From: Bacteroidia bacterium
GTDB lineage: Bacteria; Bacteroidota; Bacteroidia; UKL13-3
DNA: 34,930 nt
Assembly (NCBI GenBank): GCA_023151275.1
Contig: JAKLJI010000009.1
Location: 84,287 to 119,216 of the forward strand
Direction of reading: 5' to 3'
Notes under the pieces: model-generated
The model's input: the letters and a program-made list of their open reading frames with translations, nothing else
Databases searched by the model: none
Told to the model about the DNA's origin: nothing
In this document: one piece after another, positions 1 to 34,930 of the stretch
How the letters are laid out: every line of letters starts with the position of its first letter
Position numbering within the stretch: the stretch's first letter is position 1
Translations under genes and position numbers: made by a program

Positions 1-379
1 TACTTCGAATATTCTTATCCGAACGCTCGCCTGTAATCACCACCTCACGCCCTTTTAAACCTACCGGACTCAGGGAAATGTTAAGTCGAATTTCTTTACC
101 GGGTTTAAACTTTATTGTTTTTGAATCATAGCCCAAGTAAGAAATATGGAGTTCGTTTTCATTCTCATTCAGATTCAAAGAAAAAAAACCATACGAATTG
201 GTAACCGCTCCCCGATTGGAATTGGCAATACGCACGGCTGCTCCAATCAAGGTTTCTCCGGTTGTTGAATCTTTAACATAACCGGAAACAGAATAGCGAG
301 TTTGAGATTGGGCAGAATTTGGAAGAAACGAAAGAAAAATCCAGACAATCAAATAAATAAGGGAATCGCGTTGTTTCAT
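1..379 (-). CDS. TonB-dependent receptor, N-terminal fragment (runs off window)
   Basis: This is the start of a minus-strand gene whose 3' part lies outside the window. Reading from the ATG at 379 gives a hydrophobic signal peptide ending near AQSQT. A CarboxypepD_reg-like beta-sandwich follows, with the typical pattern GYVKDSTTGETLIGAAV, then TNSYGFFSL, then ISYLGYDSK. The last visible residues (LKGREVVITGERSD) are the linker that leads into a TonB plug domain in SusC/FecA-like receptors. Such proteins sit in the outer membrane and import siderophores, glycans or peptides. Only about 126 residues are visible, so the substrate is unknown and a non-receptor protein with the same N-terminal domain is possible. 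Confidence 0.8.
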   Translation of the reverse strand, partial: MKQRDSLIYLIVWIFLSFLPNSAQSQTRYSVSGYVKDSTTGETLIGAAVRIANSNRGAVTNSYGFFSLNLNENENELHISYLGYDSKTIKFKPGKEIRLNISLSPVGLKGREVVITGERSDKNIRS

Positions 380-610
380 TGAACTACAAAACAAAGAAAA
401 GTATAAATAGATTTACAATTTTTAGGTTATACGGTACCCAACGAGGTGTGGAGACTACTTGAAGGAAGGAGACTGTGATGGGTTTGTTGTTTGGGCCCCA
501 TCGGGAGGATTAACCTGAATTGATAGTCAGGATTCAGATGAAAAACTATTCAGAATCAACTTCATTCTAAATAAAATCCATTCGAGCAGATTTTTGAACA
601 AACCCACATA

Positions 611-1342
611 TCAATTCTTAAACAACCAGATGATTCCGATATTGGCATTTCCCAAGCCAACCGCAGGTCTTAAACTTGAAGAAATATCATAGCGAATAGA
701 ACGGTTAATTACTTCTTTACCGTTTTCCGAATTTGAATATTGTCCATAAGATAGGCCAACATGAATCATCCGGAATCCAAGTGTACAAAGTAAAAGCTCA
801 GAGGCACGAACCTGCAATCCGGCAAAAAAAGAACCGGTTACTTGCACATTAAATCGATCTGGATTATTGTACTTAAATTCAGAATTATTAATTAGAGAAT
901 AATTATAACTTGAATTTAAACCAAATCCGGCACTGGTGTATAGCCTGTAGAAATATCCAATTTTCTTATAAAGCGGCTTATACCAAGAGGTGGCATTATA
1001 CAAATGAAAGGAATGACTCGAATAACGGGTATTGGATTCGGCTTGAACGTTTTGATTTAGGGAATCAAAATCTTGATTCAAATAATCGGATTTAGAAAGA
1101 ATATAGGATAAGCCAAAAGACCTTGCTTTGGTAGGACTAAGAAATTTACCTACCCCAAAATTAACAAAACCATTTACATTCAGATTTTTAGAAAAAGTTC
1201 CAAAAGTTTGAGTTACCGGAGACTCGGCCAACGACCTTTGGTAATTGAGGTAGCCATTGCTTTCTATGAATCGGTAAGCATCCAAGCTTTGTGCTAAAAC
1301 AGAAAATGGCATGAGTATGAATAAGAAAAACAACTTTTTCAT
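611..1342 (-). CDS. secreted beta-rich protein, probable small outer-membrane barrel
   Basis: A 243-residue protein of unknown function. It starts with a clear signal peptide (Lys-Lys, hydrophobic core, VLAQ cleavage site). The rest is rich in aromatic and polar residues in alternating patterns, with repeated Gly-Phe/Tyr pairs (VNFGVGKFL, FGLSYILS, LGFRMIHVGLSYGQ), and it ends in a short hydrophobic strand finishing in Phe-Lys-Asn. That composition suits a small outer-membrane beta-barrel. Its ATG overlaps the stop of the upstream gene by four bases (ATGA), so the two are probably translated together. No catalytic motif is visible; the barrel call is inference. Confidence 0.7.
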   Translation of the reverse strand: MKKLFFLFILMPFSVLAQSLDAYRFIESNGYLNYQRSLAESPVTQTFGTFSKNLNVNGFVNFGVGKFLSPTKARSFGLSYILSKSDYLNQDFDSLNQNVQAESNTRYSSHSFHLYNATSWYKPLYKKIGYFYRLYTSAGFGLNSSYNYSLINNSEFKYNNPDRFNVQVTGSFFAGLQVRASELLLCTLGFRMIHVGLSYGQYSNSENGKEVINRSIRYDISSSLRPAVGLGNANIGIIWLFKN

Positions 1343-1989
1343 TTTCTGATTAGGTAAAAGGCTGATAATACAAATGCTCCAGGCTGAATATTACCGGGTG
1401 AGTAAATAACAAAACTGGTATTTTGTTCATGTTGGGAATTGCCAAAACCGGCACTTTCCTCCAAAGAACCGGTCCATGCATGGCGGAAAGCTATTAGGTT
1501 GTACTTTAATTCAAACCCAATTTTTGGAACCGGCATCCACCAAATGCCCATTCCTGCATAGGAAGAAAGCTCGTGCTCACTTATTCTGCTGCTAAATCCG
1601 GAAAAATCGATTTGGGTTACCCGGTACAAATAGCCCGGCCTGATATCGAAACTGTAACCAAATCCTTTACCTAAATCAAAATAACGCCCCAAAGGCATAT
1701 TAAAACCAATGGAATTTGCACTAGACTTAGAACTGGAAGAACTTTCATTCAATGAGCCCGCATAACTTAAATTCAGTCCCATAAGAGTTCCCTTTTTAAA
1801 CAAGCTTGAACCAACAGAAAATTCAAAGGTTTGTTGTGAAATTTGGGAAGTTGCCGTTTCTCCCTTAAAATTTCGAATAAGGGTTGAGTTTTGAGTTCCC
1901 AATGAAAAATTAAGGGAAACTCCATTTGGGATCTGGGCAAAAGTGGTATTTACCAGGCCAAGGACAATAAGCAGGATAAAAAAGCGCAT
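1339..1989 (-). CDS. secreted beta-rich protein, probable outer-membrane barrel
   Basis: A 216-residue protein when started at the ATG at 1989. This start is preferred because a good signal peptide follows at once (MRFFILLIVLGLVNTTFAQ), whereas the longer reading from 2061 adds 24 residues without signal character. The mature part is Ser/Gly/Tyr-rich with alternating strands (LNFSLGTQNST, GFGYSFDIRPGYLYRV, GFELKYNLIAFRHAW) and ends in GAFVLSAFYLIRK, like an outer-membrane barrel terminus. It overlaps the next minus-strand gene by ATGA and resembles it in architecture (similar length, signal peptide, barrel-like strands), so they form a two-gene unit. The function is not recognised. Confidence 0.7.
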   Translation of the reverse strand: MRFFILLIVLGLVNTTFAQIPNGVSLNFSLGTQNSTLIRNFKGETATSQISQQTFEFSVGSSLFKKGTLMGLNLSYAGSLNESSSSSKSSANSIGFNMPLGRYFDLGKGFGYSFDIRPGYLYRVTQIDFSGFSSRISEHELSSYAGMGIWWMPVPKIGFELKYNLIAFRHAWTGSLEESAGFGNSQHEQNTSFVIYSPGNIQPGAFVLSAFYLIRK

Positions 1990-2048
1990 ATAGGCAATAT
2001 AAGAAAATGAGCTAAATTTGAAACCACAAACTGACCATAATCGGTTTA

Positions 2049-2079
2049 TTGCTTGATACAAGTCATTTTTTTAGGTTTG
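2049..2079 (+). promoter_or_regulatory. Bacteroidetes-type promoter for the oxygenase gene
   Basis: TTG at 2049-2051, a 20-base spacer, then TAGGTTTG at 2072-2079, a full match to the Bacteroidetes -7 consensus TAnnTTTG. It lies 34 bases before the ATG at 2114 and supports that start over the upstream TTG at 2093. Confidence 0.55.
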
Positions 2080-2113
2080 AATCCAAAGCAATTTGCCACC
2101 AAACATTGAACCC

Positions 2114-2884
2114 ATGATACGTTTTGATTACCTGGAAGCCAACAAAGAAAAATTTCGCGAACAGTTTCTAACTGCAAAACCATTTCCGCATATCGGAATT
2201 GATGGAATTTGTGATGAAGCAAAATTGATAGAACTGTACAGAAACATTCCCAACATTGAAACGCCTTCTGCTGATTACGTTTTTGCTAAGGAGAAATACG
2301 AAAAGAGTAAGTTTTGGGAACTCGGTGGAGTATTCAAGGAATTGTACGATGATCTAACCAATCCAAAATTTGGTGAATTGATTTCTTACATTACCAATGA
2401 AGAAATTTTCATCGACCAAACCTTCTACGGCGGGGGAATTCACCAAGGTAGAAAAGGAAGTTTTCTGGATATGCATGCCGACTTTAACTACCATCCCTTG
2501 CACGAAGATTGGTACCGCAACCTGAATTTGTTGCTCTACATGAACAAAGAATGGAAAAAGGAATATGGTGGTGAACTTCGCCTGGAAGATGGTAGAACAG
2601 GAGAAAAAACTGAAGTTGACGTTCCATTCAACCGATTAGCCATTATGCATTGCAGAAGCTACACCCTGCATGGATACGACCCCATTAATTTTCCGGAAGG
2701 AACCTACAGAACAAGTATTGCAGCTTATGCTTACACCCTGCATAACCAGCACATGGAAGCACCCAGAACAACAGTTTGGCATGTTCAAAAAGACAATCCG
2801 CTAAAATATGCCTTATCAAAAATTTGGGTTCCTGCGGTGAAAATCAAGAGTTTATTCTCAAAATCAAAAACTGCTGATCATTAA
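2114..2884 (+). CDS. 2OG-Fe(II) oxygenase family protein
   Basis: A 256-residue protein when started at the ATG at 2114; the reading from TTG 2093 would put the start only 14 bases after the promoter -7 box. It carries the iron-binding facial triad of the 2-oxoglutarate dioxygenase (prolyl-4-hydroxylase-like) fold: His-x-Asp in DMHADFNYHP, a distal His in YTLHGYDP, and the Arg for 2-oxoglutarate in TYRTSIAAYAY. The core strand NLLLYMNKEWKKEYGGELRL is the usual family signature. Such enzymes hydroxylate proteins or small molecules in the cytoplasm. No neighbour indicates the substrate. It is a single-gene unit between a divergent pair and a tRNA. Confidence 0.85.
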   Translation: MIRFDYLEANKEKFREQFLTAKPFPHIGIDGICDEAKLIELYRNIPNIETPSADYVFAKEKYEKSKFWELGGVFKELYDDLTNPKFGELISYITNEEIFIDQTFYGGGIHQGRKGSFLDMHADFNYHPLHEDWYRNLNLLLYMNKEWKKEYGGELRLEDGRTGEKTEVDVPFNRLAIMHCRSYTLHGYDPINFPEGTYRTSIAAYAYTLHNQHMEAPRTTVWHVQKDNPLKYALSKIWVPAVKIKSLFSKSKTADH

Positions 2885-2885
2885 A

Positions 2886-2916
2886 TTTGGATTTCCCAAG
2901 ATTAAATCTATTTTTG
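2886..2916 (+). promoter_or_regulatory. promoter of tRNA-Leu
   Basis: TTTG at 2886-2889, a 19-base spacer and TATTTTTG at 2909-2916, matching the Bacteroidetes consensus (TTTG, about 19-20 bases, TAnnTTTG). The tRNA begins 28 bases downstream. Confidence 0.65.
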
Positions 2917-2943
2917 CAGTCCCGTTTCCAACACGGAAACCAT

Positions 2944-3028
2944 GCCCGGATGGCGGAATTGGTAGACGCGCTGGTCTCAAACACCAGTGAGCTCAACCCT
3001 CGTGCCGGTTCGACCCCGGCTCCGGGTA
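2944..3028 (+). tRNA. tRNA-Leu (anticodon CAA)
   Basis: An 85-nt class II tRNA. The acceptor arms GCCCGGA and TCCGGGT pair with one G-U at the end and are followed by discriminator A. The D-arm holds the GG of GGTAGAC. The anticodon stem CTGGT/ACCAG encloses loop CTCAAAC, giving CAA (reads UUG, Leu). A long variable arm follows, then the T-arm CCGG-TTCGACC-CCGG. CCA is not encoded. It has its own promoter upstream and terminator directly downstream. Confidence 0.96.
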
Positions 3029-3030
3029 CA

Positions 3031-3061
3031 AAAAGTCAGCAGCAATGCTGACTTTTTTTTT
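3031..3061 (+). terminator. rho-independent terminator after tRNA-Leu
   Basis: Perfect stem AAAAGTCAGCA / TGCTGACTTTT with loop GCAA, followed by a run of T up to 3061. It begins three bases after the tRNA. Confidence 0.9.
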
Positions 3062-3069
3062 GCCCCTAA

Positions 3070-3385
3070 ATTTAGCTATGGCCATGGCTATTGGCGATGG
3101 CTAGGAATTTGTGAACGATTTGGAGCGATTTTACTATGGCGATGGCTTTTAGGTATAGCTGGTAATTCCGTTAAGGATTTGAAGAAGTTTACTAAGAGCC
3201 GCTGCTTCTCGGATTACAATCCGTTTTGATAAAACCCCACCATAGCCTCAGACTCCCGCTTGGATATCCATTTCCATAAATCCAAGCCATAGCTATAGCT
3301 AATAGCCATAGCCGCGACTTCTCCAAATAATATCCATTTCCATAAAACCCCGCCATAGCTATAGCCAATAGCCATAGCCAATTTT
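3070..3385. repeat. GCTATGGC-rich repeat patch with a 50-bp direct repeat
   Basis: The gap between the tRNA terminator and the fasciclin gene holds no credible gene. Two 50-bp direct repeats lie at 3264-3313 and 3330-3379; they differ at only 4 positions and are separated by 16 bases. Each is made of smaller words (CCATAGCTATAGC, AATAGCCATAGCC). Before them, at about 3074-3105 and 3132-3162, lie degenerate copies in the opposite orientation (GCTATGGCCATGGC, CTATGGCGATGGC). RNA from either strand could fold into long hairpins. Open frames here (3192-3434) merely translate the repeat and are not taken as genes. Confidence 0.75.
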
Positions 3386-3540
3386 GCATAACAGGATAGC
3401 TTTCCCATTGTTCATCCGCAAAAAATTTTGACACAATTTCAGCTTACACTGTAAGAAATTTGTCACGACAAGAGTTTTTCATGAACCATTCAGGCAACTC
3501 ATGCCTTTGCACTAAGTCTATCAATCAAATTTTAAAACAC

Positions 3541-4473
3541 ATGAAAAAACAACTGTTCAAAGCCATGATTCTTGTGGCGGGTTTTAGCGCCATTTTCTCA
3601 ACCTCATGCAAAAAAGATGAGGAAACATCAACCCCTTCAACTCCAACTGCAAAAAGCATCTACCAGATTGCCAAAGATGATGCTCGCTTCAGCACACTTG
3701 CAGCCGCAATTGAAAAAGCTGGCCTTCAAACTACATTGAGCGGCACCGGAACATTTACCGTATTTGCTCCAACTAATGATGCCTTCTCCAAATTAGGACT
3801 TACAGCTGCTGCCATCAATGCGATAACAGACCCAGCTGATATCGAAGAACTGAAAAATGTGGTTCTGTACCATGCCTTAGGAACAAAGGTGCTATCCACC
3901 CAACTCAGCAATGGTTATGTACCTTCACTCTTCACAGTAAGTGGAAATGGTGTTTCCATTCAAATTGGAACCAACCCCGTAAAAATTAACAACAGCATCA
4001 ATGTAAGTACAGCAGATGTTTCTGCCAGCAATGGCGTGATTCACATTGTAGATAATGTACTTATTCCACCAACCATTACCGATATCGCAATAAACAATCC
4101 AAACTTTAGCACCTTGGTTGGAGCCCTGGTAAAAGCCGAATTGGATGGTACTTTTGAAGGCGAAGGCACGTTTACTGTATTCGCTCCAATTAACCAGGCA
4201 TTTACCGACATTTCATTCGATTTGAATGCCACAGATAAAGCGGCATTAACACCAATCCTTACTGCACATGCATTAAGCACACAGGTAAGATCAAATCAAA
4301 TTCCAAATGGAACACCAGTAAAAACACTGAATGAAGCAGTTTCACTCACATTCAATACCTCAATGGGCGTAAAATTTAGCGGTGGCAAAACAACTGATAT
4401 CTCAGTTCAAACAGCCGATATTCAGGCAACAAATGGAGTAGTTCACGTGATTAACAAAGTAATTCTTCCGTAA
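3541..4473 (+). CDS. fasciclin (FAS1) domain lipoprotein, two domains
   Basis: A 310-residue secreted lipoprotein when started at the ATG at 3541, which directly precedes a signal sequence ending in a lipobox-like FSTSC (Cys at residue 21). A Lys/Asp/Glu-rich and then Thr/Ser/Pro-rich linker follows. Two FAS1 domains come next, residues roughly 38-175 and 176-310. Each has the H1 motif (GTFTVFAPTNDAFSKL; GTFTVFAPINQAF), a YHAL/AHAL segment and an H2 motif (NGVIHIVDNVLIPP; NGVVHVINKVILP). FAS1 proteins act in adhesion or matrix binding at the cell surface. The longer reading from 3460 adds residues without signal character. Confidence 0.93.
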   Translation: MKKQLFKAMILVAGFSAIFSTSCKKDEETSTPSTPTAKSIYQIAKDDARFSTLAAAIEKAGLQTTLSGTGTFTVFAPTNDAFSKLGLTAAAINAITDPADIEELKNVVLYHALGTKVLSTQLSNGYVPSLFTVSGNGVSIQIGTNPVKINNSINVSTADVSASNGVIHIVDNVLIPPTITDIAINNPNFSTLVGALVKAELDGTFEGEGTFTVFAPINQAFTDISFDLNATDKAALTPILTAHALSTQVRSNQIPNGTPVKTLNEAVSLTFNTSMGVKFSGGKTTDISVQTADIQATNGVVHVINKVILP

Positions 4474-4501
4474 GACCTGAATTTCCTTGTTTCCAATGAT
4501 T

Positions 4502-4536
4502 GAGGTCTGCTTATTTAGCAGGCCTCTTTCATTTTT
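4502..4536 (+). terminator. terminator of the fasciclin gene
   Basis: Stem GAGGTCTGC (4502-4510) / GCAGGCCTC (4518-4526), loop TTATTTA, one G-T pair, followed by TTTCATTTTTT. It sits between convergent genes and its T-rich side fits the plus-strand gene. Confidence 0.8.
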
Positions 4537-5245
4537 TGACAGCTTCTATACTATCCAACCACTGGTTAAAGTGTTGAATTTCCAAAGCTGTTATCGTATG
4601 ACCTGCATTGAATTCATAGTAATTAACCAGTGCACCATGCTCCTGCAACCAACGTTTTGCATCTTTTGCATAATCAATTGGCAGAACATTATCCTGATTT
4701 CCGTGGGCAATAAAAATAGGAAATTTCTGAAGGGCTTTGCTTGTAACACCAACACGAATTTCTTCCTGTAATCGCCCACTAAAAATGCCGATACCACGAA
4801 ACATTTCAGGCTTTTGAATGCCGCAATTGTAACTCAATATACCTCCCTGACTAAAACCCGCAAGTACAACATGATTGCCTTTTAACTTATAAACTTCGCG
4901 CAATTCTTCAATCAGCTTAAACAGTAGGTTACGACTTCGTTGCTCTTGTTGAATATTGAATACCGGTTTTCCTGTTGAAAAATCAACTTCATACCAGGCA
5001 TATTGTTCATCTCCCAATTGAATGGGAGCACGCGCAGAAACTACAATAAAAGCTTCGGGCAATTGGTTCGACAAGGTAAACAAATCCTGCTCATTGCTTC
5101 TCAATCCATGCAGGAGAATAACCACGGGTGTTTGTGCATGAATTAGCTTGGGCTCCTTTACCAAACAGGTTAAGGTTTTAATCTCTTTTCTATCCGATTG
5201 TCCAAGCATGTTAATCAGCATAAGAATCCAAAATGTATTAAGCAT
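4529..5245 (-). CDS. alpha/beta hydrolase, phospholipase/carboxylesterase (Abhydrolase_2) type
   Basis: A 238-residue serine hydrolase. It shows the oxyanion-hole segment LLHGLRSNEQDL, the nucleophile elbow GFSQGG, an acid Asp in AHGNQDNVLP and the catalytic His in NAGHTI, in the order and spacing of the small carboxylesterase/lysophospholipase family (YpfH and acyl-protein-thioesterase relatives). About 15 N-terminal residues are hydrophobic and could be a short signal or an over-long start. The ATG overlaps the stop of the upstream dioxygenase gene by 8 bases, so the two are co-transcribed. The ester substrate is unknown; linkage to a ring-cleaving dioxygenase hints at aromatic or quinone-type metabolites, which is inference. 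Confidence 0.88.
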   Translation of the reverse strand: MLNTFWILMLINMLGQSDRKEIKTLTCLVKEPKLIHAQTPVVILLHGLRSNEQDLFTLSNQLPEAFIVVSARAPIQLGDEQYAWYEVDFSTGKPVFNIQQEQRSRNLLFKLIEELREVYKLKGNHVVLAGFSQGGILSYNCGIQKPEMFRGIGIFSGRLQEEIRVGVTSKALQKFPIFIAHGNQDNVLPIDYAKDAKRWLQEHGALVNYYEFNAGHTITALEIQHFNQWLDSIEAVKK

Positions 5246-6125
5246 GGAGTGAAACGGAAGTCATAGTAAGCGAACCTGCAACAGCTTTATCGTTGAACAA
5301 GGCCACTTTATCTGCCTTATCCTTCAAACCCAATACATACATCAAGGGAAAATAATGTTCGGGAGTTGGAATGGCCAACTGAAAAGGTCTACCTTGTTTA
5401 GCATACGAAATCAGTTCTTCGTGATTGCCCTCAAGAATCCATTTTCGCATTTTGGATGAGGCTTCCAATGTCCAATCAAATGCATAATTATCGGTGTTCA
5501 TATGTTCCCAACTAATCATACGAAGGTTGTGAACCATATTGCCACTGCCGATAATCAAAACACCTTTATTGCGAAGCGAAGACAATTCTTTGGCCAATGC
5601 ATAATGGTACCTTGCATCTTTGGTATAATCAATGCTCATTTGAATCATTGGCACATCAGCTTTAGGATACAGGTGCTTAACAACCGACCAGGCGCCATGG
5701 TCAAATCCCCATTGCTGATCAATCCCAACCGATGTAGATTTGACTATTTCCTGGGTCATTTTGGCAAGTTCAGGACTTCCACTTGCAGGATATTGAACTT
5801 CAAACAAAGCTTTTGGAAATCCGCCGAAATCATGAATAGTTGGAGGACTCTGCAAACCGGTAACGTAAGTACCTCGCGTTTCCCAATGTGCACTTATGCA
5901 CAAGATAGCCTGTGGCTTAGGAATTTGCTTTGCTACATTTCTAAATCCGGTTACAAATTCATTTTCTTCAATGGCATTCATCGGACTGCCATGGCCCAAA
6001 AATAATACAGGCATGCGCTGGCTTGGTCCAAATGCCTTACCCATATTTTCCAATTCTTTTAATGTCATAGCACTTGTTGTTAGTGGCAATAAAGCCATGG
6101 ATTTAATAAATTGTTTTCGGTCCAT
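5238..6125 (-). CDS. ygiD: extradiol ring-cleavage dioxygenase, 4,5-DOPA dioxygenase type
   Basis: A 295-residue member of the LigB/DODA family. Putative metal ligands appear in FLGHGSP (His45), CISAHWE (His80), WGFDHGAW, and the C-terminal motif PTPEHYFPL that is diagnostic for YgiD/DODA. The family opens catechol rings (4,5-DOPA in plants and E. coli) with a non-haem metal. Compared with E. coli YgiD it has an N-terminal extension of about 35 residues resembling a signal peptide (RKQFIKSMALLPLTTSA), so it may be exported; the twin-arginine motif is not met (one Arg, one Lys). An AraC-type regulator lies upstream on the same strand and the hydrolase overlaps downstream, suggesting a three-gene inducible unit. 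Confidence 0.9.
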   Translation of the reverse strand: MDRKQFIKSMALLPLTTSAMTLKELENMGKAFGPSQRMPVLFLGHGSPMNAIEENEFVTGFRNVAKQIPKPQAILCISAHWETRGTYVTGLQSPPTIHDFGGFPKALFEVQYPASGSPELAKMTQEIVKSTSVGIDQQWGFDHGAWSVVKHLYPKADVPMIQMSIDYTKDARYHYALAKELSSLRNKGVLIIGSGNMVHNLRMISWEHMNTDNYAFDWTLEASSKMRKWILEGNHEELISYAKQGRPFQLAIPTPEHYFPLMYVLGLKDKADKVALFNDKAVAGSLTMTSVSLHA

Positions 6126-6206
6126 AGATGAAGGTCTTTTGGATAGGTCAAAGTTCCGACTTTAAGCTTGAGCTCAATCATACAAAACGGAAAAAAAACT
6201 GGAATT

Positions 6207-7040
6207 TCAGGAAAGCTGCTTACGCATTTCTTTTCTATACTCCAATGGCTTCTGCCCTTTCTTGCGTTTAAAAACTTTTGAAAAATAAGCGGGTTCAGAA
6301 TACCCAAGCTCACAAGCAATTTCGGCAATGCTTAATTCCGTGTTCAACAACAAATTGTCCGCCTCCATCAACTTACGATTCTCAATTAACTCACCCGCAC
6401 TTTGTTGCATCAATTGCCTGCAGATAATATTCAGGTTGCGGCTACTCATAAACAATTGTGAGGCATAATCTTCAACCCCTAAAGGCCTTTTATACCCCTC
6501 TTCAAGCAGGCGTAAAAACTGACCAAAACTTTGATTGTGACCGGTCAATTCAGTTTTCAATTCAGGGTAAACCAATTTGCGCTCACGTTCAATAAAATCA
6601 AAAATCGTTTGTAACAAACTCCTGCAAATGGCTAAATCCACTTGCTCAGCGCTAAGTTCCTCTGCTAAGACTTCAACAAGGACTTTTAATTTTCCAACCT
6701 TAGCTTGGCTTTTCCAAACCAGGTTCGCATAGCCATGGTAGGAAGTATAAAGCCTGAACAAGGACTCTGACAGGAGCTCTGATTTGAATCTGATTACATA
6801 CAACAAACAATCTTCCGACCCTAGAAGCGGCTCAATCCGATGTATTTTTTTCTTACTCACAAACACCACAAATGGTGCTTGCAACTGCTGAATTTCTGAA
6901 TCAATAAAATGGTTGATACTCCCTGAAAAACCCAAAATAAGTTCTTCATAATCCGAATGCCAATGCGGCGGATTAGCAGAACTTCGAATACGCTCAGCGT
7001 CTTCTTGGTTTACTCGGAATAGGTTTATCATTTGGTCCAT
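6207..7040 (-). CDS. AraC-family transcriptional regulator
   Basis: A 277-residue regulator with an N-terminal cupin-like sensor (PPHWHSDYEELILGFSGS, roughly residues 20-95), a helical linker and a C-terminal double helix-turn-helix (about residues 175-277). The second HTH carries the AraC signature IAEIACELGYSEPAYFSKVFKRKKGQKPLEYRK. Two adjacent ATG codons (7040 and 7031) could start it. It lies 81 bases upstream of the dioxygenase gene in the same orientation and probably controls it and the hydrolase; the ligand is unknown. A hairpin terminator at 7047-7073 insulates it from the truncated gene upstream. Confidence 0.92.
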   Translation of the reverse strand: MDQMINLFRVNQEDAERIRSSANPPHWHSDYEELILGFSGSINHFIDSEIQQLQAPFVVFVSKKKIHRIEPLLGSEDCLLYVIRFKSELLSESLFRLYTSYHGYANLVWKSQAKVGKLKVLVEVLAEELSAEQVDLAICRSLLQTIFDFIERERKLVYPELKTELTGHNQSFGQFLRLLEEGYKRPLGVEDYASQLFMSSRNLNIICRQLMQQSAGELIENRKLMEADNLLLNTELSIAEIACELGYSEPAYFSKVFKRKKGQKPLEYRKEMRKQLS

Positions 7041-7046
7041 AAACGG

Positions 7047-7073
7047 AAAACCCCGACAAATTGCCGAGGTTTT
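7047..7073 (-). terminator. terminator of the interrupted OmpA-like gene
   Basis: Stem AAAACCCCGAC / GCCGAGGTTTT with loop AAATT. Read on the minus strand it follows the OmpA-like stop by about 30 bases and ends in TTTT. It may act in both directions. Confidence 0.6.
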
Positions 7074-7104
7074 TCCAAATTAGCAACTACTTCATGAAAA
7101 AGCC

Positions 7105-7449
7105 TTAATTCACTGAAAGTTCTACCCTCCTTCCAAGTGAAGCTTGTTCACCGGTTGCATCTTGTATGGGACCTTGTACGACCAAACTTATTTCAGCCGC
7201 AAAACCCAATTCCCTTAAATAACGAAGGACTGCCTTTGCTCTTTTCTTTGCTAATTCCTTATTGTAAATCAGTTCACCGTAGGCATCTGTGTAGGCGTAT
7301 ATTTTGATTTGCTGAGCCTTAACATCACCTAGCCATTTTCGGATTAACCATTTGTCTTGGTTGTCTAAGGTGAACGATTTTGACTCGAAGAATAAAATAC
7401 CACATGCCGCAGTTGATTGAATCTCAGGTTTAGAATCAAGCTCAGTATT
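7105..7449 (-). pseudogene. C-terminal remnant of an OmpA-family (peptidoglycan-binding) protein
   Basis: Reading the minus strand from the insertion-sequence edge to the TAA at 7105 gives 114 residues without a start codon. They match an OmpA-like peptidoglycan-binding domain: ACGILFFESKSFTL, then a YAYTDAYG strand, the helix YNKELAKKRAKAVLRYL and the terminal GRRVEL that closes this fold. In intact proteins this domain tethers outer-membrane proteins to the cell wall. The 5' part is missing: the frame meets a TAG at the junction with the IS end at about 7450. There is no ATG in the fragment, so it is taken as dead. Confidence 0.82.
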
Positions 7450-7546
7450 CTACTCCCAATTCTTTAGACCAAAAATATTATTGTTATAGTTGAATTTTCT
7501 TTTTTGGTTCTTTTTTCTTTTGGTATCAACAGAACATGTGGATAAA

Positions 7547-8374
7547 CTAAGAAGCCATCTCGTAAAGAGAAGCAGGGGTCTTTCTGTTTATTCCTTGATG
7601 AGTCTTTCTGTAATTGTAGTTTTCAAAGAAGTTTTTCAGCCCCTTGAATAATTCATTTCCATCCAGGGACGGGTGCAAGTATACATAGTCTCTTTTTACA
7701 GTTCTCCACAATCTCTCTTTGTAAATATTGTCCAATGCTCTGCCTTTTCCATCCATACTGATTCTCGTTGATGTTCCTTCAAAAAAATCTATCCATTTTG
7801 CACTTGTGAATTGTGAACCCTGATCCGAATTGATTATTTCTGGGTAGCCGTATTTTGAAACGGCCGTTTTCATGACGTTTATGCACGTTTCTGCCTCAAG
7901 GCTATTACTAAGCTCCCAACCCACAACAAAGCGGCTATAAACATCAATTATGGCTGTTAGGTACAGAAATCCCTTTTGCATCGGTATGTAGGTAATATCT
8001 ATCTCCCACACTTGATTTACTCTTTCAATGTTAAGATGTCTCAGCAAATAAGGCCTTATGTACTCCGCTTTTCCCAGTTTGCTCAGATTTGGACCAGGGT
8101 AAATCGGATAAATAGCCATTTTTCGCATCAATCGTCGAACACGCTTTTCATTTATTTGATAACCCTCCGAGCGTAGGTAGTCCTCCATCTGGAGAACTCC
8201 ATAGGTTGGTTGATCAAGATGGTGCTCGTCTATTTTTCTCATAATCAGCAAATTCTCCTCCGACTCTCCCTTGGGTTTGTAAAACAAGCTACTTCGGCAG
8301 ATTTCCAAAAGCTCACACTGTTTGCGCATACTAAGCTGCTTTGTCGGCTTAATAAAAGACCGTATTTCGCTCAA
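7547..8374 (-). CDS. IS3-family transposase OrfB (DDE integrase domain)
   Basis: About 275 residues carrying an HTH_21-like N-terminus and an rve integrase core. The DDE residues are visible as Asp in WEIDITYIP, Asp in INSDQGSQFTS and Glu in NIYKERLWRTVKRDY, followed by the family tail NYNYRKTHQGINRKTPASLY. The nominal start is a TTG at 8374 that overlaps the orfA stop (TTGA). In this family OrfB is normally made as an OrfAB fusion by -1 frameshifting; the OrfB frame is open back to the A8 run in orfA. The gene looks intact, so the element may still be active. Confidence 0.93.
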   Translation of the reverse strand: MSEIRSFIKPTKQLSMRKQCELLEICRSSLFYKPKGESEENLLIMRKIDEHHLDQPTYGVLQMEDYLRSEGYQINEKRVRRLMRKMAIYPIYPGPNLSKLGKAEYIRPYLLRHLNIERVNQVWEIDITYIPMQKGFLYLTAIIDVYSRFVVGWELSNSLEAETCINVMKTAVSKYGYPEIINSDQGSQFTSAKWIDFFEGTSTRISMDGKGRALDNIYKERLWRTVKRDYVYLHPSLDGNELFKGLKNFFENYNYRKTHQGINRKTPASLYEMAS

Positions 8375-8658
8375 AGACCGGCCTGTTTTGAAATTTTTTT
8401 TAACCAGTCTCGCTCCACTTCCAGCTGCCCAATTTTGGCATACAGGCGCATCTTTTCCTCTTCGGTTTCCTTGTTGTGACCTTTTTGGTCAAATACCCCA
8501 GAAGACTTCTCCAAAAACTCTTGTTTCCATTTGCTAATCATGTTAGCATGAATTTTAAATCTGCGGGCAAGTTCGCTCAATGACTCCCGCTCTTTAATAG
8601 CCTCAATTGCAACTTCTGCTTTGAAGGCTGAGGTGAATGATCGTTTTGTCCTTTTCAT
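8371..8658 (-). CDS. IS3-family transposase OrfA (HTH, leucine zipper)
   Basis: A 95-residue protein with the HTH_Tnp_1 pattern: FTSAFKAEVAIEAIKE, LSELARRFKIHANMISKWKQEFL, then a coiled coil with heptad hydrophobics (KMRLYAKIGQLEVERDWLKK). It binds the IS ends. The codons for WLKKI contain a run of eight A on the coding strand (8401-8394), a classic -1 slippery site. Slippage leads through NFKTGRSLSEIRSF into OrfB. Confidence 0.93.
   Translation of the reverse strand: MKRTKRSFTSAFKAEVAIEAIKERESLSELARRFKIHANMISKWKQEFLEKSSGVFDQKGHNKETEEEKMRLYAKIGQLEVERDWLKKISKQAGL
8394..8401 (-). other. programmed -1 frameshift site (A8) in the IS3 element
   Basis: Eight consecutive A on the coding strand, 20 bases before the orfA stop. 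OrfB lies in the -1 frame and that frame is open across the site, so slippage would give the OrfAB transposase. Confidence 0.7.
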
Positions 8659-8686
8659 TTTTCCAGTGGTTTAAATTAGCTTTTTT

Positions 8687-8932
8687 TCAATTAAACTGCT
8701 GGTCCAAATTTTGGGGAGTATTATATTTACCTAGTTGAATTCCTTCATTACGACCTTCAAGATTAATATCTAGAATTACCAAATCAGGCGTCTCCTCGTC
8801 AATTTTCTGTAGCGCACTTTTGTATGTCCCTGCTGGTTCTATACATTCATATCCCAGGTCCTCTAACATGTTTTTCAGATTGCTTGCTATGATAAATTCA
8901 TCTTCAACAACCAAAATGCGAATCCTATTCAT
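8687..8932 (-). pseudogene. response regulator receiver domain, truncated by the IS
   Basis: The N-terminal 69 or 70 residues are a receiver domain: the acidic pair in RILVVEDE (Glu10, Asp11), the helix NLKNMLEDLGYEC and the phosphoacceptor Asp55 in LVILDINLEG. From 8720 downward the frame enters the IS end and adds about 11 foreign residues before a stop. The conserved Thr/Ser, the Lys strand and any output domain are absent, so signalling is lost. The gene begins back-to-back with the CoA-disulfide reductase gene at 9050. The remaining ORF could still be translated as a short peptide. Confidence 0.85.
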
Positions 8933-9049
8933 AAAACAATACTACTAGTTATTCTCCTATTTTTCCTTTTCAAAAAAAGACCGTGATCAATTTTCTCTGT
9001 AATAACTGTTACATCCCATGCGCTTTCAACAACATACTTTTGCCTCACC

Positions 9050-10753
9050 ATGAGATACCTCATCATCGGAGCCGTTGCTGGTGGAGCCAGCGCTGCTGCA
9101 AGACTTAGAAGAAACGACGAACATGCAGAAATTATCCTTTTTGAACGCGGAAGCCATGTGAGTTACGCCAATTGCGGACTGCCGTATTACATTGGCTCTG
9201 TTATTAAAAATCGCGACGACTTGTTCGTCCAAACTGCTGAGGCTTTCAGGCAACGTTTCAATATTGATGTTAGAGTGAAAACAGAAGTGCTCTCCATCAA
9301 TCCAACCCAAAAATCAATTCTTGCACGAAACCTAATCACAGGTGAAGAATACAATGTATCCTACGATAAACTCCTGCTCTCTCCGGGTGCTGATGCTATT
9401 CGTCCTCCTTTACCGGGTATTAATAGGGAGGGCATTTTCACCTTGAGAAATGTAAGAGATACCGATTTCATCAAGGCTTATGTGAATGAAAAATCAGTAA
9501 GAAAAGTAGCCGTTGTTGGTGCCGGATTTATTGGCCTCGAAATGGCAGAAAACCTCAGGCACCTGGGCAAAGAAGTAAGCCTTATCGAAATGGGAAACCA
9601 GGTTATGGCTCCGCTTGATTATACCATGGCTGCACAGGTGCAAGAAACCTTAAGAAAAGAAGGTGTTCAACTCTATCTTGGTCAAGCCGTGCAGCGTTTT
9701 GATGCGGGTACTGATCATCCCCTTCGTGTTGAATTGAACAGCGGAAAAAGCCTTGAACTCGATTTGGTTCTTCTTTCCATTGGCGTAAAACCTGAAACCA
9801 AACTGGCTTCAGAAGCGGGCTTAGCCATTGGAAATGCCCGTGGCATTCTGGTAAACGAGTTCCTCCAAACCTCCAATCCCGATATCTATGCCGTTGGCGA
9901 TGCCATTGAATTCATAAACCCAATTACCGGCATCTCCATGAATACCTACCTGGCCGGTCCTGCAAATAAACAAGGCCGACTTGCAGCGGATAACATGGTT
10001 GATGGAAATAAATCTCCCTACTCCGGCTCAATAAATACTGCTATTGTTAAGGTGTTTAATCAAACCGTTGCAACAACAGGCATGGCCTCCAAACACCTCA
10101 AAGCTGCTGGCATTCCACATGTGGTAAGCTATACACGAAGTGGCTCGCATGCTGGTTACTTTCCCGGGGCCAGGCAAATGAATATCCAGCTGGCTTTTTC
10201 ACCCGATAATGGTCGCGTATTGGGTGCTCAAATTGTGGGAGGAGAAGGAGTTGATAAACGCATTGATGTACTTTCCGAAATCATCAAAAACCAGGGCACA
10301 ATTAGGCATTTGACTGAGTTTGAACAAGCTTATGCGCCTCCTTTTTCATCCGCTAAAGACCCCATTAATATGGCTGGATTTGTTGCAGAAAATATCCTCA
10401 AAGGCAAACACCGAATCTGGAATTATTTTCCAGAAGAGGGATTACCAAAAGGACTACTTATTGATGTAAGAACTCCAGAGGAGTTTAGTCATGGCGCATT
10501 GCAACATGCTCAAAATATTCCCCTCGATGATTTGCGTTCGCGCATGCATGAACTCAATCCCAATGAGCCCATTTTTATTTACTGCCAAAGTGGATTACGA
10601 GGTTACCTTGCGCAACGCATTTTAACCCAACATGGCTTTCTTGAAACCTTCAATTTGTCTGGTGGATATGCAACCTATCACCCCGCATTTGCAGAATTTC
10701 AATCCCTACAATCGGAAAAAGAGAAACAGCAACCAGTGGCCTTGGGAGTATAA
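9050..10753 (+). CDS. CoA-disulfide reductase with C-terminal rhodanese domain
   Basis: A 567-residue fusion. Residues 1 to about 450 form an FAD/NAD(P)-dependent disulfide reductase: dinucleotide motif IIGAVAGGASAAARLRR, the single redox Cys42 in SYANCGLPYYIG typical of CoA-disulfide reductase and NADH oxidase, a second nucleotide site VAVVGAGFIGLEMAENL, and the FAD motif IYAVGDAIE. Residues about 470-560 are a rhodanese domain with active-site Cys512 in IYCQSGLRGY. Such fusions (CoADR-RHD, Npsr-like) reduce CoA disulfide, persulfide or polysulfide and handle sulfane sulfur. A TACTTTTG at 9035-9042 matches the -7 consensus only 8 bases before the ATG, which would imply a nearly leaderless message; no convincing -33 box is seen. 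Confidence 0.93.
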   Translation: MRYLIIGAVAGGASAAARLRRNDEHAEIILFERGSHVSYANCGLPYYIGSVIKNRDDLFVQTAEAFRQRFNIDVRVKTEVLSINPTQKSILARNLITGEEYNVSYDKLLLSPGADAIRPPLPGINREGIFTLRNVRDTDFIKAYVNEKSVRKVAVVGAGFIGLEMAENLRHLGKEVSLIEMGNQVMAPLDYTMAAQVQETLRKEGVQLYLGQAVQRFDAGTDHPLRVELNSGKSLELDLVLLSIGVKPETKLASEAGLAIGNARGILVNEFLQTSNPDIYAVGDAIEFINPITGISMNTYLAGPANKQGRLAADNMVDGNKSPYSGSINTAIVKVFNQTVATTGMASKHLKAAGIPHVVSYTRSGSHAGYFPGARQMNIQLAFSPDNGRVLGAQIVGGEGVDKRIDVLSEIIKNQGTIRHLTEFEQAYAPPFSSAKDPINMAGFVAENILKGKHRIWNYFPEEGLPKGLLIDVRTPEEFSHGALQHAQNIPLDDLRSRMHELNPNEPIFIYCQSGLRGYLAQRILTQHGFLETFNLSGGYATYHPAFAEFQSLQSEKEKQQPVALGV

Positions 10754-10807
10754 TTCCTGAAAATCAAAACGCCTGTTTTGGGCGTGTTGCTTTGCCATTC
10801 AAAAGTA

Positions 10808-10990
10808 CACAACATCCCTAAATTTGTCCCGGCAAAGCAACCGCGTTCTCCGTTCCTACTCCTCGCCTGAACCGTCCGTGCCTGCTAACAAGCTGGCGGG
10901 CTCGCTGCCGGTCGCCTCCACCTTGTTGCATGCTCTGGCCGTTCAGCCTCCGGGGTATCCACTCCGCCCACTCACGCAAAATTTCATACC
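10808..10990 (+). repeat. GC-rich intergenic repeat, copy A
   Basis: A strikingly GC-rich block in an AT-rich context. It shares with the block at 31910-32230 the words CTCGCCTGAA, GGTCGC and a GG(C/G)TATCC core followed by CCC and ACGCAAAA/TCGCAAAG. The block at 28083-28260 carries the GGCTATCCG core on the opposite strand. Open frames on both strands here have no protein character. The role is unknown; similar GC-rich intergenic repeats with a GGATAGCC core recur in Bacteroidetes genomes, as I recall. Confidence 0.6.
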
Positions 10991-10997
10991 TAAACCT

Positions 10998-11122
10998 AAT
11001 TATGAGTTTGAACTTCGTAACCTGAGCCGAAAGCCATAATAAATGCAACGCTCATGCACTGTTATGGCGAACAAGAAAACCAAAGATACTCCCAATTCTA
11101 AAGGCATTCTGGGCAGTAAAAG
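10998..11122 (+). repeat. about 140-nt dispersed element, copy A (shortened)
   Basis: Related to 27928-28069 and 32839-32980. Shared blocks are ATTATG, TTTGAACTTCGT (with the 27.9-kb copy), GCACTGTTATGG, and a conserved end CCCAATT-AAAGGCATTCTGGGCAGTAA that can fold on its CCCAA/TTGGG-like ends. The middle is shorter than in the other copies. Between it and 11281 a 39-codon open reading on the minus strand (about 11275-11153) has protein-like composition but no start or recognisable family, so it may be a gene relic; nothing else is seen in this gap. Confidence 0.55.
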
Positions 11123-11294
11123 ATAATCAACTACATATTCCGAGTAATCCTAGGTTGGTTTTGAAATCACAGGGCTCAAAATGTAATCCAGTTGAGGAAA
11201 TAGCGTATCTGAAATATCCCAAACCTCAAATCCGTCTGAATCGAAAACGCAATAAAACCTCAAATCATTCAACTACTTCTTCCAAAAATTGAGA

Positions 11295-11333
11295 TAAAAA
11301 AAAAGCTGCTCCAGTTTCCCGAAGCAGCTTTTT
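11295..11333 (-). terminator. terminator of the T9SS-sorted protein gene
   Basis: Stem AAAAGCTGCT (11301-11310) / AGCAGCTTTT (11323-11332). Read on the minus strand it ends in nine T (11304-11296). It lies about 20 bases after the stop at 11352. Confidence 0.88.
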
Positions 11334-11351
11334 CTTTGAGGTTAGTTTTGA

Positions 11352-13220
11352 TTAGTTCACCATCAAGCGGCGAGTGGTTTTGAAACCTTCCGCTTCAACT
11401 GAATACAAGTAAACACCGGTATTCAAATTGCTAAGGTTCAATTCCAATTGGCTGGCACCTGCAGGTGTATTCGTGAATTCTTTTACCATTACTTCTTTGC
11501 CATTCAAATCCATTACACGAACTACAACATCGCTGTTCTGTTTGAAGTTAACAGGAATAGTAGTGAAATCGTTCAATGGGTTTGGATAGTTCTGACCAAC
11601 AGTAAACAACTCGTTATTGAACTTATTCAATGAAGTGATTGAACCGTTGTGAATGCTGGCAGTGTCAATTTTCATGTAAACAACATCATAAGGACCAACT
11701 GCACCAGGGTTGTTGGTAGCATCATAACGACCAATAGAAGATTTCTGAAGGAAAGTCATGTGCACATAACCATCAACGTCCTTAGCAAGAGAAGCAAAGA
11801 TTTGCTCTTGGTTGAAACCTAAGAATGAAGTACAGTTCAAAATTCCGCTCCAGGTATTGCCGCCATCTTTTGAGTGAACCATGTAAACATCGCGGTAGTT
11901 TTTGCTATCAGCAGAAATATCATCTTCTGTCAAAGCAGAGAAAATCAAATAAATTACACCATTGCTTGATACGGTTGCATAAGGCATGGTAGCAATTGAA
12001 TGGTTACCATAACGTGCACCTGCATCATTCCAAGCAGACGCCAAGTCAAGGTCTCCGTTATTGTTTTCGTCAGGCATACCCGCAATCTCTGTTGCTTCAG
12101 ATACGTCCCAACCTTCTTGCCAGTAAAGAATTGCATTTTGTCCTGGATAGTAGGTAATCGAGTTATCGTCGATGTTAGCATCCAATACGCGAGCCTTACC
12201 CCAGAAGCAATGTGCTTTACCGTTGTTATCAAGAACTACGTTAACACCACCATCGTTGGTATAGGTAGTATCAACCAAGGTTTTGTAATCATAAGCACCT
12301 ACAGGGAATGAATCGATAATGGTTTTTGTCCAGGTAAGACCAGCATCAGTTGATTTCCACAATGCAAGGTCATCAGTTAACCCACCAATCAATACAGCAA
12401 CATTATCACCTTTGGCATCAATGCTATAATTGTCGCCACCACCGCTGTAAACACGGTCTTTTTCATAACCAGGAAGCAGGATATTTTTTGCAACCCAAGT
12501 ATTGGTGCTGAATTTGTAATGCGAAAATACTTGTGGAGTGCGGATACCATCCATAACTACGCGACCAGGTTGATTAGCCGATGAATCGGTGTATGATGCA
12601 AATACATACAAGTTATCGCCAGAAACTGCTGTTCTTGGCCATAAAACGCCAGGTAGGGATTCAACGGTATCCAGTACAACAGATGAATTCCAAGTACCAC
12701 CGGTAGTTCCGGTTTTGCGGTTAAAGCGAAGACCACCGGCATTGCCCGTTCCTGCTTTAACAATATGCGACATAACAATTACTTCGTTGGTATTCGGACT
12801 GTATTCGATAGAAGGGAATCCGCAACGTTCTGGCTCAATACGGGTGCTGCTAACTGGACCCCAAGTCGTGCCATCAAAAGAATTGAATCCTGCACCACGT
12901 GTAGCATAAGGAGCAGCATCAGCACTGGTTGTCCAAGTTGCTGAAAGCTTGCCATCACTATGCAGAATCAAACGACGATAAATAGAAGCATTGGTTTGCT
13001 GGTCATTCATGGTTTCTCCAATTTTGGTGGCAAATGCTTTTTTGCCTAATGATTTGGAGGAAAACTGACTTGAACCTGCTGTCCTTGCTGGACTTGGCAA
13101 TGTTAGGTCGTGAGTACGCTCAGCTTGTCTGGTAACATTCGAACCCGAAGTAATTAAAGGCTTCTGGGCAAATGCTACTGAAGACAATGCACATAATGCA
13201 ACTGTGTAAATTTTCTTCAT
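11352..13220 (-). CDS. secreted Asp-box (sialidase-like) protein with T9SS type A sorting domain
   Basis: A 622-residue exported protein. Signal peptide MKKIYTVALCALSSVAFAQ. The body (about residues 80-530) is a beta-propeller-like region with BNR/Asp-box motifs (STDAGLTWTKT, SKDGGNTWSGI), as in sialidase-fold proteins, but no catalytic Arg triad could be identified, so enzymatic activity is not claimed. The C-terminus, from about residue 548 (NYPNPLNDFTTIPV) to the end (NLNTGVYLYSVEAEGFKTTRRLMV), is a type A sorting domain that sends the protein through the Por/T9SS machinery to the cell surface or medium. It is a single gene with its own terminator. Confidence 0.9.
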   Translation of the reverse strand: MKKIYTVALCALSSVAFAQKPLITSGSNVTRQAERTHDLTLPSPARTAGSSQFSSKSLGKKAFATKIGETMNDQQTNASIYRRLILHSDGKLSATWTTSADAAPYATRGAGFNSFDGTTWGPVSSTRIEPERCGFPSIEYSPNTNEVIVMSHIVKAGTGNAGGLRFNRKTGTTGGTWNSSVVLDTVESLPGVLWPRTAVSGDNLYVFASYTDSSANQPGRVVMDGIRTPQVFSHYKFSTNTWVAKNILLPGYEKDRVYSGGGDNYSIDAKGDNVAVLIGGLTDDLALWKSTDAGLTWTKTIIDSFPVGAYDYKTLVDTTYTNDGGVNVVLDNNGKAHCFWGKARVLDANIDDNSITYYPGQNAILYWQEGWDVSEATEIAGMPDENNNGDLDLASAWNDAGARYGNHSIATMPYATVSSNGVIYLIFSALTEDDISADSKNYRDVYMVHSKDGGNTWSGILNCTSFLGFNQEQIFASLAKDVDGYVHMTFLQKSSIGRYDATNNPGAVGPYDVVYMKIDTASIHNGSITSLNKFNNELFTVGQNYPNPLNDFTTIPVNFKQNSDVVVRVMDLNGKEVMVKEFTNTPAGASQLELNLSNLNTGVYLYSVEAEGFKTTRRLMVN

Positions 13221-13318
13221 AGCGGGTTATTGGTTAAAATGATGTTTTTCCAAAAGTATAAAATTCATTGAGAAATCAAACCTGGGTTATATAAACCTTA
13301 CAATTTTTGTATAAATGG

Positions 13319-14338
13319 CTAAACCCCTGGCTCTAAAATTCGGAATAGCATTTCCTTCATGAGCTCATCATCGCCAACTGCACTCGATTCTACTCCCTTG
13401 GATTTCAAGTCATACTCTAACAAAATGCCTATAATCCGTTCCAAATCTGCAAGTGTGTAAAAATTTAACAATCGCTCATAGTCTCTAGCCTGCCTGGGGT
13501 AAATTCCATACGAAATCATGCTTTTGCTATCCTTCACACCTGCTTGCTTCAACTGAATTCCTTTACTAAAAAAGGTATTCATCATGGCCAATGCAGGAAT
13601 AATGCTGAAGTCTTTCCGAGTACTCATGTGATGATTGATAAAGAAAACCTTCCTCGCATTTTTAGAAGCCAAACTGGAAATCAATTCAAAAATGCTGAAT
13701 TCCTTACTGATACCAACCTGCTTTTCAATCTCAGCTTGTGTTATCTCTTTATCACCTTCCTTGTTGAGTAAAATTTTCTCAAGCTCGTTGCTTACTCTCG
13801 ATAAATCCGAACCAATAAATTCAGCCATCATAGCCGCATTTTGCTCAGAAATCTTATATCCTTTTGAGGCAACCAATTGCATAATCCATGCTGGTAATTC
13901 CTGGTCTTCGTACAATTTCCGCGACTCAAAGAATATATGTTTCTTGGCAAGTTTAGCGATGCGCAAATTCCCGTTCACCTTTTTGTTTTTATGGCAAATC
14001 ACCAAAACGGTACTTGGAACAGGTTTTTCAAAGTAATGCTCCAAATCGTCCATTTTCCTCCAATTCTGAGCTTCTTTCACAATGATCACCTGCCGGTTTG
14101 CCATCATGGGAAAACGTCGCGCTGCATCAACCACCTGTCCGGGTTCTACATCTTGCGCATACAAAACGGTGAGGTTAAAGGCTTTTTCCATTTCATTCAA
14201 AGCATGTTGCTCAGCATACTCCTGAATTTGGTCAATAAAATAAGGCTCTTCTCCATGAAGCAGATAGATAGGGGCATATTTTCCTGCTTTCATGTCTTGG
14301 ATGATTTTGTGGTACTCTGCTAAATTATCGCTTGCCAT
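13319..14338 (-). CDS. holA: DNA polymerase III subunit delta
   Basis: A 339-residue clamp-loader subunit. The N-terminal part APIYLLHGEEPYFIDQIQEYAE is the usual HolA opening (a degenerate P-loop without ATP binding). Next come TVLYAQDVEPGQVVDAARRFPMMANRQVIIVKEAQ and a C-terminal helical collar segment (ELISSLASKNARKVFFINHH). Delta opens the beta sliding clamp during replication. Length and domain order are normal. It is convergent with nothing nearby and seems to be a single gene. Confidence 0.95.
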   Translation of the reverse strand: MASDNLAEYHKIIQDMKAGKYAPIYLLHGEEPYFIDQIQEYAEQHALNEMEKAFNLTVLYAQDVEPGQVVDAARRFPMMANRQVIIVKEAQNWRKMDDLEHYFEKPVPSTVLVICHKNKKVNGNLRIAKLAKKHIFFESRKLYEDQELPAWIMQLVASKGYKISEQNAAMMAEFIGSDLSRVSNELEKILLNKEGDKEITQAEIEKQVGISKEFSIFELISSLASKNARKVFFINHHMSTRKDFSIIPALAMMNTFFSKGIQLKQAGVKDSKSMISYGIYPRQARDYERLLNFYTLADLERIIGILLEYDLKSKGVESSAVGDDELMKEMLFRILEPGV

Positions 14339-14396
14339 GCCGGCAATTTATCTTTTCCCACTAGCATTGACAAGGAACGTTGAAAACCTTTGGACA

Positions 14397-14430
14397 TGAA
14401 AAAGGCCGCAGATGATTCTGCAGCCCTTTC
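14397..14430 (-). terminator. terminator downstream of the 14468-14896 gene
   Basis: Stem AAAGGCCGCAGA (14401-14412) / TCTGCAGCCCTTT (14417-14429) with loop TGAT and one mismatch. The minus-strand reading ends in a short T run. Confidence 0.7.
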
Positions 14431-14467
14431 TATCAAGCAAAATGAATTTTAGTGCATATCAAAAGGC

Positions 14468-14896
14468 CTAACTTGCCTTATCAAAGTTGAGTTCTAAGAT
14501 GGGTTTAGTGGCCTCATTTTTTTGAACTTTTATTTCATCCAAAGTTTCAGGCGAAACAAGTATGAATGATTTCGGCTTTGCATTATCTCCTACCAGCCGA
14601 AACAGAATTTGTCCTTTAATAACCTGTGAACGCTGAATAAACCGGTAATTTTCATCGTATAAATTAATCATTAATCCCTCTCCGGTAAAGCTAGGCTCAT
14701 TACTTTTTACCTTAACGGGCACAATCAATTCATATACTTCTTTTCCACCAATCGCCGATTCCATTTTCTTTTCAATCAGCTCTGTAGGCTGAATGCCATG
14801 TACATCCAACATGGTATGAAATGACAAATCGCCTTTCAAAAACATGAGCGGCGGAACGATCATCAATGTCCAGATATATTTCAGTACTATTTTCAT
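14468..14896 (-). CDS. hypothetical exported or membrane-anchored protein
   Basis: A 142-residue protein I do not recognise. Its N-terminus (MKIVLKYIWTLMIVPPLMFL) is a signal peptide or membrane anchor. The rest is mostly beta-strand-like with alternating hydrophobic residues (KEVYELIVPVKVKS, GLMINLYDENYRFIQ, GQILFRLVGD, SFILVSPETLDEI), resembling a small periplasmic beta-sandwich. It stands alone, with a terminator 38 bases after its stop. An overlapping frame at 14772-14975 is judged a shadow. Confidence 0.65.
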   Translation of the reverse strand: MKIVLKYIWTLMIVPPLMFLKGDLSFHTMLDVHGIQPTELIEKKMESAIGGKEVYELIVPVKVKSNEPSFTGEGLMINLYDENYRFIQRSQVIKGQILFRLVGDNAKPKSFILVSPETLDEIKVQKNEATKPILELNFDKAS

Positions 14897-15014
14897 GGTT
14901 TACATTACTATAACCAGAAAAGTGCCAAAACAACAAACAACTGATAATCAAACAATAAAGAAATCTATCAAGCAAAAATTAATCCCAAATTGAATCAAAT
15001 TCTCATTATTGGAA

Positions 15015-16187
15015 CTATTCCACTTCCAACAACAGGCCTTTTAGATACTCACCTTCCGGATGGTAAATATTGATTGGATGGTCCTCGGGTTGAGACAATT
15101 GCTGAAGGATGCGAACATTCCGACCGGAGTCAGCCGCTGCTGAAAACACAATTTTACGGAACAGGTCCTTGTCGACATGCTGAGAACAGCTGTAGGTGAA
15201 AATGAGTCCGCCTTTCCGTATTTTCTGAAACCCAATTAGGTTCAAATTCTTATACCCTCTTGCAGCATTGTCAACAGCCCGCGCGTGTTTGGCAAATGCC
15301 GGTGGATCTAAAATGATGATATCGTAAAAATCGGAGGCAGCACGTTTCAAAAAATCAAATACATCTTCAACATACGATTCATGCGTCCCGCCATACTGAT
15401 TGAGATTAACATTGGCATCACATAAGGCAATAGCTTCTTTGGAGCTATCAACAGAATGCACCAATTCTGCTCCAGCCCGAAGTGCATACAAGCTAAATCC
15501 GCCTGAATAAGAAAAGGTATTCAACACTTTCTTACCGGCAGAATAATTCCCTACAATGCGTCTATTCTCGCGTTGATCAAGAAAAAATCCTGTTTTCTGT
15601 CCGGTTTCCACATTTACCTCCATCAACACCCCGTTCTCCTTAACCCGAATAGGCATTGGACATGCAGCATCCAACCATCTTGAACCTTGTTCTACTTGTT
15701 CGAGTAGCTGAGTATTCTGTTTGGTTTTCAAATAAATGTATTCGTAACCAAGCTCTTTGAGCCCTTCAAAAATAAAGGCTGAAATGCGTTCAGTACCTTT
15801 GATTAGGAGCTGCACAACTGCAACAGGTCCGTAAATATCAACAATGATTCCTGGAAAAAAATCACCTTCAGCATGTATCAAACGGTAACAATCGGTATGC
15901 TCAAAACGTATTAAACGCTGACGCAAGTGAAAAGCGGATTGCAATTTTGACTTCCAAAAATGGGAATCCAATGTAATTTCGTTGGCGGTAAATTCAAAAA
16001 CACGGCAGGTGATTTGTGAATCAGGCGAGAAAAAACCATACCCAAGGCAATCGCCATGATTGGTTACAACCTTTACAATTTCACCGTTTTCTGCTTTAGG
16101 CAATTGCTTTACAGCTCCCGAAAACACCCACGGATGACGATTTACCAACGAGCGCTCGCGCCCACTTTTTAGAACCAGATTTTTCAT
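15015..16187 (-). CDS. rlmI: class I SAM-dependent rRNA methyltransferase, RlmI type
   Basis: A 390-residue enzyme from the ATG at 16187 (a TTG at 16199 is the alternative). An N-terminal PUA domain (KSGRERSLVNRHPWVFSGAV, about residues 1-75) is followed by a Rossmann methyltransferase core. That core has the SAM motif VLNTFSYSGGFSLYALRAGA, an acidic ribose-binding Asp in HSVDSSKEA, the DPPAF motif and a FTYSCSQHV motif holding the Cys used by m5C methyltransferases. In E. coli RlmI makes m5C1962 of 23S rRNA. It is divergent from the gene at 16206/16218, with only about 20-30 bases between the starts, so each promoter must lie inside the other coding region or be shared. Confidence 0.9.
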   Translation of the reverse strand: MKNLVLKSGRERSLVNRHPWVFSGAVKQLPKAENGEIVKVVTNHGDCLGYGFFSPDSQITCRVFEFTANEITLDSHFWKSKLQSAFHLRQRLIRFEHTDCYRLIHAEGDFFPGIIVDIYGPVAVVQLLIKGTERISAFIFEGLKELGYEYIYLKTKQNTQLLEQVEQGSRWLDAACPMPIRVKENGVLMEVNVETGQKTGFFLDQRENRRIVGNYSAGKKVLNTFSYSGGFSLYALRAGAELVHSVDSSKEAIALCDANVNLNQYGGTHESYVEDVFDFLKRAASDFYDIIILDPPAFAKHARAVDNAARGYKNLNLIGFQKIRKGGLIFTYSCSQHVDKDLFRKIVFSAAADSGRNVRILQQLSQPEDHPINIYHPEGEYLKGLLLEVE

Positions 16188-16217
16188 GTAAGCCAACAAA
16201 GATAAGTGCCTTCAGTC

Positions 16218-17045
16218 GTGAAATATAGCAAGGATTTTAAACCTGCCCTTTTTAATGATTGGCGAAGGATTCTTTTATTGACCATCATTCTTCTTTGTTT
16301 TGGTTTCCATTCCAAGTCCCAACAATCTATCCTTAAAGGCTTCATAACAGATTCATTCAACCAGGGAATCCGAAGAGCGAGTATCGAAAATCTGAAATCT
16401 GGTGCCCGCACGTTTAGCAACGACAAAGGTGCATTTATGCTGACTTGCAGTGAGGGAGACACGCTCAAAATTTCCCATATTGGTTATCAATCCTTCAGAA
16501 TTAGAATCAACAAAAACGATTTAGTTCATCGAATTACCATTCAACTTCAACCCATTGCTTACAATTTACCCGAAGCCCGTGTTCGCAGGAAATCAGATTC
16601 TTTGGCCCTCAGGTTTGCTCATAACATGAAATCAGATAGCTTATTGAATGATTTTAAGCGATATACTCAATTTCCGGCTAAACCAAAATTGGAGTTTAGC
16701 AATGGACTTGTCCTTGAAGGGTTAATTACCTCAATATGGTACAAGCTGAGCGATAAAGGAAAGGAAATGGAAAAACTCAAACGACTGCAAGCCCTCTACC
16801 AATTAGAAATGCGAGCTGATGAGCGATTCAGCCTGCAATTTATTCAACTGATATGTGCTTGCCCTGCTGACTCAGCCGCCATAATCCGGCAATTCTGTAA
16901 GCCTCCTTCCAGCTTTATCCTTACCAAAAGCGATTATGAATTGGCCATTTTTCTAAAATCATGTCAAACAAAATACAACGCCGTTCAACCAAATTCTTCA
17001 GGTTTACCCAAAATTGAAACTCCGGGCCTTTCCCCTACCAAATAA
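16218..17045 (+). CDS. CarboxypepD_reg-like domain protein, member 1 of a tandem pair
   Basis: About 275 residues. There is no ATG; GTG at 16218 is chosen because it leaves a plausible N-terminal anchor (NDWRRILLLTIILLCFGFHSKS), while GTG at 16206 adds only four residues. Residues about 40-120 form a carboxypeptidase-regulatory-like beta-sandwich (GFITDSFNQGIRRASIENLKSG, NDKGAFML, ISHIGYQSFRI). A 150-residue C-terminal region is shared with the next gene: LQPIAYNLPEARVRRKSDSLA, and FCKPPSSFILTKSDYELAIFL. Probably exported, function unknown; in Bacteroidetes this N-terminal domain is common in surface proteins and TonB receptors, but no barrel follows here. Confidence 0.75.
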   Translation: MKYSKDFKPALFNDWRRILLLTIILLCFGFHSKSQQSILKGFITDSFNQGIRRASIENLKSGARTFSNDKGAFMLTCSEGDTLKISHIGYQSFRIRINKNDLVHRITIQLQPIAYNLPEARVRRKSDSLALRFAHNMKSDSLLNDFKRYTQFPAKPKLEFSNGLVLEGLITSIWYKLSDKGKEMEKLKRLQALYQLEMRADERFSLQFIQLICACPADSAAIIRQFCKPPSSFILTKSDYELAIFLKSCQTKYNAVQPNSSGLPKIETPGLSPTK

Positions 17046-17064
17046 TCTCTTTTCTTTGCAGCCA

Positions 17065-17844
17065 ATGAATAAATGCACCCTGTTTTTTGTAGGAATCTTA
17101 GTACTGGCTTTCCGAGGTTTTTCTCAGGAAACCAAGCCAGTTCCCGGATTATTCCTAAAAGGGTTTGTCATTGGTGCCGATACAAGCAATACAATTCCTC
17201 TTGCCAATATCCTGAACAAGGTAAATGGGAAACGCTACATAAGCAATCGTTATGGTGCATTTGGGATTCAGGTTGAATTGAATGACACCCTGAGTTTTTC
17301 AGTTATTGGCTACCAAACACTTGAGTTACCCGTTCGGAAATTCATTGAAAAAGACCATCGTGAACCCATTAAGGTAAGGTTAAAACCCATTGCCTACAAA
17401 CTCAAAGAGGTTGATGTAAACTACCAACGCCGTAAACGGGATAGCTTGGCAAGAGTTGGTGCAATGATTATGAAACGAAGTCCGATTCTCAACGATTACC
17501 AGCATATTGATTCGTGGATTGGCGGTAGTAGCGGCAGCATATTAACCGAATTGTTAGCCGGTGGAAACAAGAAACTTCAAGAATACCAAAAACTAAGGCA
17601 CTTGATTCAATTGTACCGGGAACAAGAAGCAGTTGACGTTAAATACACAAACGATTTGATTGTTCGCGCAACAGGACTTGAAGAAAGTGTTATTCCTGAA
17701 TTCAAGAAATTCTGCAATCTTCCCAATTATTTTATTTTGAATTCAAACGACTACGACTTGGTCTTGGCCATCCGCGAATGCCACAAAGAATTCCGCTTCT
17801 CCGGCAATCGCCGTGGTAGAGAAAGGCGTTCTATTAACGACTAA
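17065..17844 (+). CDS. CarboxypepD_reg-like domain protein, member 2 of a tandem pair
   Basis: A 259-residue paralogue of the preceding gene. The ATG at 17065 is preferred over 17014 because it begins a signal peptide (MNKCTLFFVGILVLAFRGFSQ) and avoids overlapping the upstream gene. The regulatory-like domain is at about 30-115 (GFVIGADTSNTIPLANI, NRYGAFGI, FSVIGYQTLEL). The shared C-terminal family region follows: LKPIAYKLKEVDVNYQRRKR, then KFCNLPNYFILNSNDYDLVL. The gap to the first gene is 19 bases, so they form an operon produced by duplication. The tail is basic (RRGRERR). Confidence 0.8.
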   Translation: MNKCTLFFVGILVLAFRGFSQETKPVPGLFLKGFVIGADTSNTIPLANILNKVNGKRYISNRYGAFGIQVELNDTLSFSVIGYQTLELPVRKFIEKDHREPIKVRLKPIAYKLKEVDVNYQRRKRDSLARVGAMIMKRSPILNDYQHIDSWIGGSSGSILTELLAGGNKKLQEYQKLRHLIQLYREQEAVDVKYTNDLIVRATGLEESVIPEFKKFCNLPNYFILNSNDYDLVLAIRECHKEFRFSGNRRGRERRSIND

Positions 17845-17916
17845 TTCCGATTTTGACTTTTGGTTTTTGCGCAAACCTGTTTATTGGTCTATTTTGCATC
17901 CATTATTTAGAACCAC

Positions 17917-18324
17917 ATGTTAAAGGATATTCAATTTGAATCCATTGATGGCATAGGCCTTGCAATTATTCGCGAAGCTACAGAAGACGGGACTCCGGGC
18001 TGGAATGCCTACTTGGTAAATTATTCGACTAAAGAATTGGAAGGCGTATTAATTAGCTCACAAGGATGGGGCTTGATTGATGGGGAAGAAAGAAAAACCT
18101 CGCAACTCAGGCATTTTCTGGACAAAGTTGAACCACTTAGTTATCGTAAAATTGAATTAATTCCGGAAGAATTACTGCAGCTTACCAATCAATACTGGTT
18201 CAGTTGTTTTTTAGACGGTTCCGTTTATGAACATAAATTCATAGTTGAATCGGGTAGCATTGCAGAAGAAAATTGTGAAACGGTTAGCCTGATAAACAAA
18301 TCAGGAATTTTGATGCAAAGCTAA
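17917..18324 (+). CDS. hypothetical protein
   Basis: A 135-residue, soluble, acidic protein without signal peptide. It is predicted from its pattern to be mostly beta: GIGLAIIREATEDGTPGWNAYLVNY, ELEGVLISSQGWG, LSYRKIELIPEEL, NQYWFSCFLDGSVYEHKFIV. No family is recognised with certainty; it has the look of a conserved cytoplasmic Bacteroidetes protein. It ends one base before the stop of the convergent DUF5329 gene, leaving no room for a separate terminator. Confidence 0.7.
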   Translation: MLKDIQFESIDGIGLAIIREATEDGTPGWNAYLVNYSTKELEGVLISSQGWGLIDGEERKTSQLRHFLDKVEPLSYRKIELIPEELLQLTNQYWFSCFLDGSVYEHKFIVESGSIAEENCETVSLINKSGILMQS

Positions 18325-18325
18325 A

Positions 18326-18760
18326 CTAGCAGGTTTGTTTGATGGTTACATTGGAATTGTTGCGTAACCAACCCATAGGGCGACTTTCAATTTTCTTCAA
18401 TTCAAGCAACAAAACATCCTTAACCAATAACTCTTTGCCATTCTTGAACCTAATTTTATAGGCTTCACCTGTCATGCTTGATTTGCTGGCAATCTCACTT
18501 ACAAATTCGCGGGCAGTTTTTATTCTGCTACCTGCTTTTTTACGCTTCATGCGCAAATGGTCTGCTGCATCTTTGGAAGCGTATTCCGAGCCGTTACGAA
18601 TAAACATTGCATTCGACTTCTCAACATAGTTAATGAGCTCGTTAATCTTTTGTTCCTCGGTAAGAGTTTGCTGCATTAACATAGGACCGCCAATCAGAAA
18701 TGGGTTTCCACTGAAAAGAGGAACAAACAAAAACTGAAAGAGAATGAACAGATGTGTCAT
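18326..18760 (-). CDS. DUF5329 family protein
   Basis: A 144-residue protein with an N-terminal signal or hydrophobic segment (MTHLFILFQFLFVPLF). It has the DUF5329 core: LTEEQKINELINYVEKSNAMFIRNGSEY, DAADHLRMKRKKAGSRIKTA, FVSEIASKSSMTGEAYKIRF, GKELLVKDVLLLELKKIE. The family is small, exported and of unknown function. Convergent with the gene ending at 18324. The 329-base gap from 18761 to the next gene holds no ORF or clear repeat; it must contain the two divergent promoters. Confidence 0.82.
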   Translation of the reverse strand: MTHLFILFQFLFVPLFSGNPFLIGGPMLMQQTLTEEQKINELINYVEKSNAMFIRNGSEYASKDAADHLRMKRKKAGSRIKTAREFVSEIASKSSMTGEAYKIRFKNGKELLVKDVLLLELKKIESRPMGWLRNNSNVTIKQTC

Positions 18761-19089
18761 AGCGCTTTTTTTGGCAAGTTAAACGATGAACCCATCATTC
18801 CCGTACCATTCATCAAAAATTAAGCGGAAATAAAGTTAATCCTGAGGACTTTAACTTGCATTTTCTTTACTAAAAAGGAAACACCCGCTGTTTTGACGTC
18901 GAATTTGGGGAATTCCTAAACTTCATGACGGAACAGCCAGGTAAGGAGGGATCAACTTGAAATCACCAGTGAATTGAGTAGCCCCGGATTACCCAAGCTA
19001 TCCAAACAATAGGTCGAAAATTGATAAAAAACAGCAACTATGCTCTGATTTTTTTGCCTAGATTGAGCTACTAAAATTTCAATCAACCT

Positions 19090-22000
19090 ATGTCTCTACC
19101 TACTAAATCTCTTATTGGGCGATTTACCCTTGGCTTATTGTTGATTTCAGGTCTGGCTTTTTTCATCATTAGCCGCGCTAGCAACAACGATGGCATCAAC
19201 TTCAATCCGGAGTTTGCCCGTTACATTTCCGGTTTTACGAGTGGAACCATTTCAAAAGCATCTGCCATTCGTATTCAATTTACCCGCAACCTTGGCGATT
19301 CCCTCAAGGATGCAAAACTTGAAAAGCTGTTCTCGTTTTCACCGGCAGTTTCAGGAACAACACGCTGGTTGGATGAAAGCACACTTGAATTTATTCCTGA
19401 TAAAGCGCTTAAACCCGGCAAGTCATACGAAGTAGAATTCAAGTTGGGAAAACTTTTGATGGTGCCTGAAAACCTGGAAGAATTCAAATTTGAATTTCAT
19501 GTGATCGGCACAGCCTTCTCGGTAAATAACCTATTCCTAGAATCCTCCGACAGCCGAAACATGAAACAGATGCGGGCAAAAGGCTTTATGCTTTGTTCAG
19601 ACAAAGAGGACCCTGCATTGGTTGAAAAATGCATCACTGCCGAGCAACAAGGAAGAACCTTGCAGATAAAATGGGAGCATTTGGATGATAAAGTAAAGCA
19701 TCGCTTTAGCATCGAAGGCATTGAACGAGGAAGTAAGAGTTCTGAGGTTGAAATAAAATGGAATGGAAAAGCCATTGATGCCGATTATGATGGCGCCGAT
19801 AAACTGTATGTTCCTGCCATTGGTGAGTTCAAAGTGATTGATGTAAAAATGGAGCCCGGTGATGAAAGCTACATCTCCGTAATGTTTTCAGACCCTATTT
19901 CCTATCAACAGGACCTTAGAGGATTGGTTGAATTAAAATCAACCAATAGCAACCAGGCAATTGGTGATTTGCGATTTGCTGCTTACCACAACCAAATTCG
20001 TATCTATTTTGCAGGTGAGGCCGGCAGCAATTACCTGATTCAAATAAATCCGGGCTTAAAAAATGCAGCTGGTCACCCCTTCAATACTACCTATAGGGGT
20101 ACAATAACTTATGGAACTTTGAGACCTGAAGTAAATTTTGTGGGCAAAGGGGTAATTATGCCAGCAAGCAGCAATCTGCTTATCCCCTTTGAAGCCATTG
20201 CACTAAAGGCCGTTGATGTTACGATTACCCGAATTTTTGAAAACAACGTAGCACAGTTCTTCCAAGTGAACTCCTACTCCACCAATTATGAATTGCAACG
20301 TGTTGGAAGAAAGGTGATGAAAAAGAAAATCCTGTTGGGGAAATCAAATATCATTGACCTGAGAAAAAAACACCGCTTCGCTTTAAAATTAGATGATATT
20401 ATCCAACCTGAACCCGGTGCAATTTATCAGGTAAAAATTACCTTCAAAAGGGCCTATTCCATTTTGGATTGCCCCACTGATGAACAAGAGAATAGTGGTG
20501 AAGAGGAGGGTGAAAATTCAGACGACAACGCCCCGATGGAAAGCAGCTACTGGGATATGGCCGAAGAATTTGACTATTCAAACTACGATTGGGAACAACG
20601 CGACAATCCCTGCCATTCTTCCTATTATACTGCGCAGCGTTGGGCTGAAAAAAACTATTTCGCTTCCAATATCGGCTTGTTGGTGAGGAAAGGAAAAAAC
20701 AACGATTACCTTATCTCCTGCAATGATATCCGAACTGCTCAACCTTTGCCGAATGTTCAGGTTGAATTAATTAATTTACAAAGGCAACGTTTAGGAATTG
20801 GAAAAACCAATGACAATGGAGAGACTACGATTCAATCTTCCGGAAAAGGATTTCTGGTCATTGCAAGTTTGGGCACTCAAAAAGCTTACCTCAAAATTGA
20901 TGATGGTTCTGCACTAAGCCTAAGCCATTATGATATTGCCGGTGAAGAAATTCAAAAAGGCTTGAAAGGCTTTATTTATGCGGAACGTGGAGTTTGGCGC
21001 CCTGGAGATTCCATTTACATCAACTTGATTTTAGAAGACAAGTACAACCAATACTCACAAACGCTTCCAGCAACCCTTGAACTGCTTGATCCTGCAGGTA
21101 GGGTTTATAAACGTTTCACAAAAACTGCTGCACTCAATGGTTTCTATGATTTGCGTACCAAAACCGATGATGAAGCCATTACCGGAAATTGGACAGCGCG
21201 TGTAAAAGTTGGAGCAGCAGTATTTAGCAAGCAATTGAAAATAGAAACAGTTGTTCCCAACCGACTTAAAATAGAATTGGATTTCCCGGGTAAATCCTTG
21301 AGCGCAGATGAATCCATTCAATTCAAACTTAAATCACGATGGCTGCATGGAGCTACTGCAAGCGGTTTACGAGCCAGTGTAGAAATGGGACTGTATCAGG
21401 TTGCAACCACATTCAACCAATTTCCGGATTTTAATTTTGAAGATAAGACACGAAGGTTTAACACCGAAACTAAAACCATTTTTGATGGCAATCTGAATGG
21501 CAATGGAGAAGCCAATATCAATTACAGCTTAAGCCTTGAAAACAATTCTGCCGGTTTGATGAATGCCAATTTCACCACCCGTGTATTTGAAGATGGTGGT
21601 GGTTACTCCATTGATAAATATGCCGTACCTTTTCACAGGTATCAGCGCTATGTGGGAGTGCGCTTACCTAGAGGCGATAAAGCACGTGGCATGTTACTTA
21701 CTGATACCACTCACCGTGCTACAATTGTATTGGTTAACCGCGATGGTAACTTGGTAAAAGGAGCGCAAACGGTAAAAGCTCGTTTGTTTAAAATAAGCTG
21801 GCGTTGGTGGTGGGAAAAAGGTCCGGATGACGCGTTTATGTACAACGATTTTGAAGACCGTGAATCCTTACAAGAAGCTGAGGTTACACTAATCAACGGC
21901 AAAGGCAATTTCCCATTCCGCATCAATTATCCGGAATGGGGACGCTACCTCATCAAAATAGAAGATGGTGAAGGCCACAGTACTTCAAGTATTTTCTATT

Positions 22001-24639
22001 GCGATTGGCCGGGATGGGCCGGCCGCGACCAAAGAGACAATCCGGTTGAAGCCTCCATGTTGAGCTTCAATACCGACAAGAAACAATACAAAGTTGGTGA
22101 TGTATGCAAGCTTAGCATTCCCGGAGCAAAAGGTGGTCGTGCCTTAATTAGTATAGAGACTGGTTCAAAGGCCGTTGCTTCGTATTGGATTTCGATGAAG
22201 GAAGGGGATAATGCCTTTAGTTTTCCGGTAACCAAAGACATGCTGCCCAATGCATTTGTGCATATCACATTGTTGCAACCTCATGCACAAGTGAAAAACG
22301 ATCTTCCTATTCGCCTCTTTGGTTTGGTACCCATTGAAGTGGTTGACCCTCAAACCTTGCTTAAACCGGTTATTTCTTGTGCTGAAGTGTTCAGGCCAGG
22401 ACAACAAAGTACCATTAAAGTTTCAGAAGAATTGGGAAGAGCCATGACCTATACACTAGCTATTGTTGATGAAGGATTGCTTGACCTGACACGTTACAAA
22501 ACACCAGATCCTCATTCGCGCTTCTTTTCGCGAGAAGCCCTTGGTGTAAAAACCTGGGACATGTACGATTATGTAATGGGAGCATTTGGTATGGATGTGA
22601 ACCGCATTCTGAGTATTGGTGGTGATGAAGGCATTAACAGAAAAGCAGCGCAAAACAAAGCCAATCGCTTTAAACCTGTTGTCGAATTTATTGGTCCATT
22701 CCATCTCGAAGCCGGCAAATCTGCAAGCCACAGCATAAAAATCGATAATTACATTGGCTCTGTTAAAGTGATGGTAGTTGCCGGTTATAAAGGTGCTTAT
22801 GGCAATGCAGAAAAAGCGGTTCCGGTAAAATCGGGGGTAATGGTTCAAGCTGCGCTACCTAGAGTAATTGCCCCGGGGGAAGAGTTCCGCTTACCTGTTC
22901 AGGTTTTTGTGAATGAAGGTGGAATTAACGCTGTTGCTTTGCAAGTTAGTACCAATAACCTGATTGAATTGATTGGTGGCAATTCCAAAAACATCAACTT
23001 TTCAAAGCCCGGTGAAGACATGAGCTTCTTCAAAATTAAAGCCGGAAAACAGCTCGGTGTAGCCAAAATAATTGTTAGTGCAAGTGGCAATGGACAACGC
23101 ATTTCCCAAGAAATTGAATTGGAAATTCGCAACCCAAATCCCTACCAAACCGAGGTAGTAGAAAGGCTTCTGCAAGGAGGTGAAGCTGCTGAGTTAAGCT
23201 ACAAATCGAAAGGAATGCCTGGCACCAAATCTGCTGTGCTTGAGATTTCATCAATCCCGGCCATTAACCTTGAACAGCGTTTGAGATACCTCATTCAATA
23301 CCCACACGGTTGCCTTGAACAAACTACATCCGCAGCCTTTGGCCAATTGTTTGTTCCGCAGCTTGCTGATTTAAATCCCGGCTTGTTGAACCAAATTGAT
23401 GCCAATGTGAAGGCAGCAATTAGCAAACTAAAAAGCTTCCAACTGGGAAATGGTGGCTTTGCTTATTGGCCGGGCGAAACCCAAATCGATAACTGGGCCA
23501 CTAGTTATGCCGGACATTTCCTGCTTGAAGCTCAAAACCTGGGCTATACCCTACCCTACGACATGATAGAAAAATGGTCGGCTTATCAAAATCAATTAGC
23601 CGAAGAATGGGATAAAACTTCCTATACTTATTCTGATTTGGATCAAGCGTATCGCCTATACACCCTTGCATTGGCCGGGAAAGCCAATCTATCGGCTATG
23701 AATAAATTGCGTGGCGATTCAAAACTTACCAAGCAAGCTCGTTACCGTCTGGCCTCGGCCTATTACTTGCAAGGTCAAAAAGCAACTGGAGATGAATTAA
23801 TCAATGGGCTTGATGCGGGCATTGAATTGTACACCGAATTGGGCTACAATTTTGGTTCTGCTGAGCGTGACAAAGCCATGATTCTGGAAACCTATCTCAT
23901 GGCAGGTCAAAAACAAAAAGCCTTCCCCGTTATGGAATCACTTGCCCGTGAATTGGGTAAAAACAACTGGATGAGCACTCAAACTACAGCCTATTCGCTA
24001 ATGGCCATTGCCAAATACAGTGGAAGAACCCGCGATGGCAAAGGACTTGATTTTACCTGGACTCATGATGGCAAATCCATTCAGGAGTTTACCCAAAAAT
24101 CAATGATGAGTCGTAAACTGAAACCCGATGGAAACCTAAGTCTGAGAAACAACTCCAAAGCAATGACTTATGTTCGCGTGGTTAGCAGAGGACAACTGGA
24201 TATTGGCGAGGAAGAGGCTGGCGAGCGGAACCTAAAAATGGATATCAAGTATTATACCAAAACAGGTGAACCCATCGACATTAAAAACATTACGCAGGGA
24301 ACCGATTTTCAGGTTTTGGTTTCCATTACCAATCCAACTGACCAATTGTTTGACCAAATGGCGCTAACCCAAGTATTCCCTGCCGGATGGGAAATTAGAA
24401 ATCCACGCATGGAAGAGTTGTTGAGCACCTTTACCAAGCCTCGTTACCAAGATATTCGTGATGACAGGGTGATGAGTTACTTCGCTATTCCTGCTGGAAA
24501 AACACTTTTGTTTAAGCTTGATTTGCATGCCAGCTATCCGGGTAAATACTACCTGCCTGCAAGCAATTGTGAAGCCATGTACGATGGTCGCATTTATTCA
24601 AGAACCAAAGGTCGCTGGGTTGAGGTTAATGCCCGCTGA
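19090..24639 (+). CDS. bacterial alpha-2-macroglobulin (thioester type, YfhM-like)
   Basis: A very long (1849-residue) envelope protein. A single membrane-spanning or signal segment (LGLLLISGLAFFIISRAS) opens it; there is no lipobox Cys, unlike the usual lipoprotein form, so it is probably held by its N-terminal helix. MG-type beta domains follow: YIYAERGVWRPGDSIYINLI is the MG2-like strand, and YTLAIVDEGLLDLTRYKTPDP is a highly conserved segment. An acidic, low-complexity stretch lies at about residues 465-510. The thioester motif CLEQ (Cys1408, Gln1411) sits in PHGCLEQTTSAAF, followed by the alpha-alpha toroid (GGFAYWPGETQIDNWATSY). Such proteins trap proteases that breach the outer membrane. 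Its stop overlaps the pbpC start, the conserved A2M-PBP1C pairing. Confidence 0.95.
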   Translation: MSLPTKSLIGRFTLGLLLISGLAFFIISRASNNDGINFNPEFARYISGFTSGTISKASAIRIQFTRNLGDSLKDAKLEKLFSFSPAVSGTTRWLDESTLEFIPDKALKPGKSYEVEFKLGKLLMVPENLEEFKFEFHVIGTAFSVNNLFLESSDSRNMKQMRAKGFMLCSDKEDPALVEKCITAEQQGRTLQIKWEHLDDKVKHRFSIEGIERGSKSSEVEIKWNGKAIDADYDGADKLYVPAIGEFKVIDVKMEPGDESYISVMFSDPISYQQDLRGLVELKSTNSNQAIGDLRFAAYHNQIRIYFAGEAGSNYLIQINPGLKNAAGHPFNTTYRGTITYGTLRPEVNFVGKGVIMPASSNLLIPFEAIALKAVDVTITRIFENNVAQFFQVNSYSTNYELQRVGRKVMKKKILLGKSNIIDLRKKHRFALKLDDIIQPEPGAIYQVKITFKRAYSILDCPTDEQENSGEEEGENSDDNAPMESSYWDMAEEFDYSNYDWEQRDNPCHSSYYTAQRWAEKNYFASNIGLLVRKGKNNDYLISCNDIRTAQPLPNVQVELINLQRQRLGIGKTNDNGETTIQSSGKGFLVIASLGTQKAYLKIDDGSALSLSHYDIAGEEIQKGLKGFIYAERGVWRPGDSIYINLILEDKYNQYSQTLPATLELLDPAGRVYKRFTKTAALNGFYDLRTKTDDEAITGNWTARVKVGAAVFSKQLKIETVVPNRLKIELDFPGKSLSADESIQFKLKSRWLHGATASGLRASVEMGLYQVATTFNQFPDFNFEDKTRRFNTETKTIFDGNLNGNGEANINYSLSLENNSAGLMNANFTTRVFEDGGGYSIDKYAVPFHRYQRYVGVRLPRGDKARGMLLTDTTHRATIVLVNRDGNLVKGAQTVKARLFKISWRWWWEKGPDDAFMYNDFEDRESLQEAEVTLINGKGNFPFRINYPEWGRYLIKIEDGEGHSTSSIFYCDWPGWAGRDQRDNPVEASMLSFNTDKKQYKVGDVCKLSIPGAKGGRALISIETGSKAVASYWISMKEGDNAFSFPVTKDMLPNAFVHITLLQPHAQVKNDLPIRLFGLVPIEVVDPQTLLKPVISCAEVFRPGQQSTIKVSEELGRAMTYTLAIVDEGLLDLTRYKTPDPHSRFFSREALGVKTWDMYDYVMGAFGMDVNRILSIGGDEGINRKAAQNKANRFKPVVEFIGPFHLEAGKSASHSIKIDNYIGSVKVMVVAGYKGAYGNAEKAVPVKSGVMVQAALPRVIAPGEEFRLPVQVFVNEGGINAVALQVSTNNLIELIGGNSKNINFSKPGEDMSFFKIKAGKQLGVAKIIVSASGNGQRISQEIELEIRNPNPYQTEVVERLLQGGEAAELSYKSKGMPGTKSAVLEISSIPAINLEQRLRYLIQYPHGCLEQTTSAAFGQLFVPQLADLNPGLLNQIDANVKAAISKLKSFQLGNGGFAYWPGETQIDNWATSYAGHFLLEAQNLGYTLPYDMIEKWSAYQNQLAEEWDKTSYTYSDLDQAYRLYTLALAGKANLSAMNKLRGDSKLTKQARYRLASAYYLQGQKATGDELINGLDAGIELYTELGYNFGSAERDKAMILETYLMAGQKQKAFPVMESLARELGKNNWMSTQTTAYSLMAIAKYSGRTRDGKGLDFTWTHDGKSIQEFTQKSMMSRKLKPDGNLSLRNNSKAMTYVRVVSRGQLDIGEEEAGERNLKMDIKYYTKTGEPIDIKNITQGTDFQVLVSITNPTDQLFDQMALTQVFPAGWEIRNPRMEELLSTFTKPRYQDIRDDRVMSYFAIPAGKTLLFKLDLHASYPGKYYLPASNCEAMYDGRIYSRTKGRWVEVNAR

Positions 24640-27019
24640 TTTCAAGCTAAATAAAACCGAAAAGAAAAGACTGTCCTTTCTCCTGATTTGGATGGTCTTT
24701 TCTTTGTTGTTCTGGAATTTTACTACCGGTAAACTCTTTCCGGATACCTATTCCGGTGTATTGCTCGACCGGAATGGAAAATTACTTCAGGCACGCATTG
24801 CCTCCGATGGTCAATGGCGTTTCCCACCCGGAAAAAAAGTTCCGGAAGGATTTAAAACCGCATTGCTACACTTTGAAGACAAACGCTTTTATTACCATCC
24901 CGGGATAGACCCACTACGTGTGGCTAAAGCACTACTTAATCGTATTCAAGGTAAACCAACCAAAAGTGGCGCATCTACACTAAGCATGCAATTGGTGCGC
25001 ATCTCACGCAGGCAAAACAGAACGCTCTATCAGAAAATAATGGAGTCTGTTTTGGCCTTGAGGCTTGAACTTGTTTGGGGAAAAGAAAAGATATTGGATA
25101 CCTGGTGCAGACAGGCTCCTTTTGGAGGCAATGTGGTTGGCATTGATGCTGCTGCCTGGCGATACTTTGGTAAAGATGCATCCTTGCTAAGTCAGGCCCA
25201 ATGCTGTGCTCTTGCAGTACTTCCCAATAGTCCCTCTTTGGTTAGGCCGGGAAAAAACACAAGGCTATTCCTCAAAAAGCGAAACCAGCTCTTGTACAAA
25301 TTAAAACAGAAAGGCCTTTTGTCTGAATCAGATTATCAATTGGCATGTCTTGAGCCTTTGCCCGCAGAACCGCATCCTTTACCGGAAAATGCACCGCACC
25401 TGCTCACCAGTTTACTCGAAGGGAAAATACCAGCCGAGAAGGATGCGGTAAAGGGATTTTTCCAAACCAGCCTGGATGCAACACTTCAAGAAAGGTGCTT
25501 ACAAAAACTTGCTATTCATTATCCGCAATGGGAAGCCAATGGCATTCTGAATGGCGCACTTTTGGTTTTGGATATTGAGAAAAATGAAGTGCTTGCTTAT
25601 GTAGGCAATGTGTATCAACCCCATAAATCAGAGGCCGATTCGTATGTGGATATGATTCCTTCCATGCGAAGTCCAGGCTCAACCTTGAAGCCTGTATTGT
25701 ATGCTGCCATGCAAGAAGATGGACTCCTGCTTCCACATTCCCTAGTGGCCGATATACCCACTGAAATTTCCGGCTATCAACCCAAGAACTTCGACCTAAG
25801 CCACAGCGGCGCTGTTGCAGCAGACGAGGCCCTGGCCAGGTCATTAAATATTCCCGCGGTGCGCATGTTGCAACAATACCGCTATGAACGTTTGCATAGT
25901 TTATTGAAGGAATTGGGATTAAAAGGACTTAGCAAACCGGCCGACCATTATGGACTTTCGCTTATTCTGGGAGGTGGAGAAAATTCCATGTGGCAGCTTG
26001 CCGGCATGTATGCTTCATTGGCACGAAGATTGAATCATTTTACGCGGAATAGCAGCAGGTACTTTGAAAAGGATATTGCCGCTCCAGCAGTTAGCTTGCA
26101 AGGCACGCGCAATTTAGGAGAACCTCTAAAAGAAGTAAATGGCTTGGGTGCAGGTTCAATTTATTTAATGGTGGATGCCATGAAAGAATTGATGCGACCA
26201 GGTGATGAATTGCTCTGGCAACGCTTTTCATCCTCTCGTAAGATTGCATGGAAAACGGGCACGAGCTTTGGCAATCGCGATGCATGGGCCATTGGTTTTG
26301 ACTCCAAATACCTGGTGGCTGTATGGGCAGGAAATGCAGATGGCGAAGGAAAATCTGCTTTGATAGGCCTTCAAATTGCGGCTCCCCTATTATTTGATGT
26401 TTTCCGGGAATTGCCTTATGCCAATTGGTTTGTGAAACCGTATGACCAAATGCAGGAAGTTATTGCCTGTAAAAAAAGCGGATTTCTGGCCGGACCCAAT
26501 TGCGAACAAAGGGATACCATCTGGGTATGTCAGGCGGGCAAGCATGCTCCGGTTTGTCCCTATCATCTAAAAATTCAACTCAGCTCCGATTTAAAATTCA
26601 GGGTAAATGCCGATTGTGAACAGCCCGGGTTACGCGTACAAAAAAACTGGTTTGTATTGCCTCCTGCTATGGAATGGTATTACAAAAATTTGGACCCAAC
26701 CTACCAGGTTTTACCTCCGTTTCGGAGTGATTGCAGCAACAACGAGCAGGTAAAAAATATGGATTTAATTTATCCAAAAAATGGCTCAACCATTTACCTA
26801 CCGAGAAATTTGGACGGTAAAAAACAAAAGGTAGTCTTACAAGCCGCACATCGCAGAAACAGCTCCAAAATCTATTGGAACTTAAATGGCGATTTCATTG
26901 GAGAAACCCGGGAAATTCATCAATTGGCCATTCAACCCGAAGCAGGCACTTACCACCTGGTATTGGTTGATGAATTTGGGGAACGCCTGGAGAAATGGAT
27001 TACGATTGCATCCCAATGA
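24629..27019 (+). CDS. pbpC: penicillin-binding protein 1C (bifunctional)
   Basis: A 796-residue class A PBP, started at the ATG at 24629 (11-base overlap with the alpha-2-macroglobulin gene), directly before the cytoplasmic tail and membrane anchor LLIWMVFSLLFWNFTTG. A GT51 glycosyltransferase has catalytic Glu83 in HFEDKRFYYHPGIDPLRVAKAL and GASTLSMQLVR. A transpeptidase domain has Ser351-Thr-Leu-Lys in SPGSTLKP, Ser405-Leu-Asn and Lys542-Thr-Gly. A C-terminal BiPBP_C beta domain (about 700-796) is characteristic of PBP1C. It polymerises and cross-links peptidoglycan, probably for repair next to the protease trap. Longer upstream readings fall inside the previous gene and are rejected. Confidence 0.95.
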   Translation: MPADFKLNKTEKKRLSFLLIWMVFSLLFWNFTTGKLFPDTYSGVLLDRNGKLLQARIASDGQWRFPPGKKVPEGFKTALLHFEDKRFYYHPGIDPLRVAKALLNRIQGKPTKSGASTLSMQLVRISRRQNRTLYQKIMESVLALRLELVWGKEKILDTWCRQAPFGGNVVGIDAAAWRYFGKDASLLSQAQCCALAVLPNSPSLVRPGKNTRLFLKKRNQLLYKLKQKGLLSESDYQLACLEPLPAEPHPLPENAPHLLTSLLEGKIPAEKDAVKGFFQTSLDATLQERCLQKLAIHYPQWEANGILNGALLVLDIEKNEVLAYVGNVYQPHKSEADSYVDMIPSMRSPGSTLKPVLYAAMQEDGLLLPHSLVADIPTEISGYQPKNFDLSHSGAVAADEALARSLNIPAVRMLQQYRYERLHSLLKELGLKGLSKPADHYGLSLILGGGENSMWQLAGMYASLARRLNHFTRNSSRYFEKDIAAPAVSLQGTRNLGEPLKEVNGLGAGSIYLMVDAMKELMRPGDELLWQRFSSSRKIAWKTGTSFGNRDAWAIGFDSKYLVAVWAGNADGEGKSALIGLQIAAPLLFDVFRELPYANWFVKPYDQMQEVIACKKSGFLAGPNCEQRDTIWVCQAGKHAPVCPYHLKIQLSSDLKFRVNADCEQPGLRVQKNWFVLPPAMEWYYKNLDPTYQVLPPFRSDCSNNEQVKNMDLIYPKNGSTIYLPRNLDGKKQKVVLQAAHRRNSSKIYWNLNGDFIGETREIHQLAIQPEAGTYHLVLVDEFGERLEKWITIASQ

Positions 27020-27092
27020 TGATTCTACTTGTTAAGAAACAAGAAGCGTAATAAACGACAACGTCTATTTATAGAAAATTTAAACAACCCAC

Positions 27093-27123
27093 TTGTTTCC
27101 CATACAGGAAACCTTTAACTTTG
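27093..27123 (+). promoter_or_regulatory. promoter of the toxin-antitoxin operon
   Basis: TTG at 27093-27095, a 20-base spacer and TAACTTTG at 27116-27123, an exact TAnnTTTG match, ending 14 bases before the toxin ATG at 27138. It rules out the longer reading from 27093. Confidence 0.65.
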
Positions 27124-27137
27124 TAAACGACTATAAA

Positions 27138-27479
27138 ATGAAGCCGAATTTTGAAATAGAATTATTAGCTGAAGCAATTGATTTCCTTGAAAATTTAGAT
27201 TCCAAGTCAAGGGAAAAGATTTACTACAATTTAAAAAAATCTCAGTTCGTAAACGACAATGAGCTTTTGAAGAAAGTAAATGAAATCATTTGGGAATTCA
27301 GGACCCTATACAACAATAAAGCTTACAGATTATTTGCATTTTGGGATAAAAAAGACAACAAGGATACCTTTGTAATCGCTACGCATGGGATACTAAAAAA
27401 GACGCAAAAAACACCTCAAAAAGAAATTAAAAAAGCTGAAGAAATTAGGAAACAATACCTCGAACACAAAAAGAAATAG
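27138..27479 (+). CDS. RelE/HigB-family toxin (Gp49-like, PF05973 type)
   Basis: A 113-residue toxin started at the ATG at 27138. It has the family order: strand IELLAEAIDFLENLDSKSREKIYYNLKK, then IIWEFRTLYNNKAYRLFAFWD with the basic and aromatic residues of the RelE fold, the strand TFVIATHGILKKTQKTP and a C-terminal helix with AEEIRKQYLEH. Members cleave mRNA on the ribosome. The toxin precedes the antitoxin, as in HigBA systems, with a gap of two bases. Confidence 0.88.
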   Translation: MKPNFEIELLAEAIDFLENLDSKSREKIYYNLKKSQFVNDNELLKKVNEIIWEFRTLYNNKAYRLFAFWDKKDNKDTFVIATHGILKKTQKTPQKEIKKAEEIRKQYLEHKKK

Positions 27480-27481
27480 CC

Positions 27482-27784
27482 ATGTCTGATAAATTCAAAA
27501 CAGTTTCACTTGACACTCTGCTTGACAAGCATATTGGTAAAATTGGAAGCGCAAAACGTGACCAATTTGAAAATGAATTACGAATTGACCTCCTGGGACA
27601 AGCCATAAAAAACGCCCGACAGGAACGCAATTTAACCCAGGAACAACTCGGCGAACTTGTAGGCGTTCAAAAAGCACAAATCTCCAAAATTGAAAACAGT
27701 GTAAAAAATGCACGCTTTGAAACCATACTAAAAGTTTTCGAAGCTTTGGGTGCTAAAGTAAGCTTTCATGTTGAGCTCGCGTAG
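27482..27784 (+). CDS. HigA-like antitoxin (XRE helix-turn-helix)
   Basis: A 100-residue protein with an N-terminal helical extension and an HTH_3 domain at about residues 36-90: NLTQEQLGELVGVQKAQISKIEN, with NARFETILKVFEALGAKVSF. It should neutralise the preceding toxin and repress the shared promoter; the N-terminal part likely contacts the toxin. No clear operator palindrome was found at the promoter. The operon lies between pbpC and a repeat region, consistent with a mobile module. Confidence 0.9.
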   Translation: MSDKFKTVSLDTLLDKHIGKIGSAKRDQFENELRIDLLGQAIKNARQERNLTQEQLGELVGVQKAQISKIENSVKNARFETILKVFEALGAKVSFHVELA

Positions 27785-27927
27785 ATTATTACGGCTCCAA
27801 ACAAATCTGTAAAATCTAGGGAAACTTGATATAGGAAATTACGCGCGGAGTCTTGACTTTAAATAGATTTTTTTTTCTATCAAACTTGTTGTTGCAGTAA
27901 CGCTAAATGCTGCAAATTGAATATAAT

Positions 27928-28069
27928 CCGGATTATGCATTTGAACTTCGTCATGAGGGCCAAAAGGCCAATGAAATTGGCTTTTCACGAGCATGGCATA
28001 ATGCACTGTTATGGTGAATGAGAGAAACTAAGTTTACGCCCAATTTCAAAGGCATTTTGGGCAGTAATT
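27928..28069 (+). repeat. about 140-nt dispersed element, copy B
   Basis: Closest to 32839-32980 over its whole length. Common words are GATTATGCA, GGCC(A)AAAGGCCAA, GAAATTGGC, GAGCA(T/C)GGCATAAT, TTATGGTG, GCCCAATTTCA(A/C)AGGCATT(T/C)TGGGCA(G/A)TAAT. Local inverted pairs (GGCC..GGCC, CCAAT..ATTGG, GCCCAA..TTGGGC) suggest a structured RNA or DNA. Its first 60 bases also read as NPDYAFELRHEGQKANEIG, which resembles a TPR end. The rest of the gap from 27785 shows no gene. Confidence 0.7.
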
Positions 28070-28082
28070 TCAACCACCTACA

Positions 28083-28260
28083 TCCCTTTTGATTTGAAAA
28101 CGCAGGCTTAGGGATGGACGCGGATAGCCTTTTGGTGGAGCGGCTTGCGGATTTGTGCGCGTGCCGGCGACCCCGGAAGCCCGGCAAAGCCACAAAAGCC
28201 GCTGCCGATACATCCAAAAGCTAGCAGCAACAGCCCGGCCTGCCAATTGCCGCCACTTAT
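28083..28260 (-). repeat. GC-rich intergenic repeat, copy B (inverted)
   Basis: GC-rich block immediately after the dispersed element. On the minus strand it contains GGCTATCCGCGTCCATCCCT, the counterpart of GGGCTATCCGTTGCTGTCCCT at about 32077 on the plus strand, plus GGTCGC and TTTGCCGGGC words also seen in the other copies. ORFs through it are shadows. Confidence 0.55.
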
Positions 28261-28343
28261 TACCCAAGAAATGGAATTATTATTTTTACGATTCTTCGTT
28301 TTGAAAACGGCATGGCGGCATTGCAGGCAAGCCACAAAATTTA

Positions 28344-28604
28344 TTATGAATTACCCGATTGGTCTTTTCGTTTGGCAGCCTTCAACAAGCTTATAAATCC
28401 GAAACTGCCCAAACCTAAAATGAGTAAATACATGTATTTTTCTTTGAGGTAAAAATCAATGGCCAAATAGCCTGCAGCTACCAAAAAAAGTAACAACTTA
28501 ATTAATTTTTCTTGAGAATACGATTTACTCAATCGGGGAACTAGTTTATACATCACAAATACAAGCGCTGCAATTGCGGCAAGAATTAACAATACCTGCT
28601 TCAT
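28344..28604 (-). CDS. small membrane protein
   Basis: An 86-residue protein with three hydrophobic stretches (VLLILAAIAALVFVMYKLV, LIKLLLFLVAAGYLAIDFYL, MYLLILGLGSFGFISLL) and a basic C-terminus (KAAKRKDQ). Its ATG overlaps the stop of the alkaline phosphatase gene by four bases (ATGA), so it is translationally coupled to it. The function is not recognised; it could simply be a passenger of the phosphatase operon. Confidence 0.75.
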   Translation of the reverse strand: MKQVLLILAAIAALVFVMYKLVPRLSKSYSQEKLIKLLLFLVAAGYLAIDFYLKEKYMYLLILGLGSFGFISLLKAAKRKDQSGNS

Positions 28605-29671
28605 TTTTTAAGGCCCATTAATTTGCAGAATTTGTGAAAAATTTCAGTGTTCTCGTAAATTCCCGAAAACAACTCCGCTCCCGGTCCATAGGCAAATACA
28701 GGAACCATAACACCCGAATGTCCACCTGTTGAATAATGCACCTTGAAGGTGGATTTATTTTCTTTATTTTCAATTAAACTTAATCCACCTGTTTCATGGT
28801 CGGCAGTTACCACCACCAATGTATTTCCATCTCGAATGGCCTCGTCGAGCACCTGATTAATTACCTCATTAAAATCAATTAATTCGGCTTTCATGTACTC
28901 GAAAAGATTGTCGTGTCCACCCCAATCAATTTGAGAGCCTTCAACCATGAGGAAATAATTTTTCTTTTTATTATCGAGAAGCAAATTGCTTTGTGCAAGT
29001 CGCGTTGCCTTGGCCAGAAAATCGCCTCGGCCCTGTTGCATGGTTTTCATGCCATTTGAATCGCAGACGTAAATCAGTTTGGGAGCGGCAACTGTTTGCA
29101 GTTCTGTATTGGCTATGCACGTAAATCCCTTGGTCTGAAGTTCAGCAAACAAATCGCGTTTATCGGCACGGTTTTTAAAAAACTTGATACCACCACCTAT
29201 GGCCACATCGCAGGTACCACGACTCAGAAAATCGGCAATGGCATCTTCTGATTTGCGGGAAGGAACATGGGCATAAAAGGAAGCCGGAGTTGCATGGGTA
29301 ACACTTGAGGTTGCAACCACACCGGTTCGCCATCCAAGTGGCTTTATTAATTCAAATAGATTGGGCGATTCCTTGCCAAGACTATCCACACCAATGGCTC
29401 CATTGAATGTTTTTTTGCCAATGGAGAAAACGGTTGCTCCTGCCCCGCTATCGGTTACCCAATTGTCTGATGATGCCGTTTTTGACAAACCAATTACCGG
29501 AAAACGTTCAAAGGCATTTCTTCCGGTATAATGCGCCATTGCTCCAGATATCTGGGTAAGTCCCATACCATCGCCAATTAAAAACACAATGCGCTTGGGC
29601 TGCTTGGGCTTTGCCACAGTTGCTCCTAATAAGCAAGCGGCGGCAAGAAAGAGAATCCACTTTTTTTGCAT
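28601..29671 (-). CDS. alkaline phosphatase (PhoA superfamily)
   Basis: A 356-residue exported enzyme, started at the ATG at 29671 before the signal peptide MQKKWILFLAAACLLGATVA; a TTG at 29686 adds five unneeded residues. Metal and catalytic motifs: VFLIGDGMG (Asp), the nucleophile region VTDSGAGATVFS, VEGSQIDWGGHDN (Asp, His), VTADHETGGL (Asp, His) and STGGHSGVMVPVFAYGPGA (His). It hydrolyses phosphomonoesters in the periplasm. At 356 residues it is shorter than E. coli PhoA and lacks long insertions, like other Bacteroidetes members. Probable induction by phosphate limitation is inferred from the family only; no Pho box was seen. Confidence 0.93.
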   Translation of the reverse strand: MQKKWILFLAAACLLGATVAKPKQPKRIVFLIGDGMGLTQISGAMAHYTGRNAFERFPVIGLSKTASSDNWVTDSGAGATVFSIGKKTFNGAIGVDSLGKESPNLFELIKPLGWRTGVVATSSVTHATPASFYAHVPSRKSEDAIADFLSRGTCDVAIGGGIKFFKNRADKRDLFAELQTKGFTCIANTELQTVAAPKLIYVCDSNGMKTMQQGRGDFLAKATRLAQSNLLLDNKKKNYFLMVEGSQIDWGGHDNLFEYMKAELIDFNEVINQVLDEAIRDGNTLVVVTADHETGGLSLIENKENKSTFKVHYSTGGHSGVMVPVFAYGPGAELFSGIYENTEIFHKFCKLMGLKK

Positions 29672-29824
29672 ACTGCAAATCAACAAAAAATAGAGACAAT
29701 CTGAGGATTGTGGGTATTAAGCTTTTGCAATGCCCTAAAATACAAGATTCCAAAGAGCAGCAATAGCCGGCTGATAGAACCAGCAAAACTAAAAATTTAG
29801 TTGGGGCTACCTAGCCCCTCGCAT

Positions 29825-29854
29825 TTTGCGATTAACCTCCTTTTCCTATTTTCG
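29825..29854 (+). promoter_or_regulatory. probable promoter of the enoyl-CoA hydratase-queA operon
   Basis: TTTG at 29825-29828, an 18-base spacer and TATTTTCG at 29847-29854 (one mismatch to TAnnTTTG), 17 bases before the ATG at 29872. Confidence 0.45.
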
Positions 29855-29871
29855 CTGCAAATTTTTTACCA

Positions 29872-30651
29872 ATGAACTACGAATTTATTTTGGTTGACGA
29901 ACAAGCTCAACCCCATATTGCCCTAATCCGCCTGAATCGTCCCAAAGAACTGAACGCCTTGAACCTGCAATTGATGCTGGAATTGAAAAGTGCCTTGCAG
30001 TCGCTCGACCAAAACGATGCGGTGCGTTGCATTATCATCACCGGAAATGAACAGGCCTTTGCTGCCGGTGCCGACATCAAACAAATGGAATCGCGTACTC
30101 CTGTCGACCTCATCAAAATTGACCAATTTGAAACCTGGGATCAAATTCGTAAAACCTCTAAACCGGTTATTGCCGCTGTTTCCGGATTTGCATTGGGTGG
30201 TGGCTGCGAACTGGCCATGCTTTGCGATATGATTGTAGCCTCAGAATCGGCCAAGTTTGGACAACCAGAAATAAAAATTGGTATAATGCCCGGAGCAGGC
30301 GGAACCCAACGCCTTACACGTGCTGTTGGCAAAGCATTGGCCATGGAAATGGTGCTTACCGGAAAATTTATCTCGGCCCAGGAAGCCCATGCAGCCGGAC
30401 TTATCAACCGCGTTGTGCCCGATGAACTTTACCTAGACGAAGCCTTTAAACTGGCCAAAGAAGTCGCAGCCATGAGTCCAATCTCCATCCGTTTGGCCAA
30501 AGAAAGTGTGCTCAAAGCCTTTGAAACCGGCTTGCAGGAAGGATTATTTTTTGAGCGTAAAAACTTTTACCTCACATTTACGTCTGAAGATCAGAAGGAA
30601 GGCATGAAAGCCTTCATCGAAAAACGTAAACCTGATTTCAAAGGTGTCTAA
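29872..30651 (+). CDS. enoyl-CoA hydratase
   Basis: A 259-residue crotonase-family enzyme. It has the oxyanion-hole segment AFAAGADIKQM, the first catalytic Glu in GGGCELAMLCD and the second in FGQPEIKIGIMPGAGGTQRL, the pair needed for hydration of 2-enoyl-CoA in fatty-acid oxidation. The length is normal and the C-terminal helices (FFERKNFYLTFTSEDQKEGMKAF) are typical. It shares 8 bases with the queA start, so the two are co-translated although their pathways are unrelated. Confidence 0.94.
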   Translation: MNYEFILVDEQAQPHIALIRLNRPKELNALNLQLMLELKSALQSLDQNDAVRCIIITGNEQAFAAGADIKQMESRTPVDLIKIDQFETWDQIRKTSKPVIAAVSGFALGGGCELAMLCDMIVASESAKFGQPEIKIGIMPGAGGTQRLTRAVGKALAMEMVLTGKFISAQEAHAAGLINRVVPDELYLDEAFKLAKEVAAMSPISIRLAKESVLKAFETGLQEGLFFERKNFYLTFTSEDQKEGMKAFIEKRKPDFKGV

Positions 30652-31876
30652 TCTGCCCGAAAACCCAAAACACATATCCATTGCGGAGTTCAGCTACGAA
30701 CTGCCCGATGAAAACATAGCTCGCTATCCGCTTGCACAACGCGATGCCAGCAAACTGCTTTACTACAAAAAGGGAAACATTGAACACCATAGCTTCAAAA
30801 ACCTTCCCGAGCTATTGCCTCAAAATTCCTGTTTGGTATTTAATGATACCCGGGTAATTCATGCCCGCATGATTTTCAGGAAAGAAAGCGGGGCCTTTAT
30901 CGAAATCTTTATTCTGGACCCTGCCCAGCCTGCCAATTATTACGACTGCTTCCACCAGCACCAAAGCTGCACCTGGAATTGCATGGTTGGAAACCTGAAA
31001 CGCTGGAAAGGCGATATCCTGAAGCGGGATTTGCACATCAACGGACAAGCCCTGGAATTGGAAGCTCAGTTGATAGAACGCAACGAAGAAGGCGCCAGGG
31101 TGCAATTTAGCTGGACAGGAAATTTCCCCTTTTCGGAAGTACTTGAACAAGCAGGCACCTTACCCATTCCACCCTATTTAAACCGCGAAACCGAATCGAG
31201 CGATGAGCAAAACTACCAAACCATATTTGCCCGCAACGAAGGCTCGGTAGCCGCACCCACAGCCGGACTGCACTTTACCCCGGCGGTAATGGAATCGCTT
31301 GCCAGGAAAGGGCATAGTACCCGCGAAATCACCCTGCATGTTGGAGCAGGAACCTTTAAACCGGTAAGCGCACCTACACTTCAGGGACATGCCATGCACG
31401 AAGAAACGCTCATGATTCACCTGGATGTGGTGGATGAATTGTGCAAGCGACTCGAAAACAAACAGCCCATTATTGCAGTAGGAACAACCAGCTGCCGAAG
31501 TCTGGAAAGCCTGTATTGGCATGCACTTCGCGTAGAAATGGGATTAACCGCCATCGACGATTTTCATGTACGCCAGTGGGATCCTTACGAGTTAATTCCC
31601 GCATTGCCCGCCGATATGGTGCTAAAGAACCTAAGCAAACGCCTGCGCAAGCGCGGACAAACAGGCATAGCAGGAAAAACAGGCTTGCTTATTGCACCGC
31701 CTTACCAATACAAAATCATCACCGGACTCATCACCAATTTCCACCAACCCCAAAGCACACTCTTGCTATTGGTAGCCGCATTGGTAGGCAAAAATTGGAA
31801 AACCATTTACCAGGAAGCCCTTCACAACAAGTACCGCTTTTTGAGTTATGGCGATAGCAGTTTATTGCTTCCCTAA
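30644..31876 (+). CDS. queA: tRNA preQ1 ribosyltransferase-isomerase
   Basis: A 410-residue enzyme of queuosine synthesis that transfers the ribosyl part of S-adenosylmethionine to preQ1 in tRNA. It starts at GTG 30644, overlapping the hydratase stop. Family motifs: FSYELPDENIARYPLAQRDASKLL, LVFNDTRVIHAR, TLPIPPYLNR, SVAAPTAGLHFTP, LHVGAGTFKPV, MHEE, TTSCRSLES and LITNFHQPQSTLLLLVAAL. It is longer than E. coli QueA (about 356), with an insertion in the first beta domain around residues 85-150 (HQHQSCTWNCMVGNLKRWKG), as often seen in Bacteroidetes. Confidence 0.96.
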   Translation: MSNLPENPKHISIAEFSYELPDENIARYPLAQRDASKLLYYKKGNIEHHSFKNLPELLPQNSCLVFNDTRVIHARMIFRKESGAFIEIFILDPAQPANYYDCFHQHQSCTWNCMVGNLKRWKGDILKRDLHINGQALELEAQLIERNEEGARVQFSWTGNFPFSEVLEQAGTLPIPPYLNRETESSDEQNYQTIFARNEGSVAAPTAGLHFTPAVMESLARKGHSTREITLHVGAGTFKPVSAPTLQGHAMHEETLMIHLDVVDELCKRLENKQPIIAVGTTSCRSLESLYWHALRVEMGLTAIDDFHVRQWDPYELIPALPADMVLKNLSKRLRKRGQTGIAGKTGLLIAPPYQYKIITGLITNFHQPQSTLLLLVAALVGKNWKTIYQEALHNKYRFLSYGDSSLLLP

Positions 31877-31909
31877 GAAACCAAATAAACAAATTCTTAA
31901 AATTCTTGC

Positions 31910-32230
31910 TTAGGTGGGCGAGCCTGCCCGGGAAAATTTTTCACTCATTCGAAATTGAGAGCGGGCAGGCCGGGCCATCCACTCCTAGTCCTCGCCTGAA
32001 TAAAGCACTGCTGTAAGCGGGATGCAAGAGCTTCCTTTGGTCGCTTTGCCCCCGCAACAGCAGCAGCTTTCTCAGTCTGTGGGCTATCCGTTGCTGTCCC
32101 TTTCGCAAAGGGGCGTTGCCCATACCAAAAACAAAACCTATGCACAAGGCTCCAAACCTCATTCTGTACCTAAAGGCAGGGTAAAGGTTGCGGCTCCTTA
32201 TCTTATACCCCTTATTTTGTTCCTAAAGGC
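31910..32230 (+). repeat. GC-rich intergenic repeat, copy C
   Basis: GC-rich, with a strong hairpin at its start (GCCTGCCCG 31922-31930 / CGGGCAGGC 31962-31970, inner CTCA..TGAG pairing). Next come TCCTCGCCTGAA, GGTCGCTTTGCC, GGGCTATCCGTTGCTGTCCCT, TCGCAAAGG and CATACC, the same order of words as copy A at 10.8 kb. ORFs here are artefacts of the composition. From 32231 to 32558 the sequence returns to AT-rich and shows no gene or repeat that I can support. Confidence 0.6.
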
Positions 32231-32558
32231 ATATGGAATGCAATTCAATTTCACCTTGGGTAATCCTCCAGAAAAACTACTCGGTAATCGTTTTATTAGG
32301 GTCTGAGATTGAACAATCTACTTTATTAAAAATCGTTTTTAAACCTTAATAAAGGTTTATCGACGATGAGCCACTCGCAAATACAGAAGTTGCGCACTAT
32401 AAAAATATCACGCAATGGCAAACCGAAATCTTCTCAGTCATAGTGTAGGACAAAACAAATCCTGGATTCAAATAAAACCAGAAGCCTAAGTTGATGGACT
32501 TTCCTCCCGAATTAGGGATATCAAAGGAGAGGCTTATCATAAAGAAACCGGCTGAAGA

Positions 32559-32795
32559 GTGCCGTATGAAAAAAAAGCCCGCCAACACTTAAGAACCCAA
32601 TTGGCTAATTTAGAGGTAGTAATCCAAAGCGAAAAACAAGTAATTGAAACCGTACAAGAGGAATTGCCTGGCAAGCTTGAATTAGGAGAAGATGAGAAAA
32701 CAGCGGTTTGGAAGTTAATCGAAAAACCTACACTTAACAAGTATAGTCAAAACGCCATAAAGTATGTTGATTTACTCTGCCTGATTGCGGCTTAA
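32559..32795 (+). CDS. short hypothetical ORF (doubtful)
   Basis: A 78-codon open frame opening with GTG four bases after a stop. The product is charged and helical (RQHLRTQLANLEVVIQSEKQ, VIETVQEELPGKLELGEDEK) and ends in a hydrophobic DLLCLIAA. Composition is protein-like but there is no recognised family, signal or promoter. It sits in an island of debris between two repeat copies, so it could be a gene fragment. Confidence 0.3.
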   Translation: MPYEKKARQHLRTQLANLEVVIQSEKQVIETVQEELPGKLELGEDEKTAVWKLIEKPTLNKYSQNAIKYVDLLCLIAA

Positions 32796-32838
32796 TGAAC
32801 ACATTCAATTGCGCAATGATGATATCAACCTTGAACCC

Positions 32839-32980
32839 AGATTATGCAATAGCACATCGTAATGAAGGCCCAAAGGCCAAAGAAATTGGCAGTTTAGTGA
32901 GCACGGCATAATTCTCTTTTATGGTGCCTGAGCGTAACTGAGTTCAGGCCCAATTTCACAGGCATTCTGGGCAATAATAA
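32839..32980 (+). repeat. about 140-nt dispersed element, copy C
   Basis: Full-length match in word order to copy B (see the shared GATTATGCA, AAAGGCCAA, GAAATTGGC, GGCATAAT, TTATGGTG, GCCCAATTTCACAGGCATTCTGGGC). It ends where recombinase coding sequence begins, so the element appears to have replaced the 5' half of the recombinase gene. Confidence 0.7.
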
Positions 32981-33433
32981 ATGGACTGTTTCCTATTCCG
33001 GGTTGTACAAAAAGAAATATTTATACATTCGGGTAAAGGGAAAAAAGACAGAATCACTATCTTAGCAGATAGGATGACTACCCAGTTTAAAACCTATTTA
33101 AAGGAATATAAGCCTAAGTATTGGCCTATTGAAGGAGTTGAAGGTGGAACCTATGCTGCAAGAAACGTACAGGCCATACTTCGGAAAGCGATAAAAGACA
33201 CAGGAATAAACCCCTTGGCAACGACTCATACCTTAAGACCTAGTTTCGCCACCCAGCTCCTGAAAAAAGGCACAGCTATCCGGTACATACAAGAGTTGCT
33301 AGGACATAGCTCCATTAAAACTACCGAAATATGCACCCCTATCACCCACAAAGGAGGCAAGAAGATCCAAAGCCCATTGGATCAAATGGATTGCGCATCT
33401 AGGCAAATAGACGCAACTGAGTTGCGCAAATAA
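32981..33433 (+). pseudogene. tyrosine recombinase (XerC/integrase-like), C-terminal remnant with catalytic Tyr lost
   Basis: About 150 codons that match only the catalytic half of a Bacteroidetes tyrosine recombinase: IHSGKGKKDRITILADR, WPIEGVEGGTYAARNVQAILRKAIKDTGI, the His-x-x-Arg box HTLRPSFATQLLKKGT, then RYIQELLGHSSIKTTE. The first catalytic Arg and the whole core-binding N-terminal domain are missing. The nucleophile position, normally EIYTH, reads EICTP (Cys118, codon at 33332), so strand cleavage should be impossible. The usual His after the HxxR Arg is Pro as well. The frame is otherwise open to a typical tail (IQSPLDQMD), so decay by point mutation looks recent. It stands just before a cassette-like gene. 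Confidence 0.85.
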
Positions 33434-33437
33434 ATAA

Positions 33438-33452
33438 GTTAGCGGTCAGGCT
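33438..33452 (+). repeat. left cassette boundary motif (inverted partner at 34229-34243)
   Basis: GTTAGCGGTCAGGCT. Its TTAGCGGT...GGCT recurs on the opposite strand at 34229-34243 (TTAGCGGTTCGGGCT). It lies five bases after the recombinase stop. The GTT-start recalls the R' core of integron attC sites, but the rest of that consensus (GTTRRRY) is not met. Confidence 0.5.
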
Positions 33453-33471
33453 ATGACGACCACCAAACAAA

Positions 33472-34209
33472 ATGACACGGACAAAAAAAATCATAATCGC
33501 AGGACTAACATTAACGACAATAACAATATTGACAATGGGACTATTTAGTTTTTTCAAAAAATCATCTGAACAAGTAAACACTTCAACTAACCCGTATAAA
33601 GACACTGCGACAAATCAAATCTACAATTTGTTGTTCTGCGACAAACTTGATTTGTATAAAGCAAATTCAAAAGAGCCAAATCCTTATCCGTGGGACATTT
33701 TATTCTCTGAATCAAGCTCAGGAACAGACTTGCAAAAGGTAATTGATGACAGCACTTCTGAATCAAGAATGAAAGTTTTGGCATATAACAGACAACTCGC
33801 AATTGGACATAAACCAAGCAAGAAAGAACTACTTGCTGTAATTGTAGAAGTTGGACTTGATAATGGACTTGATGTTTTGGCTTCATTTAGTGATGGAACT
33901 GCACGTTACATTAATCAGACAGAAAAAATAATAATTTGGGAAACGACAGACGAGAAGTCAAATGAACTAACCAAAGATTTATTTTTAAAAAGTCAAAACA
34001 TCGTTAATCAAATTGGTGCTTGGGATAAACCAAGACGTCCTGCACCAACAAAAGGAAATGTGAGAATTACATTTCTAGCATCAGACGGACTTTATTTTGG
34101 TGAAGGACCAATTGACGTTTTATTTAACGACCCATTGGCAAGTCCAGCATTGACATCAGCGACTAACTTAATGAAATATTTAACCGAAAAATCATTAGAA
34201 ACAAAATGA
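33472..34209 (+). CDS. cassette-like gene, membrane-anchored protein of unknown function
   Basis: A 245-residue protein. An N-terminal basic start and one transmembrane helix (IIIAGLTLTTITILTMGLFSFF) are followed by a Ser/Thr-rich linker and a soluble domain. Part of this domain (SKKELLAVIVEVGLDNGLDVLASFSDGTARYINQ, EKIIIWETTDEKSNELTKDLF) looks like an alpha/beta fold that might bind something at its hydrophobic strands; no family is recognised. The tail KGNVRITFLASDGLYFGEGPIDVLFND is strand-rich. The gene is flanked by inverted TTAGCGGT motifs, and a 13-bp direct repeat AAACAAAATGACA covers both its start (33465-33477) and its stop (34199-34211). It is more AT-rich than the neighbouring core genes. 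All this suggests a mobile cassette. Confidence 0.75.
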   Translation: MTRTKKIIIAGLTLTTITILTMGLFSFFKKSSEQVNTSTNPYKDTATNQIYNLLFCDKLDLYKANSKEPNPYPWDILFSESSSGTDLQKVIDDSTSESRMKVLAYNRQLAIGHKPSKKELLAVIVEVGLDNGLDVLASFSDGTARYINQTEKIIIWETTDEKSNELTKDLFLKSQNIVNQIGAWDKPRRPAPTKGNVRITFLASDGLYFGEGPIDVLFNDPLASPALTSATNLMKYLTEKSLETK

Positions 34210-34228
34210 CAACGATGGACAGAAAAGA

Positions 34229-34243
34229 AGCCCGAACCGCTAA
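34229..34243 (-). repeat. right cassette boundary motif, interrupted by the intron
   Basis: On the minus strand TTAGCGGTTCGGGCT, the inverted partner of 33438-33452. The group II intron 3' end (ACTCGAT) abuts it, so the base before TTAGCGG, expected G as in GTTAGCGG, is displaced by the intron. Confidence 0.5.
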
Positions 34244-34930
34244 TCGAGTAACGCCGGGGAATTTCACCCCAACGTTCTCACAGAACCGTGCTTGAACCTC
34301 TCTATTCACACAGCTTGCCTCGTCCTTTGACGAGGGCTCTTCAGTAATGTCTTTACCTTTTTAAGAATAACGCTTCCTAGTGAATGGATAGCAAAACCAA
34401 GTTGTTTGTTGCCAGTGTGCAAATAAGTTGGGCTTTTCCTTCCACTTTCGCCTGAGCCAAGTGATAGCAGCACCTGTAAACTTCTTGTACTTTTTCTTGC
34501 ACCACTTTACCAACCTAAAGTTAATGTGAGCATAAATCTCAAGCATGCTGCTATGCGCAAACTTCCCAAAATAGACTATCCAACCCCTTACTTTTTCATT
34601 TAGTAAGTCGGCCAATTGCTCTATCTTTTGGGTTCGCCTGTGTAGCTTTTCATACTTCAATTGCAGCATCATTCGCTTGCGTGCCTTGGGGGCTACGCTT
34701 GCCTGATACAGCAATTTCATGCCCGCATCTTTTCCCTTCACCTTTACCATTTCTTTGCTGAACCGATGACCAAGAAAATCAAAACTACTTCCATAGCTCA
34801 TGTTTCTTGTTTGACCCTTGCGGGTTTCGGTCTGAACCAATTTGCTTTTCTCAGGATGTAATTCCAGTCCGCAAGTTTCAAAGCGCTCCCCCACTATCTT
34901 CATCACAAACTTTGCTGCATCCTCACTTAC
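34243..34930 (-). mobile_element. group II intron, 3' part (runs off window)
   Basis: The minus strand shows the reverse transcriptase ORF followed by the intron 3' RNA domains. Domain V is the 34-nt hairpin at 34315-34282, opening with the AGC triad and closing with CACGGTTCT. Domain VI is a 10-bp hairpin (CCCCAACGTT 34267-34276 / AACGCCGGGG 34250-34259 in plus orientation, two G-U pairs). The terminal ACTCGAT ends at about 34243. A further hairpin CCTCGTC/GACGAGG precedes domain V. The 5' part is outside the window. Confidence 0.85.
34361..34930 (-). CDS. ltrA: group II intron reverse transcriptase/maturase, C-terminal part
   Basis: The frame is open to the window edge, so only the C-terminal 189 residues are seen: the RT palm end (GLELHPEKSKLV, SFDFLGHRF) and the thumb/maturase X domain (LADLLNEKVRGWIVYFGKF, YAHINFRLVKWCKKKYKKF, then LFAHWQ). 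The YADD catalytic motif would lie outside. The protein ends soon after LFAHWQ, with no HNH endonuclease domain, as in group IIC introns. It splices and reverse-transcribes the intron. The symbol ltrA denotes the family only. Confidence 0.9.
   Translation of the reverse strand, partial: VSEDAAKFVMKIVGERFETCGLELHPEKSKLVQTETRKGQTRNMSYGSSFDFLGHRFSKEMVKVKGKDAGMKLLYQASVAPKARKRMMLQLKYEKLHRRTQKIEQLADLLNEKVRGWIVYFGKFAHSSMLEIYAHINFRLVKWCKKKYKKFTGAAITWLRRKWKEKPNLFAHWQQTTWFCYPFTRKRYS

Follow-up and report, generated by a model that had tools for sequence, protein, structure and literature searches.

A probable decayed integron-like platform in a Bacteroidia genome and the gene cassette system of the Bacteroidota to which it very likely belongs

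The window, by which we mean the whole stretch of DNA analysed (34,930 nucleotides from a Bacteroidia bacterium), carries toward its right-hand end the remnant of a tyrosine recombinase gene, an attI-like site, one gene cassette and the 3' part of a group II intron (Table 1), and it stops where its contig stops (G000:C76, 119216 bp). Inferring from sequence alone, we consider it very likely that these are the parts of a decayed integron-like platform, with the intron lodged in the attC-like site of the cassette. A sequence-only reading had placed a single ORF between two inverted motifs, and this held: GTTAGCGGTCAGG at 33438 is the only match in the window to the 24-mer (at most 3 mismatches; none in 100 shuffles), the bases at 34236-34243 read ACCGCTAA and are the complement of the core of GTTAGCGGTCAGG (33439-33446), and one ORF lies between the motifs. 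Two details did not hold. The gap between the end of the remnant ORF (33433) and the left motif is four bases (33434-33437) and not the five claimed, and what bounds the cassette on the left is no transposon-like inverted repeat but an attI-like site together with the R' half that belongs to the cassette.

Table 1. Features of the window, and tet(X) loci in other replicons (positions of the latter refer to the locus named)
Feature	Position	Strand	Evidence
C-terminal remnant of an integron-like tyrosine recombinase, 150 aa	32981-33433	+	PF00589; TIGR02249; identity to the copy on contig C75
attI-like site (bounds by eye)	33404-33437	+	about 50 bp identical on C75
Gene cassette, 5' core GTTAGCGGT to 3' core ACCGCTAA	33438-34243	+	same 5' boundary in L002
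Cassette ORF, 245 aa, hypothetical protein (four relatives found)	33472-34209	+	
R'' half of the cassette's attC-like site	34236-34243	+	complement of 33439-33446
3' part of a group II intron (domain V/VI, C-terminal maturase)	34244-34930	-	on the bottom strand of R''
tet(X) locus, L151 (NZ_CP054002)	4688-6318		
tet(X) locus, L150 (NZ_CP072192)	1112-2426		
tet(X) locus, L127 (NZ_CP104735)	2567-4717		

The product of the cassette ORF matches no Pfam or NCBIfam family at its cut-off, and a PDB search with its AlphaFold model (pLDDT 68.8) gave no match at E <= 0.001 and nothing reliable. The same ORF found elsewhere without these boundaries and with no mobility had been named as a refutation. The relative in another genome, L002 (82% identical), keeps the 5' boundary: homology sets in precisely at GTTAGCGGTCAGGCTAT, identity being 88% in the cassette's first 40 bp but 43% across 60 bp of the left flank, which is unrelated. 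The other three of the four relatives (L003, L004 and L005; 84, 60 and 56% identical) have no site of the class in the stretches searched.

The intron was said to abut the right motif, and it does, as the match to domains V and VI (Rfam RF00029, 34318-34243 on the minus strand, 41.7 bits against a gathering threshold of 40) ends at 34243; the last C of the cassette's 3' core stands past the intron. The maturase fragment (34361-34930, minus strand) carries the GIIM domain PF08388. No endonuclease domain was seen after the maturase domain, as claimed, which would fit a class C intron, though the ORF is incomplete in the window and this can only be called possible. The 5' end of the intron and the rest of the site, which were to be sought beyond 34930, cannot be read because the contig stops there. 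Three sites have the 3' junction at one position of R'': the window intron adjoins ACCGCTAA/TCGAG, a 95%-identical copy on contig C28 (192 bp before the contig end) adjoins GCTGCCAA/TCGAG, and a different group II intron on a Chryseobacterium plasmid (L124), without a BLAST match to the window intron, adjoins CCAGGTAA/TCGAG. Only in L124 are both junctions readable, and there the exons meet as CTGT/T (by eye). In group IIC-attC introns the 3' junction lies within the bottom-strand R'' of attC, and these introns are reversed to the cassettes (PMC7923331); insertion into bottom-strand R'' at ..TGT/T in this orientation, taken as the criterion for that type, is borne out by the 3' junction in the three sites and by both junctions in L124 alone, and the proposal of an attC-type intron held as far as can be read.

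Elements resembling IS91 (by eye) also sit in attC-like sites right at R'', in L009 (contig C41 of the source genome; about 2660, 4640, 5290 and 9330), L058 (about 7333) and L069 (1-70); one element of this kind carries its own tyrosine recombinase and transposase. Site-directed insertion is a possible explanation, although these were recognized only by eye.

The recombinase remnant matches the phage integrase family (PF00589, E 5e-18) and the integron integrase model TIGR02249 (E 1.7e-29, below cut-off), and recombinase homology interrupted by frame breaks reaches back, by eye, to about 32415. The attI-like site consists of the palindrome GCAACTGAGTTGC followed by GCAAATAAATAA, with the crossover just past the next G. 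An intact counterpart lies on contig C75 of the same genome, where a 423-aa recombinase (L016:6009-7280), to which the remnant is 80% identical over its residues 283-423, has the same last 50 bp or so before the crossover as the window, ending in GCGCAAATAAATAA/GTTA; from GTTA on there is a different cassette (GTTACCAGC...GCTGGTAAC), a hairpin site and a second cassette (GTTATGGGC...GCCCATAAC). A third platform on contig C42 (recombinase L068:4629-5672) likewise has a site and a second cassette, the latter with a predicted streptomycin adenylyltransferase gene (PF04439, E 5.9e-74), while contig C41 has three sites and no array-type recombinase, only one linked to IS91. The source genome has 10 site matches in total, all at E <= 1.3e-5. 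A simpler pattern, CCGCTAAN(20-50)TTAGCGG, found nothing across this genome because a site is about 136 bp long and combines cores of two different cassettes. Another N-terminal recombinase fragment, 93% identical to the recombinase P0001, lies at a contig end (G000:C9, 3-320).

Comparisons between platforms place the crossover at G/TT. Identity between C75 and the window is 76.5% in the 400 bp before the crossover and 54.3% after it, and between genomes G008 and G007 it is 98.5% over the 400 bp up to G/TT and 54.7% beyond, against 53.5% for random sequence. In G062, a single-contig genome with three platforms, the pairs agree at 79-84% over 1,500 bp before the crossover and at 98.2, 73.6 and 75.5% over the last 110 bp, and fall to 53.7, 51.7 and 52.5% after it (random 53.5%). 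More widely, 32 of 40 recombinase hits are followed, about 50-220 bp past the matched region, by an attI-like end (usually TATAARYWA/GTTR); in most platforms read, attI starts within about 5 to 110 bp past the recombinase stop codon. The pattern behind this count also covers variants that first came to light in L016, L048 and L096 (28 hits have the plain TATA form), and L093 and L103, which by eye have the GATAAGTAAGTTA form, are scored as misses. In six of the 40 fetched stretches the contig itself breaks off within 140 bp of the end of the recombinase, in two (L091 and L098) exactly at GTTA. The motif is absent in the relatives L050, L051 and L100 and in the IS91-linked L105 and L106. The integron criterion of an attI beside the integrase gene that receives cassettes is met.

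In an integron, both end cores of a cassette derive from a single circle and are expected to be complementary, while a site within an array joins cores of two different cassettes. This pattern prevails among 53 cassettes, comprising all neighbouring sites separated by less than 2.5 kb in which GTT and AAC are intact: start and end cores agree at all six variable bases in 42, at five in nine and at none in two, one of the latter beside an IS91-like insertion and the other beside an ORF-less element. By contrast, the two cores within one site agree at a mean of 2.58 of 6 bases (n=101), no better than chance; random re-pairing gave a mean of 2.74 and never more than 3.45 in 10,000 tries. The comparison used 111 of 141 matches to the site model, the other 30 having been set aside as shadows on the opposite strand, as sites truncated at the end of a locus, or as matches that were weaker or of odd size. 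Paired motifs around unrelated ORFs, which the sequence-only reading had proposed to look for, are thus present around different ORFs in 51 of 53 cassettes (at least 5 of 6 bases), and the integron criterion of arrays of different single-gene cassettes with matching ends is met.

Since start and end cores match per cassette, and platforms agree up to G/TT and are random beyond, the loci bear the signature of an integron. We regard the complementarity of the cores as strong evidence of past movement as cassettes; together these data show the site, the platform, the crossover at G/TT, the autonomy of the cassettes and their past movement. One might instead take the motifs for fossil MITE-like repeats around genes, without cassette behaviour, and lone or broken sites (C22, the right end of L002) and the dead recombinase of the window would favour this; however, cores that match per cassette and not per site contradict it, the sharp platform breakpoints also stand against it, and we consider it all but excluded. 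Internally palindromic elements without an ORF, roughly 150-170 bp long, were also seen between a GTT crossover and the next cassette (L124 8895-9064 and 10986-11160; L151 about 4817-4990; L145 and L138 upstream of the recombinase), and might be empty or miniature cassettes.

The proposed alignment of the sites and folding of their bottom strands revealed a hairpin with strong covariation. An alignment of eighteen sites, drawn from eight genomes, is about 136 bp long, and in it RNAalifold finds 17 stem pairs, 15 of them with two-sided changes (the L stem). In the pairing and covariation counts, for which four core pairs were added to the same sequence-made alignment, 97.6% of cells pair (68.1% shuffled), with a covariation score of 0.704 (0.169 shuffled, at most 0.091 with slid partners). 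The layout is an R box, an unpaired spacer (1 versus about 5 nt), an L box and a terminal loop of about 75 nt. Folds of seven bottom strands have z-scores of -2.05 to -3.98, one site (L059, z -2.05) taking another minimum-energy structure; in the 62 of the 111 sites that were compared in this respect the length is nearly constant (134-139), and the bottom strand is the stabler one in 47 of these 62. The integron criterion of an attC that folds as a bottom-strand hairpin is met (6 of 7 folds), by computation only. GTT is present in 102 of 111 sites, with a purine at position 4 in 99 of the 102 and at position 5 in only 43. The R' cores are GTTRNNNSY-like, and therefore the integron core consensus (RYYYAAC / GTTRRRY) is not met. 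Beyond the cores, cassettes (for example in L048 and L059) share by eye a short start (about GTTRNNNGYMANNNTANNACGAC) and end (GACAGAAAAGAAG), possibly accessory binding sites.

A rival explanation is a duplex Xer/dif-like module system, in which the recombinase would use inverted sites in double-stranded form and the hairpin would merely reflect two inverted arms that it binds. In favour of this rival, duplex DNA is the substrate of Xer-type enzymes, the domain with which IntI handles folded sites is missing from the recombinase, and the L arms are inverted repeats. Against it, the arms vary yet stay paired (0.704), which a duplex site read by its sequence would not need; the sites keep a near-constant length around the long loop; and they receive an intron of a type that targets the bottom strand of folded attC. 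We therefore think the duplex reading unlikely, and prefer an integron-like system.

The recombinase itself had been called XerC-like, which is too loose. P0001 scores 216.8 bits against TIGR02249 (cut-off 265), 207.8 bits against NF040815, also below cut-off, and 174.9 bits against the XerC model (cut-off 335), and its family match begins about 145 residues in, leaving an N-terminal extension. The distance from GKGxKDR to HTLRHSFAT is 74-75 residues in all 38 array-type recombinases, 116 in IntI1 and the Kovacikia IntI, 78-82 in XerC/D, and 75 or 83 in IS91-linked recombinases; TIGR02249 matches array recombinases in two pieces, skipping about positions 181-237, and the integron criterion of an integrase with the IntI-specific additional domain (I2) is not met (38 of 38 without). 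In a tree of 51 of 58 rows (near-copies and long branches making up the seven left out), array recombinases, IntI and IS91-linked recombinases split from the XerC/D of E. coli and Bacteroidota with support of 100/100, so that the criterion for dimer resolution, a recombinase within the XerC/D clade, is not met. IntI falls inside the array set (89/81), yet the AU test does not reject one common clade of the array recombinases (p 0.15); such a clade appears in 1% of bootstrap trees with the IS91 rows and 12% without, and without these rows the order is unresolved. Long branches meet in this tree, and the placement of IntI, inside or beside the set without the additional domain, is only tentative. 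The array-type rows in the domain count and the trees include L050, L051 and L100, all without attI.

It could also be supposed that this is an ordinary integron system in which a canonical IntI elsewhere moves the cassettes and the neighbouring recombinase is a bystander. One genome, G005, does have an IntI-like gene above the IntI cut-off (C58, a straight match through 1-254), and reviews count Bacteroidota among the phyla with integrons (PMC8618304, PMC9668308). However, such a gene was found in just one of the 62 genomes sampled from the order, although arrays are common; attI lies directly behind the gene without the extra domain; recombinase and sites co-occur; and the site model (R1) has no match in a class 1 integron plasmid, in a scan that lacked a positive control. 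We hold this explanation very unlikely. The frame of the G005 gene (1439-2378 of L102) looks broken near its 3' end. Four recombinases of the same broad family (L138, L145, L149 and G259:C7) are directed away from the array, which is the arrangement of classical integrons, and could represent a second subclass.

At E <= 1e-4 the site model matches 171 of 395 sampled Bacteroidota genomes, in 98 of 171 genera; the scan applied stricter filters and scored at most 8 candidates per genome, so that site counts per genome are capped. The recombinase was found at E <= 1e-85 in 101 of the 395, of which 84 also have sites (odds ratio 11.8, p 1.7e-21), and in the highest-scoring recombinase class 36 of 37 genomes have sites, a class cut after the list had been seen. 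Conversely, 87 of the 171 site-bearing genomes have no recombinase at this threshold and 17 of the 101 recombinase genomes have no site; the strict E-value means that recombinase misses include more divergent recombinases. Among 20 arrays from other families, nine of the fetched stretches contain a recombinase and 11 none; four of the nine have the attI motif, and three point away from the array (L138, L145, L149). The plasmid of Chryseobacterium sp. SNU WT5 (NZ_CP041688) has four site matches. At E <= 1, without a positive control, nothing was found in the class 1 integron plasmid, a Kovacikia plasmid, the tet(X3) Acinetobacter plasmid or one Methanobrevibacter genome. Only 1 of 151 genomes in an archaeal phylum sample has site matches; that genome, G483, has 14, and contamination by foreign contigs, or transfer, may account for them.

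Although no recombination has been shown experimentally, we conclude that the ORF between the inverted motifs is very likely the first cassette of an integron-like gene-capture system common to many Bacteroidota, and that the window is a decayed member of it (probability about 0.87); its recombinase does without a domain that is regarded as essential in integron integrases. The further claims of the sequence-only reading, namely a recombinase oriented toward the cassette, sites related to attC that depart from GTTRRRY, and an undescribed Bacteroidetes cassette family, held within the limits of sequence evidence. In the mechanism we propose, the tyrosine recombinase would act at an attI that in most platforms read lies shortly past its own stop codon, and at the hairpin attC-like site at the 3' end of each cassette, cutting at G/TT and inserting or removing circular one-gene cassettes, such that arrays of unrelated genes would grow at attI. 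The substrate would be the folded bottom strand, its choice resting on the uneven unpaired spacer and not on contact with the IntI additional domain; the N-terminal extension may play a role, and resolution would be replicative as in integrons. In the window the recombinase gene would have broken, and an intron of the group IIC-attC type would have split the site of the first cassette.

The system may also have carried clinical resistance genes. A Bacteroides fragilis plasmid has the tigecycline-resistance gene tet(X) flanked by two sites of the class (E 6e-14 and 1.6e-12), and a Riemerella plasmid has one such site (E 1e-14) after the gene. On an Acinetobacter plasmid tet(X3) is preceded by a truncated recombinase, 50% identical to P0001, and by an attI-like end and core GTTATGTGC (by eye); the half site after the gene is weak (E 0.085) and is absent in the separate scan above. 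It is possible that tet(X) travelled as a Bacteroidota cassette, its movement being inferred only. A 'xerD' gene beside tet(X) has been noted without a cassette explanation (PMC7473080, PMC7494873, PMC11194056), and the cassette system would give a concrete answer to a question left open in the first of these studies. Complete integrons have been reported as near absent from Bacteroidetes, with In0 only at first and then one in Salinibacter ruber (PMC9024848), in contrast to the sites in 171 of 395 genomes. We found no description of recombinases without the I2 domain that accompany Bacteroidota cassette arrays in the literature searched, bioRxiv and most subscription papers being outside its scope. 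The origin of the I2 domain and of attC has been described as a chicken-and-egg paradox, each seeming useless alone (PMC4792948; Escudero et al. 2016), and widespread attC-like hairpin cassettes without I2 make that question directly testable. A bolder reading, which we can neither favour nor dismiss, is that these loci form a separate phylum-wide integron class of the Bacteroidota whose recombinase never acquired I2, from whose stock classical IntI may have come, and which has supplied clinical resistance genes such as tet(X); if so, cassette capture at folded sites preceded the domain thought to make it possible.

Compared with known systems, the loci resemble integrons (IntI/attI/attC; class 1 and Vibrio chromosomal) in platform layout, in arrays with one attC per cassette, in the G/TT crossover, in cassette-specific complementary cores, in an R/L-box hairpin with an unpaired central spacer, and in introns of the group IIC-attC type. 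Unlike integrons, the Bacteroidota recombinase lacks the additional domain of about 41 residues, its gene is in most cases oriented toward the array, attI lying on the 3' side of the gene, the core is not GTTRRRY, and site length is almost constant at about 136 bp. The R box, uneven unpaired spacer, L box and terminal loop follow the layout of classical attC, whereas extra-helical single bases are not clear and single mismatches stand instead. The introns share with group IIC-attC introns the 3' junction in R'' of the bottom strand and the orientation opposite to the cassettes, and differ in the exons of L124 (CTGT/T, by eye, versus TTGT/T) and in host sites of a new class. At the protein level the recombinases are like the 'integron-like subgroup' of simple tyrosine recombinases (PMC8138268) and the NF040815 family ('site-specific tyrosine recombinase/integron integrase'), although no cassette arrays or sites are described for insertion-less members of that subgroup in the relevant sections. 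Finally, IS91-linked tyrosine recombinases of Bacteroidota belong to the same broad clade and also lack the additional domain (75 or 83 residues), but the copy on C41 is linked to an IS91 transposase and the two checked (L105, L106) have no attI.
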